DNA of 64,000 nucleotides from Bradyrhizobium iriomotense (GTDB lineage: Bacteria; Pseudomonadota; Alphaproteobacteria; Rhizobiales; Xanthobacteraceae): positions 1 to 64,000 of the forward strand of contig NZ_JAFCJZ010000001.1 in NCBI RefSeq assembly GCF_018130765.1. Direction: 5' to 3'. This document shows positions 1 through 64,000 of the stretch, piece by piece. How positions within the stretch are numbered: the stretch's first letter is position 1; every line of letters starts with the position of its first letter. A model generated the notes under the pieces. The model saw only the letters and a program-made list of their open reading frames with translations. It did no database searches and was not told the DNA's origin. Made by a program: the position numbers and the translations under genes.

Positions 1-1035
1 AAAGCGGCCTTGCTTCTCGAGCCGCGCGTTACCTTCGGGCAGCGGCACATAGGCAATGATGCCCTCGTCCTCGCACGTCTTCAGCTCGAAACTGCTGTAA
101 TAGCCCTCATCGGCCAGCGCCTGCAGTGTCTCGGCTCCAAGGGCCTCTTTGGCCGCCCTGGCCATCGCAGAGAGTTGTCGGACATCGCTGCTGTCATTGA
201 CCACCTCGCTTGCGACAATGAGCTTGTGCTTGTCATCAACCGCGGTCTGCACATTGTAGCCTGCAATGCCCTGACCGTTCTTGACCAGAAGCCGGGCGTC
301 CGGATCGGTCAGCGACAGTTGTGTCTCGCCATTCTCTTCCAGCCGAGCGAGATCGGCCTCGGCACGCGAACGCTTCGCCATCAGTGCCGCGACCTTCGCA
401 CCGATATCGCCGCCATCTCCTCGGCCATCGCCGCCCGCGCGGTCCTTCCCCGGCTTCTTGGCTTCTGCCGCATCATTGTCTTCAAGAGACTTGCGGTAAG
501 CCTCGATCTCCTGGTCCAGCCTTGCGATCTGCTCGCCGAGCCGCTTGCGGGTGAAGATGGAAGCCTTGCTGGCGTCGCCGTGGAACAGGGAGCCATCAAT
601 CGCAACGATCGTGCCGCCGACAAGCCCAAGCTCCCGAGCCAACAGCACGAAGCTCCGGTTCGCTGCCTTCAGGGCCTTCCAGTTCTCCTTGCGGAAGTTG
701 GCGATCGTCCGATAGCCCGGCTTCAGTCCCTTCAGCAGCCAGATCAGCTCCAGATTGCGGCCAGCTTCCCGCTCCAGCCGGCGCGACGACCTGACCTGGT
801 TGGTGTAGCCGTAAAGATAGAGCTTCAGCAGATCCGCAGGATCGTACGGCGGCTGCCCGACTTCTTCCGCGCCACGGTCCGCGTGGCGGAAGCCGAGCTT
901 GGCAAGGTCGAGCGCACAAACGAAGCTCTCGATCGCCCGGACCGGATTGTCCGACCCGACATAGTCCTCAATCCGCGCAGGCAGCAGACTGGGTTGCTCC
1001 CGGCTCTCGCCGGTCTTGAACGTGCGATTCGCCAT
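1..1035 (-). CDS. IS1182-family transposase, cut by the window edge
   Basis: The reading frame is open from an ATG at 1035 to the window edge (345 codons seen), so the C-terminus is missing. The start reads MANRTFKTGESREQ, and the IS1182/DUF772 N-terminal signature PADLLKLYLYGY lies at residues 66-77. Candidate DDE acidic residues are in IDGS (D147) and further on in YNVQTAVDDKHKL and ADEGYYS (D309). Family transposases are usually about 450-500 residues. It catalyses cut-and-paste movement of its own IS. The terminal inverted repeats cannot be assigned because only one end is in the window. Nothing in the visible part is broken, so it could be an active copy. Confidence 0.9.
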   Translation of the reverse strand, partial: MANRTFKTGESREQPSLLPARIEDYVGSDNPVRAIESFVCALDLAKLGFRHADRGAEEVGQPPYDPADLLKLYLYGYTNQVRSSRRLEREAGRNLELIWLLKGLKPGYRTIANFRKENWKALKAANRSFVLLARELGLVGGTIVAIDGSLFHGDASKASIFTRKRLGEQIARLDQEIEAYRKSLEDNDAAEAKKPGKDRAGGDGRGDGGDIGAKVAALMAKRSRAEADLARLEENGETQLSLTDPDARLLVKNGQGIAGYNVQTAVDDKHKLIVASEVVNDSSDVRQLSAMARAAKEALGAETLQALADEGYYSSFELKTCEDEGIIAYVPLPEGNARLEKQGRF

Positions 1036-1414
1036 AAGACGAATCCTACATCAACTCCCAAAAAGCAACATTCTTGCCCAGCCTCGTCGGGCAAAACAGT
1101 GGCATTCTGTCAACTTCGGAAAATCCGCCGAGGAGAAGGCTGCTTACGTTTGGCGCTTCCATTGAGCGCCGTGCGGGGCCGGGAGTGCGGTGGACCGCAG
1201 CGACACGCATTGTCAGCTGTTTTGAACCATCCCGTCGCATGGACCCCGTAATCGGCCGGGGTGACTGGGCCCGTCAGCCGGCCAGGCCGCTAACCTGGAA
1301 TTAATCCAAAAAGCTCACAATTTTAGACAGTTGTGTATGGGTGCTGCGTAAAGGAGGCGTCGCGACGACGTTCCGGCGACGGCTTCCTTTTGCTCGCTCA
1401 TGAGGTCAATGCAG
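1036..1414. other. Intergenic stretch beside the transposase
   Basis: About 380 bases with no convincing gene. It should contain the upstream end of the insertion sequence, but the inverted repeat cannot be fixed without its partner. A short dyad (TTGCCC and GGGCAA, near 1077-1096) is visible. Nothing else is supportable. Confidence 0.4.
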
Positions 1415-2077
1415 ATGACCACGACGTCCGGAACGCAAGGCCTTGTCGAACAACTCGACCCTGCAGCCCTTGCAGCCGCCGCAGCCCCCGAACCCGAAGC
1501 CCTGGAAGCTTCTGTGCCGGCCAAGCGGTCCAGCCGGAAATCGGTCTTGGCCCTGTCGGTCTGTGCCCTGGCCATCAACGGTTCGGCGGCCGTCTACACA
1601 TGGCCGTCCGATCTTCCATCGCTGGATGTCCGCAAGCTCGCCGAACTGTTTCCGCGCCCGGAATCATCCGCGCCAAAGCCGGATCCAGTGGTCGCCGCCT
1701 TGAAGGATATCCAGTCGGCCCAGCAGCAACACACGGCTTCGCTGCAGGAGAACAACGCCTTGGTGCAGCAAAATGCAGTTCTGCAGCAGCAGGATACATT
1801 GGTGCTCCTGTCCCTGCGACAGAGCATCACGGACGAGCGGGTCGATGTGAGGAAGATATCTTCGCAGCTCTCCACGCTGATCGCGAAGGTCGACTCGCTG
1901 CAGAACACGATGATGTCGGACGTCACGTCCTCCATTCGACGAGCGAATGCGCGCTATGGACTGTCCGCAGCGATGCGCAAACGGCTGCTGGTTCGGGAGT
2001 CGAAACCTGTCGGGCCCGTGTCGGTTGGAGGCGCGCCGCTGAGCACGCCGGCCGCGACGGCGGCTCCGGAGAGCTGA
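1415..2077 (+). CDS. Single-pass membrane protein with coiled coil, unknown function
   Basis: About 220 residues. An Ala/Pro/Glu-rich N-terminus precedes a basic patch (KRSSRKS) and one hydrophobic segment (residues about 45-62). A Pro-rich linker follows, then a Gln/Asn-rich heptad-like stretch rich in LQQ and VQQN, consistent with a periplasmic coiled coil. The tail is Ala/Pro rich. I chose the third of three in-frame ATGs (1400, 1409, 1415) because GAGGT lies at the right distance before it. I recognise no enzyme domain. It lies between the transposase and a set of small hypothetical genes, and no operon partner is evident. Confidence 0.6.
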   Translation: MTTTSGTQGLVEQLDPAALAAAAAPEPEALEASVPAKRSSRKSVLALSVCALAINGSAAVYTWPSDLPSLDVRKLAELFPRPESSAPKPDPVVAALKDIQSAQQQHTASLQENNALVQQNAVLQQQDTLVLLSLRQSITDERVDVRKISSQLSTLIAKVDSLQNTMMSDVTSSIRRANARYGLSAAMRKRLLVRESKPVGPVSVGGAPLSTPAATAAPES

Positions 2078-2116
2078 AGGCTCCCTGACTGAATAAGGTT
2101 GGCCGAGTGCAGCCCG

Positions 2117-2359
2117 TCACTTCGAGGCGTGGTCGATCTTGTGCCGCAAATGCCCGGTGTCGTGATCGCGGCGCAACTGGCTCAGCGACGTCTCGTTCAA
2201 TTGAGGCAGCACCTCGCTGAGTTGGGTCGTATCGGCATAGCCGGCCGCAAAACCCTTTCCGTAGATCTTGCGCAACGTGCCGACCAGCGTGCTGCCGTGC
2301 TTCTTGCTGATCGCGCCATCCTTGTCGCGGTGGCGGCCATCCAGGCCAGATTCCTTCAT
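2117..2359 (-). CDS. Small charged hypothetical protein
   Basis: 80 residues, starting MKESGLDGRHRDKDG. An AGGGAGAG Shine-Dalgarno sequence lies just before the ATG at 2359, which decides this start over longer in-frame extensions. The protein is soluble and rich in charged residues and His (for example KKHGSTLVGTLRKIYGKGFA), with no signal peptide or membrane segment. The look is of a short conserved rhizobial protein, but I cannot name a function. It converges on the coiled-coil membrane protein gene upstream of it in the window. Confidence 0.6.
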   Translation of the reverse strand: MKESGLDGRHRDKDGAISKKHGSTLVGTLRKIYGKGFAAGYADTTQLSEVLPQLNETSLSQLRRDHDTGHLRHKIDHASK

Positions 2360-2580
2360 GTGTCTCTCCCTGTACGGCGTCTTGAGCGCCTGGAGAGAGC
2401 GTGCTCCCAAACGAGTTGATTGGCAACGGCATGGCGCGCGGCAGTTGAGCGTTGGTCCGTGCCGCCGCAACAGTGTTGCCGTCACGTGTGCATCGCTGAG
2501 CTGTGATGCCGCGTTGGATTGCGGCGGGATCGTTGACGCATCACATCAACCCCGGGCGGCGTTCGATTGGAACTGGTACG

Positions 2581-2802
2581 ATGCGCTCTGTTCTGGCCTT
2601 GGGTCTGTTGATTGTCCTGTGCACCGCTGCGAACGCTGCGACGGCGCATCGCTCCCGCACACATCATCCGCGCCATCCCGCGGTCGATCGTTTCGGCGCA
2701 GACGAAAATCCTCGGGCACGCTTCGCGGTCCCCGGCTGGAGCGATGAAGCAACGCAGCGCTGGCTGAACAGCGCCTCGTCCAATGTCGGCCGAGGCGGAT
2801 AG
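2581..2802 (+). CDS. Small secreted hypothetical protein
   Basis: 73 residues from the ATG at 2581. A clear signal peptide (MRSVLALGLLIVLCTAANA) is followed by a His/Arg-rich mature part of about 54 residues (AHRSRTHHPRHPAVDRF). The ribosome binding site is weak. No cysteines occur in the mature part, so it is not a disulfide-stabilised peptide. No domain recognised. The export signal is the only firm statement. Confidence 0.5.
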   Translation: MRSVLALGLLIVLCTAANAATAHRSRTHHPRHPAVDRFGADENPRARFAVPGWSDEATQRWLNSASSNVGRGG

Positions 2803-2881
2803 TCACCGCGATCAAATGCGTTGTCGGCCCGCGCTGGCGAGCTGATGGGGGGCTGATTTCCGAATAGCGAAGGCGGAGTGG

Positions 2882-3052
2882 CTAGGCGGCCTGCTCCTCG
2901 AATGAGGTGTAGACCCGGCCGGTTGGATCAACGACCTGAACGTCCCAGCACCCGTCCTCAACAAGCTCTTTGGCTTTCTTGAGGGCGGCGGTGAGTGAAA
3001 GCCGCTTGAGGCTGACGACGCCCGCCGTGTCGAAACCGTTGATTTCAAACAT
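2882..3052 (-). CDS. Small hypothetical protein (56 aa)
   Basis: Starts MFEINGFDTAGVVSLKRLS, with GGAGGAGC immediately upstream of the ATG at 3052, a near-perfect Shine-Dalgarno sequence. The fold looks alpha/beta: a helix (LTAALKKAKELVED) followed by the strand WDVQVVDPTGRVY. Small single-domain proteins with this helix-then-WDVQ pattern occur widely in Bradyrhizobium, but none has a function known to me. Confidence 0.65.
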   Translation of the reverse strand: MFEINGFDTAGVVSLKRLSLTAALKKAKELVEDGCWDVQVVDPTGRVYTSFEEQAA

Positions 3053-3236
3053 GCCGCTCCTCCGGTTTTCTTGAATCCTACACATTTCCGGCGGGTTGTC
3101 TCCCGCCATTTTGACGGAGACGGCTCTTGGAACTGCAGGCAGATGCCAAGCAAGGGCGGTAAGCGAGATAGGTTGAGTGCACACTGTGACCGTAATCTCT
3201 TACGAGGACGGCGGCCCAATAGCGGCCGTGCGCAAT

Positions 3237-3395
3237 TTACCGGGTCGGAGGTGCCTTCCATCCATAGGACTGGCGCGCGATCTGGCCAGTGACGTCGAGA
3301 TCCTTCTCGTCAGAGAGGCGCCAGGCCGCCACGCCGAAGCAGACGGTCAGAACGACGGCGGACACTAGCAGCAGCATCGATAGAAACTGGCTCAC
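3237..3395 (-). CDS. Small single-pass membrane protein
   Basis: 52 residues from a GTG at 3395, preceded by AGGGGT. One hydrophobic helix (residues about 3-22, LSMLLLVSAVVLTVCFGVAA) is followed by a short polar tail (WRLSDEKDLDVTGQ). A longer frame exists upstream but has non-protein-like composition, so the GTG is preferred. Function unknown. It is one of two tiny membrane proteins side by side on this strand. Confidence 0.45.
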   Translation of the reverse strand: MSQFLSMLLLVSAVVLTVCFGVAAWRLSDEKDLDVTGQIARQSYGWKAPPTR

Positions 3396-3492
3396 GCCTA
3401 AACCCCTGAACGCGACGCATGAGCGGAGCGACCACGGAACGTCGATTCGGAAAATGCAGAGGCGCTGACCCATCCCCGATTTTCCCCAGCAC

Positions 3493-3651
3493 TCACACCG
3501 GACCAAAGGCGCTCACGAGTCCGATCGTGATTGGGACCAGCGCCACGATGATCCATAGGACGGGTGAACCGGAGGAAAGGCCAGCGATGAGTATCCAGGC
3601 ACCGAAGCCCACGAGGAGCGCCGAGATGGCATAGGCAAGAGCTTTTTCCAT
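3493..3651 (-). CDS. Small two-helix membrane protein
   Basis: 52 residues (MEKALAYAISALLVGFGAWI...), almost entirely two hydrophobic helices joined by GLSSGSP. It starts at the ATG at 3651 and stops at 3493. A GGATCGAA stretch may serve as a weak ribosome binding site. It lies about 100 bases upstream of the previous small membrane protein on the same strand, so the two may be cotranscribed. Function unknown. Confidence 0.5.
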   Translation of the reverse strand: MEKALAYAISALLVGFGAWILIAGLSSGSPVLWIIVALVPITIGLVSAFGPV

Positions 3652-3720
3652 CGTTCGATCCACGAGCAACACACAGGATCAATTGCGACTGTAAGATTCC
3701 CCGCGCGTGGGAATGTTCCT

Positions 3721-3799
3721 AAAAGTCACGTGCTCTACCGGCTGAGCTACGCGCTCCCTTGGCGGCGGATGGCTTTGCAAGAGATCGCCATCGTCTTCG
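3721..3799 (-). pseudogene. Partial duplicate of tRNA-Lys: 5' half plus upstream flank
   Basis: Bases 3721-3756 match the first 36 bases of the intact tRNA-Lys at 4266-4341 exactly, ending in the anticodon loop (CTTTT). The next roughly 40 bases match its upstream flank with a few differences. The 3' half of the tRNA is absent, so it cannot be functional. A small inverted repeat (ATTCCC/GGGAAT, 3696-3714) lies just beyond the break point. Confidence 0.85.
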
Positions 3800-3891
3800 A
3801 AACTGCAATGACGGTGGCCGCGCACCGAATTGATCTCGCCTCCAGCAAACATCCTTCGGCGAGGGTGACTACACGCTAACGCTGGCGGGCC

Positions 3892-4170
3892 TTATTCCTT
3901 GCCGGTCAGCGCGTCGATATAGGACTGGTTCTTCTCGCGGATCTTCTTGAGCGCGGCGACGATCTTCGCCTTCTTTTCCGGGGGGAGGTCGGGTTGATCC
4001 GCGAACCGATAAAGGCTCTTTTCCGCTTTGAGCCAAAACTCCGGGCCGCCGGAGAAAGTCTCGGCAATCCATTGCAGCGACAAGGAGACGGTATAGAGCG
4101 TCGAGACGGTCAGGATCAAAGCGACGATCAAGACCTTGACCGTGAAGCTGCCGATCGATCCGTTCCGCAT
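3892..4170 (-). CDS. Membrane-anchored hypothetical protein
   Basis: 92 residues. One transmembrane helix (residues about 8-30, FTVKVLIVALILTVSTLYTV) is followed by a charged, helical, outward-facing part ending in KKIREKNQSYIDALTGKE. AAGGGG lies 7 bases before the ATG at 4170. Another ATG at 4176 is possible. It sits between the intact tRNA-Lys and its broken copy, so it lies within the segment bounded by that duplication. No function recognised. Confidence 0.6.
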   Translation of the reverse strand: MRNGSIGSFTVKVLIVALILTVSTLYTVSLSLQWIAETFSGGPEFWLKAEKSLYRFADQPDLPPEKKAKIVAALKKIREKNQSYIDALTGKE

Positions 4171-4265
4171 CACCATTCCCCTTCGCCGCCGCTCCGCTTG
4201 CCCGATCACGATCGGTGGGCTCGTGAGGCCGATCTCAGATAGCAAAATCTGTCTGGAGATCAATG

Positions 4266-4341
4266 TGGTGAGCGCGCTGGGGCTCGAACCCAGGACCCCG
4301 TGATTAAAAGTCACGTGCTCTACCGGCTGAGCTACGCGCTC
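4266..4341 (-). tRNA. tRNA-Lys (anticodon TTT)
   Basis: 76 bases including an encoded CCA. Acceptor stem GAGCGCG/CGCGCTC is perfect. D stem GCTC/GAGC, anticodon stem CGTGA/TCACG around loop CTTTTAA (anticodon TTT), and T stem CTGGG/CCCAG around TTCGAGC all pair. It decodes AAA and AAG lysine codons. Two partial copies lie nearby, one on each side. Confidence 0.97.
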
Positions 4342-4664
4342 CCATGGCCGCTGATGGCTTTGCAGAGAGATCGCCATCGTCTTCGGACATTCGAGAAACA
4401 TGTCTTGCCGCCACGCTGAACTCGCGTTTCGGGGAAAACCGGCTGTTTCCGGATCATGCTTTCGGCTCGCGCTGTGTAGGGGGAGTGGCTGCCGAGGTCA
4501 ATAGCGGGGGCGGCTGCCGAAACTCGCGGCAGGAGCGGGGATTTGCTTGCGGTGTCCGCAGTTTAGGCCTGGATTTTCGAGTCGATTGATGGGCCTTCAT
4601 CCACGCCCAAAGACCCCATGACTTTTAATCGCGGGGTCTTGGACGCCCAGGTTTGGACGTCCGG
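4342..4664. other. Intergenic region between tRNA-Lys and ndvB
   Basis: About 320 bases without a gene. The first 45 bases are the tRNA promoter region, shared with the partial copy at 3721-3799. The last part holds a degenerate tRNA-Lys 3' fragment in opposite orientation (4619-4650), which also forms a hairpin. The middle is featureless GC-rich sequence. Confidence 0.6.
4619..4650 (+). pseudogene. tRNA-Lys 3' fragment, inverted relative to the intact gene
   Basis: TGACTTTTAATC (4619-4630) followed by GCGGGGTCTTGG matches the anticodon loop, variable region and start of the T arm of the intact tRNA-Lys with two differences over 24 bases. The T loop is shortened before CCCAG. It lies on the opposite strand from the intact gene, 15 bases past the ndvB stop. 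AGACCCC (4611-4617) and GGGGTCT (4633-4639) form a 7-bp stem. Confidence 0.7.
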
Positions 4665-7334
4665 TCAGTTCGCTTCCCGCCGGACCTCGTTCGGCACCGG
4701 CTGCGGCGTGCCGGCGGGGGTCGGCAGGGCGACCGGGCGCAGGCCGATCAGCTCGGCAGTCCGGATCGCGCTGTCACGCCAGAACTGGAACGAGTTGATG
4801 CGGCTGAGCTCGAGGATGGCGATGGCGACCGCGGCGAGGAACGGCAGGCTTTGCAGCACCAGCACGCCGGCGAAGATGTAGATCTCGGTGATCTGCCGGA
4901 AACTGTTGGAGGCCACCAGCACGCCGGCGCCGACCAGGAGCAGGATGCCGATCACGGCCTCCCAGAACGCCTGGAACTCGATCGACATCCTGCTAAGGCC
5001 GCCCTTGGAGGTGCGCGCGAAGGCGATGTGCTCGGTGATGAGCCCCTGCGCGACCGCGCGCGACACCGTCCATTGCACGCTCATCGCCGCGATCATGGCA
5101 CCGAGCATCTGGCCCGGCTTGATGGCGACGCGGGCGCGGTACATCGACAGGAAGTGCACCAGCGAGACGATGAAGGCGCCGATGATCGGCAGCGTCAGGA
5201 TCTTGTCGGGAATGGCGATGTCGGCAAAGGCGACGATCGGCACCCAGACGAGGTTGAGCAGCGCCACGACCACGCCGAGGCTTTCCGCGCCCAGCCAGTT
5301 CAGCCAGCCGAGACCGTATTCGCGCTTCTGGTCCGCCGTCAGCCGGCTTGCGCCCGGCAGGAAGCGGCGCCAGTGCTTCTTCACGATCTGCAGGCCGCCA
5401 TAGGCCCAGCGATGGCGCTGCTTCTTGAACGCCTCGTAGGTGTCGGGGAGAAGGCCTGCGCCGTAGCGGGTGTTGGTGTAGTGCGTGACCCAGCCGAGCT
5501 CCTGGATCGCAAGGCCAAGATCGGAGTCCTCGCAGATCGTGTCGCTTGACCAGCCGCCGGCCATGTCCATGGCGGCGCGACGGATCAGGCACATCGTGCC
5601 GTGCACGATGACGGCGTTGAGCTCGTTGCGCTGGACCATGCCGATGTCGAAGAAGCCGGCATATTCGCCGTTCATGATGTAGTGCATGATCGACAGATCG
5701 CCGTCGCGATGCTCCTGCGGCGCCTGCACGAGGCCGACGCGCGGGTCGGCGAAAGCCGGCACGAGGTCCTTCAGCCAGTCGGGTTCGACGACATAGTCGG
5801 CATCGAGGATGCCGATGATCTCGGCATCGACGGCGGTGCGGTCCATCGCGATGCGCAGCGCGCCGGCCTTGAAGCCCTGCACCTTCTCGGCGTTGATGAA
5901 CTTGAAGCGTTCACCGAGCGCGCGGCAATGGTCCTGGATCGGCTGCCAGAAGGCGGGATCGGGCGTGTTGTTGATGATGACGACGCATTCGTAGTTCGGA
6001 TAGTTCAGCCGCGACAGCGCATCCAGCGTCTGCTTCAGCATGTCGACCGGCTCGAAGTAGGCGGGGATGTGGATCGAGACCTTCGGATAGTAGTTCTCCG
6101 GCACGTTCTCGACCGGCTTGCCCTTGGCGAGCAGCCGCTGCGGCGGCCGGCCGAAGGCGACGGCCGCGATCTCGTCGATGCGCGCCATCGCGATCAGGAC
6201 GAGGGGAATAAGGAGGATCATGCCGAGCGTCAGCGCGAAGGCCGAGCCGAAGATGAAATAGTGCCCGTTCCAGAACGCGAACACGGTGGCGGCCCAGGCG
6301 CCGACACCGTTGGCGGTCGCCGAGAGCAGGAACGCCTGCTTCGCGGTCGGCTTTTCAAGCCGCAGGATCGGCAGCGACAGGAGGATGCCGACCAGGAGTG
6401 CGATCGTCATCAGCTTCCAATAGTCAGGGTTCTCCACCGGGCCGGTCCAGGCGAATTTCGGCTCGCGGCTGGCGTTGAGGATGCCCCAGTACGGACCGAC
6501 GCCGCCCTCGAAGAATTTCCAGGGCTGATCGATGGCCTCGACGATGTTGTATTCCATGCCGATGGCTTCGGCGCGGCTGACGAAGTTGCGCAGGGTCAGC
6601 GCCTGCTGGAACGGACCGGGGTCGGCGTTGCGCAAATTGTAGCCCTGGCTCGGCCAGCCGAACTCGGCGATCACGATGCGCTTGCCGGGGAACAAATTGC
6701 GCAGCAGGTTGTAGCGGTCGACGGCCTGGTCGACCGCCTGATCCGAGCGGAAGTTTTCCCAATAGGGCAGCACGTGCGCGGCGATGAAATCGACGTTGGA
6801 GGCAAGGTCGGGATTGTCGCGCCAGATGTTCCAGATCTCGCCGGTCGTAACAGGCACGCGGACCGAGCCCTTCACCTTCTTGATCATGTCGATGAGGTCT
6901 TCGACCTTCTGCTCGCCGCGGTAGATCACCTCGTTGCCGACCACGACGCCGACGACGTTGCTGTTCTTGCGGGCAAGCTCGATGGCGGCCTTGATCTCGC
7001 GCTCGTTGCGGTCCTTGTCCTTGTCGATCCAGGCGCCGACGGTGACCTTGAGGCCGAACTCGGCGGCGATCGGCGGCACCAGTTCCACGCCACCCGTCGA
7101 CGAGTAGAGGCGGATCGCGCGCGTCATCGTCGACAGCGTCTTCAGGTCGGCGCGGATTTTCTCGATGCTCGGGATGTTGTCGATGTCGGGATGGGCCGAA
7201 CCTTCGAACGGCGCGTAGGAGACGCTGGGGAGCAGACCCCTGAAATCGGGAGCGGGTTCCTTGTCGCGCAAGACTCCCCACAGCCCGGCGTGAAGCGCGG
7301 ACACGAGCAACAGAACGGCGGCGACAACGCGCAT
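4665..7334 (-). CDS. ndvB: Cyclic beta-1,3/1,6-glucan synthase NdvB (GH17-like domain plus GT2)
   Basis: 889 residues from the ATG at 7334 (an upstream in-frame start at 7397 adds 21 unlikely residues). Order: N-terminal membrane helix; GH17-like domain with both catalytic glutamates (GNE E135 and EFGWPS E224); membrane helices; a GT2 glycosyltransferase with LDAD (D511/D513), the CEDSD motif and QRHRW (Q639, W643); then further helices. It polymerises UDP-glucose at the inner membrane into the cyclic beta-glucan needed for osmotic adaptation and nodulation in Bradyrhizobium. Size (about 100 kDa) and the ndvD/ndvC neighbourhood match the described locus. Confidence 0.9.
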   Translation of the reverse strand: MRVVAAVLLLVSALHAGLWGVLRDKEPAPDFRGLLPSVSYAPFEGSAHPDIDNIPSIEKIRADLKTLSTMTRAIRLYSSTGGVELVPPIAAEFGLKVTVGAWIDKDKDRNEREIKAAIELARKNSNVVGVVVGNEVIYRGEQKVEDLIDMIKKVKGSVRVPVTTGEIWNIWRDNPDLASNVDFIAAHVLPYWENFRSDQAVDQAVDRYNLLRNLFPGKRIVIAEFGWPSQGYNLRNADPGPFQQALTLRNFVSRAEAIGMEYNIVEAIDQPWKFFEGGVGPYWGILNASREPKFAWTGPVENPDYWKLMTIALLVGILLSLPILRLEKPTAKQAFLLSATANGVGAWAATVFAFWNGHYFIFGSAFALTLGMILLIPLVLIAMARIDEIAAVAFGRPPQRLLAKGKPVENVPENYYPKVSIHIPAYFEPVDMLKQTLDALSRLNYPNYECVVIINNTPDPAFWQPIQDHCRALGERFKFINAEKVQGFKAGALRIAMDRTAVDAEIIGILDADYVVEPDWLKDLVPAFADPRVGLVQAPQEHRDGDLSIMHYIMNGEYAGFFDIGMVQRNELNAVIVHGTMCLIRRAAMDMAGGWSSDTICEDSDLGLAIQELGWVTHYTNTRYGAGLLPDTYEAFKKQRHRWAYGGLQIVKKHWRRFLPGASRLTADQKREYGLGWLNWLGAESLGVVVALLNLVWVPIVAFADIAIPDKILTLPIIGAFIVSLVHFLSMYRARVAIKPGQMLGAMIAAMSVQWTVSRAVAQGLITEHIAFARTSKGGLSRMSIEFQAFWEAVIGILLLVGAGVLVASNSFRQITEIYIFAGVLVLQSLPFLAAVAIAILELSRINSFQFWRDSAIRTAELIGLRPVALPTPAGTPQPVPNEVRREAN

Positions 7335-7551
7335 CGCGGCTAAACCAAAAGGGGCTGAGGGGGCAGGGAAGCGGATCCGACCCCGAGATCCGACCAAGTC
7401 CGCGGCAAATGGAGCATACCTCTGCCGCGCGGTTTCACAACTGTCATGGGCTCATGTCCTTATGAGGGCATGGGCTTTTCGAGCAACGCGTGGCAGTGCC
7501 AACCGCGTCTATGGCCGATCGTTCCTGAACGGAGGCTGAAGCGACCGGCGG

Positions 7552-8148
7552 CTATTTCTGGGGTGCCGGTGTCGGGCTTGCCGCAGGCGAGGGGCTCGCG
7601 GCCGGCTGCGGGGCCGGCACGTTGCCGGTGGTTGGCGCAGCCGGCTGGGAGGCCGTGGCCGCGGCCTGCTGCGGCTGGGAGGCCGGGTTGATCCAGCAGG
7701 CGTGCACACGGCTGTCCAGGGTCTCGGCGACCTTGGGATCGATCTGACCGCCGAAGCGGGTCAGGCAGCGGAACGCCGCCTGGATATGGCCGCCGGGGCA
7801 GCCGAAGCGGTCGTAGAGGTCGAGATGGCGGAACGCGGTATCGAGGTCATCCCGCCACATCAGCCGCACCACGCGCCGGCCGAGCCAGACGCATTCGGGG
7901 TTGCCGGCCGGGCCGTTGATGACCTGCGCAGCTTCGGCGAATTCGTCGGTGCGGCGCTGGTTCTGGGCGGCGTCCTTGGCAGCGGCGTCGGCGGGCTGGG
8001 CGGCGGCCTTGCCCTGGTCGGGGGCCGGCGTGCCGCTCTGGGCGGAGGCACTATTAAGGCCGGCCAGACCAAGAAGGGCGGAGACGGCCAAGGTGGCGGC
8101 GAACTGCCGCAGGACCGCATTTCGTGACTGACGCACCCGTTGCCGCAT
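7552..8148 (-). CDS. ndvD: Exported protein between ndvB and ndvC, probable NdvD
   Basis: 198 residues from the ATG at 8148. A signal peptide (QFAATLAVSALLGLAGLNSASA) precedes a low-complexity Ala/Gln/Asp stretch. The central domain has four cysteines (ECVWLG, FGCPGG, AFRCLT, HACWIN), and the tail is Ala/Pro/Gln rich. A third gene, ndvD, is described between ndvB and ndvC in B. japonicum as required for cyclic glucan synthesis. I assign the symbol from position and size, not from a recognised domain. It is oriented with ndvB, about 217 bases upstream of it, and diverges from ndvC. The cysteines suggest disulfides in the periplasm. Confidence 0.65.
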   Translation of the reverse strand: MRQRVRQSRNAVLRQFAATLAVSALLGLAGLNSASAQSGTPAPDQGKAAAQPADAAAKDAAQNQRRTDEFAEAAQVINGPAGNPECVWLGRRVVRLMWRDDLDTAFRHLDLYDRFGCPGGHIQAAFRCLTRFGGQIDPKVAETLDSRVHACWINPASQPQQAAATASQPAAPTTGNVPAPQPAASPSPAASPTPAPQK

Positions 8149-8369
8149 GAATTCCCCAACTTCTCCACTGACCGCCCGCGTCAGGATCCCGCGGACGCGT
8201 CGTGATGGCGTCCAAATGGGTCTCCAATGCGGCGGAAAATTCCCGCCGAGTCCCATGACCTGTATTTCGAATTTTGTCCAGCAAAGTCACGATCCTAGGT
8301 CTCTGTCGAACGGCCGCAGGTAAATTCCTTGGGGGCGCGAGGGATCCACCCGGAGTGCCCCCTTGGCAG

Positions 8370-10034
8370 ATGGCGTGCGAGCAGGTAATCGACGGCACCT
8401 CGCGGAGGACGGAACCGATTTCTCTTCGTACGCCACTGGCGCTTCTGCTCGTTTCACTGGGTGCGATTGCTGCCGTGTGGTGGTGGCTGGCCACGCCAAT
8501 CACGCTCGCGCGCGCTCCGATTGATCCTGCCGATAAGGTTCAATGCGTCTCCTATGCGCCGTTCCGCGGCGAGCAGTCGCCGCTGAACGCATGGACCCAT
8601 ATCGACGCCGACCAGATCGAGCAGGACCTGCGCCAGCTCAAGGAGATCACCGACTGCGTTCGCACCTATTCCATGGAGAACGGGCTCGACCAGGTTCCGG
8701 CGATCGCCGCCAAGGTCGGCGGTCTGAAGGTGTTGCAGGGCATCTGGCTCTCCAGCAACCGCACCAAGAATCTCGAGCAGGCCGCGCTCGCCGTCCGTCT
8801 CACCAAGGACTTCCCCAACGTCATCACCGCGGTCATCGTCGGCAACGAGGTGCTGCTGCGCGGCGAGATGACGACCGCCGATCTCGTCTCCATCATCCGC
8901 TCGGTGAAGGCGCAGGTCAGCGTGCCCGTCACCTATGCCGATGTCTGGGAGTTCTGGCTGAAGAACCGCGAGGTCTATGACGCCGTCGACTTCGTCACCA
9001 TCCACATCCTGCCCTATTGGGAGGACTTTCCGGTCAAGGCGAAATTCGCCGCCTCCCATGTCGAGGCGATCCGCGAGCGCATGGCGGTGGCGTTCCCCGG
9101 CAAGGAGATCCTGATCGGCGAAACCGGCTGGCCGAGCGCGGGGCGCATGCGCGAGGGCGCGCTGCCGTCTCGCACCAACCAGGCGCGCGTGGTCTCGGAA
9201 ATCCTCAGCCTTGCGAAGGCGAACAAGTTTCGCGTCAACCTGATCGAGTCCTACGACCAGCCGTGGAAGCGCAAGCTGGAGGGGACCGTTGGCGGCTATT
9301 GGGGACTCTATGACTCGGTGCGCCGGAACCTGAAATATCCGCCGGGTCAGCCGATCAGCAATTTCCCGTACTGGAAATGGTACATGGGCGCCGGCATGGG
9401 CCTGTGCGTGCTGGTGTTCGCGGTGGCGCTGATCACGCTGCGCCGGCGGCCATGGACGCCGCGCTTCTCGGCCTGGCTCGGTGTCGCCATCTCGGCAACG
9501 ACGGCGGGGAGCCTGCTCGGGATCGGCGCCGACAAGATGTACTATGAGAGCCTCGGCCTCGGCGGCTGGGTGCATTGGGGCGCGCTGCTGCTCGCCGGCA
9601 TCCTGTCGCCGATCTTCTGCGCGCAGGCGATGGTGATCGGCCGAAGCCTGCCGACCTTCCTCGATCTGCTCGGTCCGCGCGAGGGCCGGAAATGGTCGAA
9701 GCTCACCGCCGTGCTCGGCCTGACGCTGGCGGTGACCGCGGTGATCGCGGCCGAGACCGCGCTCGGCTTCGTGTTCGACCCCCGCTACCACGACTTCCCC
9801 TACGCCTCGCTGACGATGGCGGTGGTGCCGTTCGCGCTCTTGATGCTGAACCGGCCGCAGATCGGCCAGCGTCCGATCGCGGAAGCGGTGTTCGCCGGCG
9901 TGCTCGCGCTGTCGGCGATCTACGTGCTCATCAACGAGGGGCGCGACAACTGGCAGTCGCTGTGGACCTGCGCGATCTATCTCTTGTTTGCGCTCACGCT
10001 GTGGCGGGCGCGGGCCGAGCAAATCCAAGAATGA
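8370..10034 (+). CDS. ndvC: Beta-glucan transferase NdvC (GH17 domain plus membrane region)
   Basis: About 554 residues. The N-terminal membrane anchor is followed by a GH17 domain carrying both catalytic glutamates (GNE E160, GETGWPS E251), and the C-terminal third has about eight transmembrane helices. Bradyrhizobium NdvC (about 62 kDa) is needed for the beta-1,6 linkages or branching of the cyclic glucan, and a transglycosylase role fits the GH17 fold. The start is uncertain: 8370 is the first ATG giving a sensible anchor, with an earlier in-frame start at 8274. It is divergent from ndvD. Its 3' end overlaps the convergent gene on the other strand by about 40 bases. Confidence 0.88.
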   Translation: MACEQVIDGTSRRTEPISLRTPLALLLVSLGAIAAVWWWLATPITLARAPIDPADKVQCVSYAPFRGEQSPLNAWTHIDADQIEQDLRQLKEITDCVRTYSMENGLDQVPAIAAKVGGLKVLQGIWLSSNRTKNLEQAALAVRLTKDFPNVITAVIVGNEVLLRGEMTTADLVSIIRSVKAQVSVPVTYADVWEFWLKNREVYDAVDFVTIHILPYWEDFPVKAKFAASHVEAIRERMAVAFPGKEILIGETGWPSAGRMREGALPSRTNQARVVSEILSLAKANKFRVNLIESYDQPWKRKLEGTVGGYWGLYDSVRRNLKYPPGQPISNFPYWKWYMGAGMGLCVLVFAVALITLRRRPWTPRFSAWLGVAISATTAGSLLGIGADKMYYESLGLGGWVHWGALLLAGILSPIFCAQAMVIGRSLPTFLDLLGPREGRKWSKLTAVLGLTLAVTAVIAAETALGFVFDPRYHDFPYASLTMAVVPFALLMLNRPQIGQRPIAEAVFAGVLALSAIYVLINEGRDNWQSLWTCAIYLLFALTLWRARAEQIQE

Positions 10035-10374
10035 GCAGGCCGATCGCAAGGCCCGACAGCACGACATTGTAGAGCACGATGCCGAGGCCGGCGGCGATGA
10101 TGCCGACGGTCAGAAGCACGATCGACGGCCGCATCAGGTTGAGCGTCGCCACCACCAGCGCGACGATGCCGAACACCGAATTCTTGAACAGCACGGTCGA
10201 CACCGAGCGCGCCTTGCAGATCAGCGTCTGCAGGCCGGCGTCGCAGGCAAGGCCGACGGTCGAGAGCTCAATGCCGAGATAGCGCAAGTAAAGCGCATAG
10301 CCGACGGATGCGAAGCCGACGACGATCAGGAACTGCACCTGGTAGGGCGTGAGGCGGAAGGGCTTTTTTCTCAT
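9994..10374 (-). CDS. Four-helix membrane protein, unknown function
   Basis: 126 residues from the ATG at 10374, starting MRKKPFRLTPYQVQFLIVVG. Four hydrophobic segments are visible, with a small cytosolic N-terminus. Two cysteines (ACDAGLQTLICKAR) sit in the first loop. An in-frame start 20 codons upstream gives an implausible Pro/Ser leader. It converges on ndvC, with a tail-to-tail overlap of 41 bases. No family assigned. Confidence 0.6.
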   Translation of the reverse strand: MRKKPFRLTPYQVQFLIVVGFASVGYALYLRYLGIELSTVGLACDAGLQTLICKARSVSTVLFKNSVFGIVALVVATLNLMRPSIVLLTVGIIAAGLGIVLYNVVLSGLAIGLLILGFARPAPATA

Positions 10375-10525
10375 GGGTGCAATATGGTCGGGAAGGGGGG
10401 ATGGGGCAACAGGGGAGGTGGAGGTTTTCAGCAAGTCTGCCTGACAAATCCGGAACGGGATTCACAGCGCGAATATGTCGCCGATCGCCCGCGCTTCGAC
10501 TTTCTGCTCCCTAAGACGAAGCCCA

Positions 10526-11884
10526 CTACCGCCTGAAGAACGACGTCAGCGTCGATCCCGCCGACGCCGTCTCCGGCTTTGCCTGCGCTGCGGGCTGCTG
10601 CGGCGCCGGCGCAGGCGCGGGCTCTTCGCGCTTCGAGGATCGCTTCGAGGAATAGCTGCGGCGGCGTTTGTCCGGCTTTGCATTTGGCGCGGGCGCTGGC
10701 GCAGTTTCGGCTTGCGGCGCCGCGTCCTGGGGCTTGTCGGTGCTCTTCTCCTGAACCCGGTCCTGGGACTTCTCTTGTCCCTTGTCTTGCGCCTTCTCCG
10801 AACCGCCACGCATCGACAGCCGCTGGCCGTCGAACACGGTGGTCTCGCAATGGCGGCTGCTCTCGGATAGTCCGGCGCAGAGCTTTGCGGCTGCGGCGGC
10901 ATTGATCAGCGGGCCGGCCCCCAGGCGCAGCTGCATACCGTTGCCGCCTTCCTTGATCATGATGATCGGCCGCAGCGCCGCGACTTCCGGATTGGATTTG
11001 GTCACGCCGCGCCAGAGCGCGCGCAGGCCGTCGATCGAGTTGGCGCCGCCGAGATCAATCGCAAAGCGCGTCTGCTGGACCGCGATCGCCGGCGCCTCGC
11101 TCTCGGCCGTCTCCGGCGCCTTGGCTGGTGCGGCCGCGGCGACTTCGGTCGCGGGCTCCGGCTTCTTGTCCGCCTCGGGCTGAACCAGCTTGGATGCGGC
11201 GGCATCAGGCGGCGCCATGATCGACTTGGACGGCACCAGCGGGAGCATCGGCAGCGCCGAGGTCGTTGCCGGCGCCTGCGAAACCAGCGAGGCGGCAGCC
11301 GCGCTCTGCGGCGGCGGAGTTGCCGGATCCTTCGCTGCGTCCTTCACCGTGTCTTTTGCAGGCTCCTTCGCCTGGTCCTTGGCGGCCGCGCGCGACTTGT
11401 CGCCGGAGGGCGCCGGCACCGAGGCAACCGGCCCGACGCTGGGCGCAGCCGCCGCGGGCTGCGCGTCAGGGGCCGGCGCGTCCTGCGCCTTCGTGCTCTG
11501 CCTGGCGATCGCGCCGGTGACGGAATCGAGGCCTTGCTCCAGCACGGTGACGCGCGAGTAGAGCCGGTCGCGATCGGTGTTCAGTGTCTCGATGGCGGCG
11601 GCCAGGCGGCGGGCCTCGTTCTGGCTTTCCCTGGTCAGCAGCTGCAACCGGTCGGCCTGGCGCGCGAGATCGGCCGAGGCAACCTGGTCACGGCGCCAGC
11701 CGAGCTGGGCCTGGTTGGCCATCACGGCGACGACGACGGCACCGACGGCGGCCGCGCCCCACGAGCCCAGCCGCCACATCATGCGGCGGTCGAACGCGCT
11801 TTCCTCGGCCAAAAATCCGGAGAACAGCCCGCCGGTCTCCTTCGTGCCGAAGGCATCCGCCAGTGGGTCGGAATCCTTTGCCAT
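10526..11884 (-). CDS. Single-pass membrane protein with coiled coil and low-complexity linker
   Basis: 452 residues. The cytosolic N-terminus (MAKDSDPLADAFGTKETGG) precedes one membrane helix (residues about 41-60), and a coiled coil follows (about 65-130, QADRLQLLTRESQNEARRLA). Then come a long Ala/Pro/Lys-rich linker, a small folded domain (FAIDLGGANSIDGLRALW to TTVFDGQRLSMRGG) with a cysteine pair, and a Lys/Asp/Gln-repeat plus Arg-rich tail. The folded part resembles the small repeat domains at the end of cell-envelope proteins such as SPOR. I cannot confirm that. It lies upstream of and divergent from glmU. Confidence 0.7.
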   Translation of the reverse strand: MAKDSDPLADAFGTKETGGLFSGFLAEESAFDRRMMWRLGSWGAAAVGAVVVAVMANQAQLGWRRDQVASADLARQADRLQLLTRESQNEARRLAAAIETLNTDRDRLYSRVTVLEQGLDSVTGAIARQSTKAQDAPAPDAQPAAAAPSVGPVASVPAPSGDKSRAAAKDQAKEPAKDTVKDAAKDPATPPPQSAAAASLVSQAPATTSALPMLPLVPSKSIMAPPDAAASKLVQPEADKKPEPATEVAAAAPAKAPETAESEAPAIAVQQTRFAIDLGGANSIDGLRALWRGVTKSNPEVAALRPIIMIKEGGNGMQLRLGAGPLINAAAAAKLCAGLSESSRHCETTVFDGQRLSMRGGSEKAQDKGQEKSQDRVQEKSTDKPQDAAPQAETAPAPAPNAKPDKRRRSYSSKRSSKREEPAPAPAPQQPAAQAKPETASAGSTLTSFFRR

Positions 11885-12049
11885 GAACGTTAAATGCCCA
11901 GCCCTGTCCGGCTTCCCCGAATCAATCAGGGAACATTAACAGGAAAACTCGGTCGCACTTGAATTCCGGGCGTTTGCGGGGGTAGCAAGGCGGCAGCTCA
12001 CGAGGGCGGCCTGCCGCCAATTGATTCGGCCGTATCTGACAGGATTGCG

Positions 12050-13405
12050 ATGACCGCCCGTTCCAGCCTCACGATCGTGCTCGCCGCCGGTGAAGGCACG
12101 CGTATGCGATCGAGCCTGCCGAAGGTGCTGCATCCCGTCGCTCACCAGAGCCTGCTCGCCCATGTGCTCGCCGCCGCGCCGAAGGGAACCGGCACCTCGC
12201 TCGCCGTCGTGATCGGCCCCGATCATCAGGCGGTGGCGGAGGAGGCGAAGCGCATCCGCCCCGACGCGCTCACTTTCGTGCAAAGCGAACGGCTCGGCAC
12301 CGCGCATGCGGTGCTGGCGGCGCGCGAGGCCATTGCGCGCGGCGCCGATGATCTCCTGATCGCGTTCGGCGACACGCCGCTGATCTCGGCCGAGACCTTT
12401 GCGCGGCTGCGTGCGCCGCTCGCGAAGGGGGCCGCGATCGCCGCGCTCGGTTTCCGCGCCGCCGATCCCACCGGCTATGGCCGCTTCATCGTCGAGGGCG
12501 AGCGCCTGGTCGCGATCCGCGAACAGGCCGATGCCAGCGAAGCCGAGCGCAAGATCGATCTGTGCAATGCCGGCGTGATGGCGATCGACGGACGCCGTGC
12601 GCTCGACATCCTCGAGAAGATCGGCAATGCCAATTCCAAGGGCGAATATTATCTGACGGACGCCGTCGAAATCGTCCGCAAGCAGGGATGGGAGTCCGTG
12701 GTGATCGAAACCAGCGAGGACGAGGTGCGCGGCATCAACACCAAGGCGCAGCTCGCCGAGGCCGAAGCCGTGATGCAGGCGCGCTTGCGCAAAGCGGCGA
12801 TGGAGGCCGGCGTCACGCTGATCGCGCCGGAGACAGTTTATCTCTCCGCCGACACCGTGTTCGGCAAGGACGTCACCATCGAGCCGTTTGTGGTGATCGG
12901 CCCGGGCGTCTCGATTGCCGACGGCGCGGTGATTCATTCCTTCTCGCACATCGTCGAGACCACGCTCGGCAAGAAGGTCTCGATCGGTCCCTATGCGCGG
13001 CTTCGTCCCGGCACCTCGCTCGGCGACGGCGCGCGCATCGGCAATTTCGTGGAGACCAAGGCGGCGACGCTGGAGGCCGGCGTCAAGGTCAACCATCTCT
13101 CCTACATTGGGGACGCCACCGTCGGTGCCAATTCCAACATCGGCGCCGGCACCATCACCTGCAACTACGACGGCTTCAAGAAGCACAAGACGGTGATCGG
13201 GCAGGGCGCCTTCGTCGGCACCAACTCCTCCCTGGTCGCACCGGTGAAAATCGGCAGTGGTGCCTATATCGGTTCCGGCTCGGTGATCACCAAGGACGTG
13301 CCTGACGACGCCATGGCGCTGGAGCGCAACCAGCAGACCATCCGGGAAGGCGGCGCGGCGCGTTATCGCGAGATGAAGACGGGCGGCAAGAAGCCGGAGA
13401 AATGA
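12050..13405 (+). CDS. glmU: Bifunctional GlmU: GlcNAc-1-P uridyltransferase / GlcN-1-P acetyltransferase
   Basis: 451 residues. The N-terminal pyrophosphorylase domain has the nucleotide motif [11 protein letters not shown] (residues about 12-22). The C-terminal left-handed beta-helix has [10 protein letters not shown], including the acetyltransferase active-site region, plus hexapeptide repeats. It acetylates glucosamine-1-P and couples it to UTP to give UDP-GlcNAc for peptidoglycan and LPS. glmS, which makes the upstream intermediate, lies 680 bases downstream in the same direction, so two of the three pathway enzymes are clustered here. Full length for the family. Confidence 0.97.
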
Positions 13406-13450
13406 GCGGCGGAGTGCCGGCCCCCGATCGGTATTGTTAGGGCTGCGCTC

Positions 13451-13636
13451 ATGGACGACGACTTCATCGACGAGACGATCTCATTCCTCGTCGAGCGCGT
13501 CATCAAGCCGCCGGGACGATGGGTGCTGGAACAGGTCGGCGAGCCCCGCCCAACCGAGATCGCATCGCTGGTCACCGGGCTGGCGTTCTGGGCGTTCGTC
13601 GTCTTTCTCGTGTTTGCCCTGGTGCTGGGGTGGTGA
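13451..13636 (+). CDS. Small C-terminally anchored membrane protein
   Basis: 61 residues. An acidic, soluble N-terminal half (MDDDFIDETISFLVERVIKP) is followed by one hydrophobic helix (LAFWAFVVFLVFALVLGW) that ends the protein. It starts 45 bases after glmU in the same orientation and could be cotranscribed. The tail-anchor layout suggests membrane association facing the cytosol. No function recognised. Confidence 0.6.
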   Translation: MDDDFIDETISFLVERVIKPPGRWVLEQVGEPRPTEIASLVTGLAFWAFVVFLVFALVLGW

Positions 13637-13645
13637 GGCGCGCGG

Positions 13646-13864
13646 CTATTCGTCGTCGGCGAATTCGGAGAAGATGGCGCGGGTCAGGCGCCAGCCGCGC
13701 GGCTTGGCGCGCTTGGCCGGCTCGCCCTGCACATGCTTGACGAAGACGGGCTTGCTTTCCTTGCCGCGCTGGGGCGGCGGCCAATGGGCGAGGTGCGTGC
13801 CCGAGGTCTCACTGGCACGCAGATACAACGACGACAGACCTTTGCGGTCGGATGAGCCTTTCAT
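13646..13864 (-). CDS. Small basic hypothetical protein
   Basis: 72 residues (MKGSSDRKGLSSLYLRASE...), basic in the middle (KRAKPRGWRLTRA) with an acidic end (FADDE). A TAGGAGAA Shine-Dalgarno sequence lies at good spacing before the ATG at 13864. A perfect 19-base palindrome lies 33 bases upstream of the start, so it may be under specific control. No domain recognised. Confidence 0.6.
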   Translation of the reverse strand: MKGSSDRKGLSSLYLRASETSGTHLAHWPPPQRGKESKPVFVKHVQGEPAKRAKPRGWRLTRAIFSEFADDE

Positions 13865-13897
13865 GGCCTTGTTCTCCTACCCCGGAATCGTTGGTCA

Positions 13898-13916
13898 AAC
13901 TTGTTGACAACAAGTT
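13898..13916. promoter_or_regulatory. Perfect 19-base palindrome, candidate operator
   Basis: AACTTGTTGACAACAAGTT is a perfect dyad around a central A. It sits in the divergent interval between the small basic protein gene (start 13864) and glmS (start 14085). It contains a TTGACA hexamer on the plus strand (13904-13909), so a bound repressor would cover a possible -35 element. The TTGT/ACAA half sites resemble those of GntR- and LacI-type regulators. No regulator is assigned. Confidence 0.5.
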
Positions 13917-14084
13917 AACGTGCGGGGTTAAAGGCCAGCCACATCGACGCAGGCTTGCCGTGGTGCAGGCGAATGCTGTCTCAATCGGCAATAATTATTG
14001 AGTATATGGTTCCCTCGGAATTTCGCTAAAAACTGAGCGCGTCGTTTTGGCGATTTTTCGACGATTTGGGGGATATTGATCCGC

Positions 14085-15911
14085 ATGTGCGGGATTGTCG
14101 GCATTCTCGGGCGCGAGCCGGTTGCAGAGCAATTGGTGGATTCGCTCAAACGTCTCGAATATCGCGGCTACGACTCCGCGGGTGTCGCCACGCTCGAAGG
14201 CAAGCATCTCGAGCGCCGCCGCGCCGAGGGCAAGCTGAAGAATCTGGAGAAGCGGCTGGAAGCCGAGCCGCTCAAGGGCACGACCGGTATCGGCCACACC
14301 CGCTGGGCCACCCACGGCAAGCCGACCGTCAACAACGCCCATCCGCATGCGACCGAGCGCGTCGCCGTGGTCCATAACGGCATCATCGAGAATTTCCGCG
14401 AGCTGCGCGAGGAGCTCGAAAAGAAGGGCACGGTGTTCCACACCGAGACCGACACCGAGATCGTGCTGCATCTCGTCGACGATCTGCTCACGCGCGGCAA
14501 CAAGCCCGTGGAAGCGGTGAAGCTGGCGCTGGGGCGCCTGCGCGGCGCCTTTGCGCTCGGCTTCATCTTCGCCGGCGACCAGGATCTCATGATCGGCGCC
14601 CGCAACGGCCCGCCGCTCGCGATCGGTTACGGCGACGGCGAGATGTATCTCGGCTCCGACGCCATCGCGCTCGGCCCGTTCACCGACACGATCAGCTATC
14701 TCGAGGACGGCGACTGGGTCGTACTGACCCGCAAGAGCGCCACCATCTTCGACAAGGATGGCCACGCCGTCCAGCGCGAGAAGATCAGGCACGCCGCGTC
14801 GACCTCGCTGGTCGACAAAGCCAATTACCGCCACTTCATGGCCAAGGAGATCCACGAGCAGCCGGAAGTGGTCGGCCACACGCTAGCGCGCTATGTCGAC
14901 ATGGCCACCGAGCGCGTCGCGCTGCCGGTCAAGCTGCCGTTCGACTTCAAGACTATCCAGCGCATCAACATCACCGCCTGCGGCACCGCGAGCTATGCCG
15001 GCTTCGTCGCAAAATACTGGTTCGAGCGTTTTGCGCGCGTGCCGGTCGAGGTCGATGTCGCCTCCGAATTCCGCTACCGTGAGGCGCCCTTGCGCAAGGG
15101 CGATCTCGCCATCTTCATCTCGCAGTCAGGCGAGACCGCAGACACGCTGGCCGCGCTGCGCTACGCCAAGGCCGAGGGTGTGCACACGATCGCCGTCGTC
15201 AACGTGCCGACCTCGACCATCGCGCGCGAGAGCGAGACCGTGCTGCCAACGCTGGCCGGTCCCGAGATCGGCGTCGCCTCGACCAAGGCCTTCACCTGCC
15301 AGCTCATGGTGCTCGCCAATCTTGCGATCGCGGCCGGCAAGGCCAGAGGCGAATTGTCCGACGAGGACGAGACCAAGCTGGTCCATGGCCTGGTCGAGGT
15401 CCCGCGGCTGATGTCGGATGCGCTCACCACCGAGCTGCAGATCGAGAAGCTCTCGCGCGAGATCGCGAAGTCGCGCGACGTGCTTTATCTGGGCCGCGGC
15501 ACCAGCTTCCCGCTTGCGCTCGAAGGCGCGCTGAAGCTGAAGGAAATCTCCTACATCCACGCCGAGGGCTATGCTGCCGGCGAGCTCAAGCACGGCCCGA
15601 TCGCGCTGATCGACGAGACCATGCCGGTCGTCGTCATCGCGCCCTACGACCGGGTGTTCGAGAAGACCGTCTCGAACATGCAGGAGGTCGCCGCCCGCGG
15701 TGGCAGGATCATCCTGATGACCGACGCCAAGGGCGCGGAAGAGGCGACCGTCGATTCCCTCGTCACTATCGTCATGCCCGACATGGCGGCGGCGTTCACG
15801 CCGATGGTCTATGCCGTCCCGGTGCAGCTGCTCGCCTATCATACGGCTGTCATCATGGGCACCGACGTCGACCAGCCGCGCAATCTCGCGAAATCGGTGA
15901 CCGTGGAATAG
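14085..15911 (+). CDS. glmS: Glutamine--fructose-6-phosphate aminotransferase (isomerizing)
   Basis: 608 residues. The start must be the ATG at 14085, because it puts the catalytic cysteine at position 2 (MCGIVGIL), exposed after Met removal. An in-frame TTG at 14076 would bury it. GGGGGAT lies upstream. Domains: N-terminal class II glutamine amidotransferase (residues 2-about 220), then two SIS sugar-isomerase domains (SQSGETADT and the GRGTSFPLALEGALKLKE region). It converts fructose-6-P and glutamine to glucosamine-6-P, feeding GlmU. No glmS ribozyme is seen, as expected outside Firmicutes. Confidence 0.97.
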   Translation: MCGIVGILGREPVAEQLVDSLKRLEYRGYDSAGVATLEGKHLERRRAEGKLKNLEKRLEAEPLKGTTGIGHTRWATHGKPTVNNAHPHATERVAVVHNGIIENFRELREELEKKGTVFHTETDTEIVLHLVDDLLTRGNKPVEAVKLALGRLRGAFALGFIFAGDQDLMIGARNGPPLAIGYGDGEMYLGSDAIALGPFTDTISYLEDGDWVVLTRKSATIFDKDGHAVQREKIRHAASTSLVDKANYRHFMAKEIHEQPEVVGHTLARYVDMATERVALPVKLPFDFKTIQRINITACGTASYAGFVAKYWFERFARVPVEVDVASEFRYREAPLRKGDLAIFISQSGETADTLAALRYAKAEGVHTIAVVNVPTSTIARESETVLPTLAGPEIGVASTKAFTCQLMVLANLAIAAGKARGELSDEDETKLVHGLVEVPRLMSDALTTELQIEKLSREIAKSRDVLYLGRGTSFPLALEGALKLKEISYIHAEGYAAGELKHGPIALIDETMPVVVIAPYDRVFEKTVSNMQEVAARGGRIILMTDAKGAEEATVDSLVTIVMPDMAAAFTPMVYAVPVQLLAYHTAVIMGTDVDQPRNLAKSVTVE

Positions 15912-15990
15912 GCAGAAGGGACCGGGCTGCACTCTTCCAAAACCTGCTAGAAGACCCTAGCTTGAGTGCAGCGACTGACCTGGAACCCGA

Positions 15991-16761
15991 ATGACCACCC
16001 GCGACGACGTCCCCGCGCCGCTTGATCCCGCTCCGGAACCGCATACCGGCCTGATGGGCCGCTTCCGCAATTATTTCCTGACCGGCCTCGTCGTGACGGG
16101 GCCGATCGCGATCACCCTCTATCTGGTCTGGTGGTTCGTCACCTGGGTCGACGGCGTGGTGCGGCCTTTCGTGCCGCTGGCCTATCGGCCCGAAACCTAT
16201 CTGCCCTACGGCGTCCCCGGCTGGGGACTGATTGTCGCATTCTTCTCGCTGACCTTGGTCGGCTTCCTCGCCGCGAACCTGATCGGCCGCACGCTGGTCG
16301 ATGTCGGCGAGACCTTCCTCGGCCGCATCCCGGCGGTGCGCGCCATCTATCGCGGCCTGAAGCAGGTGTTCGAGACGCTGTTCTCGGGCAAGGGCTCGAG
16401 CTTCCGCAAAGTGGGCCTCGTCGAGTTTCCTTCGCCCGGGATGTGGTCGATCGTGCTGATCTCGCAGTCGCCGAGCGAGGACATCGCCCGCAGCCTTCCG
16501 GGAGAGGAACATGTCTCGGTGTTCCTGCCGTGCTCGCCGAACCCGACCACCGGCTTCTTCTTTTACGTGCCCAAGAGCAAGATCATCGAGGTCGATCTCA
16601 GCGCCGAAGATGCCGCGACGCTGATCATGTCGGCCGGCGTGGTGCAGCCTGGCTCGGCGCCCGACCCGAAGAAGGTGGCCGCGCTCGCGGGCATGGCCAA
16701 TGCCGCGCGCATCGCCAACGCCTCGACGACGTTGCAGCCCCAGCCTGCGAAGGTGGAGTAG
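15991..16761 (+). CDS. DUF502 family membrane protein
   Basis: 256 residues. Two membrane helices lie near the N-terminus (residues about 28-50 and 73-98), followed by a soluble domain with the conserved run FLGRIPAVRAIYRGLKQVFE and later FLPCSPNPTTGFFFYVP, both typical of DUF502. Function is unknown. It follows glmS by 79 bases on the same strand, and recG lies a few genes downstream, an arrangement I believe is common in alphaproteobacteria. Confidence 0.85.
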   Translation: MTTRDDVPAPLDPAPEPHTGLMGRFRNYFLTGLVVTGPIAITLYLVWWFVTWVDGVVRPFVPLAYRPETYLPYGVPGWGLIVAFFSLTLVGFLAANLIGRTLVDVGETFLGRIPAVRAIYRGLKQVFETLFSGKGSSFRKVGLVEFPSPGMWSIVLISQSPSEDIARSLPGEEHVSVFLPCSPNPTTGFFFYVPKSKIIEVDLSAEDAATLIMSAGVVQPGSAPDPKKVAALAGMANAARIANASTTLQPQPAKVE

Positions 16762-16866
16762 GGCCATTCCCGTTTTGGATGGCCGCATTCACGCAAGCAG
16801 TTTCGTCCTCTGCTAGTGTTCCGGTTGAATTGAGCGCCTCGCTCGCAATTCGACCTGGAGTGCACG

Positions 16867-17724
16867 ATGTCAAAGACCATTGCGATCCTCGCGCCCGGTG
16901 CCATGGGCAGCGCCGTGGCCCGCCGCCTCAGCGAAAACGGCGCGCGGGTGCTGACCTCGCTGAAGGGGCGGAGTGAGGCGACGCAGAAACGCGCGGCGGA
17001 TGCCGGCATGATCGGCGCCGAGGACGACGCGATCGCAGACGCCGACATCATCCTCTCGATCGTGCCACCGGGCGAAGCCGTTGCACTCGCCGAACGCCTG
17101 GCCGCGCTGATCGTCCGGCGCGCGAAGAAGCCGGTCGTGGTCGACTGCAACGCGGTCAATGTCGACACCGTGCAAAGAATCGAGGAGATTATCGGCTCGG
17201 CGCAGGCGCCGTTCGTCGACGGCGGTATCATCGGATTCCCGCCGCAGCGAGGCGGCAAGAGCCCGGCCTTCTACATGTCCGGCGAGTACGCGAAGGACGT
17301 CGCGGTGCTCAGGGATCTCGGCCTCGACGTGCGGATCGTCGAGGGACCGGTCGGCGCGGCCTCCGCGCTGAAAATGTCCTACGCCGGCATCGTCAAGGGC
17401 CTCGCCGGCATCGGCTCGGCCATGGTGATCGCGGCGACGAAGGCGGGCGCGGCGGATGCTCTGCGCGACGAACTCGCGCTGAGCCAACCCGCGATTCTGG
17501 CGCGGCTCGAAGTAGCGCTGCCTGACATGATTCCGAAAGCCTATCGCTGGGTCGCAGAGATGCGGGAGATTTCCGGATTCCTCGGCACCGATCACCCGGC
17601 CAGTCAGATCTATGAGGGTTTTGCGCGCTGGTTCGAGTACCTCGCGGAGGATGCGAATGGCAAGGCTCTGGATGCGGAGCTGATGAGGGCATTCGCTGCG
17701 AGTATCGCGCAGAAGAAGTCCTAG
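16867..17724 (+). CDS. NAD(P)-dependent dehydrogenase of the beta-hydroxyacid type (DUF1932)
   Basis: 285 residues. The N-terminal Rossmann fold carries the dinucleotide motif ILAPGAMGSAVARRL (residues about 6-20). A C-terminal helical DUF1932-like domain contains LKMSYAGIVKG, where the lysine matches the catalytic Lys of 3-hydroxyisobutyrate dehydrogenase relatives. The expected activity is oxidation of a short beta-hydroxyacid or the reverse reduction. The substrate cannot be read from the sequence. It stands alone on the plus strand. Confidence 0.8.
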   Translation: MSKTIAILAPGAMGSAVARRLSENGARVLTSLKGRSEATQKRAADAGMIGAEDDAIADADIILSIVPPGEAVALAERLAALIVRRAKKPVVVDCNAVNVDTVQRIEEIIGSAQAPFVDGGIIGFPPQRGGKSPAFYMSGEYAKDVAVLRDLGLDVRIVEGPVGAASALKMSYAGIVKGLAGIGSAMVIAATKAGAADALRDELALSQPAILARLEVALPDMIPKAYRWVAEMREISGFLGTDHPASQIYEGFARWFEYLAEDANGKALDAELMRAFAASIAQKKS

Positions 17725-17773
17725 TCATCTGGCCTAGTCAGCCTGATTGACGTGTGCAGAACTTCATCCGCAT

Positions 17774-17849
17774 CGTCATTGCGAAGCGAAGCAATCCAGA
17801 ATCTTTCCGCAGAGGGATTCTGGATCGCTTCGCTGCGCTCGCAATGACG
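17774..17849. repeat. Palindromic intergenic repeat, CGTCATTGCGA type
   Basis: Imperfect inverted repeat. It begins CGTCATTGCGAAGCGAAGC, has GAATC/GATTC near the centre and ends GCTCGCAATGACG. This is a very common Bradyrhizobium intergenic element. It falls between the DUF1932 dehydrogenase and panE and would form a long hairpin in RNA. A reading frame crossing it makes a false N-terminal extension of panE. Confidence 0.8.
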
Positions 17850-17917
17850 AGGAGGAGACGTCGCGGGGGCCATCTGCTATTGTTCTGCGGACGCAGTCCC
17901 CTGCAACGGGAGTTCGA

Positions 17918-18847
17918 ATGAGAGTGTTAGTGATCGGCGCGGGGGCGCTTGGCGGCTATTATGGAGCTTGCCTCGTCCGAGCGGGCCGCGACGTGACCTT
18001 TCTGGTGCGCGAGAAGCGGGCGGAGCAATTGCGGCGGAACGGACTGCAGGTCGTGAGCCCGCACGGCGACTTCGCCGTGCAGCCGAAGCTTCTTGTGGCA
18101 AGTGATCTCAAGGGGGCGTTCGACGTCGTGCTTGTCGGCGTAAAGTCCTATTCCCTCGACGATGCGATGAGTCAATTTGCTCCGGCCGTCGGTGCTAACA
18201 CGATGATCCTGCCCATCCTGAACGGGCTGAAACATATCGACGCCCTGACCACAAGGTTCGGCGCCGCGCGCGTCCTCGGCGGGCTCGCGAACGTCAGTGC
18301 CGGGCTCGATGCGGAGGGGCGTGTCGTCCAGCTCATGGCCAGTCAGACGATTGTCTTCGGCGAGATCGAGGGGGCGCTGAGCGAGCGTGCGCTCGCACTG
18401 GAAGCGCTGCTCCAGGTCCCCGGTATCGACGTGCGCGCCAGCGAAGCGATAATGCAGGACATGTGGGAGAAATTCGTCCAGCTCAGCACACTTGCCGGCA
18501 TCACCTGCCTGATGCGCGCGAGTATCGGCGACATCCTGGCCGTGCCGAACGGCGAGCAGTCCATTTTCCGCCTGTTCGCCGAATGCTGTGCCGTTGCGAC
18601 GGCGTCGGGTTTCGAGCCGCGCGCGCCGTTCATCGAGTTCGACCGAAAACTCTTCACGACCCTGGACTCGCCGCTCAAGGCCTCGATGCTGCGCGATATC
18701 GAGCGCGGCTCGATCACCGAGGCGGAGCATATTTTGGGCGATATGGCCAATCGGGCCCGCGCGCTCGGCATCGACACGCCGCTGCTGGATCTGGCCCGCG
18801 CGCATGTGGCGGCCTACGAGGTCGGGCGGCGAAGGGCAGGGAGCTAG
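17918..18847 (+). CDS. panE: 2-dehydropantoate 2-reductase (ketopantoate reductase) family
   Basis: 309 residues from the ATG at 17918, with GGGAG before it. A longer frame runs through the palindromic repeat upstream and is rejected. N-terminal NADP-binding motif VIGAGALGGYYG (residues 5-16). The C-terminal ApbA/PanE helical domain includes WEKFVQLSTLAGITCLMRA and the conserved Lys of that domain. It would reduce 2-dehydropantoate to pantoate for CoA synthesis. Paralogues are common in rhizobia, so pantothenate synthesis is likely but not certain. The 3' end overlaps recG tail to tail. Confidence 0.8.
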   Translation: MRVLVIGAGALGGYYGACLVRAGRDVTFLVREKRAEQLRRNGLQVVSPHGDFAVQPKLLVASDLKGAFDVVLVGVKSYSLDDAMSQFAPAVGANTMILPILNGLKHIDALTTRFGAARVLGGLANVSAGLDAEGRVVQLMASQTIVFGEIEGALSERALALEALLQVPGIDVRASEAIMQDMWEKFVQLSTLAGITCLMRASIGDILAVPNGEQSIFRLFAECCAVATASGFEPRAPFIEFDRKLFTTLDSPLKASMLRDIERGSITEAEHILGDMANRARALGIDTPLLDLARAHVAAYEVGRRRAGS

Positions 18848-20952
18848 CCCGCCCCGATCAGCGGGATCGCCTCGTCCCGCTCATACAGATACAGCAGGCA
18901 CCGCAGCGCCTCGCCGCGCTCGCCCTTCAGCTTGGGGTCGTCCTTGAGGATGCGCAGCGCCTCGTCTCTAGCCTGGGTGATGAGCTGGCCGTGGACCTCC
19001 GAGCGCGCGATGCGGTAGCCGGGCAGGCCGCTCTGGCGCACCCCTAACACGTCGCCTTCGCCGCGCAGCTTCAAATCCTCCTCGGCGATGCGGAAGCCGT
19101 CGGTGGTCTCGCGGATCACTTTCAGCCGTGCCTTCGACATCTCGCCGAGCGGCTCGCCGTAGAGCAGGATGCACGTCGAGGCCTCCGTGCCGCGCCCGAT
19201 GCGGCCGCGCAGCTGGTGCAGCTGGGCAAGGCCAAAGCGCTCGGCGTTCTCGATCACCATGATGGTGGCGGCCGGCACGTCGACGCCGACCTCGACCACT
19301 GTGGTCGCGACAAGGAGCCCGATCTCGTGGGCCGCGAACTGGCCCATCACGCGGTCTTTCTCGGTGCCCTTCATCTGGCCGTGGACGAGGCCGACACGCT
19401 CGCCGAAACGTTTTTGCAGGCTCTCGAACCGCTTGGTCGCGTTGGTCAGGTGCTCGGTACCCTCGGCTTCGGATTCCTCGACCAAGGGGCAGATCCAGTA
19501 AACCAGCTTGCCGGATTCGAGCGCGCGGCCGACGCCGTCCATGACCTCGCTGATCCGGCTCATCGGTACCGCGCGGGTGTCGATCGGCTGACGGCCGGCG
19601 GGCTTTTCGCGCAGCTCGGAGATGTCCATGTCGCCGAAATAGGTCAGCACCAGCGTGCGCGGGATGGGGGTGGCGCTCAGCACCAGCACGTCGACGGCTT
19701 CGCCCTTGGACGTCAATGCGAGGCGCTCGCGCACGCCAAAGCGGTGCTGCTCGTCGACGACGGCGAGCGCGAGATCGTGGAACATCACATCGTCCTGGAT
19801 CAGCGCATGGGTGCCGACGAGAAGGTCGATCTCGCCGGCTTCAAGTTGCGCCAACAGCTCGCGCCGCTCCTTGCCCTTCTCGCGGCCGGTGAGGATTGCG
19901 ACCCTCATCCCCGCGCGTTCGGCGAGCGGGGCAATGGTCTTGATATGCTGGCGCGCCAGAATTTCGGTCGGTGCCATCAGCGCGGCCTGCTTGCCGACTT
20001 CGGCCACGGCGGCGGCCGCGAGCAGCGCCACCACGGTCTTGCCGGAGCCGACGTCACCCTGAAGCAGGCGCAGCATGCGCACCGGCTGCTTCAGATCCTC
20101 GGCGATGGCTGCCGCGGCGTTGCGCTGGGAAAGCGTCAGCGCATAGGGCAGGGCGTCGATGATCTTGTTGCGCAGGTGGCCGTCGCCGGCATTGCGGACG
20201 CCGGCGGGGCGGCGCAGCTGCGCGCGGATCAGCGCGAGGGCGAGCTGGCCGGCCAGGAGCTCGTCGAAGGCGAGGCGCGACCAGAACGGCTGGTCGGGCA
20301 GGATGTCCGTGAGTTCGACCGGCTGGTGCACGCGCGTGAGCGCTTCCGCGATTGGCGGGAAGTGGCAGCGGCGCATCACCTCCGGGCTGATCCATTCCGG
20401 CAAGGCGGGGAGCTTCTGCAGCGCCTGCGCGATCGCGCGGCGCAGCGAGCCGAGCGCGAGCCCCTCCGTCAGCGGATAGACCGGATCTATCCCCGAGAGC
20501 TTTGCAATCGCCTCCTCGTCGAGCACGCGGTCCGGATGCACGATCTGCGGAATGCCGTCATACATCTGCAGCGTGCCGGAGACGTAGCGCTTCTCCCCCA
20601 TTGGCAGCAGTTTTTCGACATAGCCGGGCTTGGCGCGGAAGAAGGTGAGCACGACATCGCCGGTATCGTCGCTGGCATAGACCAGATACGGCGCACGCGC
20701 GTTACGCGGCGGGGGCGGGCGATGGCGATCGACGGTGACCTCCAGCGTCACCATGGTTCCAACGGCCGCGTCGCGGATTTTCGGCCGCGCCCGGCGGTCG
20801 ATGACCTGGCTCGGCAGATGCAGCAGCAGGTCGACCAGCCGCGGCGTCTCGTTGCGGCTGAGCAGGTACTGCAGCAGCTTGTCCTGCTTCGGACCGACGC
20901 CGGGCAGGCTGGTCACGGGAGCAAACAGCGGATTGAGCAGGCTGGGGCGCAT
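18844..20952 (-). CDS. recG: ATP-dependent DNA helicase RecG
   Basis: 702 residues. The N-terminal wedge/OB domain (residues about 50-200) is followed by helicase motor domains with Walker A GDVGSGKTVVAL, the box II variant VDEQHRFGVRERL, motif III LSATPIPRTL, and the second motor's GRIGRGTEASTCIL. It remodels stalled replication forks and branched DNA. Divergent from sdhE-mfd, the usual alphaproteobacterial arrangement. Full length. Confidence 0.97.
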   Translation of the reverse strand: MRPSLLNPLFAPVTSLPGVGPKQDKLLQYLLSRNETPRLVDLLLHLPSQVIDRRARPKIRDAAVGTMVTLEVTVDRHRPPPPRNARAPYLVYASDDTGDVVLTFFRAKPGYVEKLLPMGEKRYVSGTLQMYDGIPQIVHPDRVLDEEAIAKLSGIDPVYPLTEGLALGSLRRAIAQALQKLPALPEWISPEVMRRCHFPPIAEALTRVHQPVELTDILPDQPFWSRLAFDELLAGQLALALIRAQLRRPAGVRNAGDGHLRNKIIDALPYALTLSQRNAAAAIAEDLKQPVRMLRLLQGDVGSGKTVVALLAAAAVAEVGKQAALMAPTEILARQHIKTIAPLAERAGMRVAILTGREKGKERRELLAQLEAGEIDLLVGTHALIQDDVMFHDLALAVVDEQHRFGVRERLALTSKGEAVDVLVLSATPIPRTLVLTYFGDMDISELREKPAGRQPIDTRAVPMSRISEVMDGVGRALESGKLVYWICPLVEESEAEGTEHLTNATKRFESLQKRFGERVGLVHGQMKGTEKDRVMGQFAAHEIGLLVATTVVEVGVDVPAATIMVIENAERFGLAQLHQLRGRIGRGTEASTCILLYGEPLGEMSKARLKVIRETTDGFRIAEEDLKLRGEGDVLGVRQSGLPGYRIARSEVHGQLITQARDEALRILKDDPKLKGERGEALRCLLYLYERDEAIPLIGAG

Positions 20953-20978
20953 CAGGCGAATCTAGGATCGTTTTGGCC

Positions 20979-21010
20979 CGTCATGCCCGGCTTTGTGCCG
21001 GGCATCCACG
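20979..21010. repeat. Short palindromic repeat, GCCCGGC...GCCGGGC
   Basis: A perfect 7-bp stem (20985-20991 with 20997-21003) around TTTGT, flanked by CGTCAT and ATCCACG. This is another frequent rhizobial intergenic element. It lies in the recG/sdhE divergent interval. Confidence 0.65.
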
Positions 21011-21135
21011 ACTTTTTTCGCGTCCCGATACGGTCGGCGGCCATGACAAATCGAGGGCTGACATGGGCACCCCGAGTGGCTATATCACCCCCGCCCGGCA
21101 CGTCCGGGCTTTCTGCGTTTGACTGGATTTGAGAC

Positions 21136-21426
21136 ATGACGGGAACGACACGATCGAGCAGCGGGCTGGATGATCGCCGCAAGCGGCTTCTGTTCCGCTG
21201 CTGGCACCGCGGCACGCGCGAGATGGACCTGATCCTTGGCCGCTTTGCGGATGCCGAGATCGGCAACCTGTCCGACGCCGAGCTCGGCGAGCTCGAGCGC
21301 CTGCTCGAGGTCAACGATCCCGACCTCTATGCCGCCATCACCGGCGACAAGGTGCTGCCGGCCGACGTCACCGGCGCGCTGTTTGCCCGCATCAAGGCGT
21401 TTCCGATCGCGGACGGCAGCGCATGA
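21136..21426 (+). CDS. sdhE: FAD assembly factor SdhE (succinate dehydrogenase assembly factor 2)
   Basis: 96 residues. Carries the family signature RGTREMDLILGRFAD (residues about 27-41), with the RGxxE motif that contacts the flavoprotein. It promotes covalent attachment of FAD to SdhA. The stop overlaps the mfd start by 4 bases (ATGA), so the two are translationally coupled. Length is typical. Confidence 0.93.
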   Translation: MTGTTRSSSGLDDRRKRLLFRCWHRGTREMDLILGRFADAEIGNLSDAELGELERLLEVNDPDLYAAITGDKVLPADVTGALFARIKAFPIADGSA

Positions 21427-24400
21427 AGCAGGGGATGAAATCGCCGGCCGAGCTGCTCACGGCCGGCCGCGCGCTGACGCTTGCCAATGTCGCGGAGGGC
21501 GCGGAAGGCCTCGTTGTCTCCGATCTCGCCCGCGCGATCGCGGCGCGGCCAAAGAAGCCGGCGGTCAGCCTTGCCGTGGTCTGCCGCGATGGCGCACGCA
21601 TGCAGCAGCTCGAGCGCGCGCTGCGGTTCTTTGCGCCCGATCTGCCGGTGCTGACCTTTCCGGCCTGGGACTGCCAGCCCTATGACCGCGTCTCTCCGCA
21701 TGGCGGCATTCTCGCCCAGCGCCTGACCACGCTGGCGCGGCTGGCCTCGCTCACCGGCAGCGACAAGCCGCTGATCGTGCTGACCACGGTGAATGCGGTG
21801 GTGCAGCGCGTGCCTGCGCGCGAGCTCGTCGCGGCGCAGGCGTTGTCGGTCGCGCCCGGCAATGTCGTGCCGATGGACACCGTCGTCGCCTGGCTCGAGC
21901 ACAACGGCTACAACCGCTCGTCCACCGTGCGCGAGCCCGGCGAATATGCCGTGCGCGGTGGCATTCTCGACCTGTTTCCGGCCGGCCTCGAACAGCCGGT
22001 GCGTTTCGACTTCTTCGGCGACAGCCTGGAATCGATCCGCTCCTTCGACGCCGAGACCCAGCGCACGCTGCTCGACATGCGCTCGCTCGATCTCGTGCCG
22101 GTCTCCGAATTCCAGCTCGTCACCGACACCATCCGCCGTTTCCGCATGGGCTATGTCGCCGAGTTCGGCGCGCCCGAGCGCGACGATGCGCTGTACGAGG
22201 CCGTCAGCGAGGGCCGTCGCCATCCCGGCATGGAGCACTGGCTGCCGCTGTTCCAGGATCGGATGGACACGGTGTTTGACTATCTGCAGGGCGCGACTGT
22301 TGCGATCGAGCCGCAGGCCGAGGACGCCGTCCGCGAGCGCTTCAAGCAGATCCTCGACTACTACCAGGCCCGCCGCGAGGCGATGGAGCATCCCGGCGGC
22401 GGCGCCATCTACAAGCCGCTGCCACCCGACCGGCTGTATCTGACCGACGAGGAATGGGCCAAGCGCCTTGGCGAGATCCCGCTGGCGCGCCTGACGTCGT
22501 TCTCGGTGCCGACTGACGGAACGAGCGTCGTCGATGCCGGCGCGCGCAAGGGCCGCGACTTCGCGCCGGAGCGCAACGACACCACCGTCAATGTGTTCGA
22601 ATCCGTCGTCAGCCACGTCATGGCGCTGCAGGCCCAGCGCAAGAAGGTCGTGATCGCGCTCTGGACCGAAGGCTCGCGCGACCGCATGAATTCGATGCTG
22701 CGCGACCACAAGCTCGCCCATACCACCAGCGTCAACAGCTGGCGCACGGTGCAGGCGACCCCGCGCAACGAGACCATGCTCGCCGTGCTCGGCCTCGAGA
22801 GCGGCTTCGAGACCGACGAGATCGCGCTCATCAGCGAGCAGGACATTCTTGGCGACCGCCTGGTGCGGCCGCGCAAGGCCAGCCGCAAGCTCGACAATTT
22901 CATTTCGGAGGTGACGAGCCTTGCCGCCGGCGACATCGTCGTTCACGTCGAGCATGGCATCGGCCGCTTCATCGGCCTGCAGACCCTCGACGTCGCCGGC
23001 GCGCCGCATGACTGCCTCGAGCTGCATTATGCCGCCGAGACAAAACTGTTCCTCCCGGTCGAGAACATCGAGCTGCTGTCGCGCTACGGCTCGGACCAGA
23101 CCACGGTCGAGCTCGATCGCCTCGGCGGCTCCGGCTGGCAGACCCGCAAGGCGAAACTCAAGAACCGCATCCGCGAGATCGCCGGCGAGCTGATCAAGAT
23201 CGCTGCCGCGCGCCACTTGCACGAGGCGCCGAAACTGCCGGTGCAGCAGGGCCTCTATGACGAGTTTTGCGCGCGCTTCCCCTATGATGAGACCGAGGAC
23301 CAGCTAGGGGCGATCGAATCCACCCTGAAGGACCTCGAGCTTGGCCGTCCGATGGACCGTCTGATCTGCGGCGATGTCGGTTTTGGCAAGACCGAGGTGG
23401 CGCTGCGTGCGGCGTTCGCCGTTGCACTCGAAGGCAAGCAGGTCGCCGTCGTGGTGCCGACCACGCTGCTCGCGCGCCAGCACGCAAGAACCTTCACCGA
23501 GCGCTTCAAGGGCTTTCCAGTGAACGTGGCGCAGGCCTCGCGCCTGATCGCGACCAAGGAGCTGAACCAGGTCAAGAAGGGCATCGGCGACGGTTCGGTC
23601 GATATCGTCGTCGGCACCCATGCTCTGCTCGGCAAGGCCATAAAGTTCCGTGACCTCGGCCTCGTCATCGTCGACGAGGAGCAGCATTTCGGCGTCACCC
23701 ACAAGGAGCGTCTCAAGGCGCTCCGCTCCGAGGTGCATGTGCTGACGCTGTCGGCAACGCCGATCCCGCGCACGCTGCAGTTGGCTCTCACCGGCGTCCG
23801 CGAGCTCTCGATCATCGCCTCGCCCCCGGTCGACCGCCTCGCGGTCCGCACCTTCGTCGCGCCGCACGATCCCTTGATGATCCGCGAAGCCCTGCTGCGC
23901 GAGCGCTATCGCGGCGGCCAGGCGTTCTACGTGGTGCCGCGCATCGACGATCTCGCCGAGGTCAAGGACTTCCTCGACAAGAACGTGCCGGAGATGAAGG
24001 TCGCGGTCGCGCACGGCCAGATGCCGCCCGCCGTGATCGAGGACATCATGACCGCGTTCTACGACGGCAAGTTCGACATTCTGCTGTCCACCACCATCGT
24101 GGAGTCCGGTCTCGACATCCCCAACGCCAACACGCTGATCGTGCACCGCGCCGACATGTTCGGCCTCGCCCAGCTCTATCAGCTCCGCGGCCGCGTCGGC
24201 CGTTCGAAGCTGCGCGCCTACGCGCTGTTCACGCTGCCGGCGCAGCAGAAGATCACGGCGCAGGCCGAGCGCCGGCTCACCGTGCTGCAATCGCTGGAGA
24301 CGCTGGGCGCTGGCTTCCAGCTCGCTTCGCACGACCTCGACATCCGCGGCGCCGGCAATTTGCTCGGCGAGGAGCAGTCCGGGCACATCAAGGAGGTCGG

Positions 24401-24941
24401 CTTCGAGCTCTATCAATCGATGCTGGAGGAGGCGATCGTCAACCTCAAGGCCGGCGTCTCAGAGCCCGCCGCCGACCGCTGGTCGCCGTCGATCACCATC
24501 GGCATGCCCGTGCTCATTCCGGAGGATTACGTCAGCGACCTCTCGGTGCGGCTGTCGCTGTACCGGCGCCTCGCCGATCTCGACACCGAGGAGGAGATCG
24601 AGAATTTTGGCGCGGAGATGCGCGACCGCTTCGGCGTGCTGCCCGACGAGGTGCGCTACCTGTTCAAGGTCGCCGCGATCAAGGCGTTCTGCCGCAGGGC
24701 CAATGTCGAGAAGATCGACGCCGGCCCGAAGGGCGCCGTCATCGTCTTCCGCGACAATTCCTTCGCCTATCCCGATCGTCTGGTGACCTTCATCCGCAGC
24801 TACGGCCAGGCCGCCAAGGTGCGGCCCGACATGAAGGTGGTGTTCCTGCAGGATTGGGAGACACCGGAGGAGCGCCTCGTCGGGACAACGGAGATCATGC
24901 GCCAGCTGGCCCAGCTCGCGGAGAGCAAGAAGGCGGCGTAG
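21423..24941 (+). CDS. mfd: Transcription-repair coupling factor Mfd
   Basis: 1172 residues, normal for the family. The UvrB-like N-terminal module (EYAVRGGILDLFP) is followed by the RNA-polymerase interacting domain (GDIVVHVEHGIGRFIGL). The RecG-like translocase has Walker A GDVGFGKTEVALRAA and box II VDEEQHFGV, and a C-terminal D7 domain follows. It removes RNA polymerase stalled at DNA lesions and recruits UvrA. Coupled to sdhE by a 4-base overlap. Confidence 0.97.
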   Translation: MKQGMKSPAELLTAGRALTLANVAEGAEGLVVSDLARAIAARPKKPAVSLAVVCRDGARMQQLERALRFFAPDLPVLTFPAWDCQPYDRVSPHGGILAQRLTTLARLASLTGSDKPLIVLTTVNAVVQRVPARELVAAQALSVAPGNVVPMDTVVAWLEHNGYNRSSTVREPGEYAVRGGILDLFPAGLEQPVRFDFFGDSLESIRSFDAETQRTLLDMRSLDLVPVSEFQLVTDTIRRFRMGYVAEFGAPERDDALYEAVSEGRRHPGMEHWLPLFQDRMDTVFDYLQGATVAIEPQAEDAVRERFKQILDYYQARREAMEHPGGGAIYKPLPPDRLYLTDEEWAKRLGEIPLARLTSFSVPTDGTSVVDAGARKGRDFAPERNDTTVNVFESVVSHVMALQAQRKKVVIALWTEGSRDRMNSMLRDHKLAHTTSVNSWRTVQATPRNETMLAVLGLESGFETDEIALISEQDILGDRLVRPRKASRKLDNFISEVTSLAAGDIVVHVEHGIGRFIGLQTLDVAGAPHDCLELHYAAETKLFLPVENIELLSRYGSDQTTVELDRLGGSGWQTRKAKLKNRIREIAGELIKIAAARHLHEAPKLPVQQGLYDEFCARFPYDETEDQLGAIESTLKDLELGRPMDRLICGDVGFGKTEVALRAAFAVALEGKQVAVVVPTTLLARQHARTFTERFKGFPVNVAQASRLIATKELNQVKKGIGDGSVDIVVGTHALLGKAIKFRDLGLVIVDEEQHFGVTHKERLKALRSEVHVLTLSATPIPRTLQLALTGVRELSIIASPPVDRLAVRTFVAPHDPLMIREALLRERYRGGQAFYVVPRIDDLAEVKDFLDKNVPEMKVAVAHGQMPPAVIEDIMTAFYDGKFDILLSTTIVESGLDIPNANTLIVHRADMFGLAQLYQLRGRVGRSKLRAYALFTLPAQQKITAQAERRLTVLQSLETLGAGFQLASHDLDIRGAGNLLGEEQSGHIKEVGFELYQSMLEEAIVNLKAGVSEPAADRWSPSITIGMPVLIPEDYVSDLSVRLSLYRRLADLDTEEEIENFGAEMRDRFGVLPDEVRYLFKVAAIKAFCRRANVEKIDAGPKGAVIVFRDNSFAYPDRLVTFIRSYGQAAKVRPDMKVVFLQDWETPEERLVGTTEIMRQLAQLAESKKAA

Positions 24942-24958
24942 CGGCGAAGCGAGATCTC

Positions 24959-25048
24959 GTAGGGTGGGCAAAGCGAAGCGTGCCCACCATTCGTTGTGAT
25001 CAGAAAGAGATGGTGGGCACGGCGCAAGTGCACCTTTGCCCACCCTAC
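24959..25048. repeat. Palindromic repeat, GTAGGGTGGGCAAAG type (copy 1 of 3)
   Basis: Begins GTAGGGTGGGCAAAGCGAAG and ends CTTTGCCCACCCTAC, with internal GTGCCCACCAT and ATGGTGGGCAC arms. The same element occurs at 56765-56846 and 57232-57328. It lies between the convergent ends of mfd and the degenerate GGDEF gene, where the hairpin could end transcription from both sides. Confidence 0.85.
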
Positions 25049-25064
25049 GGCAGCGAGGTCGTGA

Positions 25065-26288
25065 CTACGACGCCGCCCTTGACGCGTCGGCCGACAGCCG
25101 GGCCAGCAACGACCGCGCCGTATCCGACGGCGATAGCGAGTCGACGCTGATGACGGGATCGCTGCGCATCTCGTGCTTGCCGTTCGACGTATGCCGCATC
25201 ACCGCCGACAGCCGGCGCGCGATCATGTGCGCGGTGCGGAAGTCGGTCTCGGCGAACACGACGATGACCGAACCGTCCTTCTGGGCCGCGCCAAAATCCA
25301 TCTGCCGCATCAGGCGGCTGAGGATGCGTGCCGCATCGAGCTGGGCGCGGGGATTGTTGGGATCGAAGGCGAAACGTGCCACCGACAGGCCGCCGCCGCG
25401 GGCCTGCGTCTGCTCGACCGCCTTGGCAAAATCGCGGGCGAAGGCTTCCGTGGTGAGCAGGCCGCTGCGCGGATCGAGCCAGCCGCCGGCATCGATCGAG
25501 CGCAGCGTGCGGCTCAGCTGGGCCTCCATCGCATGCTGGCGGATCAGCGGCAGCGCGTTGGCGGCGATCCTCGCCGGCTCGCCCGCGATCAGCTCCAGAT
25601 TGGGCAGGTCGTAGCTCTGCACGATCTGGTGCGCGGTGACGACTACGGGCAGGGTGCGGAAGCGGGTGTCCTCGGCGAGCACCGTGAGGAAGGCATCGGT
25701 CACGCGCGCGGTAAAGCCTTCGGCGAGCACGACGCCGTCGATGTCGCGGGTGTTGAGATGCTTCGCCGCGGCCTCGATCGAGAGCGCGCCGACCACGCCG
25801 ACGCGCTCGCCGAGTGCGACGGAGAGTGCGGGATAAGCGGCGCCGCGGCCGATCAGCAGCACGGTGGCATCGCGCGAGGGGTCGCCCTCGGGCAGCGTGA
25901 CCTTCGCCTCGGGCAGCCGGCGAAGCACGGTCGAATGCAGGGTGCGGACGCGGAGCGCAGCGCGTAGTCGCGCGCTCAGACGGTCGGGCTGGCCGCCGCG
26001 CGACGCGAAGGGCAGGGCGTTGTGCGGCAGCGTGCCCGCAGCATCCAGGGCCACGAAGGGAAGGTAGGGCGATTGGTCGGCGATCTTCCTGGCGAGCAGC
26101 GCCAGATGCGGCTCATGTCCGCTGTGCATCGCGGCGAGCACCGCGGCCGGCTGCACCTGCTCGACCGCGCGCGTCGCGCTGGCCCAGTCGGTATCGACCA
26201 CGGGGAAGAGACGGGCCTCGTCCAGCGCCGCAACGAAGGCGGGGCGCTCGGCATTGGACACAAACAGGATCGGGCCCGCCTGGGACAT
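25065..26288 (-). CDS. Receiver-like protein with degenerate GGDEF domain
   Basis: 407 residues from the ATG at 26288. The N-terminal half has alternating strands and helices like receiver modules (ILFVSNAERPAFVAALDEAR; VVTAHQIVQSYDLPNLELI). The C-terminal 130 residues follow the GGDEF pattern: DPRSGLLTTEAFARDFAKAV matches the usual D-x-LTGL-NRR start, but where GG(D/E)EF should be the sequence reads FGAAQKDGSVIVVF. It therefore cannot make c-di-GMP in the standard way and may bind a ligand or act as a scaffold. It is monocistronic and converges on mfd. Confidence 0.7.
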   Translation of the reverse strand: MSQAGPILFVSNAERPAFVAALDEARLFPVVDTDWASATRAVEQVQPAAVLAAMHSGHEPHLALLARKIADQSPYLPFVALDAAGTLPHNALPFASRGGQPDRLSARLRAALRVRTLHSTVLRRLPEAKVTLPEGDPSRDATVLLIGRGAAYPALSVALGERVGVVGALSIEAAAKHLNTRDIDGVVLAEGFTARVTDAFLTVLAEDTRFRTLPVVVTAHQIVQSYDLPNLELIAGEPARIAANALPLIRQHAMEAQLSRTLRSIDAGGWLDPRSGLLTTEAFARDFAKAVEQTQARGGGLSVARFAFDPNNPRAQLDAARILSRLMRQMDFGAAQKDGSVIVVFAETDFRTAHMIARRLSAVMRHTSNGKHEMRSDPVISVDSLSPSDTARSLLARLSADASRAAS

Positions 26289-26373
26289 CGAAAAGCTCTG
26301 ATCACGCAACAGGTGCCGCGCAATCTAGATTGGCCGCCTTAATGCGGCGTCAACGGAGCCGGCGAAACTGTGC

Positions 26374-27876
26374 TCAAGCCGGCCCGGAGCGGTCGCGAAA
26401 AGCCTCGACCATCAGAGGGTTAAGCCCGAGCTCGCTGAGCGCCTCGCGGGCGCGGGCATTGTCCTGGGCCCGCCCTGCCAGCCGGTGACCGGAGAGGCGG
26501 TCGGGCAGTGCGGTGAGAAGGGCGCCCTGGCCGAGCCGGCGCGCCCATTCCTGGAGGTCGTTGGAGAGGAAACGGTAGCCGCCGACGGCCATGATGCCGG
26601 AGGGCGGCGCGGTGATGCAGATTGCACCGCTCGGCCGGTCGAGCCGCGCGGCATAGCCGGTGTCGACATAATCGCGCGGCGGCTGTGCGATCAGCGTCTC
26701 GCCGACCGGCTGCGGCGGGGCATAGGCCGCGATCGGCACCATCGCACCGCGCAGGCCAAGCGTGCCCCTCGGCGTCAGCAGGATCTCGCCGGCGATGGAG
26801 GAGCCTGCCTGTTCGCGCGGCGCGCCGTGCGGTCCCGGCATCACAGGCACCGGCATGCCGTCCTCGCCGCGGCGGGCGCCGAACAATCCGGCCTCGCCGA
26901 ACAGATAGACGTCGGTGAGCGGCGCATGCGGCGCGATCCAGGCATCGCTCGCCGCCACCTGCTCCGGCGCGCGCCAAAGCCCGATGATGTTGCGCAATGT
27001 CGGCATCCGCGCCGCGAGGTCGGCATCGCCGAGCCGCAGCGCGAGCTGCGCCGGCGCGATCAGCACCTCGCATTCGTGCTCGTTGATCTGCTGCTCCAGC
27101 ACGTCGTTCTCGAACGGATGATGCAGCGCCAGCGTGCCGCCCGACAGCAGCCACACCGCGAGCGAGGAGGCGAGGCCAGCAAACGACATCGGCGTGAACG
27201 CCGCCATCAATGTTGCGCCCTGCTTCACGTCGGCTTCGAGCGACATGGCAAGACCGCCGGCGATCAGGCTGAAATGCGGCCGCGGCACCGGGCGAAAGCC
27301 CTCCGCCGTGACGTCGAAGGAAATCATCGCCGCCTTGCGGCCGTCCTGGATCACGGCGCGCGTGGTGCCGGGCGGGCGGGCCAGGACGTCGTCGAGCGAG
27401 GCCATGCCTTCGGGCAGGTCGCCTCCGAAACCGAAGACATGACGGATCGAGAACGCCTCGGCGGCGGCGTGCATCGCGAGGTCGGCATAGCTGACGCCGT
27501 CGACCGTGCTCATGGTGACGATGGCGCGCGCCGCGGTGCGGTTGAGCGCCGCGGTCAGCTCCGCATGCCGCCACAGCAGCGGCAGCACGGCGACGACGAG
27601 ACCGGCGCGATGCGCGGCGAGCACGGTCAGCACGAACTCGACCGTATTGGGCAATTGGATCGCGATGACGGAATTGGCCGGCAGGCCCGATTCGACGAAA
27701 TGGGCCGACAGTGCCTCGATGGCGGTGTCGGCCTCTGCATAGCTCATCCGCCGCGGCTGATGCCCGGTCACGCGCGGCTTGTTGAGCGGATCGAGCAGAG
27801 CGGTCGCGTGCGGCTGCCGCATCAGCGTGCGCTGAAACAGCGTGTCGAGCGTCGGCGATACGGCTGGCTGGTTCAC
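26374..27876 (-). CDS. Acyl-CoA-synthetase-like (AMP-binding) protein with degenerate core motifs
   Basis: About 500 residues with ANL-superfamily architecture. The N-terminal part is recognisable (MSYAEADTAIEALSAHF; IQLPNTVEFVLTVLAAHRAG). The P-loop normally rich in Ser/Thr/Gly reads MISFDVTAEGFRPVPR, the YGxTE motif reads YLFGEAG, and YxTGD reads YVDTGYA. No C-terminal catalytic lysine is obvious. Catalysis of standard adenylation is doubtful. The start is GTG at 27876, 4 bases after the upstream gene's stop. A GTG at 27909 would overlap that gene. Likely cotranscribed with the peptide-binding protein. Confidence 0.75.
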   Translation of the reverse strand: MNQPAVSPTLDTLFQRTLMRQPHATALLDPLNKPRVTGHQPRRMSYAEADTAIEALSAHFVESGLPANSVIAIQLPNTVEFVLTVLAAHRAGLVVAVLPLLWRHAELTAALNRTAARAIVTMSTVDGVSYADLAMHAAAEAFSIRHVFGFGGDLPEGMASLDDVLARPPGTTRAVIQDGRKAAMISFDVTAEGFRPVPRPHFSLIAGGLAMSLEADVKQGATLMAAFTPMSFAGLASSLAVWLLSGGTLALHHPFENDVLEQQINEHECEVLIAPAQLALRLGDADLAARMPTLRNIIGLWRAPEQVAASDAWIAPHAPLTDVYLFGEAGLFGARRGEDGMPVPVMPGPHGAPREQAGSSIAGEILLTPRGTLGLRGAMVPIAAYAPPQPVGETLIAQPPRDYVDTGYAARLDRPSGAICITAPPSGIMAVGGYRFLSNDLQEWARRLGQGALLTALPDRLSGHRLAGRAQDNARAREALSELGLNPLMVEAFRDRSGPA

Positions 27877-27880
27877 GGCG

Positions 27881-29749
27881 TCACTTCGTTTGCGTCGCTT
27901 GAGGCTCACCCTTCGACCACCAGGTCTCCGGAAGATAGCCGGACAGCGCGGTGGCCTTTGGCCGTTCTATCCGATTCCAGCGCGCGATCCATTGCTCGGA
28001 TACGTTAAACAGCGGGATTGTGTAGCAGCCCGCAATCAGGGCCCGGTCGAGCGCGCGAACCGCCGAGACGAATTCCGTATGTTCACGGGCCTCCAGCAGA
28101 GCGCCGATCATGGCGTCGATGGCGGGATCCCTGGCGCCCATGTAGTTGCGGGTGCCCGGATTGTCGGCGGCAGCGCTGCCCCAATAGAAATACTGCTCGT
28201 TGCCGGGCGACAGCGACTGGTCCCAGCGGTTCTGGATCATGTCGAACTCGTAACCGAGCCGGCGCTGGTCGAATTGCACGGGATCGACCGCGCGCACGCT
28301 GGCTTCGATGCCGGCGCGCTTGAGGTCGCGCTGGAAGGCGAGCGCGATGCGCTCCTGGTCGCGGGTCGTGACCATGATCTCGAAGGTGAAGGGCGCTCTG
28401 GTCGCGCGACTGCGCAGCACGGTGCCGTCGAGATCGTAGCCGGCTTCCGACAACAGCTTCAGCGCGGCGCGCAGCGTGGTGCGGTCGCGGCCCGAACCGT
28501 CGGTCACGGGCAGGCGGTAGCTGCCGTCCATGATCTCGGGCGGGATCTGCGCGGCGAACGGCTTGAGCAGCTCGCGCTCGCGCGCATCCGCAGGCCTGCC
28601 ATAGGCCGACAGCTCCGAGCCGGCGAAATAGCCGGCGACGCGCGAATAGAGGCCAAAGAAATAGTTGCGGTTGACCAGCTCGAAATCGAACAGCAGCGTC
28701 AGGGCCTTCCGCACCCGGATGTCGGCGAAGACCGGGCGGCGCGTGTTGAAGACCAGGAATTCGGAAGGCTGCGGCACGCCGGGCTTGACGGTGTCGCGGA
28801 TCACCTCGCCGCTCCTGGCGGCCGGAAAATCGTAGCCGTCGTGCCAGCGCAAGGGCTCGTGCTCGACGCGGAAATCGTAGAGGCCGCGCTTGAAGGCCTC
28901 GAACTGGCCGTTGGCCTCGCGAAAATAGTCGAGCCTGATCTCGTCGAAATTGTTGAGCCCGCGATTGATGGCGAGGTCGCGGCCCCAATAGTCGGGATTG
29001 CGCGTCAGCGTCACGCTGGCGCCAGCTTTCACCGCCGTGACGCGGTAGGGGCCGGAGCCGACCGGCCCCGTCAGCGTCGTCTCCTCGAAGGTCGCGACAT
29101 CGACCGCGTGCTTCGGCAGGATCGGCATCAGGCCGAGGATCAGCGGCAGTTCGCGGTCGTTGGCGCCAGTGAGGTCGAAGCGGACGGTGAGGGCGTCGGG
29201 CGCCTCGGCCTTCGCGACCTTGGCGTAATATTGCCGGTGGTTGGGACGGCCGTGGTCGCGCAGCAACTGCCAGGAGAACAGCACGTCCTCGGCCAGCACC
29301 GGCTTTCCGTCCGAGAAGCGGGCGCGGGGATCTAGGCGGAACGTGACGAAGGTCCGGTCGTCGTCGGTTTCGACGGTCTTGGCGAGCAGGCCGTAGAGCG
29401 TGAACGGCTCGTCCTGGCCGCGCGCGAGCAGGCTCTCGACGACGTAGCTGCGGATCGGCTGCACCGCCAATCCCTTCACGATGAAGGGATTGAGACTGTC
29501 GAAGGTTCCGAGAATGCCCCAGGTCAGCCGGCCGCCCTTGCGGGCCTCGGGATTGGCATAGGGCATGTGGGTGAAATCGGCGGGCATCGCCGGCTTGCCG
29601 TGCATGGCGATGGCATGGGCTTCCTCGGCCCGTGCAGCACCCGCCGACAGGCCCCAAGTGAGCGCACAAGTGAGCGCGCAAGCGAGCGCAAGGGCAAGCG
29701 CGCAGAGGCGGAGACCGGGGCCCTCGACGAGGCGCTGGAACATGAACAT
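27881..29749 (-). CDS. Extracellular solute-binding protein, family 5 (YejA-like)
   Basis: About 622 residues from the ATG at 29749. An unusually long Ala/Leu/Cys signal region (LCALALALACALTCALTWG) ends in GAARAEE. The mature part is a family 5 peptide-binding protein: FTHMPYANPEARKGGRLTWG is the YejA-type N-terminus, and the central region has LDPRARFSDGKPVLAEDVLFSW. It would deliver oligopeptides to an ABC importer, but no permease or ATPase gene is next to it. The signal sequence is encoded by a fourfold 12-base repeat. Followed at 4 bases by the degenerate acyl-CoA-synthetase-like gene. Confidence 0.85.
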   Translation of the reverse strand: MFMFQRLVEGPGLRLCALALALACALTCALTWGLSAGAARAEEAHAIAMHGKPAMPADFTHMPYANPEARKGGRLTWGILGTFDSLNPFIVKGLAVQPIRSYVVESLLARGQDEPFTLYGLLAKTVETDDDRTFVTFRLDPRARFSDGKPVLAEDVLFSWQLLRDHGRPNHRQYYAKVAKAEAPDALTVRFDLTGANDRELPLILGLMPILPKHAVDVATFEETTLTGPVGSGPYRVTAVKAGASVTLTRNPDYWGRDLAINRGLNNFDEIRLDYFREANGQFEAFKRGLYDFRVEHEPLRWHDGYDFPAARSGEVIRDTVKPGVPQPSEFLVFNTRRPVFADIRVRKALTLLFDFELVNRNYFFGLYSRVAGYFAGSELSAYGRPADARERELLKPFAAQIPPEIMDGSYRLPVTDGSGRDRTTLRAALKLLSEAGYDLDGTVLRSRATRAPFTFEIMVTTRDQERIALAFQRDLKRAGIEASVRAVDPVQFDQRRLGYEFDMIQNRWDQSLSPGNEQYFYWGSAAADNPGTRNYMGARDPAIDAMIGALLEAREHTEFVSAVRALDRALIAGCYTIPLFNVSEQWIARWNRIERPKATALSGYLPETWWSKGEPQATQTK

Positions 29750-30010
29750 CGGCACACGTTGATTCGAGGACCGGTAAAGCCTGAATCCTATCACAGGGAA
29801 TTTCACCGGATGCAGCTGCGGATGTGGCCAAACATGGTTGTCGGCATTGATCTTTTCGTCGGCCACGCTAAGAAGGCACCCGATCGCGCAAGAGCGTCGA
29901 GCCCGTCACTTATCCGCCTCAATTGACGGGGAGAGAGCCGCGCCCAAGGCGGCCAGGTTCGGCGCTTCGGAGCGGTTCGGGCACTTCCCGTTCAGAAAGG
30001 GTTTTCCGCA

Positions 30011-30841
30011 ATGAATTTCTGTTACTTGGCCGCGTCCGTCCGGCCGCGCGGGCGACTTCTCGCCTTGTTGACGGCGACGGCGTTGGCCGTCCCGTTTGCC
30101 GCCGAAGCCCAGACCCCGGCGCCGGCCCCCGGCGCGCCCGCCGCGCCCAAGGCCGCTCCGGCCCCGAAGGCGGCGGCTCCGAAGGCTGCCCCCAAGGCTC
30201 CGGCGCCCGCCCAGGCGCAGCCGGCCCAGCAGGCTCCTGCGCAAGGCGCCCCGGCGCAGCAGGGCGCGGCCCAGCCCGCCGACCAGCAGATCCAGCTGAT
30301 CTACGCCCCCTGGACCAAGTTCTGCCTCAAGGGCCAGGACGCCAACGCCAAGCAGGTCTGCTTCACCGGTAAGGACGGCCGCATCGAATCGGGCCAGCCG
30401 GTCATCGCCGCCGTCATCATCGAGCCGGAAGGCGAGCCCAAGAAGATCCTGCGCGTGACGCTGCCGCTCGGCATGCAGCTCGTGCACGGCACCCGCATCA
30501 TCGTGGACAGCAACGCGCCGCTGCAGCAGCCCTATGTGATCTGCTTCCAGAACGGCTGCATGTCCGACTACGAGGCGACGCCCGAGCTCATCAACAGCAT
30601 GAAGAAGGGCCAGAATCTCGTTGTCCAGGCGATCAACGCCAACGGCGCACCGCTGACCCTGCCGCTGCCGCTCGCCGGCGAATTCCAGAAGGCCTATGAC
30701 GGTCCGCCGACCGATCCGAAGGTGTTCGAGGAAACCCAGAAGAAGCTCCAGGAAGAGCTTCAGAAGAAGGCCGACGAGCAGCGCAAGAAGCTTGAGCAGC
30801 AGGGCACGCCGCCCGGCGCACCGCCGGCGGGTCAGAAATAA
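30011..30841 (+). CDS. Invasion-associated locus B (IalB) family protein
   Basis: 276 residues. Signal peptide (LLALLTATALAVPFAAEA), then about 55 residues of Ala/Pro/Lys/Gln low complexity. The IalB domain runs from IYAPWTKFCLKG to the region of YVICFQNGCMSDYEA, with paired cysteines. The tail is Lys/Glu/Gln helical (EETQKKLQEELQKKADEQ). IalB proteins are periplasmic or surface proteins of alphaproteobacteria, first linked to erythrocyte entry in Bartonella. Their role in rhizobia is unclear. AAAGGG precedes the ATG. A strong terminator follows. Confidence 0.85.
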   Translation: MNFCYLAASVRPRGRLLALLTATALAVPFAAEAQTPAPAPGAPAAPKAAPAPKAAAPKAAPKAPAPAQAQPAQQAPAQGAPAQQGAAQPADQQIQLIYAPWTKFCLKGQDANAKQVCFTGKDGRIESGQPVIAAVIIEPEGEPKKILRVTLPLGMQLVHGTRIIVDSNAPLQQPYVICFQNGCMSDYEATPELINSMKKGQNLVVQAINANGAPLTLPLPLAGEFQKAYDGPPTDPKVFEETQKKLQEELQKKADEQRKKLEQQGTPPGAPPAGQK

Positions 30842-30863
30842 TTGGGACCAAATCCCGGACATG

Positions 30864-30893
30864 AAAAAAGGCGCTCATTCGAGCGCCTTTTTT
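30864..30893. terminator. Bidirectional intrinsic terminator
   Basis: Perfect 7-bp stem GGCGCTC/GAGCGCC around ATTC, with six A before it and six T after it. It works on either strand, ending the IalB gene on the plus strand and hspQ on the minus strand. Confidence 0.95.
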
Positions 30894-30920
30894 AATGGCC
30901 GCATTGTCGGCGGCGAAACT

Positions 30921-31253
30921 TCAATTCAGCGACGGATTGCGCGGGCGGTAGCCGCCGGTCTTGTCCTTGATGAAGATCTCGGCGACCTGGGAATGCCGGA
31001 CCGGCTCGCCGGAATCGTCCGGCAGCAGGTTCTGCTCGGAGACATAGGCGACGTACTCGGACTCCGCGTTCTCCGCGAGCAGGTGGTAGAACGGCTGGTC
31101 CTTGTGGGGCCGCACCTCCTCAGGGATAGACAGCCACCACTCCTCGGTGTTGTTGAATTCCGGATCGATGTCGAAGATCACGCCCCGGAACGAGAAGATC
31201 CGGTGGCGGACGACCTGTCCGATCTGGAATTTGGCGGTCCTCGCTTTAATCAT
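30921..31253 (-). CDS. hspQ: Heat shock protein HspQ
   Basis: 110 residues, the normal size for HspQ (hemimethylated-DNA-binding YccV-like fold). Typical segments are FQIGQVVRHRIFSFRGVIFDIDP, cut here to its first half by the length rule in other entries, and HKDQPFYHLLAEN. In enterobacteria HspQ is a Lon specificity-enhancing factor and affects DnaA stability. It ends at the shared bidirectional terminator. Confidence 0.92.
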   Translation of the reverse strand: MIKARTAKFQIGQVVRHRIFSFRGVIFDIDPEFNNTEEWWLSIPEEVRPHKDQPFYHLLAENAESEYVAYVSEQNLLPDDSGEPVRHSQVAEIFIKDKTGGYRPRNPSLN

Positions 31254-31359
31254 CCCTCGTCGATAGACCAGGATTGTGGCCGATGCTAGTGGCCTTAGCG
31301 GGAATTAACCTTCGCGTAAGGGGCGGATAGCCCCCAAGTCTTCAGAAAACACTTCATCA

Positions 31360-32313
31360 ATGGTCGATATCCTCAATCTGGCTCTACCTTATTTTGGCCT
31401 GATCTTCGTTGGTTTCGCCTGCGGCAAGGTCAAGGCCCTGCCGGAATCAGGCCTCGCCTGGATGAACTTCTTCCTGCTCTACGTGTCGCTGCCGGCACTG
31501 CTGTTCGCGATCATGTCGAAGACGCCGTTTGCGGAGCTGAACAACCCGCCGTTCCTGATCGCGACCACGCTGTCGACGGTGGCGGCATTCACCCTGGCGC
31601 TGGTCGTTGGCAAGGTGCTGGGACGGCTGAGCCTGCGCGAGGCGACGCTCGCTGGTCTCTCCGGCGGCTACGGCAATATCGGCTACATGGGGCCGGGGCT
31701 CGCGCTCGCAGTGCTCGGGACCAAGGCGGCGGCGCCGACGGCGCTGATCTTCTGCTGCGACAGCATCTTCCTGTTCACGATCGTGCCGCTCTTGATCGAG
31801 CTCTCCGACCGCGACCATCCCTCGATCGTGCATGCCTTCGGCGTCGTGCTGAAGCAGATTGTGCTCAACCCGCTGATCATGTCGGCGTGCTTTGGCGCCG
31901 CGGTGGCCGCGCTCCATATCGAGCTGCCGGTCGCGCTCGACCGCACCATCACCTTCCTCCAGAACGCAGCCGCGCCGACCGCGCTGTTCGTGCTCGGCGT
32001 GACGGTGGCGCTTCGTCCGTTCGACCGCGTGCCGTGGGAGGTGCCGGGCGTGATCGCGGTGAAGCTCCTGATCCATCCGCTCGCAGCGTTCGGCCTGATG
32101 CTGGCCTTCGGCCCGTTCGCGCAGCCCTGGGCCGCGACCGCCGTGCTGATGGCCTCGCTGCCGCCGGCATTGAACGTGTTCGTCATCGCGCGGCAGAACG
32201 ATGCCTGGATCGAATCCGCCTCCGTCGCCGTGCTGCTCGGGACCTTCGCGTCGGTGGTCACGCTGACCAGCGTGATGTGGGCGATCCAGACGGGGCGGCT
32301 GGCGTTTCCGTGA
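31360..32313 (+). CDS. AEC (auxin efflux carrier) family transporter
   Basis: 317 residues with about ten transmembrane helices. The N-terminal run (LPYFGLIFVGFACGKVKAL) and the central GGYGNIGYMGPGLAL, with the broken helix that binds substrate in this fold, place it in the AEC/BART superfamily. Bacterial members export or import small organic acids such as malate or malonate. The substrate cannot be predicted here. It stops 38 bases before the convergent GntR regulator gene and is not obviously part of that operon. Confidence 0.88.
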   Translation: MVDILNLALPYFGLIFVGFACGKVKALPESGLAWMNFFLLYVSLPALLFAIMSKTPFAELNNPPFLIATTLSTVAAFTLALVVGKVLGRLSLREATLAGLSGGYGNIGYMGPGLALAVLGTKAAAPTALIFCCDSIFLFTIVPLLIELSDRDHPSIVHAFGVVLKQIVLNPLIMSACFGAAVAALHIELPVALDRTITFLQNAAAPTALFVLGVTVALRPFDRVPWEVPGVIAVKLLIHPLAAFGLMLAFGPFAQPWAATAVLMASLPPALNVFVIARQNDAWIESASVAVLLGTFASVVTLTSVMWAIQTGRLAFP

Positions 32314-32351
32314 ACGAAAGGCCATTCAGGACCTGACGGGCGGCTCTTCCG

Positions 32352-33242
32352 TCACGACGCTGCGGTCCGCGCGACGAGAAATGCCTGTTCCAGATGCGCG
32401 CGCATGCGGGTCGAGGCCAGCGGAGCGTCGCCGTCGGCAATGGCCTCGATGATCGCGAGGTGCTCGCGACACCATTCGCGGACACGGCGGCTGTCGAAAT
32501 AGCTGCCGAATTCGAGCAGGCGTCGAAGCCTGTTCTGGTACTGGACCGCCTGGGCGAAAAATGCGTTGCCGCAGAACTCGGCGCACATCTCGTGAAATGC
32601 GGCGTCCGTCTCGAACAATTGCGTGCTGGAGACCGATGCGATGTCGGGGTGCGAGACCAGGTAAAGGTGCTGCAGGCGCATCCGTTCGATGGCGGCGAGA
32701 TCCGGCTTGAAAGTCGTGAGCAGAAAGGCCGAGGGCTCGATCGTCAGACGAAATTCGTAGCTGGCGCGCAGCGAGACGAGGGAGTCGAGCGTCGGCAGGA
32801 ACGCCCAGCCATGCCCTTGCTTGCGTGCGATCAGTCCGTCTTCGGCAAGACGGGAGAGGGTGCGCGCCAGCGCGACGCGGTCCACGGCGTAGCGGCGGGC
32901 AATTTCGCTCTGGGTGATGGAATTGGGAATACGATGCTCGAGCCGATCGCGAACCAGCTTTGCGTAGAGCTTCTCCTCCGCCGTCGACGGGACCTCGATC
33001 TCGATGCGATGCAGTGAATCGAATGGCTTGCGCAGGAAGAAGCCATGGTTCTTCCGCGTCTCGACAATGCCGCGCTCGGCAAGCAGGTCCAGCGCCGACC
33101 TGATCGGGGTCCGCGAGACGCCGATCAGATCGGCGAGCTGCTGCTCGCGCAGATGGTGGCCGGGCTCCAGCTTGGCGTCCCTGATGACATCCAGAATCTG
33201 GTTGGCGAGGCGAAATCGGGTTTGCTGGGTGGACCGCGCCAT
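32352..33242 (-). CDS. GntR-family regulator, FCD type, with a second winged helix
   Basis: 296 residues, longer than the usual 220-240. The first winged helix is at residues about 10-75 (LREQQLADLIGVSRTPIRSA). A second one is visible at about 105-145 (ITQSEIARRYAVDRVALART then GLIARKQGHGWAF). The FCD effector domain occupies the rest, with the His metal ligands of this class likely among DAAFHEMC and REHLAIIEA. It is divergent from the transporter/catabolic operon starting at 33434, and by FCD precedent should repress it until a carboxylate ligand binds. Confidence 0.88.
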   Translation of the reverse strand: MARSTQQTRFRLANQILDVIRDAKLEPGHHLREQQLADLIGVSRTPIRSALDLLAERGIVETRKNHGFFLRKPFDSLHRIEIEVPSTAEEKLYAKLVRDRLEHRIPNSITQSEIARRYAVDRVALARTLSRLAEDGLIARKQGHGWAFLPTLDSLVSLRASYEFRLTIEPSAFLLTTFKPDLAAIERMRLQHLYLVSHPDIASVSSTQLFETDAAFHEMCAEFCGNAFFAQAVQYQNRLRRLLEFGSYFDSRRVREWCREHLAIIEAIADGDAPLASTRMRAHLEQAFLVARTAAS

Positions 33243-33365
33243 GGCGGGAGGCTCTGGGATCCGTCCTGAAGTACGAGTTGTTGCTTACGATACAATGGCT
33301 TGAGCTGCGATCCCGGTCAAAACCGATATGACTAAAGCTTAGACAGGGATGCCCGCGGATCAGGC

Positions 33366-33406
33366 TTGACGCAAAAGGTGGCAAAGATTGTATATTAGCC
33401 AACAAT
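33366..33406 (+). promoter_or_regulatory. Promoter with overlapping dyad operator for the uptake operon
   Basis: TTGACG (33366-33371), 17 bases, then TGTATA (33389-33394), with TATATT overlapping it, makes a good sigma-70 promoter 28-40 bases before the ATG of the binding-protein gene. ATTGT (33387-33391) and ACAAT (33402-33406) form an inverted repeat across the -10, a natural site for the divergent GntR repressor. This AT-rich patch stands out from its surroundings. Confidence 0.6.
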
Positions 33407-33433
33407 AAAACAATCAAGCCACAGGGGTACCCC

Positions 33434-34243
33434 ATGTCTCGTTTACGCCTTGCCTGCGGAATCCTGTCGCTTTGCCTGTCCGGATCGGTGATGGCGGCCG
33501 ACCTCTCGTCGGCCACGCTGGTCGAAAAGGGCGCGCTGACCTACGGCGTTGCCGGCACCTTCGCGCCGTTCGAATTTCAGAAAGACGGCAAGCTCTCCGG
33601 CTTCGACATCGACATGATCGGCCTGTTGAGCAAGAAGCTCGGCGTCGAGGCCAAGCCGATGAACATGGAGTTCAAGGGGCTGATCGTCGCGCTGCAAGGC
33701 GGCCGCGCCGACATCATCAATTCGGCCATGTACATCAACGAGCAGCGTGCGGCTCAGGTGGACTTCGTCCCCTATTTGAAGATCGGCACGCTCGTCGTGG
33801 TGCAGGCGGGCAATCCCGCCAAGATCACCGGTCGCGACGATTCCCTCTGCGGCAAGACCATCGCCGTCACGCTTGGCGGCATCCAGGAAACCTACGCGCG
33901 CCAGGACGACAAGCGCTGCCGCGACAAGGGGCTCGCCGCCATCAACGTGATGACGCTGCCGACCGCGCAGGATTCGGCGCTGACGCTCCGGCAGGGGCGG
34001 GCCGATGTCCTGTTCAATTCCACGCCTGGTGTGGTCGAACTGATGGACAAGGTGCCCGGCGTCTACGCCGTGGCGGGCCCGGAGTTCGAGGCCAACACGC
34101 AGATCGGCATGGCCGTGCGCAAGGGCGACAGCGCGATGAAATCGGCGGTCGAGGCCGCGCTGAAGGAGATCGTTGCCGACGGCTCCTACAAGAAGCTGAT
34201 TGAAACCTGGAAATTTCCTGCCTCGGTGTCGCTGTTCGACTAA
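33434..34243 (+). CDS. Periplasmic amino-acid-type solute-binding protein (SBP_bac_3)
   Basis: 269 residues. Signal peptide MSRLRLACGILSLCLSGSVMA. The mature domain is family 3: LTYGVAGTFAPFEFQKDGKL, then GFDIDMIGLLSKKLGV, with the usual ligand-binding Asp/Arg pattern. It captures a polar, probably amino-acid-like or betaine-like solute. First gene of the operon, behind the promoter at 33366-33406. The permease starts 12 bases later. The substrate is unknown, although the enzymes downstream suggest an N-acylated or cyclic amino-acid derivative. Confidence 0.92.
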   Translation: MSRLRLACGILSLCLSGSVMAADLSSATLVEKGALTYGVAGTFAPFEFQKDGKLSGFDIDMIGLLSKKLGVEAKPMNMEFKGLIVALQGGRADIINSAMYINEQRAAQVDFVPYLKIGTLVVVQAGNPAKITGRDDSLCGKTIAVTLGGIQETYARQDDKRCRDKGLAAINVMTLPTAQDSALTLRQGRADVLFNSTPGVVELMDKVPGVYAVAGPEFEANTQIGMAVRKGDSAMKSAVEAALKEIVADGSYKKLIETWKFPASVSLFD

Positions 34244-34255
34244 GGGAGCCCTCAG

Positions 34256-34981
34256 GTGTCCATCGAACTCGTCCTGAAGTACCTCACATCGCCGAATTTC
34301 CTGCGCGGCGCGGAGATGACGCTGCTGCTGACGGTCGCCTCGCTGGTCTTCGGCGTCCTGATCGGCCTCGTGCTTGCGTTGATCCAGGAGAGCCAGACCC
34401 GGATCGGCACCGTCGTCACGCTGGCCTATCTCTGGCTGTTCCGCGGCACGCCCGTGCTGTTTCAGATCATCTTCATCTACAACGTGCTGCCGTCCTTCGG
34501 CATCAGGCTTTCGGCCTTCGTGTGCGCGGTGCTGGCATTGTCGCTGAACGAGGGCGCCTACATGGCGGAGATCCTGCGTTCGGGGCTTCAGGCCGTGAAG
34601 AAAGGCCAGCGTACCGCCGGCCTCGCGCTCGGCATGACCCGAACCGAGATGATGCGCTACGTCGTGATCCCCCAGGCCGCCCGGATCGTGCTGCCGCCGA
34701 TCGGCAACCAGATGATCGGCATGCTGAAGCTCAGCGCGCTGGTCTCGGTGATTGCGGTGGAAGAGCTGCTGCTGGTCGCGAACCAGACGGCGAGCGCCGA
34801 CTTCCGCTACTTCGAGGCGTTGACCGCCGCCGGCATCTATTATCTCGCGATGACCACGGCCTTCATGGGCCTGCAAATCCTGCTGGAGACCGTGCTCGAC
34901 CCGAAGAAGCGGCAGCGGATGCGGCGGCTGACGCTGACCGAACGGATGCTCGGGACCTCGAAGGCGCTGGCTGTACGGTAG
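34256..34981 (+). CDS. Amino-acid-type ABC transporter permease
   Basis: 241 residues from a GTG at 34256. Five or so transmembrane helices of the HisM/HEQRo type. The ATPase-contact loop is present: EGAYMAEILRSGLQAVKKGQ, then RTAGLALGMTRTEMMRYVVI, with the EAA-type glycine. Only one permease gene is present, so the channel is likely a homodimer, as in GlnP-like systems. It lies between the binding protein and the ATPase with minimal spacing. Confidence 0.92.
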   Translation: MSIELVLKYLTSPNFLRGAEMTLLLTVASLVFGVLIGLVLALIQESQTRIGTVVTLAYLWLFRGTPVLFQIIFIYNVLPSFGIRLSAFVCAVLALSLNEGAYMAEILRSGLQAVKKGQRTAGLALGMTRTEMMRYVVIPQAARIVLPPIGNQMIGMLKLSALVSVIAVEELLLVANQTASADFRYFEALTAAGIYYLAMTTAFMGLQILLETVLDPKKRQRMRRLTLTERMLGTSKALAVR

Positions 34982-34986
34982 CGAGG

Positions 34987-35721
34987 ATGCAGCATCTTCT
35001 CGAAATCGTCGGCATCAACAAGAGCTTTGGTGCGACGCAGGTCCTGAAGACCTGCACGCTGACGGTCGATCCGTCGGAGACGCTCGTCGTGATCGGACCA
35101 TCAGGGTCCGGCAAGTCGACGCTCTTGCGCTGCGTCAACCTGCTGGAGACGGTCGACAGCGGCGACATCTTCTTCGAAGGCGAGAACATCACGCGCGCCC
35201 GCCGCACCGCGCATCTGCTGCGCCGGCAGATCGGCATGGTGTTCCAGAATTTCGAGCTGTTCGCTCATCTCTCGGCGGCCGAGAACGTCATGCTGGCGCC
35301 GGTGAAGATTTTGGGAATGAGCCGCGCCGATGCCCATGACATCGCGGTCGATCTCCTGCGCAAGGTGCAGATTCCCGAGAAGGCGGATGCCTTTCCGGAC
35401 GAGCTGTCCGGCGGCCAGCAGCAGCGCGTCGCCATTGCCAGCGCGCTCGCGATGCGGCCGAAGCTGATGCTGTATGATGAGCCGACCTCCGCGCTCGATC
35501 CGGAAATGATCCGCGAGGTGCTCGATGTCATGACGACCCTCAGTGCCGAGGGCATGACGAGCATCGTCGTCACCCATGAGATGGGGTTTGCCAAGCGCGC
35601 CGCGGACAGGATCGTATTCATGGAAAGCGGCGAGATCATCGAGAGCGCGCCGAGCGACCAGTTCTTCGGCGGCACCGTCAACGACCGCGCGCGCCGCTTT
35701 CTCGATCAGATCCTTCACTGA
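34987..35721 (+). CDS. Amino-acid-type ABC transporter ATP-binding protein
   Basis: 244 residues. Walker [10 protein letters not shown] (residues about 38-46), Q-loop MVFQNFELF, signature [16 protein letters not shown], Walker [15 protein letters not shown] and the switch His in VVTHEMGFA. Powers the importer of this operon. The ATG is 5 bases after the permease stop, with GCGAGG as a ribosome binding site. Confidence 0.95.
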
Positions 35722-35743
35722 CCCCGATATCCGGAGCCCGTCG

Positions 35744-36901
35744 ATGTCCACTTCTCCCGATGTCGCCCGCATGAAGCGCGAGCTCGCAAGGCTCATTGCG
35801 ATCGACACGCAAAATCCTCCTGGTCACGAGGCGCCTGCGGCGGAGTATCTGCGTGATCTGCTGGTCGGCGGCGGCTTCGGTGTCACGGTTCAGGAGTACA
35901 AGCCGGGACGGGTCAACGTGGTCGCGCGGCTCGAGAATGGCGCCGGCCCCGTCTTCGCCTTCAACACCCATATGGATGTCGTGCCTGCCGGCGAGGGGTG
36001 GGCCTCGGATCCCTTTGGCCTGATCGAGAAGGATGGCCGGCTCTACGGCCGAGGCGCCTGCGACTGCAAGGGGCCTTTGGCCGCCATGCTGGAAGCCATG
36101 CGCATGCTGGCAGACGATCGTACGGCATGGTCGGGAACGCTGCTTGGCGTTTTTGTGGCCGACGAAGAGATCGCCAGCGAAGGCGCCAAATTTTATGCCG
36201 CGAACCATCCCAGGATCGACGCTGCCGTGATCGGCGAGCCGACGTCGAACGCCGTCTTCTCCGCGCACAAGGGCAGCTTGCGGCCAGTTGTGCGGGTGTA
36301 CGGCGTCTCGGCGCATTCCGGAACGCCGCATCTCGGTGAGAACGCGATCTACCGAGCTGGCGAGTTGCTGGGCCTCGTCGCCGAGCATCACGACAAGGTC
36401 GTCCGTCACCGCAGCCATCCGCTGGTCGGAGCGGCCAGCCTCACGGTTACGAGGATCAATGGCGGCCACGCCGACAACGTGCTGCCCGGTGCCTGCGATC
36501 TGCTGCTCGATCGGCGGATGGTGCCGGGAGAGGACGAGGGCGCCGTGAAGCGCGAGATCGACGATCTTCTCGCGGTCGCGCGCGAGCGTTTCGGGCTGCG
36601 TGCCGAGGTCGTCGATTACAAGGCGACGACAGGCGGGGCGACGGAGACGGCGCAGGACAGCGTGATCGTGCAGGCGAGCCTTGCTGCCAGCCGTGCCCAC
36701 GGTGTGACCAAGCCGGGTCCGTTCGGCTTCCAGGGCGCCTGCGACCTCGTGCATTTCGCTGGTGTTGGTGCGCAGGGGACCGTGATCGGTCCGGGCGATC
36801 TCGCCGTTGCTCACAAACCCGACGAGTTCGTTCCCGTCGATGAATTCATCACCGCCAGCCTGATCTATCGCGACGTGGCCAAAGCCATGCTGCGCAACTA
36901 G
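35744..36901 (+). CDS. M20 family deacylase, ArgE/DapE type
   Basis: 385 residues. All metal-site motifs of the di-zinc M20 fold are visible: FNTHMDVVPAGEGW (His, Asp), GRGACDCKGPLAAML (bridging Asp), DEEIASEGA (general base Glu), IGEPTSN, and a final His in AVAHKPDEFVP. The dimerisation domain is between. It should hydrolyse an amide bond of an N-acyl amino acid or similar to release the free amine. CCGGAG lies before the ATG at 35744. Fourth gene of the operon, following the ATPase by 22 bases. Confidence 0.9.
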   Translation: MSTSPDVARMKRELARLIAIDTQNPPGHEAPAAEYLRDLLVGGGFGVTVQEYKPGRVNVVARLENGAGPVFAFNTHMDVVPAGEGWASDPFGLIEKDGRLYGRGACDCKGPLAAMLEAMRMLADDRTAWSGTLLGVFVADEEIASEGAKFYAANHPRIDAAVIGEPTSNAVFSAHKGSLRPVVRVYGVSAHSGTPHLGENAIYRAGELLGLVAEHHDKVVRHRSHPLVGAASLTVTRINGGHADNVLPGACDLLLDRRMVPGEDEGAVKREIDDLLAVARERFGLRAEVVDYKATTGGATETAQDSVIVQASLAASRAHGVTKPGPFGFQGACDLVHFAGVGAQGTVIGPGDLAVAHKPDEFVPVDEFITASLIYRDVAKAMLRN

Positions 36902-36913
36902 GACCCGAGCGTC

Positions 36914-38014
36914 TTGCGCGTCTCACTGCATTTGGCCGATCTGCACTATGGCGGCGGGCTCGTCCTGCACACCGCCTCGTCGGGCAGCATTCCCGCCCTG
37001 AAGGAGATCTACCTGCGGCTCGACGACGGCGAGACGGTGGGCGTCGGCGAGGTGAGAGCCAACATCGCCTACCTCAACGGCTATGATGAGAGGACCGTGG
37101 TGGAGTCGGTCGTCGCCGCAGTTCGCGACATCGACTGGCGGCGCGATCCGCTCGATCTGATCGCGATGATGACGCTCTGGGAGGTGCCATACATCGCGCC
37201 GGTCCGCACGCTGATCGATTGCGCGTTGCACGATCTGGTCGCGCGCCGCGAGCGCAAGACCCTGGCCGCCTGGCTTGGCGCGCCGAACGGGGATGTGACC
37301 TGCAAGACCAACCAGACTCTTTTCTGGTCCTCGCACGAAGACTTTCTTGCCAAGGCCCAGGCTTACGTCGATCGCGGCTATGCCGATCTCAAGGTACGCA
37401 TCGCCGTCGGCGATTTTGCCGAGGATCTGCGACGTGTCGCGGCCCTGCGCCAGCGCTTCGGCGGACGGGTGAAGATTGCCGCGGACGCGAACGGACGCTG
37501 GACGGCCGATGAGGCGCTGGCCAAGCTGGAGGCGCTCGCCGCGTATGATCTCGCTTATGTCGAGCAGCCGGTGCCGGCCGGCGACTGGGCAAGCATCGAT
37601 GAGCTCGCGCGGAAGAGCCCTGTTCCCGTGATGCTCGACGAGAGCATCGCCACGACCAGTGATATCGCAAATGTGTGCGCTTATCGCGGGCGGGTCTTTG
37701 CGCATCTCAAGCTCGTGAAGCTCGGCGGCATCGCGCCGACCGTTGCGGCCGCGCGGAAGCTCTGCGAGGCCGGCGTACCCTTCATGATCGGTCAGATGAA
37801 CGAGGGCGCCGCTGCCACTGCGGCGGCGCTGCACGTCGCTTGCGCGACCAGGCCTGAATTCGCCGAGCTCTATGGCGCCGACGGGCTCGTCAATGATCCG
37901 GTTTCAGGCATCTCCTACACCGACGGGGCCATCCATGCGGAGCGCGCCCCTGGCCTCGGCGTCAAGTTCGACGCCGCCACCACCAAGCTCATCGGAGACT
38001 ACAGCTATGACTAG
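36914..38014 (+). CDS. Enolase-superfamily (mandelate racemase/muconate lactonizing) enzyme
   Basis: 366 residues, from a TTG at 36914, 12 bases after the M20 gene. Capping domain N-terminal, then the barrel: the second-strand base motif reads LKVRIAVG, so K-x-R rather than the usual K-x-K. Metal ligands are in AADANGRW (Asp), YVEQPVPAG (Glu) and MLDESIAT (Asp/Glu), and the sixth-strand lysine is in HLKLVKLGG. It abstracts a proton alpha to a carboxylate, giving epimerisation, dehydration or lactonisation. Its product or substrate presumably feeds the M20 and M24-like hydrolases. Overlaps the next gene by 8 bases. Confidence 0.88.
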   Translation: MRVSLHLADLHYGGGLVLHTASSGSIPALKEIYLRLDDGETVGVGEVRANIAYLNGYDERTVVESVVAAVRDIDWRRDPLDLIAMMTLWEVPYIAPVRTLIDCALHDLVARRERKTLAAWLGAPNGDVTCKTNQTLFWSSHEDFLAKAQAYVDRGYADLKVRIAVGDFAEDLRRVAALRQRFGGRVKIAADANGRWTADEALAKLEALAAYDLAYVEQPVPAGDWASIDELARKSPVPVMLDESIATTSDIANVCAYRGRVFAHLKLVKLGGIAPTVAAARKLCEAGVPFMIGQMNEGAAATAAALHVACATRPEFAELYGADGLVNDPVSGISYTDGAIHAERAPGLGVKFDAATTKLIGDYSYD

Positions 38015-39179
38015 CGACGCCGTCCAGCAGGGCTCTGAATCAGCGTTCCCGAAGCAGGAATATGATGGACGGGTCGCTCGTGCCCGCGCACTTCTTGCGA
38101 AGGCCGGCATCGACGTCGTGGTCGTCACCGGGCCCGAAAACATCTTCTACCTCACGGGTCAGCAGACGCCGGGCTACTACACATTTCAAGCGCTGGTCCT
38201 GCCGGTCGAGGGCGAGCCGGCCTTCGTCGTCCGGCAGCTCGAATATTTCAACTTCATCGCGAACACGTTCATCGCCAATGCGCAAGTCTACCAGGACGGC
38301 GATCAGCCGGTGAACTTCCTGGTCAATGTCATCAAGGACCGCGGCTGGGCATCGAAGCGCATCGCAATCGACAAGCGCGGCTGGTTCTTGCCTGTGGCGA
38401 ATTATGAAGCGCTCCAGGACAAGCTTGGGATACTGCACGATGGCGCCGGCATCATCGAGCAGCTTCGCATCGTGAAGTCGGCGGCCGAGCTCGAGAAGAT
38501 CGCCACCGCCGCATCCTATGTCGAGGCCGGCATGCGCGCCGGCCTCGGCGCGGTCAAGTGTGGGGCGAGCGAGAACGACCTCGTCTCTGCGATGGTGGGA
38601 ACGTCGATCGCCGCGGGCTCCGAATATGTCGGCATGGAGCCACTGGTCTCCGTCGGCCGCCGCTCCGGCGTGCCCCACGGCACCTGGCGACGTGGACGGA
38701 TCGGCGCGAACGATCCCGCGTTTCTGGAAATGGCCGCCAGCCATGATCGCTACCACGCGGCGCTGATGCGCAGCGCCTGGATTGGTGCCATGCCGCAGCG
38801 CGCGATCGACATGGAGAAGACCTGTCAGGATGGGCTTTCCGCAGCGCTCGAGGCGATCAAGCCGGGCGCGCCCTGCGAGGCGCCGCATCTGGCCTGTCAG
38901 CGGATCATCGATCGCGCCGGCTACACCGAGAACTTCAAGAAGCGTGTCGGTTACAGCATCGGCATCGCCTTTGCGCCCGATTGGGGCGAGGGGGGCGTGC
39001 TCAGCCTGTACACGGGCGTGACCACGGAATTGCGCCCTGGCATGACGTTCCACCTCCCGGTCGCAATGCGGGATTTCGGTCAGTTCACCGTCGGCGTCAG
39101 CGAGACCGTCATCGTCACGGAAACCGGCTGCCGGCCACTCAGCACCATCGATCGGTCCATCCTGCGTGTCGCAGGCTGA
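38007..39179 (+). CDS. Creatinase/ectoine-hydrolase-like M24 family protein
   Basis: 390 residues. N-terminal creatinase-N domain (IDVVVVTGPENIFYLTGQQT), then a pita-bread domain. The dinuclear metal ligands of aminopeptidases are largely absent: the GHGIG histidine region reads VGYSIGIAFAPDWGEG, and the PGMxxxxEP region reads LRPGMTFHLPVAM. Just this pattern (GYSIG, PDWGE, RPGMTFH) is what I recall in the ectoine hydrolase DoeA/EutD, so a metal-independent C-N hydrolase opening a ring or removing a side group is more likely than an Xaa-Pro peptidase. ATG at 38007, overlapping the preceding gene's stop. Last gene of the operon. Confidence 0.88.
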   Translation: MTSDAVQQGSESAFPKQEYDGRVARARALLAKAGIDVVVVTGPENIFYLTGQQTPGYYTFQALVLPVEGEPAFVVRQLEYFNFIANTFIANAQVYQDGDQPVNFLVNVIKDRGWASKRIAIDKRGWFLPVANYEALQDKLGILHDGAGIIEQLRIVKSAAELEKIATAASYVEAGMRAGLGAVKCGASENDLVSAMVGTSIAAGSEYVGMEPLVSVGRRSGVPHGTWRRGRIGANDPAFLEMAASHDRYHAALMRSAWIGAMPQRAIDMEKTCQDGLSAALEAIKPGAPCEAPHLACQRIIDRAGYTENFKKRVGYSIGIAFAPDWGEGGVLSLYTGVTTELRPGMTFHLPVAMRDFGQFTVGVSETVIVTETGCRPLSTIDRSILRVAG

Positions 39180-39286
39180 CGCCAACTTGCCCCGAGGGCA
39201 GCAGCCGATCGGGGAGTATGCCGGAAAATAACGTTAAAACAGTAACTTAAGGTGAGGCGGTCACGCAGGATCGAGGCGCCGCCGGG

Positions 39287-40471
39287 CTAACGCCGCCAGG
39301 TCGGCGTCAGTCCCTCGCGCATCGCAAAACGCCGGAGCGGGCCGATGGCGCCGAGCAGATGCATGCCGACGGCGCGGACCGGCTGGAGCGGCAGGAAATC
39401 GTTGAGCAGCGAACGGTTGGCGATGTCGATCGCAAAGGTCCGGCTCAGGATGTCCGGGCGCCGGGCGCGGTCGTAGCCCTTGAGCACGTCGTCCGCGCCG
39501 GGATCCTGGTCCGCCGCGATCGCCTCGCCCGCGAGCCGCGCAATGTCCGCGGCATCGCGCAGGCCGAGATTGAGGCCCTGGGCGCCGATCGGCGGCACCA
39601 CATGGGCGGCTTCCCCGACCAGCGCGATGCGGTCGCGGCCGAAGGATTTGGGACGCTCGATCGCCAGCGGAAACAGGTTGCGCCCGGGCTCGACCGTCAT
39701 GCGTCCCAGGATCGAATGCGACTGCTTCTCGATCGCGGCGGACAGCTCCTCGTCGCTGAGGCCGCGCAGCCGCTCGGCGTCCGCGGGTGCCGAGACCCAG
39801 ACAATGCTGGAGCGGTCGCCGGGCAGGGGCACGAATACGCAGGGCCCGTGCGGCGTGTGGAACTCGGTCGAGACGTTGCGATGCGGCCGCGTGTGGCCGA
39901 CGTTGAAAGTCAGCGCGGTCTGCGACAGCTCGCGCCGCGCGACCTCGATGCCGGCAGCCTCCCGGCACAGCGAATGCCGGCCGTCGGCGCCGACCACCAG
40001 CCGGGCCGAGAGGAATTGCGCGGAGACGGTGCGGATCGCGACGTCGTTGGCTTCGATGACGACGCTTTCGGCTTCGTCGTCGAAACGGACGATCCCGGGC
40101 AGCTCTGCCGCGCGCTCTTCCAGCGCCAGCATCAAGGAGCGGTTGTCGATGTTGTAGCCGAAGGCGTCGAGCCCGATTTCGTGACAGGAGAAACGGACCT
40201 CCGGTGCACGGAACAGCCGGCCGGTGTCGTCGACGAGCCGCATGACCTCGAGCGCGGCCGCCTTGTCCCTGCAGCGCGCCCAGACGTCGAGGCCTTCCAG
40301 AAGATCGATGGAGGCGCCCAGCAGCGCGGTGGTGCGATTGTCGGCATAGGGCAGGCGCCGTGCCACCAGCGCGGTCCGTGCTCCGGCCTGGGCCAGTGCG
40401 ATCGCCGCTGCGAGCCCGGCCGGTCCGCCGCCGATCACGGCTGCGTCAAAATGTGTCGATGCATCTGTCAT
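39287..40471 (-). CDS. FAD-dependent hydroxylase of the UbiH/UbiF/COQ6 family
   Basis: 394 residues. N-terminal FAD motif AAVIGGGPAGLAAAIALAQAG, the mid-protein LVVGADGRHS segment (DG motif) and the second FAD motif RIALVGEAAHVVPPIGAQGL. These are the three signatures of aromatic-ring hydroxylases of ubiquinone synthesis. It likely adds a hydroxyl to a ubiquinone precursor (UbiL/UbiH-type). Which ring position cannot be told. Monocistronic and divergent from pcs. Confidence 0.85.
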   Translation of the reverse strand: MTDASTHFDAAVIGGGPAGLAAAIALAQAGARTALVARRLPYADNRTTALLGASIDLLEGLDVWARCRDKAAALEVMRLVDDTGRLFRAPEVRFSCHEIGLDAFGYNIDNRSLMLALEERAAELPGIVRFDDEAESVVIEANDVAIRTVSAQFLSARLVVGADGRHSLCREAAGIEVARRELSQTALTFNVGHTRPHRNVSTEFHTPHGPCVFVPLPGDRSSIVWVSAPADAERLRGLSDEELSAAIEKQSHSILGRMTVEPGRNLFPLAIERPKSFGRDRIALVGEAAHVVPPIGAQGLNLGLRDAADIARLAGEAIAADQDPGADDVLKGYDRARRPDILSRTFAIDIANRSLLNDFLPLQPVRAVGMHLLGAIGPLRRFAMREGLTPTWRR

Positions 40472-40600
40472 GGAACGACATTTGACACGCTCGCCGGCAA
40501 ATTCAAGCCCACCTATTTTTCCTAGGGTTTATGGCGAATTGTGCGACCGGGCGCCGCAATGGCTTATGTGCAAACCGGTCCCGTTCTGATAGCAGAAGCC

Positions 40601-41326
40601 ATGGACAGCCGAGAGGATTCCCTGAAGCCGACACCCGCGATCCGCGCCGCGGCGTTCTCGGTGCATATCTTCACCGCGTTCGGCGCGGCGGTCGCGCTGC
40701 TCGCGATGCTGGAGGCCGTGCGCGAGCACTGGGCGGCGATGTTTCAGTGGCTGGGCGTCGCGCTGATCATCGATGCGATCGACGGTCCGATCGCGCGCCG
40801 GCTCGACGTCAAGAACGTGCAGCCGAACTGGTCGGGCGACGTGCTCGATCTCGTGGTCGACTTCGTCACCTATGTGTTCGTGCCGGCCTATGCGATCGTG
40901 GCGAGCGGGTTGTTGCTGCCGGTCGCAGCTCCCTTGCTCGGCGTCGCCATCATCGTCACCAGCGCGCTATATTTCGCCGATCTGCGCATGAAGGCCGACG
41001 ACAATCACTTTCGCGGTTTTCCGGCGCTGTGGAATGCGGCGGCGTTCTATCTGTTCCTGCTGCACTGGTCGCCGCTGTGGTCCACGCTGCTGGTCGCGAC
41101 CCTGGTGGTGCTGACCTTCGTGCCGTTCCACGTGCTGCATCCGGTCCGCGTCGTGCGGCTGCGCTGGCTGACGATGTCGCTGATCGCGATCTGGGCGCTG
41201 CTGTCCCTCTACACGCTGGAGATGGACTTTCACGTCGGCATCGGCGTGACCGCCGCGCTGTGTGCGATCGCGCTCTGGATCAGCTTCAGCGACGCCTTGA
41301 TCCGCCTCGCAAGATCCTTCGCATGA
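40601..41326 (+). CDS. pcs: Phosphatidylcholine synthase
   Basis: 241 residues from the ATG at 40601, matching the length I recall for rhizobial Pcs. In-frame ATGs at 40541 and 40559 are possible but would add a poorly conserved leader. The CDP-alcohol phosphotransferase motif is present: DGPIARRLDV, then SGDVLDLVVDF. Eight or so membrane helices. It condenses CDP-diacylglycerol with choline to make phosphatidylcholine in one step, important for rhizobia-plant interaction. The stop overlaps terC by 4 bases. Confidence 0.93.
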   Translation: MDSREDSLKPTPAIRAAAFSVHIFTAFGAAVALLAMLEAVREHWAAMFQWLGVALIIDAIDGPIARRLDVKNVQPNWSGDVLDLVVDFVTYVFVPAYAIVASGLLLPVAAPLLGVAIIVTSALYFADLRMKADDNHFRGFPALWNAAAFYLFLLHWSPLWSTLLVATLVVLTFVPFHVLHPVRVVRLRWLTMSLIAIWALLSLYTLEMDFHVGIGVTAALCAIALWISFSDALIRLARSFA

Positions 41327-42057
41327 TGCATCTGATCACCAGCCCCGAGGCGTGGGCCGCGCTGCTGACCCTGACCTCGCTCGAGATCGTGCTCGGCATC
41401 GACAACGTGATCTTCCTGTCGGTGATCGTCTCGCGCATCCCGGAGCAGCAGGCGAACCGCGCCCGCCAGATCGGGCTGGCGCTGGCGCTGGTCTTCCGCA
41501 TCATCCTGCTCAGCGTGCTGGTCTGGCTGATCGGCCTGACCGCGCCGGTGTTCTCGCTTGCGGGTTACGACTTCTCCTGGCGCGACCTGATCCTGATCGG
41601 CGGCGGCCTGTTCCTGATCGCGAAGGCGACCCACGAGATCCACGCCGAGGTCGAGGTCGATGACGACGAGGGCGATGAGAAATCCGGCGGCAGCGCCTTC
41701 TTCTGGGTGATCGTCCAGATCATCGTCATCGACATCGTGTTCTCGCTGGACTCGATCATCACCGCGATCGGCATGGCCCAGGACATCGAGATCATGATCG
41801 CGGCAGTCGTGATCGCCTGCCTGATCATGTACATTTCGTCCGGGCCGGTGTCGCGATTCGTCGCGGAGCATCCGACCACGAAAATGCTGGCGCTGGCCTT
41901 CCTGGTGCTGATCGGCGTCGCGCTGGTTGCTGACGGTTTCCAATTCCACATCCCGCGCGGCTACATCTATTTCGCAATTGCGTTCTCGGCGGCGGTGGAG
42001 TTCTTCAACGTGCTGGCCAAGCGTAATCGCAAGAAGGCGAGCAAGCCGTCGATTTAG
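41323..42057 (+). CDS. TerC family integral membrane protein
   Basis: 244 residues, about seven transmembrane helices. Both hallmark helices with buried acidic residues are present: LEIVLGIDNVIFLSVIVSR and IDIVFSLDSIITAIGMA. A charged loop (VEVDDDEGDEKSGG) separates the halves. TerC proteins are implicated in metal (Mn) export and membrane-protein metallation. It is translationally coupled to pcs by an ATGA overlap. Confidence 0.9.
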   Translation: MMHLITSPEAWAALLTLTSLEIVLGIDNVIFLSVIVSRIPEQQANRARQIGLALALVFRIILLSVLVWLIGLTAPVFSLAGYDFSWRDLILIGGGLFLIAKATHEIHAEVEVDDDEGDEKSGGSAFFWVIVQIIVIDIVFSLDSIITAIGMAQDIEIMIAAVVIACLIMYISSGPVSRFVAEHPTTKMLALAFLVLIGVALVADGFQFHIPRGYIYFAIAFSAAVEFFNVLAKRNRKKASKPSI

Positions 42058-42133
42058 GCGTTCCAGTCGCCGTCGAGTTGACAAGGCGGGCGCGATGTCT
42101 TTCGCTCAGCCTTGGAGAAGAGGAGGTCAGGTG

Positions 42134-43108
42134 ATGACCAAAGCCGTCCGGGTGCACAAGGTCGGAGGTCCCGAAGCCCTGGTCTATGAGAGCGTCGAGG
42201 TGCCGGCGCCTGCTGCCGGAGAGGTGCGCATCCGCCAGCATGCGGTCGGCCTCAACTTCATCGACGTCTATTACCGCACCGGCCTCTACAAGGCGCCGGG
42301 GCTGCCCTTCATCGCCGGCAACGAGGCCTCGGGCGAGGTGGTTGCGGTCGGGCCGGGCGTCACCAATTTCCATCCCGGCGACCGTGTCGCCTATTATCAC
42401 AACCTCGGCGCGTATACCAGCGAGCGCAACCTCCCCTGGGAGAAGCTGGTCAAGCTGCCCGACCACATTACGCATGAGCAGGGCGCCGTGCTGATGCTGA
42501 AGGGGCTGACGGTCTGGTACCTCCTGCACAAGACCTTCAAGGTCGAGCCGCATCATCGCGTGCTGATTCATGCGGCGGCCGGCGGTATCGGCCTGCTCGC
42601 CTGCCAATGGGCGAGTGCGCTTGGAGCCCATGTCATCGGCACCGTCGGCTCGCGCGAGAAGGCCGAGCTCGCGGAGGCCAACGGCTGCGACCACGTCATC
42701 CTCTACAACGAGGAAGACTTCGTCGCTCGCGTCAAGCAGATCAGCCGCAACGAGGGCTGCGACGTCGTCTATGACGGCGTCGGCAAGGCGACCTTCCCGG
42801 GCTCGCTGTCCTGCCTGAAGCCGCGCGGCATGTTCGTCTCCTTCGGCAATGCCTCAGGTCCGGTGCCGCCGTTCTCGATCGCCGAGCTCAACAATCACGG
42901 CTCGCTGTTTGCGACCCGGCCGAAGCTCAACGACTATATCGGCACGCGCAAGGAGCTGCTGGAAGGCGCCGACACGCTGTTCGCCGCCGTCATCAACGGC
43001 AAGCTGCACGTGCCGATCAATCATGCCTACGCGCTCAAAGACGCAGCGAAGGCGCATATCGATCTCGAAAGCCGGAAGACCACGGGCGCGTCGATTTTGA
43101 AGCCGTAG
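42134..43108 (+). CDS. NADPH:quinone oxidoreductase (zeta-crystallin type MDR)
   Basis: 324 residues. Medium-chain reductase without the zinc-binding cysteines. GroES-like N-terminal domain (GLNFIDVYYRTGLYK, the quinone reductase Tyr signature) and Rossmann motif IHAAAGGIGLLACQWA (AAGGVG-type). It reduces quinones with NADPH. AGGAGG lies at ideal spacing before the ATG at 42134. It follows terC by 76 bases and may have its own promoter. Confidence 0.9.
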   Translation: MTKAVRVHKVGGPEALVYESVEVPAPAAGEVRIRQHAVGLNFIDVYYRTGLYKAPGLPFIAGNEASGEVVAVGPGVTNFHPGDRVAYYHNLGAYTSERNLPWEKLVKLPDHITHEQGAVLMLKGLTVWYLLHKTFKVEPHHRVLIHAAAGGIGLLACQWASALGAHVIGTVGSREKAELAEANGCDHVILYNEEDFVARVKQISRNEGCDVVYDGVGKATFPGSLSCLKPRGMFVSFGNASGPVPPFSIAELNNHGSLFATRPKLNDYIGTRKELLEGADTLFAAVINGKLHVPINHAYALKDAAKAHIDLESRKTTGASILKP

Positions 43109-43129
43109 GTCTCAACGTCGTTCTCCGCT

Positions 43130-43272
43130 CTCGTGTCCCGGACGCGCTGCAGCGTTCTTACGCTGCTGCGCAGAGCCGGGACCCAGAAGGCGGTGCTGCA
43201 TGCTGCGGAGAGATGGGCCCCGGCTCTGCAGCGCACCGCCGAAGAGGCGCTGCGCTGCGTCCGGGGCACGAG
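43130..43272. repeat. Long palindromic repeat, CGTGTCCCGGACGCG type (copy 1 of 2)
   Basis: Starts CTCGTGTCCCGGACGCG and ends CGTCCGGGGCACGAG. Internal arms GAGCCGGGACCC and GGGCCCCGGCTC also pair. A related copy is at 61291-61425. It lies between the convergent ends of the quinone reductase gene and argD. Confidence 0.8.
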
Positions 43273-43279
43273 ACCATCT

Positions 43280-44476
43280 CTACGCCACCCGCCGCGCCGC
43301 GCCGGCCTTGGTCAAGATGCCGTCGAGACAATCGATCATCTCGGCGATCTCTCCCTTGGTGACGTTCAGCGCCGGCATGAAGCGCAGCGTGTCGACCTGC
43401 GGGGCGTTCAGCAGCACGCCGGCCTCGAACGCCTGCGCGACGATCCCCGGTGCGATCGGCAGCTTGAGGTCGAGCGCCAGCAGCAGCCCGCGTCCGCGGA
43501 CGCCGCCGAGGCCGTGCCGGGCCGAGACCTTCTGCAGCTCGCTTTCGAGCAACAGGCCGGTCTCCGCGACCGACTTCAGGAAGTCCGGCTTTTTGATCTC
43601 CTCCAGCACCGCAAGTCCCGCCGCGCACATGATCGGGTTGCCGTTGAACGTGCCGCCCTGGTCGCCATGCTCGAAGCAGGAGGCGCGTTCGCCCGCGAGC
43701 AGGGCTGCGAGCGGCACGCCGCCACCGATGCCCTTGCCGAGCGTCATGATGTCGGGTGCGATGCCGGCGTGCTCATAGTGGAAGAGCTTTCCGGTCCGGC
43801 CCATGCCGGTCTGGATCTCGTCGAAAATGAGCAGCAGGCCGTGTGCCTCGGTCAGCGCGCGCAGCTCCTGCAAGAACTTGTCGGTCGCCGGCCACACGCC
43901 CGATTCACCCTGGATCGGCTCGAGCATCACAGCGACCGTGTTGGCGTTGATCAGCTTCTCGACCGAGGCGATGTCGTTCAGCTTCGCCTTCTTGAAGCCT
44001 GACACCTTCGGCTCGAACAGCGGCTCGAACGCCTTCTTGCCCGAGGCCGACATGGTCGCCAGCGTCCGGCCGTGGAAGCCGCCTTCGAAGCTGATGATCT
44101 CGAACGCGCCGTTCCCGTGCAGGCTGCCATATTTGCGCGCGAGCTTGATCGCGCCCTCGTTGGCTTCCGCACCTGAATTGGCGAAGAACACCTGGTCGAA
44201 CGCGCTGTTCTCGACCAGCGCCTGCGCCAGCTTCAGACTCGGCTCGTTGTAGAACGCCGGGCTCGGCGTGAGCAGCCGCTTGGCTTGCGCGGTGAGCGCA
44301 TCTGCAACTGCGGGCGGGGAGTGGCCGAGGCAGTTCACGGCCCAGCCCTGCACGAAATCGAGATAACGCTTGCGGCCATCGTCCCAGAGGTAGGAGCCGG
44401 CGCCGCGGACGAACACGGCCTTGGGCCGTGCGGTGATGTCCATCAGCGCGCCATACGGATGGGTGGCGGTGGTCAT
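43280..44476 (-). CDS. argD: Acetylornithine aminotransferase (class III PLP enzyme)
   Basis: 398 residues from the ATG at 44476, with AGAGGAG before it. Class III aminotransferase motifs: [18 protein letters not shown] (phosphate binding), [14 protein letters not shown] with the PLP-N1 aspartate, and the Schiff-base lysine in [17 protein letters not shown]. Converts N-acetylglutamate semialdehyde and glutamate to N-acetylornithine. ArgD is favoured over other omega-aminotransferases by length and motif wording. The Arg-rich leader frame and hairpin upstream (44513-44666) strengthen this. No argF neighbour is present. Confidence 0.88.
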
Positions 44477-44512
44477 GTCGAACTCCTCTGGAGGCGGGTG
44501 AAAAAGGGACGC

Positions 44513-44550
44513 AAAAAGCAAGAAGGCCGCACTTTGCGGGTGCGGCCTTC
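44513..44550 (-). terminator. Intrinsic terminator in the argD leader (attenuator candidate)
   Basis: On the minus strand, GAAGGCCGCAC (44540-44550) pairs perfectly with GTGCGGCCTTC (44522-44532) around a 7-base loop, followed by TTGCTTTTT. That is an 11-bp GC-rich stem plus a T run (44513-44517). It lies 26 bases after the stop of the Arg-rich frame and about 36 bases before the argD start, so as read it would stop transcription before argD. The plus strand has no T run, so it is directional. Confidence 0.85.
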
Positions 44551-44576
44551 TCGAAAACTATGCTGAATTCAGGTGT

Positions 44577-44666
44577 TCAGCGGCGTCGTCGGACATGGCG
44601 CAACCCATCATCGTCGCGGGTGCGACGACGGAAAGCTGCGCGGCGGTTGGTCCGAGAGTTGATCAT
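44577..44666 (-). CDS. Arg-rich leader peptide upstream of argD (candidate)
   Basis: 29 codons, beginning MINSRTNRRAAFRRRTRDD and ending RHVRRRR before TGA. Twelve are Arg codons, including three consecutive ones (CGT CGT CGC, 44622-44630) that lie inside a predicted hairpin arm. No Shine-Dalgarno sequence is present. A candidate -10 sits only 8 bases upstream, so the transcript would start at or very near the ATG, as in the leaderless trpL of rhizobia. Inferred role: ribosome stalling on Arg codons to control the terminator before argD. GC-rich chance frames also contain much Arg, so it needs proof. Confidence 0.55.
   Translation of the reverse strand: MINSRTNRRAAFRRRTRDDDGLRHVRRRR
44609..44630 (-). 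promoter_or_regulatory. Leader hairpin 1:2 over consecutive Arg codons
   Basis: CGTCGTCGC (44622-44630) pairs with GCGACGATG (44609-44617) around ACCC: nine pairs, one of them G-U. A ribosome held at the three Arg codons would keep this hairpin open, leaving GGGTTGCGCC (44597-44606) free to pair with GGCCGCACCC (44538-44547), which is the 5' arm and loop of the terminator. Pairing was read by eye only. Confidence 0.5.
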
Positions 44667-44674
44667 GGGGCGCG

Positions 44675-44704
44675 TCCGTACAGCCGAATGGCAGGACTTG
44701 TCAA
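44675..44704 (-). promoter_or_regulatory. Candidate promoter for the argD leader transcript
   Basis: On the minus strand, TTGACA (44699-44704), 18 bases, then TACGGA (44675-44680). The -35 is perfect and the -10 weak. Initiation 6-8 bases further on would fall at or next to the ATG of the Arg-rich frame. Confidence 0.45.
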
Positions 44705-44743
44705 GCGGCCGTTTTGCGAGACACCCGCCGAACGTGCACCGGG

Positions 44744-45385
44744 TCAGGTCAGGTGCGGCGCTTGCTCGGCGTCCTCGTCGCCCCAATCCGCATCCGCAAT
44801 CGCGGTGTCGATGAGCTCACCGCGCATCAGCTTGAGCGGCGATTTCCAGTACAGCGCGATGTTGTGGAAGGGGTCGGTCAGTACCTTGAACGCCCACACC
44901 AGCCCCGTCGTGACGTCGCGTGTTGCGAACAGCTGCAGCATGCGGGCAAGAGCGCCCCCGATCCCGACCGCGAGCCAGAGCGCGCCGACATGGCGGACGA
45001 AGTCGAAGCGGTCGGTGGGAGGATCGAAAATCCCGAGCAGGGTGGGGAAGATGTACAGCGCGATCGGCGCGCTGCCCCAGACCAGGAGCAGGATGATCTT
45101 GCGCGTCTGGTTGTAGCCGACTTTCACCGCCTCCTTGTAGGCGTTGCTGACGTCGTTGACGGCGTCATAGCCGTTCGGCTCGAAGAAGAAATGCCCGGTC
45201 TGCCGCGTCAGCATCGCGAGCCAGCCGACGAGCCCGGCGAGGGCAGGGTCCTTGAACAGCAGCGCATAGCATCCGAGGAAGATCACGGCGCTGACGAGGT
45301 GCAGCGTCTGGTTGACGGTGCTCTGGTGGTAGAAGCGGTAATCGTCGAAGCGCTGCGTGCGCAGCATGTCTGACAGACGGCTCAT
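44744..45385 (-). CDS. Multi-pass membrane protein, Mpo1/DUF962-like
   Basis: 213 residues from the ATG at 45385. Hydrophobic, with about four membrane helices. Contains RFYHQSTVNQTLHLVSAVIF, a His-x5-Asn-x3-His spacing like Mpo1/DUF962 dioxygenases, and RQTGHFFFEPNG, which adds another His and Glu. In yeast Mpo1 is an Fe(II) dioxygenase for 2-hydroxy fatty acids. The assignment is suggestive only, and the protein is longer than simple DUF962 members. The start is overlaid by a hairpin that covers the ribosome binding site. Confidence 0.6.
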   Translation of the reverse strand: MSRLSDMLRTQRFDDYRFYHQSTVNQTLHLVSAVIFLGCYALLFKDPALAGLVGWLAMLTRQTGHFFFEPNGYDAVNDVSNAYKEAVKVGYNQTRKIILLLVWGSAPIALYIFPTLLGIFDPPTDRFDFVRHVGALWLAVGIGGALARMLQLFATRDVTTGLVWAFKVLTDPFHNIALYWKSPLKLMRGELIDTAIADADWGDEDAEQAPHLT

Positions 45386-45386
45386 C

Positions 45387-45419
45387 AAAAATCCTCGCGC
45401 GCGTTGAAAGGCGCGCGAG
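45387..45419 (-). promoter_or_regulatory. Hairpin covering the ribosome binding site of the Mpo1-like gene
   Basis: On the minus strand, CTCGCGCGC (45411-45419) pairs perfectly with GCGCGCGAG (45394-45402) around an 8-base loop. The 3' arm contains the GAG of the Shine-Dalgarno sequence GAGGAT and is followed by TTTTTG and the ATG. It could act as an RBS-masking switch or as a terminator/attenuator. Confidence 0.55.
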
Positions 45420-45498
45420 AATTAGGACGAGTCCGTGACCCCTGCATGAATGCACTATAGTGTCACATTGCATGCGCAGGCAGGGCGGCGCGAGAGGA

Positions 45499-46668
45499 TC
45501 ACTCGACACCGTAATGCGCGAACACATCGGCGATGCCGGCGTTGATCGCTTTCGCCGCTGCGATGTCGCGTTCGGCGCCCTCGTTGTCGCCCTTCTTTCG
45601 CTTCGCAAGCCCGCGGCCGTAGAGTGAGCTGTCGAACTGCGGCCTTGCGTTCAGTGCTGCGTCATAGTCGGCAATCGCCGCGTCGAGATTGCCGAGCTTG
45701 AGATAAGTGAAGGCGCGGCTGTCGAGCGTATCAGGATCGTTGGGCTGCATCCGCAGCGACTGCTCGCAATCGGCCAGCGCCTCCTGCAAACGCCCGAGGA
45801 TCGCGCGTGTCATGCAGCGCGAATTGAACACGCCGGCATAACGCGGATTGGCCTTGATCGCGCGGTCGTAATCCTCCAGCGCCAGCGCATAATCATGCGT
45901 ATCGAAATACATGCTCGCGCGCGCATAGTAATCGAGGTCGTTGTTCGGAGAGAGTTGAAACGCCTTGGCGAAATCGGCCAGCGCTCGGGCACGGTCGCCG
46001 CGGTCACGATAGATGCGAGCACGGTTGCCATAGGCCGGGCCGTAATTCGGGTCGAGCTTGATCGACAGGTCGAGATCGGCGAGCGCGCGATCGGCCTCGC
46101 CGTGCTCGCGATAGGTTGAGCCGCGGTTGTAATAGGCAAGCGCAAATTTCGGATCGAGCTTGATGGCCTGATCGTAATCGGCGATCGCATGCGCGTAATC
46201 GTTCTTGCCGATGTAGGAATTGCCGCGGTTGTTGTAATATTGGGGATCACCAGGCTCGAGCCGGATCGCTCTCGTATAGTCGGCGATGGCATGGTCGCGA
46301 TCGCCGAGATCGTCATGGACAATGCCGCGATTGTACCAGGCGATGGCGTCCTTCGGATCGAGGTCGATGGCGCGGTTGAGATCGGCCAAAGCCCGCTCCG
46401 TATCCCCCTTGCGCCGGAAGATCTCGCCGCGATTGGCAAGCGCCCGCGCATGGGATGGGTTGGTTCTCAGCACCGCCGAGCAGCCGGCGAGGCGCTGCTC
46501 GTCGCTGACCTCGTCGGTGCCGAAGCACCATTGTCGCGCCTGCGCCGGCGATGGGGATTGGGCAGCGGCGGGAAGCGCAAGCAGGATCAATGCTGTGCCA
46601 ATGGCGTACAGCCCGCTCCGGATACCAACCTTGTGATTGTATTTCATCGAATGTCGCGCAGAAACCAT
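45499..46668 (-). CDS. Exported TPR-repeat protein
   Basis: 389 residues from the ATG at 46668, chosen because AGAGG lies before it. A signal peptide (GLYAIGTALILLALPAAAQ) is followed by a two-Cys segment (RQWCFGTDEVSDEQRLAGCS) and about nine tetratricopeptide repeats, each with the NRG/YY start and ALADLNRAIDLDP-type helix (for example DHAIADYTRAIRLEPGDPQY). It should be a periplasmic protein-interaction scaffold. Monocistronic. The two cysteines before the repeats are typical of this alphaproteobacterial group. Confidence 0.85.
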   Translation of the reverse strand: MVSARHSMKYNHKVGIRSGLYAIGTALILLALPAAAQSPSPAQARQWCFGTDEVSDEQRLAGCSAVLRTNPSHARALANRGEIFRRKGDTERALADLNRAIDLDPKDAIAWYNRGIVHDDLGDRDHAIADYTRAIRLEPGDPQYYNNRGNSYIGKNDYAHAIADYDQAIKLDPKFALAYYNRGSTYREHGEADRALADLDLSIKLDPNYGPAYGNRARIYRDRGDRARALADFAKAFQLSPNNDLDYYARASMYFDTHDYALALEDYDRAIKANPRYAGVFNSRCMTRAILGRLQEALADCEQSLRMQPNDPDTLDSRAFTYLKLGNLDAAIADYDAALNARPQFDSSLYGRGLAKRKKGDNEGAERDIAAAKAINAGIADVFAHYGVE

Positions 46669-46720
46669 TGAGCCTCTAGCGCGTTTGTGATCAACGGACG
46701 CCAATTGGTTCGAACCGAAC

Positions 46721-47719
46721 GTGACTCGGCTCAGACCAAGGGAGACGGGACCAACCAGACAGTTTTCAGCCTTGTCCGATACCCCTTACCCGATAGACCT
46801 CGACAGCATTCGCGGCGCGTTTCCGCCGGGAATCGAAGCGCCACCGCTGCTGGTCGACTTTGCCGCCTGGCTCAAGGGGCGCCCCTGGGGCAGCGTCGGC
46901 TGCTTCTCCCTGCAAGGCCAGTTCTCCGATTCCGCGCCGATCGTCGACGGCAGTCCGTTGCGCGACAGGTTCTCACTTTTCATGCGCTTGCCTGACGGTT
47001 CGGCTGTCGGCGGCTGGTATGGCGCCGGTCTCGACCGCGACAACCCGCCGATCGTCGGACTGGGATCGGAGGGCGACTACGAGCTGCTCGCACCGAGCCT
47101 CGACGGGCTGCTCGCCAAGCTGACGTCGCAGCAATTCGACAAGGCCTGGAGCGATCTCAAGCCGCATGAGGAGGTCGAGTGCCAGACGGTCGAGCTCGCG
47201 CAATGGCTTGCCGGACAGCCGGCGGGCGAGAACCTCGCCTGTGACGACGGCGCGCCGGAGTTGCCTGATTTCCGCGGCTTCATGGAAAAATGGAGCCGGG
47301 ATCGCGAAGACTACTGGGCCAATCACCGTCTGATGGCCGAGCTCGGCTGGCGTCTCGCGGCCCATCTGCCCAAGGGCAAGAACTCGTGGGACAAGACGCA
47401 TTTCGAGGTCGCGATCGTCGGCAAGCAATACCAGGCCCGCGTCCTTTCGCGAGGGCCGCAGCCGTTCGAGGAAGCCGCCTCGATCGAATCCCTGCTGCGC
47501 GATCTGCGCGAGGAAATGCGCCGCGCGCAGCCCGAGCTCGGGCTGTGGTACGCGATGAAATTCGGCCTCTATGCCGACGGCCGCGTCATGCCGAGCTTCG
47601 AGTATGACGTACGCCCGACCATCGACGGCGAGCCCGCGAAATTATCCGAGGCTCAGGCCGATCTCGCCCGCGCCCCGCGCCCCGAGCGCTGGGTGCCGAA
47701 ATGGCTGGCGGCATCCTGA
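46721..47719 (+). CDS. Hypothetical protein, possible two-domain immunity-like protein
   Basis: 332 residues, soluble, no signal peptide. The first half has a SUKH/SMI1-like feel (LFMRLPDGSAVGGWYGAGLD, then PPIVGLGSEGDYELLAPSL). The second half ends in WYAMKFGLYADGRVMPSFEY, a pattern seen in DUF600-type immunity proteins. Both assignments are guesses from pattern. No toxin gene lies nearby. The last roughly 20 codons (ADLARAPRPERWVPKW) are duplicated about 1 kb downstream at 48661-48745. Start uncertain (46721 or a TTG near 46772). Confidence 0.6.
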   Translation: MTRLRPRETGPTRQFSALSDTPYPIDLDSIRGAFPPGIEAPPLLVDFAAWLKGRPWGSVGCFSLQGQFSDSAPIVDGSPLRDRFSLFMRLPDGSAVGGWYGAGLDRDNPPIVGLGSEGDYELLAPSLDGLLAKLTSQQFDKAWSDLKPHEEVECQTVELAQWLAGQPAGENLACDDGAPELPDFRGFMEKWSRDREDYWANHRLMAELGWRLAAHLPKGKNSWDKTHFEVAIVGKQYQARVLSRGPQPFEEAASIESLLRDLREEMRRAQPELGLWYAMKFGLYADGRVMPSFEYDVRPTIDGEPAKLSEAQADLARAPRPERWVPKWLAAS

Positions 47720-47816
47720 AGCTCGCAATCCTGCGATGCTGGCGCCCAGCCGGCGCGCGGAAATCTTCTGCTGTCGTGCCATGTTGACTTCGCGGGAACG
47801 GCACCTTCGATCCCCC

Positions 47817-47847
47817 TTGACTTAGAGTGCGCTCGAAGGGGTATCTG
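47817..47847 (+). promoter_or_regulatory. MerR-type promoter with 19-base spacer
   Basis: TTGACT (47817-47822), 19 bases, then TATCTG (47842-47847). The spacer holds CTTAGAGTG/CGCTCGAAG (47821-47838), a dyad with two mismatches, matching the usual MerR operator layout in an overlong spacer. It drives the merR-like gene that starts 30 bases later, implying autoregulation. Confidence 0.75.
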
Positions 47848-47876
47848 TACGTGCGTCAGTACGAGAACGGGCACAC

Positions 47877-48308
47877 ATGAAGATCGGCGACCTCGCAAAA
47901 CGAACCGGCTTGTCGACTCACACGTTGCGTTATTACGAGCGCATCGGGCTGCTGCCATACGCAGACCGGGATCGTTCCGGCCAGCGTGACTTTGACGCAT
48001 CGATCCTCACTTGGATCACATTCATCGGTCGGCTCAAGACCACGGGAATGCCGATCCGGGACATGTTGCGTTATGCGGCGCTTCGTGATGAAGGCGAAGC
48101 CACCGGGCCAGCCCGGCGGCAGATGCTGGAAATCCACCGGGAAAAGGTCCGCACGCAGATCGCCGAACTCCAGGAATGCCTGCTCGTCCTTGATACCAAG
48201 ATCGCCGGCTATGCCGGCGACGAACAGAGGACGAAGGAAAATGACGCACGCCCAAACCCAAGCCGAAAGCCGCTTCGATCGCGGCCAGCGGGCCCTGTCA
48301 CGCATTGA
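47877..48308 (+). CDS. MerR-family transcriptional regulator
   Basis: 143 residues. N-terminal winged helix with the family start MKIGDLAKRTGLSTHTLRYY and YERIGLLPYADR, then a coiled coil (GPARRQMLEIHREKVRTQIA). No metal-binding cysteines occur in the C-terminal part, so it belongs with the redox/organic-ligand MerR relatives rather than metal sensors. Its 3' end overlaps the next gene by 68 bases in another frame. Confidence 0.88.
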   Translation: MKIGDLAKRTGLSTHTLRYYERIGLLPYADRDRSGQRDFDASILTWITFIGRLKTTGMPIRDMLRYAALRDEGEATGPARRQMLEIHREKVRTQIAELQECLLVLDTKIAGYAGDEQRTKENDARPNPSRKPLRSRPAGPVTH

Positions 48309-48660
48309 CGGCAGAGCCGGCGAAAAGGTCGTCGCCTCACTCGCCGACATCGCTCCGGATTTCGCACGATACGTGATCGAGTTTCCCTTCGGCGACATTT
48401 ACAGCCGCCCGGACCTCGGCCTGCGCGATCGCGAGATCGCGACGATCGCCGCGCTGACGGCGCTCGGAAATGCCGCGCCTCAGCTCAAAGTGCATATCGA
48501 GGCGGGTCTGAACGTCGGGCTGTCTCGCGACGAGATCGTGGAGATCATCATGCAGATGGCCGTCTATGCGGGCTTCCCGGCGGCGGTGAACGGGCTGTTC
48601 GCAGCCAAGGAGGTGTTTTCCGCGCATGACGGACGGCAGGCGTCGGGAGACGCGACATGA
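48241..48660 (+). CDS. Carboxymuconolactone decarboxylase-like protein
   Basis: 139 residues from the ATG at 48241, inside the 3' end of the MerR gene. Has the CMD helical core: DLGLRDREIATIAALTALGN, then LKVHIEAGLNVGLSRDEIVE and QMAVYAGFPAAVNGLF. It lacks the CxxC of AhpD-type peroxidatic members, so it is closer to the PcaC-like branch. A decarboxylase or quinone/aldehyde-response role under MerR control is plausible. Immediately after its stop comes the duplicated gene tail at 48661-48745. Confidence 0.85.
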   Translation: MTHAQTQAESRFDRGQRALSRIDGRAGEKVVASLADIAPDFARYVIEFPFGDIYSRPDLGLRDREIATIAALTALGNAAPQLKVHIEAGLNVGLSRDEIVEIIMQMAVYAGFPAAVNGLFAAKEVFSAHDGRQASGDAT

Positions 48661-48745
48661 CGAACTTGCTCCGGACGACGCGAAGCGCGCCGATCTCGCC
48701 CGCGCATCCAGGCCGGAGCGCTGGGTGCCGAAATGGCAGGCGTGA
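48661..48745 (+). pseudogene. Duplicated 3' end of the hypothetical gene at 46721-47719
   Basis: Reads in one frame ELAPDDAKRADLARASRPER then WVPKWQA and TGA, matching the end of the upstream hypothetical protein (ADLARAPRPERWVPKWLAAS). At the DNA level, two blocks of 16 and 22 bases are identical. The remainder of the gene is missing. The MerR/CMD pair lies exactly between the intact gene and this tail. Confidence 0.8.
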
Positions 48746-48773
48746 CTGAATTCTAAATCCCGACGGCGATCCG

Positions 48774-48891
48774 CTCCCTCTCCCGCTTGCGGGAGAGGGC
48801 TGGGGAGAGGGTGCCTCCACAGAGAGACTCCCAATGAGGAGAAAGCCCTCACCCGCGCCTTCGGCGCGACCTCTCCCGCAAGCGGGAGAGG
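48774..48891. repeat. Palindromic repeat, CTCTCCCGCTTGCGGGAGAGG type
   Basis: Two copies of a self-complementary CTCTCCCGC(T/A)(T/A)GCGGGAGAGG core face each other across about 75 bases that also pair in part (GAGGGTGCC...CCTC). Very common in alphaproteobacterial intergenic DNA. Lies downstream of the duplicated gene tail and of rimO, which it may help terminate. Confidence 0.8.
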
Positions 48892-48933
48892 TTGCAGCGA
48901 GTTCGTGGCTGGACCGATCGTGACGGCGGAAGA

Positions 48934-50253
48934 TCAGAACCCTGCGACGCTGCCGTGCAGATCATACGCGTCCGCGCGCTCGATCTTCGCGGTGACGATC
49001 TCGCCGACGCGCAACGGACGGCGGCTCGACAGATAGACCGCGCCGTCGATCTCGGGCGCATCGGCCTTGGAGCGGCCCTTGGCGACGGTTGGGCCGACCT
49101 CGTCGATGATGACCTGCTGGCGCGTGCCGACCTTGCGCTTCAGCCGGCGTGCCGAGATTTTCTGCTGGCGGGCCATCAGCGCGTTGTAGCGCTCCTGCTT
49201 GACCTCTTCCGGCACCGGGTTCTCGATCGCGTTCGACGTCGCGCCCGCAACCGGCTCGTATTTGAAGCAGCCGAGCCGATCGATCTCGGCTTCATCCAGC
49301 CAGTCGAGCAGATAGGTGAAGTCGGCATCGGTCTCGCCGGGGAAGCCGACGATGAAGGTCGAGCGTAGCGTCAGATCCGGACATTCTTCGCGCCAGCGCT
49401 TGATGCGCGCCAAGGTCTTGTCCTGCGCGGCCGGGCGCTTCATCGCCTTCAGCACCTCGGGGCTCGCGTGCTGGAACGGGATGTCGAGATAGGGCAGCAC
49501 CTTGCCTTCATTCATCAATGCGATGACTTCGTCGACATGCGGGTAGGGGTAGACATATTGCAGCCGGACCCAGGCTCCGAGCTCGCCGAGCTCGCGGGCG
49601 AGATCGAGGAATTTGGCGCGGACCGGGCGGTCCTTCCACGGGCTCTCGGCATATTTCAGATCGACGCCATAGGCCGAGGTGTCCTGCGAGATCACCAGCA
49701 GCTCTTTCACGCCGGCGCCGACCAGCTGCTCGGCCTCGCGCAGCACGTCATTGGCCGAGCGCGAGACCAGGTCGCCGCGCAGCTTCGGGATGATGCAGAA
49801 GGTGCAGCGGTTGTTGCAGCCCTCGGAGATCTTCAGATAGGCGTAGTGGCGCGGCGTCAGCTTGATGCCCTGCGGCGGCACCAGGTCGAGATGTGGATTG
49901 TGCGCCGGCGGCAGCGCGCGGTGCACGGCGTCGAGCACGCTCTCATATTGCTGCGGGCCCGTGATGGAGAGCACGCCGGGATAGGCCTGCTCGATCGCTT
50001 CCGGTTCCGCACCCATGCAGCCGGTGACAATCACCTTGCCGTTCTCGGCCATGGCCTCGCCGATCGCCGACAGCGATTCCTGCTTGGCGCTGTCGAGGAA
50101 GCCGCAGGTGTTGACGATGACGATGTCGGCCCCGTCATGCTTGCGGGCGAGCTCGTACCCTTCCGCGCGCAGGCGCGTGATGATGCGCTCGGAATCCACC
50201 AATGCCTTGGGACACCCGAGTGACGTGAATGAAATGCGGGGCGCTCTGTCCAT
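48934..50253 (-). CDS. rimO: Ribosomal protein S12 methylthiotransferase RimO
   Basis: 439 residues. UPF0004 domain with three cluster cysteines ([29 protein letters not shown]), the radical SAM motif [15 protein letters not shown], and a C-terminal TRAM domain ([14 protein letters not shown] to the end). Adds a methylthio group to an aspartate of ribosomal protein S12. Length and motif wording fit RimO rather than MiaB. Confidence 0.95.
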
Positions 50254-50444
50254 GGTATCGCCTGGAGCCTAGATCTGAATTGTCCGGATTTAGCGATCCA
50301 ACTAATTGAACCGATGGCGAAATTCAATAACTAACCTATGGGCCGGTTCCGATCGTGTGCGTGGAGGAGCCGAGATGAATTGCTCCAGCGTGCACGTTCT
50401 TGTCGCTATTCTGTTTTTACGTAGTTCCACGGAGCTAAACTGCG

Positions 50445-51008
50445 ATGCGCCGTTTCATCTTCGGCATGGTTTTCGCCGTCATTTCCTGGAGTGCGATGTT
50501 TCCGGCGCGGGCTGAAGTCGACAAGATCTTACGTGTTTGCGACGGGCAAAAAGGCCTGTGTCCGGAATTCAGGCCGCGTGTGAAGGCGCCCGACGGGTGG
50601 GCGAAGGACGAGGCCGCAAGCCTCAAATACGGCGCCTCCATGTTCGTGCCCAGGGGGAAGGGATTCGGTAACGCCGAAGCAATCATCTATGCCGAAGGCC
50701 GCTACAACAAGGATCGAACCGAACTGGTTCAATGGGTCGCAACGAGCGATCAGGATTGGGCGGCGACGTCCGGCAAGAATGCCAAGATCACCTCGCTTCA
50801 ATCGGCCAGCCCCGGTGTCATCATCAACCGGTACGACAATCCGTCCCTGAAGGACCAACCGGTCGAAGTGATCGCGCATTACGTTGATGTCGACAAGGAT
50901 GGCAACTCCTATGTCGTGCGGCTGGCGGTCTCCGGCAAGAACGAGAGGGCGGTGTTGGCCGCCGTGCCACTTCTCGACAAAATGATCGCTGGCGCGAGGA
51001 TTCCGTGA
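50445..51008 (+). CDS. Secreted hypothetical protein
   Basis: 187 residues. Signal peptide MRRFIFGMVFAVISWSAMFPARA, then a mature domain with one early cysteine pair (RVCDGQKGLCPEF) and alternating strands (GASMFVPRGKGFGNAEAIIY; EVIAHYVDVDKDGNSYVVRL). GGAG precedes the ATG. The fold resembles small periplasmic beta proteins, but no family is recognised. Monocistronic. Confidence 0.65.
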   Translation: MRRFIFGMVFAVISWSAMFPARAEVDKILRVCDGQKGLCPEFRPRVKAPDGWAKDEAASLKYGASMFVPRGKGFGNAEAIIYAEGRYNKDRTELVQWVATSDQDWAATSGKNAKITSLQSASPGVIINRYDNPSLKDQPVEVIAHYVDVDKDGNSYVVRLAVSGKNERAVLAAVPLLDKMIAGARIP

Positions 51009-51241
51009 GAGCGTAAGCCCAGATGGCAGCTGCCGTCGGGCGGGAGTGGGCGGCTTTGAAAGTTTACATTCGTTGTCTCAGGGGCACCCGAGCGACACGA
51101 AGCTGACCTTGGGCGCAGCCGTCTGATCCATATCTGATCTGCCTGATTGACCGGCCTGAGCTAGTCCCAATTGCCCATAATTACAACCCTTTGCATGGCC
51201 CGCGGGCGTGCTATGGATGAATCACCTGCCGTGAGTGAGCC

Positions 51242-51832
51242 ATGAGCGCCGAACAGTCGCCCAAAATCGTGATTGTCGACGAGAGCCCGATCCGGGCTGC
51301 GATCCTCGAGGAGGGGTTGCGGGAGGCCGGATTCACCCAGGTCGTCCATATCCGCGAGATGCAGAGCCTCTTGGCCCGAATTTATGCGGTGGACCCCGAC
51401 ATCATCCTGATCGATCTGGAAAACCCCAGCCGCGACGTGCTGGAGGCGATGTTCCAGGTCAGCCGCGCCGTGAAGCGGCCAATCGCGATGTTCGTGGACC
51501 AGAGCGATTCAGCCTCGATCCAGGCCTCGGTGGAAGCCGGGGTATCGGCCTACATCGTCGATGGCCTCAAAAAGGAGCGCATCAAGCCGATCCTCGACCT
51601 CTGCGTGTCCCGTTTCAATGCCTTCGCAAAGCTCCAAGAGGAGCTCGAGCGCACCAAGTCGCAGCTCGAGGACCGCAAGATCATCGAGCGCGCCAAGGGC
51701 ATCCTGATGAAGGTGAAGGGCCTCACCGAGGACGAGGCCTATGTGCTGCTGCGCTCGACTGCGATGCGCGAGAAGAAGAAAATCGGCGAGATCGCCCAGT
51801 CGATCATCACCGCATCGGAGATGCTGAAATGA
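51242..51832 (+). CDS. nasT: Response-regulator antiterminator NasT (ANTAR)
   Basis: 196 residues. N-terminal receiver-like domain (KIVIVDESPIRAAILEEGLR, IILIDLEN with the Asp, and a Lys in GLKKERIKP), a linking coiled coil, and a C-terminal ANTAR domain (RKIIERAKGILMKVKGLTED then EAYVLLRSTAM). NasT binds a hairpin in the leader of nitrate/nitrite assimilation mRNAs and prevents termination. NasS holds it inactive without nitrate. The pair is described in Bradyrhizobium. Overlaps nasS by 4 bases. Confidence 0.93.
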   Translation: MSAEQSPKIVIVDESPIRAAILEEGLREAGFTQVVHIREMQSLLARIYAVDPDIILIDLENPSRDVLEAMFQVSRAVKRPIAMFVDQSDSASIQASVEAGVSAYIVDGLKKERIKPILDLCVSRFNAFAKLQEELERTKSQLEDRKIIERAKGILMKVKGLTEDEAYVLLRSTAMREKKKIGEIAQSIITASEMLK

Positions 51833-52992
51833 CTGGACCGCTCCGCATCGGGTTCATCCCGCTGGTCGATGCCGCAGCCCTGATCGTGGCCGTCGACAAG
51901 GGATTTACCGCCGCCGAAGGGCTCGACGTCGAGCTGGTGCGCGAGGTGTCCTGGTCCAACGTGCGCGACAAGCTCAATATCGGCCTGTTCGACGCGGCAC
52001 ATCTGCTCGCGCCCGTCGCGATCGCGTCCTCGCTCGGGCTCGGCCACGTCAAGGTGCCGATCGCCGCGCCCTTCAATCTCGGCATCAACGGCAACGCGAT
52101 CACGGTGTCGCCGACACTGCATGCCGCGCTGATGGAGGAGATCGACGGCGACCGTTTCGATCCGCTTGTCACCGCGAAAGCGCTGGCGAAGGTGGTCGCC
52201 AAGCGCCGCCGGGCCGGGGCTGATCCGCTGACCTTCGGCATGACCTTCCCGTTCTCGACCCACAATTACCAGCTGCGGTTCTGGATGGCGGCGGCCGGCG
52301 TCGATCCCGATGAGGACGTGCGTCTCGTGGTGCTGCCGCCGCCCTACATGGTCGACAGCCTCAAGAGCGGCCACGTCGATGCATTCTGCGTCGGCGCGCC
52401 CTGGAATTCAGTCGCAGTCGATCTCGGTATCGGCCACATCCTGCATTTCGTTTCCGACATCCTGGTGCGCGCCGCGGAAAAGGTGCTGGCCGTCCGCCAG
52501 GTCTGGGCCGACAAGAATCCGGACGTGGTCGCTAGCCTGGTGCGTGCGGCCGTGAAGGGCGCCGAGTTCATCGAGCAGCCTGCGAACCTCGCTGAGGCAG
52601 CGCAGATCCTGGCCCAGCCGGAGCGGATCGGCGTCGATGCCGAGGTCATCCAGCGCACCCTCACGGGACGCCTGAAGATCTCGCCGGACGGCACCTTCCG
52701 GGAAAGCGGCCGCTACCTCCTCGTTGGGCGCGAAGGGGCAGGGCGCCCCGAGCCGGTCCAGGCCGCCTGGCTCTATGCCCAGATGGTGCGCTGGGGGCAG
52801 ACGGCGCTGACGCCTGACGGCGTCAAGACGGCCATGGCCGTGTTCAGGCCGGATCTCTACGACGCAGCCGTGGGCCGCCAGCCGCCCACTGAGGCGCCCG
52901 CGGCCTTCGGTGCGTTCGCCGGACCCGCCTTCGATCCCGACAACATCCGGGGCCACCTCGAGGCCTTCGAGGTCGGCCGCTGGAAGGCCTGA
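51829..52992 (+). CDS. nasS: Nitrate/nitrite sensor NasS (NrtA/CmpA-like, cytosolic)
   Basis: 387 residues. NrtA-type binding-protein fold: LRIGFIPLVDAAALIVAVDK, then FDAAHLLAPVAIASSLGLG and TFGMTFPFSTHNYQLRFWMA. There is no signal peptide or lipobox, so it is cytosolic, consistent with a sensor rather than a transport protein. It sequesters NasT and lets go when nitrate or nitrite binds. ATG at 51829 within the nasT stop region. Confidence 0.92.
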   Translation: MTGPLRIGFIPLVDAAALIVAVDKGFTAAEGLDVELVREVSWSNVRDKLNIGLFDAAHLLAPVAIASSLGLGHVKVPIAAPFNLGINGNAITVSPTLHAALMEEIDGDRFDPLVTAKALAKVVAKRRRAGADPLTFGMTFPFSTHNYQLRFWMAAAGVDPDEDVRLVVLPPPYMVDSLKSGHVDAFCVGAPWNSVAVDLGIGHILHFVSDILVRAAEKVLAVRQVWADKNPDVVASLVRAAVKGAEFIEQPANLAEAAQILAQPERIGVDAEVIQRTLTGRLKISPDGTFRESGRYLLVGREGAGRPEPVQAAWLYAQMVRWGQTALTPDGVKTAMAVFRPDLYDAAVGRQPPTEAPAAFGAFAGPAFDPDNIRGHLEAFEVGRWKA

Positions 52993-53139
52993 TTCGTCTC
53001 CTGCATCGTTTTTGGGCGATGGGCGGCAGCGGCTAAATTTTGGGCCGAGTGCTCGAATTTCGAGTGAGTTCCGGGACCCGTACTTTCCGGGGGTGCCCGT
53101 ACTCCATTGAAAAATATAGATTTTCTCTTTCGTGAAAGC

Positions 53140-53155
53140 TGGCACGCAACTTGTA
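53140..53155 (+). promoter_or_regulatory. Sigma-54 (RpoN) -24/-12 promoter for nirA
   Basis: TGGCACGCAACTTGTA matches the consensus TGGCACG-N4-TTGC-W at all positions but one (GT instead of GC at -12/-13). It lies about 175-190 bases upstream of the nirA ATG. Nitrogen-status control through NtrC is the expected input, in addition to NasS/NasT. Confidence 0.75.
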
Positions 53156-53194
53156 TGTTGCACTGCGGCCAGCTTGTCATTGGTGCCTGCTGAG

Positions 53195-53223
53195 CCAAGT
53201 CCCACAGCAACGAAGCTGATTGG
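53195..53223 (+). promoter_or_regulatory. Candidate NasT (ANTAR) RNA hairpin in the nirA leader
   Basis: CAGC (53205-53208) and GCTG (53215-53218) close a six-base loop AACGAA whose positions 1 and 4 are A and G, the published ANTAR-target rule. An outer stem CCAA/TTGG adds support. It lies in the transcribed leader downstream of the sigma-54 promoter. ANTAR targets normally have two such hairpins, and I found only one. Confidence 0.45.
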
Positions 53224-53328
53224 ACCGTCGGGTTGCGAAGCAGGCTCTTGAGCCAGCTGAGTGTCCCGCGGGTCGCGCAATTATCCGTCGATCCCACTGA
53301 GGTGGCCGCAGGAGCTTCGTTACCGACC

Positions 53329-55110
53329 ATGAAAATCGATACGCTCTCAGTCGACTTTACCGACGAGCAGAAACGCTATCTCGAAGGCTTCACGACCGGC
53401 CTGCAGATCAGCCGCGTCGGTCGCGGCCTTGGCGGTGGCGGCGGCAAGGCGAATGCCGAGCCGACCGGTCCCGACGCTGTGCATATCAAGGCGCAGGACA
53501 AGGTCATCGCAGCAGGCAAGAAGCTCGCCGACCAGGAGAAGTTCAAGCGCGACGAGCATCCCTTCGATGCCTATCCGCGCCTTCGCCAGCAGGCGCTCGA
53601 CAACACCCCGCCGAGCCCGGCGGATAATTTCCGCTGGCGCTATTACGGCATCTTCTACGTCGCGCCGACGCAGGACTCCTACATGTGCCGCCTGCGCATT
53701 CCGAACGGCATCATGAAGCAGTGGCAGCTGTCGGGCCTTGCCGATCTCGCCGACGAGCTCTGCGGTCCCTACAGCCACGTCACCACCCGCGCCAATCTCC
53801 AGCTGCGCGAGATCCCGCCGAAGCACGCGATCAGGATGATCGAGGGCATCCAGGATCTCGGCCTGTGCTCGCGCGGCTCCGGCGCCGACAACATCCGCAA
53901 CGTCACGGGAACGCCGACTGCCGGCATCGATCCGCAGGAAATTATCGACACGCGGCCTTATGCGCGCGAGTGGCACTACCACATCCTCAACGACCGCTCG
54001 CTCTACGGCCTGCCGCGCAAGTTCAACGTTGCCTTCGACGGCGCCGGCAAGATCGCGGTGCTGGAAGAGACCAACGACATCGCCTTCACGGCCTATGAGG
54101 TGAAGGACGGTTTCGGCGTGGAGCCCGGGGTCTGGTTCCGGCTCGGCCTCGGCGGCATCACCGGCCACAAGGATTTTGCGAAATATTCGGGCATCATCGT
54201 CAAGCCGGAGCAGGCGACCGCCGTCGCGGATGCCATCGTGCGGGTCTTCATCGACCACGGCGACCGCACCAACCGCAACAAGGCGCGGCTGAAATACGTG
54301 CTCGATGCCATGGGCCATGACGGCTTCCTCAAGCTGGTCGAGGAGCGGCTGAAGACGCCGTTCACGCGCGTGCCGGAAGAGGCGTTTCTCCCGCGGCCCG
54401 CCGCGGATCGCATGGCCCATATCGGCGTGCACAAGCAGAAGCAGGACGGCCTCAACTGGATCGGCGTGTCGCTGACGCTCGGCAAGCTCACCTGCGACCA
54501 GATGCGGGGCCTTGCCAAGGTTTCGCGCGACCTCGGCGACGGCGAGATCCGCCTGACCGTCTGGCAGAACCTCTTGATCTCCGGCGTGCGCGACGAGAAT
54601 GTCGAGCTCGCCATTGCCGCGATCAAGCAGATCGGGCTCGCGGTCGAGGCCTCGCATATCCGCGCCGGCCTGATCGCCTGCACCGGCAACGCCGGCTGCC
54701 GTTTCGCGGCCTCCAACACCAAGCGCAACGCGGCCGAGATCGGCGACTGGTGCGAGCCGCGCGTCGCCATGGACAAGCCGGTCAACATTCATGTCACCGG
54801 CTGCCACCATTCCTGTGCGCAGCATTACATCAGCGACATCGGCCTGATCGGAGCGCGGGTGCCGGTCAATGAGGAGGATACGGTCGAGGGCTATCACCTC
54901 TTCACCGGCGGCGGGTTCGGCCCCGACGCCGATGTCGGGCAGGAGGTCTATCACGACCTCAAGGCCGAGGACGCGCCGAAGACGGTCGAGGCGCTGCTCA
55001 AGGCCTATCTCGCCCATCGCGCCTCGCCCGACGAAACCTTCCTCTCCTTTGCGCGCCGCCACGACGGCGAAACACTGCGCAAGCTTGCCGATGCACAGGT
55101 GTCCGCATGA
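53329..55110 (+). CDS. nirA: Assimilatory nitrite reductase, siroheme/4Fe-4S type (NirA)
   Basis: 593 residues from the ATG at 53329. Two nitrite/sulfite reductase repeats, with siroheme-cluster cysteines in CTGNAGCRFA (about 451 and 457) and TGCHHSCAQHY (about 492 and 496). Reduces nitrite to ammonia with six electrons. GGAG is present 18 bases before the start. An in-frame start at 53233 would place coding sequence in the leader. Overlaps the reductase gene downstream by 4 bases, so the two proteins are likely made in proportion. The N-terminal segment FTDEQKRYLEGFTTGLQ resembles the N-terminus of its partner. Confidence 0.93.
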   Translation: MKIDTLSVDFTDEQKRYLEGFTTGLQISRVGRGLGGGGGKANAEPTGPDAVHIKAQDKVIAAGKKLADQEKFKRDEHPFDAYPRLRQQALDNTPPSPADNFRWRYYGIFYVAPTQDSYMCRLRIPNGIMKQWQLSGLADLADELCGPYSHVTTRANLQLREIPPKHAIRMIEGIQDLGLCSRGSGADNIRNVTGTPTAGIDPQEIIDTRPYAREWHYHILNDRSLYGLPRKFNVAFDGAGKIAVLEETNDIAFTAYEVKDGFGVEPGVWFRLGLGGITGHKDFAKYSGIIVKPEQATAVADAIVRVFIDHGDRTNRNKARLKYVLDAMGHDGFLKLVEERLKTPFTRVPEEAFLPRPAADRMAHIGVHKQKQDGLNWIGVSLTLGKLTCDQMRGLAKVSRDLGDGEIRLTVWQNLLISGVRDENVELAIAAIKQIGLAVEASHIRAGLIACTGNAGCRFAASNTKRNAAEIGDWCEPRVAMDKPVNIHVTGCHHSCAQHYISDIGLIGARVPVNEEDTVEGYHLFTGGGFGPDADVGQEVYHDLKAEDAPKTVEALLKAYLAHRASPDETFLSFARRHDGETLRKLADAQVSA

Positions 55111-56714
55111 ACCAGATCACGCCTCCGCCGAAACTCGATATCATTCCTGCCAGCGCGCCGTTCTCCGACGCGCAGCGCTCCTGGCTGAACGGCTTCTTTG
55201 CCGGACTGCTGTCGCCTGACGTCGCAACGCCGTTGTCGGCGGAGCAGGGCGCGGCCGTCATGCAGGCCGGTGACGGCGACGACGGCGAAGCGCCATGGCA
55301 CGACCAGACCATGCCGATCGCCGACCGCATGAAGCTCGCCGAGGGACGTCCCGTCCGCCGCAAGATGATGGCGGCGATGGCGCAGCAGGATTGCGGTCAG
55401 TGCGGCTACAATTGCCACGACTATTCGGAGGCGATCGCGAGCCGCAGCGAAGCGCGGCTCAATCTCTGCGTTCCCGGCGGCAAGGAAACCGCGCGGATGC
55501 TGAAGTCGCTCTACGAGGAACTCGACAAGGCGCCCGCCGCGAAAGCACCTGAGAAGACGGACGCGGTGGCCGCGCCCGCCGTGACTGTGACCATCGCAGA
55601 GCCCGGCCGCTCGCGCGACAATCCGACCGAGGCGACGTTCGTGTCGCGCCGTCTTCTCAACAAGGGGAAGTCGGAGAAGGAGACCTATCACATCGAGTTC
55701 GATCTCTCCGCGAGCAAGCTCGACTACGTGGTCGGTGACTCCTTTGGCGTGTTCGCGCGCAACGATGTCGGTCTCGTCGACCAGATCATCGCGCTGCTCG
55801 GCGCCTCCCACACCACCAAGGTCAACGGCAAGACGCTGCGCGAGGTGCTGATCGACGACGTCTCGCTGTCGCCGGCGCCGGACTCGCTGTTCGAGCTGAT
55901 CTCCTTCATCACCGGCGGCGCGCAGCGCGAGAAGGCGCGGGCACTGGCGCAGGGCGAGGATCCCGATGGCGATGCCGCAACCCTCGACGTGATGGCGGCG
56001 CTGCAGAAGTTTTCCGGCACGCGGCCGCATCCCGAAGCGTTCGTCGAGGCGCTGGAGCCGCTGCAGCCGCGGCTTTACTCGATCTCGTCCTCGCACAATG
56101 CGACGCCGGGAAAACTGTCGCTGACGGTCGATTCCGTGCGCTACATGATCGGCAAGCGCAAGCGCATCGGCGTTGCCTCGACCTTCCTCGGCGAGCGCAT
56201 CGCTGAAGGCGACAAGCTCAAGGTCTATGTGCAGAAGGCGCACAATTTCGGCCTGCCGCAGGATCCGAAGACGCCGATCATCATGGTCGGCCCCGGTACC
56301 GGCATCGCGCCGTTCCGCGCCTTCCTGCTCGATCGCAAGGCCACCGGTGCGCCCGGCAAGAACTGGCTGTTCTTCGGCCATCAGCGCAGCGATTGCGATT
56401 TCTTCTACCAGGAAGAGCTCAATGCGATGAAGACCTCGGGTCAATTGACCCGGTTGTCGCTGGCCTGGTCGCGCGACGGCGAGAAGAAGTTTTACGTGCA
56501 GGACCGCATGCGCGAGGTCGGTCGCGAATTGTGGACCTGGCTCGCCGAAGGCGCGCATCTCTACATCTGCGGCGATGCCAAGCGCATGGCCAAGGACGTC
56601 GAGCGTGCGCTGGTCGACATCGTCGCCCAGTTCGGCGCGCGTTCGACCGATGAGGCCGTCAGCTTCGTCGCCGAACTCAAGAAGACCGGCCGCTTCCAGG
56701 CTGACGTCTACTAA
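55107..56714 (+). CDS. Fe-S/FAD/NADPH reductase of CysJ type without flavodoxin domain
   Basis: 535 residues. Order: CysJ-like N-terminal helix (FSDAQRSWLNGFFAGLLS), a small 4Fe-4S domain (C96-x2-C99-x3-C103 in DCGQCGYNC, then C121 in CVPGG), a linker, the CysJ-type FAD domain with RLYSISSS, and the NADPH domain with GPGTGIAPFRAFL and YICGDAKRMA. The FMN/flavodoxin domain of CysJ is absent, replaced by the iron-sulfur domain. Likely passes electrons from NADPH to NirA in place of a ferredoxin. Coupled to nirA by a 4-base overlap. Usually labelled sulfite reductase alpha subunit. Confidence 0.9.
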   Translation: MNQITPPPKLDIIPASAPFSDAQRSWLNGFFAGLLSPDVATPLSAEQGAAVMQAGDGDDGEAPWHDQTMPIADRMKLAEGRPVRRKMMAAMAQQDCGQCGYNCHDYSEAIASRSEARLNLCVPGGKETARMLKSLYEELDKAPAAKAPEKTDAVAAPAVTVTIAEPGRSRDNPTEATFVSRRLLNKGKSEKETYHIEFDLSASKLDYVVGDSFGVFARNDVGLVDQIIALLGASHTTKVNGKTLREVLIDDVSLSPAPDSLFELISFITGGAQREKARALAQGEDPDGDAATLDVMAALQKFSGTRPHPEAFVEALEPLQPRLYSISSSHNATPGKLSLTVDSVRYMIGKRKRIGVASTFLGERIAEGDKLKVYVQKAHNFGLPQDPKTPIIMVGPGTGIAPFRAFLLDRKATGAPGKNWLFFGHQRSDCDFFYQEELNAMKTSGQLTRLSLAWSRDGEKKFYVQDRMREVGRELWTWLAEGAHLYICGDAKRMAKDVERALVDIVAQFGARSTDEAVSFVAELKKTGRFQADVY

Positions 56715-56716
56715 GC

Positions 56717-57069
56717 TGCGACGGGACCAGGGTGAGGAAACCCGTTGCCACTTTGCTCGGTGCTGTAGGGTGGGCAAAGGCGCGCCCTTCGCGCGCCGTG
56801 CCCACCATCCCTAAGTGGTGGGCACGCTTCGCTTTGCCCACCCTACGAGAGCTGAAGGCGTGAGCCCGACTGTCATCCCACCGTCATCCGCGGCGGTTCC
56901 AACTGGCTCGAATCCTAACGAATAAGATTCTCGGAACCCGGGGGCGGGGAGAATTTACGCCTGCGATGGGGCCTCGTAGGAGGACCTTCATCGCTATTTC
57001 CACCACCGTCTTGCCTCCCGCCAGGGTTGATCCTTCATACTCCCGCAAATGGGGCGTTGGAGATCGACC
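56717..57069. other. Intergenic region downstream of the nirA operon
   Basis: About 350 bases. It holds copy 2 of the GTAGGGTGGGCAAAG repeat (56765-56846), a GAATC/GATTC dyad near 56912-56930, and otherwise GC-rich sequence without a gene or clear promoter. Confidence 0.5.
56765..56846. repeat. Palindromic repeat, GTAGGGTGGGCAAAG type (copy 2 of 3)
   Basis: GTAGGGTGGGCAAAGGCGCG at the left and CTTTGCCCACCCTAC at the right, with GTGCCCACCAT/GTGGTGGGCAC inside. Just downstream of the nirA-reductase operon. Together with copy 3 it flanks a 50-codon gene. Confidence 0.85.
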
Positions 57070-57222
57070 ATGCGCGAACTATCGGCGGAAGCCAGACTGC
57101 ACTTCTACGCGCGCTCGCTCTCGCGTCGCACCGGGGCGAGCGCCCATCATCTGGCGCTCTACAGCGCCTTTGCCGTCATTGCCGCGATCGTGTTCGGCAC
57201 GCTCTCGGTGCACCCGTTCTGA
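57070..57222 (+). CDS. Small membrane protein (50 aa) between two repeat copies
   Basis: 50 residues. A basic N-terminal half (MRELSAEARLHFYARSLSRR) is followed by one hydrophobic helix (LYSAFAVIAAIVFGTLSVHPF) at the end. Starts at the ATG at 57070 and stops at 57222. It is bracketed by copies 2 and 3 of the GTAGGGTGGGC repeat. No clear Shine-Dalgarno sequence. Unknown function. Confidence 0.4.
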   Translation: MRELSAEARLHFYARSLSRRTGASAHHLALYSAFAVIAAIVFGTLSVHPF

Positions 57223-57231
57223 CGAGCTCTC

Positions 57232-57328
57232 GTAGGGCGGGCAAAGGCGCACCCTTCGCGCGCCGTGCCCACCATCTCTCAACAGACGAGATCGATGTGG
57301 TGGGCACGCTTCGCTTTGCCCACCCTAC
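57232..57328. repeat. Palindromic repeat, GTAGGGTGGGCAAAG type (copy 3 of 3)
   Basis: GTAGGGCGGGCAAAGGCGCA at the left (one change from the other copies) and CTTTGCCCACCCTAC at the right. The loop between the inner arms is longer than in copy 2. Lies 15 bases from the end of the pxpA gene. Confidence 0.85.
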
Positions 57329-57343
57329 TGCACCGAGCGCGCC

Positions 57344-58111
57344 TCACCCGCGCTTGAACGGCGCCACCTCGATCCCCGCAGCCTTCAACGCCTGACGCAA
57401 GGTCCGCGCGATCTCGACCGCACCGTGCGTGTCGCCGTGGATGCAGACCGTGTCCGTGCGCATCTTGATGACCTTGCCGGTCACCGACACCACCGCGCCG
57501 TCCTGCACCATGCGCACCACGCGATCGGCGATCATCTTCGCATCGTGCAGCACGGCGCCGGGCTTCTTGCGCGAGACGAGGTTGCCGTCGTCCTCATAGG
57601 CGCGGTCCGCGAACACCTCGTGCACCAAAGGCAGGTTGGCGTCCTCGCCGGCCTTCACCAGCTTCGAATTGGCGAGCACGACGAAGATCAGGCTGGGATC
57701 GACCGCCTTGATGCCGGCGGCAATCGCCTTCGCCGTCATGTCGTCCTCGCAGGCGACGTTGGAGAGCGCGCCATGCGCCTTCACATGGGTGACCTTGTGG
57801 CCGGCCGCGGTCGCGATCGCCTGCAAAGCGCCGATCTGGTAGGCGACGAGGTTCTCGATCTCGGAGGCTTTCAGACCCGCGATCGGATGCCGGCCGAAGC
57901 CGTGCAAATCGCGATAGCCCGGATGCGCGCCGACCGAGACGCCGCGCGCCTTCGCCAGTTCGACCGTCCGGCGCATGATGTCGGGGTCGCCGGCGTGGAA
58001 GCCGCAGGCGACGTTGACCGAGCTTGCGAGCTCGATCATCGCGGCGTCGTTGCCCATCTCCCACGCGCCAAACCCTTCGCCGAGGTCGCAATTGAGATCG
58101 ATTGTCTTCAT
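57344..58111 (-). CDS. pxpA: 5-oxoprolinase subunit PxpA (LamB/YcsF family)
   Basis: 255 residues from the ATG at 58111, with GGAGAGC before it. The family start [15 protein letters not shown], then [15 protein letters not shown] and VKAHGALSN, with conserved Asp/His residues of the polysaccharide-deacetylase-like barrel. Together with PxpB and PxpC it hydrolyses 5-oxoproline to glutamate with ATP. Last gene of the pxpB-pxpC-pxpA operon. Confidence 0.93.
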
Positions 58112-58143
58112 GGGTTGCTCTCCGCTTCTGGTCTTGCTGCCGC

Positions 58144-59181
58144 TTACGGTTCCGCCGTGACCTGCCATGTTCCGGCGTCGACGGCGCTCACCGCGTAGCC
58201 GGCAACGTTAGCATCGCTGAGCGCCTCGATGTTGAGCTCGACGGTGTCGGAGGAGCGCAGGCGGTCAGGGAGGTTGCGGATCAACTGGGCGAACTTGCGT
58301 GCCTCGTCCTGCGCCTCCGCCATGCTGACCTGCTTGAAGCGGAACGCGGTTCCCGCCGAGGTCTGCGCAAGGCGGCCGACATCGGCCGTGATCACGGTCG
58401 CGATCTTCGGATAGCCGCCGGAGGTGCCGCGGTCCATCATCAGCGCGATCGGCGAGCCGTTGCCGGGCACCTGGATGCTGCCGTTGACCGTGCCGTCGGA
58501 GACGATGTTGTGGCCGTGCAGGTGCTTGATCGCCGGGCCCTCGAGCCGGTAGCCCATGCGATCTGATGTCGCCGAGATCTTCCACTCGCTCTCAAGGAAC
58601 AACGCCTTGTTGGCATCGTCGAACTCGTCGTCCTGTGGCCCCAGCAGCACGCGGATCGGACCGCTCACTGGCTTGGGCAATTCGATGCGCAGTTCCGGCG
58701 CACCGCTCGCGGCATCGACGGTGAACTCGTCGCCGGCCTGAAGCGGGCGCGGGTAGGGGCTGCCGAGACCGGCGCGGGCATTCACCGCGAGGCTGCCGAA
58801 CACCAGCTCACCTTTGATGCCGCCTTCGAGCGCGAGATAGGTGAAGGCGCCGCCGCGGGCAAAGCCCAGCGTCAGCGTCTCGCCATCCTTCAGCGTCACT
58901 GATGAGTCCATGGCCACCGGTTTCCCGGCGACATCAGCGTTGCGCGGAGCACCTGATATCGCGACGCGCACCGCGCCGTCACGGGCGGTGAAGGTAGCGC
59001 CGAACGGGCCGATCTCGACCGCGGCCGCGAGCGGCTCGTTGCCGACGAGCGTGTTCGCCGCCGCGAGCGACAGGCGATCCATGGCACCGCTGACCGTCAG
59101 GCCGTAGCGCTGTGCGCCGTGGCGCCCGCCGTCCTGGACCGAGCTTGCAGGGCCGATGCTGGCGACGACGAAGCGGCTCAT
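58144..59181 (-). CDS. pxpC: 5-oxoprolinase subunit PxpC (KipA/AHS2 family)
   Basis: 345 residues. Cyclophilin-like AHS2 fold: [20 protein letters not shown] at the start (positions about 14-33), then the [19 protein letters not shown] region near residue 245. Pairs with PxpB to form the carboxyltransferase-like part of the 5-oxoprolinase. Overlaps the pxpB end by 4 bases. Confidence 0.93.
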
Positions 59182-59909
59182 GCGACCACCTGCTCGGCGA
59201 CGATCTCGCCGGCCTCGGCGGCGCGGTCCATGTCCTCGAACGTCTTGTGGTCGATGGCGAAAAACGTCACGCGATCACCGGGCTCGGTGAGGAAGGTCGG
59301 ATTGCGGTGGAGCTGATAGGTTCTGACAGGCGTGCGGCCGAGCAGGTGCCAGCCGCTCGGGGCGGCCAGGCACTGGATCCCGGCCTGGATGCCGCCGATC
59401 GAGATCGTGCCGGCCGGCGTCAGCAGCCGCGGCGACTGCCGCCGCGACATGTGCAGGGATTTGTCGAGGCCGCTGAGATAGGACCAGCCCGGCGTGAAGC
59501 CGATCATCGCGACCTTGTAGTCGCCGCCCGCATGGCGGGCGATGATGTCATCAGGCGTGGTGTTGAGCGCCTTGGCGACGTCCTCGAGATCGATGCCATG
59601 CTCGCCGCCATAGGCGACGGGAATGCGCCAGCGGCGCGCCTTGGTCGCGGGGGGCAGTGGCCGCGTGGCGATCGGTAGGATCTTCTCGCCAAGCGCGTCG
59701 AAGCCGATCTTGCCGGGGTCGTAGTGAACGAGCAGCGAGCGATAGGTCGGCACGGTCTCGGTGATGCCGTCGATAGGGCTCGCTGCGAGTGCCTTGTCGA
59801 GCGCGAGCACGCGCTGGTTGGCGTCGTCATCGATGGTGCGGCTGAACTCGACCGTGACGGCACTGTCGCCACTGGGCAGAAGGCGGGGCGGGGGAAGCGT
59901 CGCGGCCAT
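59178..59909 (-). CDS. pxpB: 5-oxoprolinase subunit PxpB (KipI/AHS1 family)
   Basis: 243 residues. AHS1 domain: LLPSGDSAVTVEFSRTIDDD near the start and FTPGWSYLSGLDKSLHMSRR (FxPGFxYLxG signature) near residue 135. First gene of the operon. A standalone urea-amidolyase-like arrangement is excluded by the three-gene pxpBCA order. Confidence 0.93.
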   Translation of the reverse strand: MAATLPPPRLLPSGDSAVTVEFSRTIDDDANQRVLALDKALAASPIDGITETVPTYRSLLVHYDPGKIGFDALGEKILPIATRPLPPATKARRWRIPVAYGGEHGIDLEDVAKALNTTPDDIIARHAGGDYKVAMIGFTPGWSYLSGLDKSLHMSRRQSPRLLTPAGTISIGGIQAGIQCLAAPSGWHLLGRTPVRTYQLHRNPTFLTEPGDRVTFFAIDHKTFEDMDRAAEAGEIVAEQVVA

Positions 59910-60168
59910 GAGCTGTCAAAGCGCTGTCGAAATCGGGCTTCTCGGGAAACGCGGGCTCAGCGTTGAGTTCCGCGTGTCCCTGCTTCGCGTAAATGCGCCC
60001 GCAAGTCCAATAAATTAATGCTGGGGCAAGCGATAAGGCCTTGTTATCGCGTCGCATAACGGCGCTGCGGCCCTGCATTCTTATGGGTCTTTTGGCCCTT
60101 GACGGAAAGCGCCCGGCTCGCAAGATGCGCCCGTTCTTTTCCCGCCTATCCGGAGCTCGTTCTCGTCC

Positions 60169-60867
60169 ATGTCGCTGTCCCCCGAAGCCCGCAAGACCCT
60201 CGCCGGCATCACCACTGCCACCATCACCACGGTCCTGCTGAAAAAGGGCCTGCGCAATGTCTGGATGCGCGGCGCGCGTCCGCTGCGCCCGGGCCTGCCG
60301 CGCCTGGTCGGACCTGCCTTCACGCTGCGCTTCGTGCCGGCGCGTGAGGATCTGGCGACGCCGGAATCCTGGTCGTCGCCGATCTCGACCCGCACCGCGA
60401 TCGAGGCGATGCCGGACGGCTGCATCGCCGTGGTCGATGCCATGGGCATCACCGATGCCGGCATCTTCGGCGACATCCTCTGCGCGCGCATGGTCAAGCG
60501 CGGCGTCACCGCGCTCGTCACCGACGGCGTGGTGCGTGACGTCGAGGGCGTGCTCGGCACCAACTTGCCGGTGTGGTGCGACGGCTATGCCGCGCCGCCG
60601 TCGGTCGCGGGCCTGACCTTCGTCGGCTGGGGCGAGCCGATCGGCTGCGGCGGCGTTGCCGTTTTCCCGAACGACATCGTGGTCGCCGACCAGGACGGCT
60701 GCGTGCTGATCCCGCAGGCAATGCTCGACCACGTTCTCGCCGAGGGCGTCGAGCAGGAGCGCATGGAAGCCTGGATCGTCAACGAGGTGAACAACGGCGC
60801 GGTGCTGCCGGGCCTCTATCCCATGAACGCCGAGACCAAGGCGCGCTACGCCGCCAGCAAGAAATAA
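60169..60867 (+). CDS. RraA-like aldolase/regulator family protein
   Basis: 232 residues. The RraA/HMG-aldolase signature is present: FGDILCARMVKRGVTALVTD, then GVVRD, giving the G-x20-R-D motif of metal-dependent 4-hydroxy-4-methyl-2-oxoglutarate/oxaloacetate aldolases. Because that motif is intact, an aldolase or decarboxylase role is more likely than RNase E inhibition. A cupin gene follows by 17 bases on the same strand. Confidence 0.85.
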   Translation: MSLSPEARKTLAGITTATITTVLLKKGLRNVWMRGARPLRPGLPRLVGPAFTLRFVPAREDLATPESWSSPISTRTAIEAMPDGCIAVVDAMGITDAGIFGDILCARMVKRGVTALVTDGVVRDVEGVLGTNLPVWCDGYAAPPSVAGLTFVGWGEPIGCGGVAVFPNDIVVADQDGCVLIPQAMLDHVLAEGVEQERMEAWIVNEVNNGAVLPGLYPMNAETKARYAASKK

Positions 60868-60884
60868 CGGAAGAGAGGACCCCC

Positions 60885-61289
60885 ATGGAGATCACCGTCG
60901 CAGGCACGCGGCCGACCCGCCGCGCGCCCAAGGAACACTTCACCGGCACCGTGTGGCAGGACCCCGTCATCATGGCGCCCGCGCCGGCACGGCTGAACTG
61001 CTCGCGCGTTGCGTTCGAGCCCGGCGCACGCACCAACTGGCACCACCATCCGCTCGGGCAGACGCTCTACGTCATCTCCGGCGTCGGCCGCGTCCAGTCT
61101 AAGGGCGGGCCGATCCGCGAGATCCGCCCCGGCGACACCGTGTGGATTCCGCCGGGTGAATTGCACTGGCACGGCGCCTCGCCGACCAACGGCATGTGCC
61201 ACATCGCCATGCAGGAAGCGCTCGACGGCGTGTACTCGACCTGGCTGGAGCCGGTGACGGACGCGGAGTACGGCGCGGCGGTCGGCTAG
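60885..61289 (+). CDS. Cupin-domain protein, possible hydroxynitrile-lyase-like
   Basis: 134 residues from the ATG at 60885, with AGAGAGGA before it. A small single-cupin protein with metal ligands in RTNWHHHPLGQTLYVISG and GELHWHGASPTNG, a layout shared with the small Mn-cupin (R)-hydroxynitrile lyases and carboxymuconolactone-type cupins. Cotranscribed with the RraA-like gene, so it probably acts on the same small organic acid pathway. Specific function unknown. Confidence 0.8.
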   Translation: MEITVAGTRPTRRAPKEHFTGTVWQDPVIMAPAPARLNCSRVAFEPGARTNWHHHPLGQTLYVISGVGRVQSKGGPIREIRPGDTVWIPPGELHWHGASPTNGMCHIAMQEALDGVYSTWLEPVTDAEYGAAVG

Positions 61290-61290
61290 T

Positions 61291-61425
61291 CTCGTGCCCC
61301 GGACAAGACGCATCGCCTATGGCGATGCGTCGCCGAGCCGGGGCCCAGAGTCTTGTGGTGACAAAGAGTGCTGGGTCCCGGCCCAGCGTCGCGTCATTTC
61401 ATGCCGCGCCGCGTCCGGGACACGG
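61291..61425. repeat. Long palindromic repeat, CGTGCCCCGGAC type (copy 2 of 2)
   Basis: Starts CTCGTGCCCCGGACAAGACG, has GAGCCGGGGCCC and GGGTCCCGGC in the middle and ends CGTCCGGGACACGG. Related to 43130-43272. Located between the cupin gene and the convergent secreted-protein gene. Confidence 0.8.
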
Positions 61426-61429
61426 AATC

Positions 61430-61786
61430 TTACATCCTCTCCGCCGTCCATGTGCCCGTGCACATGGCACCACGCCACGTGCCGGAGCCCGAGGTGCCGC
61501 TGAGGTGGCCGAAGCCGACCGCGCGCTTGATGCCGGTGCTCAAGGTGACGTTGATACTGCCGGCATCCGCCACGCGGCCGGAGGCGTTCACTGCGGCGCT
61601 GCTTGATGCAATCTGACCGTTGTTGATGCCGATCGCGACGGTTGCGCCGTTGCCGCAGGTCTCGCTCGATGACGAGATGCGGACATTCCATGTGCCGTCG
61701 AAAGTGCTTGTCGCAGCATCAGCCTGCGTCAGCGGGAAGGCGATGGCGACAAGGGTAGCGAAGAGAGCTCTGCGAATGCCGTTCAT
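61430..61786 (-). CDS. Small secreted hypothetical protein
   Basis: 118 residues from the ATG at 61786. Signal peptide MNGIRRALFATLVAIAFPLT, cleaved near ADAA, then a beta-rich domain with STFDGTWNVRISSSSETCGN and SGTWRGAMCTGTWTAERM, which contain two cysteines. The FDGTW...W pattern occurs in many small rhizobial exported proteins. Unknown role. Confidence 0.65.
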   Translation of the reverse strand: MNGIRRALFATLVAIAFPLTQADAATSTFDGTWNVRISSSSETCGNGATVAIGINNGQIASSSAAVNASGRVADAGSINVTLSTGIKRAVGFGHLSGTSGSGTWRGAMCTGTWTAERM

Positions 61787-61958
61787 GGCACGCCTCGATG
61801 GTTGAACCTTGCGCATCGTGGCATGGGGCCGGGGCGGGCGATGTGAGAGGCGTCACGCCGTAACCCGGCTGTTCAGGGCTTGGGCCATTTCTTCTGTGCG
61901 CAAGAGCACAGATCGGCAGCGGGGCGACCCGCTGCCGATGGTCCGCTTGTCCGCAGCC

Positions 61959-63403
61959 TCAGGGCAGGACCGGCGGATGATACGTGAAGGTCGACATCAG
62001 GATCGCCGCCACGATCATCACGATCGGGAAGTGGATGAAGAACTGGACCGACGTGTAGCCGATCAGATCCTTCGACTTCAATCCGAGGATGCCGAGCAGC
62101 GGCAGCATCCAGAACGGATTGATGAAGTTCGGTAGCGTCTCGGCGATGTTGTAGACCATGACGGTCCAGCCCAGATGCGCGCCGACGGCATTCGCGGCCT
62201 TCATGATGTAGGGGGCTTCGATGATCCACTTGCCGCCAGCGGACGGAATGAAGAATCCGAGCACCGCGGAATAGATTCCGACCAGGAAGGAGAACACGGT
62301 CGAGCTGGCGGACGCATCGACGAACCAGTGCGCGATGGTGTCCGAGAGCGTCACGCCCTTGGCGTTGGGCACCTTGGTGAGCATCTGGGCAATGCCGGCA
62401 TAGAAGGGAAACTGCAGCAGCACGCCCGAGACGCTCGGCATTGCCTTGGAGAACGCCTCGAGAAGGCTGCGCGGACGCCAGTGCAGCAGGATTCCGAGGA
62501 TCAGGAAGACGAAATTGTAGGTGTTCAGGCCCGACAGCGTGATGAGCGGATTGCCGGACTGGAAGGTCTGCCACAGCCAGCCGAGGGCCAGGACGACGAT
62601 CAGGATCGTCAGGATCGGGCTGAACTCGAGGAAATCGCCGGGGCGGGCCGGGGCCTTGGGCTTGATCGTGTCGTCTTCGAGCGACACGCCGAGATCCTCC
62701 GCGGTCTTGGTCTCGGCCGCGTTCGGCGCGGTCAGATAACAGATGACGGCCGAGAGGGCCGTGACGAGGACGGTCGTCAGCAGATTTTGCCAGGTCAGGA
62801 TGGTCTCGGAAAACCCGATGACGCCGGTGATGGGCAGCAGCGAGCCCGGAATGCTGGCGGCATTGGCCTGAAGCTGTGCGGCCGACGAGGTGATGCCGAG
62901 CGTGAAGCCGCAGCCGAGGCCGAGATAGCCGGCAGCTCCAGCGGCGCGATAGTCGAGCTTGATATCCGTACGCCGCGCAATTTCGCGCACCAGCAGGCCG
63001 GAAAAGATGAGGCTCAGTCCCCAATTGACCAGCGAGAGCAGAATGCTCAGGACCCCGACGAACACCACCGCGCCGCGTCCGGTCGACGGCACGGCGGCCA
63101 GCCGCCGGAGCGCGGCCGCGATGGGCGGCGACATCGCCACCACGTAGCCGCCGATCGCGACCAGAGCCATCTGCATCGTGAACGGAATGAGATTCCAGAA
63201 GCCGTCTCCGAACGCGCGGCTGACGGCAAGCGGAGATCCGCCATGCACGATCGTGCCGATCGCAATCGCGATCACGGCGATGAGGACGAAGACGTAGGCG
63301 TCCGGAAACCAGCGCTCTCCACGAGACGCTGCGAGAATCTCGCCAGCAGGTTGGCCTCGCTCGGCACATTGTCGCTAAGAGAGTCTCCGGAAACAGTGGT
63401 CAT
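61959..63403 (-). pseudogene. Short-chain fatty acid transporter AtoE-like, frameshifted near its 5' end
   Basis: Two frames join into one protein. The N-terminal part starts at the ATG at 63403 (MTTVSGDSLSDNVPSEANLL, ARFSQRLVE) and is then lost. From about 63320 the continuation (ERWFPDAYVFVLIAVIAIAI, GTIVHGG...) is in another frame and runs to the stop at 61959. The main frame has 12 or so membrane helices and the AtoE/TIGR00366 look (LGLGCGFTLGITSSAAQLQA). One missing base or two extra bases near 63315-63322 (GTGGAGAGCGC) would explain it. Either a recent mutation or a sequencing error. The 438-codon frame from 63275 could still make an N-truncated protein. Confidence 0.75.
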
Positions 63404-63456
63404 GATCAGCCCCCAATTTGGCAGTGACGGTTGTGGTTGGACGTGTTGATGCGTGG

Positions 63457-64000
63457 TCAGAGCGCGAGCGTGAGCTCCGAGAGCGGCACGGCCTGACACG
63501 TCAGGCAGTGTTCGGCCGAACTGTCGCCACTGCCGAGCTGTGCGACCTGGCCGTCGACGATGCGCATGGCGCAGCTCTCGCACTGGCCGACGCGGCAGCC
63601 GCTGGGAAGCGGCACGCCCGCGGCATGCGCGGCATCGAGCAGCGTGCCCAGCTCGGGCGACCAGACAAAGCTCGTGTCGCTGCCGGCGAGGTGAACCGTC
63701 TGCGGCGCCAGCGTCGCCGGCACCTCGGGCGGCGACGCGAAGGCTTCGGCGAAGATGTCGAAGCGAGGAAGACCGCGTTCGACGAGGCGCTCGGTCATTG
63801 TGGCCGTGAAGTCCGGCGAACCGCAGAGATAGACGAGAGGACGCCTTGAGATCAGCGGATCGAGCACCGACAAATCCGGGCGACCGGCATGGTCGTAATC
63901 CCGGTGCAACCGATCGGTCGAACGAGGCGCCGTGAACGCCGTCACGAGCTTTAGTTGCGGCAGCTGTTCTGCGAGCTCCCGCAGCCGTGTGGCGAAAGGA
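63457..64000 (-). CDS. Oxidoreductase with C-terminal 2Fe-2S ferredoxin domain, cut by the window edge
   Basis: 181 codons visible to the window edge, with the N-terminus missing. The visible part has the end of an FNR-type NAD domain (PLVYLCGSPDFTATMTERLV), then a plant-type ferredoxin domain with CRVGQCESCAMRI and EHCLTCQAVP (C-x4-C-x2-C and a distant Cys). Resembles hybrid reductases of phthalate/vanillate type that feed monooxygenases, or nitric-oxide-dioxygenase-like fusions. It lies 53 bases upstream of the broken transporter gene on the same strand. Confidence 0.85.
   Translation of the reverse strand, partial: PFATRLRELAEQLPQLKLVTAFTAPRSTDRLHRDYDHAGRPDLSVLDPLISRRPLVYLCGSPDFTATMTERLVERGLPRFDIFAEAFASPPEVPATLAPQTVHLAGSDTSFVWSPELGTLLDAAHAAGVPLPSGCRVGQCESCAMRIVDGQVAQLGSGDSSAEHCLTCQAVPLSELTLAL

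Follow-up and report, generated by a model that had tools for sequence, protein, structure and literature searches.

The 64,000-nt stretch of DNA analyzed here, referred to below as the window, contains a gene for acetylornithine transaminase (argD) that is preceded by a short reading frame rich in arginine codons and by an intrinsic terminator. This arrangement raises the question of whether an arginine-pathway gene is controlled through the translation of its own leader. A first-pass annotation had read the region as an arginine-responsive attenuator with a leaderless leader peptide, and all of the elements that it listed, including TTGACA, a weak -10 and the 29-codon frame with its arginine codons, are present on the minus strand at the coordinates given below.

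Layout of the argD locus

The argD gene lies on the minus strand (43280..44476) and encodes an acetylornithine transaminase of the PRK03715 type (NF002985, 647.4 bits, cutoff 568), so that the gene behind the leader is that of an arginine-pathway enzyme. The gene had been correctly named in the first-pass annotation, which overlooked that it is a second argD copy and of this particular type: another argD-like gene of the same genome (G000:C35:13667-14800) is 43% identical to it. A look for the leader's terminator motif alone found no copy upstream of this other argD (L080). The PRK03715 type is rare in the order, with matches at E 1e-100 in 10 of 297 genomes, nine of them in Bradyrhizobium. 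A likely Shine-Dalgarno site for argD (AGAGGAG, 44483..44489, minus strand) was identified by eye. The upstream neighbour at 44744-45388 is Mpo1-like, scoring slightly below the Pfam cutoff. Elsewhere in the window, ARAGORN reported a 91-nt tRNA-Trp at 20707-20797 that is absent from the Rfam results and is perhaps a false call.

All features of the leader are on the minus strand. A -35 hexamer (TTGACA, 44699..44704) and a weak -10 hexamer (TACGGA, 44675..44680) are separated by an 18-nt spacer, and the transcription start is predicted to fall at or next to the ATG at 44666. This ATG opens a frame of 29 codons, 12 of them for arginine, that ends with TGA at 44579-44577 (44577..44666; peptide MINSRTNRRAAFRRRTRDDDGLRHVRRRR). 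With the start predicted there, no space would be left for a Shine-Dalgarno site before the leader ORF, and the promoter spacing thus predicts a leaderless message. Within the genus and its family, the first T of TTGAC is located 38 nt (68 sequences), 37 nt (6) or 36 nt (10) upstream of the leader ATG in all 84 homologues with an open frame, and many relatives have TATGGC or a similar sequence as the -10, the same hexamer having been picked in the near relative L243. A generic promoter scan called no sigma-70 site within 42000-47000, because the -10 is too poor for the rule that it applies.

Following the transcript from its predicted 5' end, the first paired element is the 5' strand of an outer helix (CGGAC, 44650..44654), whose partner GTCCG lies at 44590-44594. 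Inside it are the lower 5' strand of stem 1:2 (GCGCAGCTT, 44633..44641), predicted by the fold to sequester the antiterminator strand, and the putative control codons CGT CGT CGC (Arg 13-15, 44622..44630), which form the upper arm 1. Arm 2 (GCGACGATG, 44609..44617) makes nine pairs with arm 1, one of them G-U, and is followed by the antiterminator strand (GGGTTGCGCC, 44597..44606), of which 44598-44606 also pairs with 44633-44641. A small hairpin (GCTGA...TCAGC, 44562..44581) takes in the leader stop codon. The predicted partner of the antiterminator strand, GGCCGCACCC (44538..44547), comprises the 5' arm and loop of the intrinsic terminator (44513..44553; stem 44553-44519, T run 44517-44513). 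The T run ends where the first-pass annotation had placed it, at a distance of 36 nt from the argD start codon (44476). The terminator stem, previously described as 11 bp, has 14 pairs including G-U, and the 11 are its core; the antiterminator pairing proposed earlier is possible, and is now described as nine pairs with two bulges.

Conservation and folding of the leader in Bradyrhizobium

Of the 195 genus genomes, 188 contain a match to the DNA of 44460-44730 (among the 183 of good quality, 181). Eight genomes (G055, G177, G063, G082, G070, G166, G051 and G041) each have two to three leader-region matches instead of one. We read 85 loci, consisting of 70 from the genus DNA search (the 30 best, window included, and 40 mostly divergent ones, out of the 188), seven more of the genus and eight from other genera of the family. 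Conservation of the frame in relatives had been put forward as a test of the attenuator, and the frame proved to be open in 84 of the 85 loci, with 28-31 codons, 8-13 arginine codons and a TGA stop in all 84. Stops interrupt the other two frames across the same span in 81 and 65 of the 84 sequences, and gaps inside the aligned frame are whole codons. The RRR run is present in 81 of the 84. In the 74 sequences with 29 codons, codons 13, 14 and 15 are each arginine in 73, whereas 33 have arginine at codon 28 and 65 at codon 29. Codons within paired regions are nearly fixed (for example, codon 5 is CGG in 73 of the 74). A DDD run, complementary to the RRR arm, is conserved as well in leaders of this type.

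The single locus in which the frame is closed, L051 (G149:C1:4852750-4853450), has TAG at leader codon 3, and nothing in its promoter spacing, its pairings or its terminator appears disrupted; judged by its sequence, it is a natural no-translation allele of the leader. Beyond the genus, a search of 187 genomes of the family found nine with an argD orthologue of at least 64% identity among the places listed. Eight of these nine are preceded by a Bradyrhizobium-type leader, and the ninth (L079 of G230) by an otherwise unlike leader with five arginines in a row and a terminator of its own.

The 153-nt leader RNA is unusually stable, at -70.3 kcal/mol versus -44.9 kcal/mol (sd 3.5) for its shuffles (z -7.25, with 0 of 200 shuffles as stable). 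In the predicted fold, GGGUUGCGC is paired with GCGCAGCUU in a lower stem beneath the RRR hairpin. As the antiterminator strand GGGUUGCGC is held in this way by GCGCAGCUU, a ribosome positioned on the arginine codons would free it. Mutual exclusion of the two states would come from this lower stem. The nine-pair hairpin of the arginine codons, correctly described in the first-pass annotation, does not by itself exclude the antiterminator.

Across the 84 aligned sequences, the proportion of cells paired is 99.8% for the 11-pair core of the terminator, 97.6% for the small hairpin, 95.6% for the antiterminator, 94.2% for its extended version and 87-90% for the parts of stem 1:2, compared with 31-56% for slid versions. 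The outer helix is paired in all 84, several pairs of the lower stem strand at 44633-44641 fail in 11-38 sequences, and 19 sequences lack the antiterminator pair 67-139 or 68-139. The pairings expected in relatives are kept, at 94-96% of cells, but these high percentages arise mostly from invariance, many pairs never varying, and a linked change occurs in just 11 similar sequences. In these, an antiterminator U, a terminator A and the U that is its partner have become C, G and C together; the antiterminator C is also found without the terminator G, and the 11 sequences likely form one clade. The whole-structure covariation score is no better than that of shuffles (259 of 500 as high). Scored in two registers, the antiterminator lies above all 500 shuffles in one and below most in the other, and we therefore rejected covariation as proof of the structure. 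The outer helix, being nearly invariant, gives no covariation signal either way; it is kept more strictly than the peptide would require.

The effect of a ribosome was modelled on nascent RNA that still lacked the 3' arm of the terminator, and the RNA lying upstream of the ribosome was masked in full as well. In this model the antiterminator has a probability of 0.21 when no ribosome is present, 0.88 for an A-site at codon 5 and 1.00 for A-sites at codons 8, 9, 13, 14 and 15; the value falls to 0.70 at codon 17 and to 0.00 at codons 23, 26, 27, 29 and 30. Stalling at the late arginine codons 26-29 would favour termination. When the full RNA is folded at equilibrium, the terminator forms with a probability of 1.00 whatever the ribosome position. 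As the completed terminator wins in every such fold, equilibrium folding was rejected as proof of switching, and the antiterminator, if it works, must act kinetically.

We infer the start site, the translation of the leader and the response to arginine, and the proposed mechanism would operate as follows. Transcription would start at the leader AUG or a few nucleotides from it, and a ribosome would load onto the leaderless message and trail the polymerase. When arginine is plentiful, the ribosome would pass the arginine codons to the stop, covering or passing the antiterminator strand, so that the terminator forms and transcription stops, yielding a leader transcript about 150 nt long. When arginine is short, the ribosome would stall among arginine codons 8-15, masking GCGCAGCUU and the RRR arm; the freed strand GGGUUGCGCC would then capture the emerging 5' arm of the terminator (GGCCGCACCC) and the polymerase would read into argD. 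If the leader is not translated, its 5' part would mostly hold the antiterminator strand, leading to termination.

Leaders before the same argD type in other lineages

The PRK03715-type argD was followed into other lineages by examining 80 loci, the best 80 of 591, in which the ATG was chosen solely by how well a -35 and a -10 suited a transcript beginning there. Terminators were called at 60 of the 80 loci, and a qualifying ATG ORF was present at 55 of these 60. RR occurs in 54 of the 55 promoter-chosen ORFs, RRR in 47, and RRR together with a promoter score of at least 5 in 45. The same procedure on the reverse strand gave 22 ORFs, of which eight contained RR, three RRR and none both RRR and such a promoter score, and 40 rounds of shuffling gave means of 24.6, 6.05, 0.6 and 0, respectively. 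The genera in which leaders with RRR were found include Bradyrhizobium, Burkholderia, Paraburkholderia, Caballeronia, Trinickia, Cupriavidus, Ralstonia, Collimonas, Herminiimonas, Herbaspirillum, Oxalicibacterium and Undibacterium. In the other genera, where distances of 4-9 nt upstream of the leader ATG were searched, the best -10 usually lies at 7 nt. The leader ORFs range from 15 to 37 codons across lineages; the arginine run is kept and the remainder differs. By script, the Alcaligenaceae, Polynucleobacter, Azonexus and Dechloromonas loci of the 80-locus set have no RRR ORF before a terminator, and four loci (L170, L185, L204 and L230) have the ORF though the terminator rule of the script scores them negative.

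Loci were also read at other taxonomic ranges; because the draws overlap (L117/L197, L123/L175, L054/L184, L060/L242, L061/L230 and L067/L219, for example, are judged to be shared genomes), their counts are not additive. In the phylum, 19 of 299 genomes carry this argD type outside the genus: five have an ORF with at least three consecutive arginines before a terminator, three have a comparable ORF whose arginine run is limited to RR (judged by eye) and 11 have no visible leader. In a family draw taken as Burkholderiaceae, the gene is present in 43 of 60 genomes; of the 30 loci that were read, 18 show an arginine-run leader and 12 show none. In the order of G819, the gene is present in 8 of 60 genomes; four of the eight loci have leader and terminator, one (L151) has an arginine run and no clear terminator, and three have neither. 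In G641, the tenth genome of the window's own order with this argD, a leader-like ORF contains RR and a terminator is visible by eye.

Pairing of the antiterminator strand with the terminator 5' arm was compared with shuffles in two tests. The first covered 34 leaders, with the arginine run badly chosen for two (the window and L168) and with L204 (no terminator) and L105 left out; it gave a mean z of -1.2, with p<0.05 in eight of the 34. In the same 34 leaders, pairing of the arginine-codon region with the antiterminator strand was not above that of shuffles of the region (mean z +0.7). When the strand-to-terminator test was redone with a fixed rule on 56 leaders (L215, having no RR, was dropped), the duplex beat the mean of its own shuffles in 53 of the 56, with p<0.05 in 20, or in 17 when the terminator arm was shuffled instead; the leaders are related, so these p values do not combine as independent evidence. 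The window's own duplex has a z of -1.2 (p 0.14). In 46 of the 56 leaders, the antiterminator strand is held by the 5' part of the leader with a probability of at least 0.3, a count made without a control.

The attenuator reading is supported more strongly outside the genus than within it, since unlike leaders before an argD of the same type keep arginine runs, a promoter spaced to the ATG, a terminator and a strand that could base-pair with its 5' arm. The layout of the locus, its conservation, the parallel design in other lineages and the folding logic are what the sequences and models show. We judge it highly likely, with a probability of roughly 85%, that the leader is a leaderless ribosome-mediated transcription attenuator that senses charged Arg-tRNA. 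Weighing against this are the scarcity of covariation, the arginine-region pairing that did no better than shuffles, the dominance of the terminator in all equilibrium folds and the number of argD genes of this type with no leader in sight. Computationally, it has what such an attenuator is predicted to have: an arginine-rich ORF, a terminator, a gene of the matching pathway and an antiterminator that would exclude the terminator.

Rfam bears on this reading in another way. The leader of the window has no T-box, riboswitch or other described leader above threshold; the best match, Thr_leader (27 bits versus a threshold of 55), and STnc320 were rejected as sub-threshold matches that overlap the terminator hairpin. 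The window leader also has no match to RF02884 (BcKCsr7), but this family exceeds its gathering threshold in eight of 22 argD leaders scanned, which are eight of the 13 Burkholderiaceae loci among them. These leaders are from Burkholderia, Paraburkholderia, Caballeronia and Trinickia, together with L134, and the matches lie over the argD leader and terminator (L194, 2275-2441; L179, 2249-2401; L186, L169, L197, L191, L174 and L134). In L194, from Burkholderia cepacia, BcKCsr7 spans from 14 nt upstream of the leader ATG through the T run of the terminator. In the other five Burkholderiaceae loci (L231, L199, L119, L127 and L148), BcKCsr7 is below the gathering threshold.

Rfam files BcKCsr7 only as an sRNA, "Burkholderia sRNA 7", which leads to the alternative that the leader is chiefly the gene of a trans-acting sRNA placed before argD, with the terminator ending the sRNA and argD expressed by readthrough. 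The RNA of the Sinorhizobium trp attenuator, described as a dual-function sRNA in PMC10117765, is a precedent for such activity. We nevertheless consider this alternative improbable, as an sRNA would not need linkage to argD across genera, shared arginine runs or an open frame. A trans-acting function may instead be a second role of an attenuator RNA, and the attenuator reading, if right, would give BcKCsr7 a likely function.

A second alternative retains attenuation by leader translation and replaces arginine with general translation speed or another signal. It draws on the conservation of DDD in the Bradyrhizobium type and on a tetracycline-linked attenuation reported for a DUF1127 gene of Sinorhizobium (PMC12218461). 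The first of these points is explained by DDD being the complement of the RRR arm. Among the 55 promoter-chosen ORFs, runs of at least three of any other residue are limited to Asp (5), Thr (1) and Leu (1), and outside Bradyrhizobium no residue except arginine shows repeated runs; as the gene is also that of an arginine-pathway enzyme, we regard a signal other than arginine as quite improbable. Least probable of all is a coding role in which the ORF yields a functional small protein rich in arginine and the terminator is an ordinary one, for although the frame is conserved and rich in arginine, its length and its sequence outside the arginine run differ across lineages, codons in paired regions are nearly fixed, and the leader peptide has no Pfam match.

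Relation to known systems and origin of the proposed switch

Ribosome-mediated attenuators that respond to amino acids are known from trp, his, thr, leu, ilv and phe operons. The argD leader resembles the trp- and his-type attenuators in having a leader ORF with runs of codons for the product of the pathway, mutually exclusive hairpins and a terminator before a biosynthetic gene. It differs from them in that the amino acid proposed to be sensed is arginine and the controlled unit is a single gene, argD of the PRK03715 type. To our knowledge, arginine is absent from the bacterial amino-acid attenuators described to date, and in fungi the arginine attenuator peptide, which is likewise a leader on which arginine acts, arrests the ribosome in response to free arginine. 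Comparative surveys of attenuators in proteobacteria reportedly exist. No arginine attenuator before argD was found in a search of open-licence literature, and a supplement could hold a prediction.

Another related system is trpL/rnTrpL of Sinorhizobium meliloti, for which PMC10117765 describes a leaderless leader ORF and an attenuator-derived RNA. The argD leader is predicted to share these features, and it differs in codons (Arg, not Trp) and length (29 versus 14 codons). BcKCsr7 coincides with the argD leaders of part of the Burkholderiaceae and differs in being filed as an sRNA gene that the window leader does not match. In Pseudomonas, the carAB operon is similar in being related to arginine, in having a leader peptide and in perhaps being attenuated; in the account of PMC4997734, this possible attenuation is ascribed to pyrimidines, arginine acts at transcription, and the leader is not described as an Arg-run leader before argD. 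Arginine also reportedly bears on the leader of Salmonella speF (PMC6386406), but speF is a polyamine gene. In B. cenocepacia, carA is listed among genes with short 5'-UTR transcripts (PMC5688073).

The best reading of the sequences and folding models is that the argD leader would be a new amino-acid member of the known ribosome-mediated class. It is unusual in sensing, as proposed, arginine, in occurring in two bacterial classes, in its tie to one argD type and in its connection with an sRNA so far unexplained. The repressor ArgR (PF01316), which acts in arginine regulation, was above cutoff in none of the 21 genomes around that of the window, with one weak match below cutoff, nor in any of the 31 Burkholderiaceae genomes tested, which include tiny symbiont ones. 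In control genomes it was above cutoff in 8 of 14; PF01316 would miss the AraC-type ArgR of Pseudomonas. If the attenuator reading is right, it would provide a direct arginine sensor for Bradyrhizobium and Burkholderiaceae, where no PF01316 ArgR was found. On the same condition, the natural variants of the leader, with arginine runs of two to five and one nonsense allele, would allow a direct test of how leaderless leader ORFs function in attenuation.

In a tree of 89 argD proteins (with long branches flagged and a root for drawing only), the 13 alphaproteobacterial rows of the Bradyrhizobium kind join G1021 (L149) first (100/94). No leader is visible at this locus, the nearest relative outside Bradyrhizobium in the tree. 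A joint transfer of gene and switch is a likely reading. A wider scenario, in which a gene-plus-switch cassette moved between Betaproteobacteria and Bradyrhizobium and replaces ArgR where bacteria are without it, with leader RNA and arginine-rich peptide acting in trans and BcKCsr7 as the Burkholderia version of that RNA, is drawn by analogy with the rhizobial trp attenuator and is doubtful. The next to join in the tree are two uncultured Betaproteobacteria (L164 and L165; 99/92), both of which have RR leaders before terminators.
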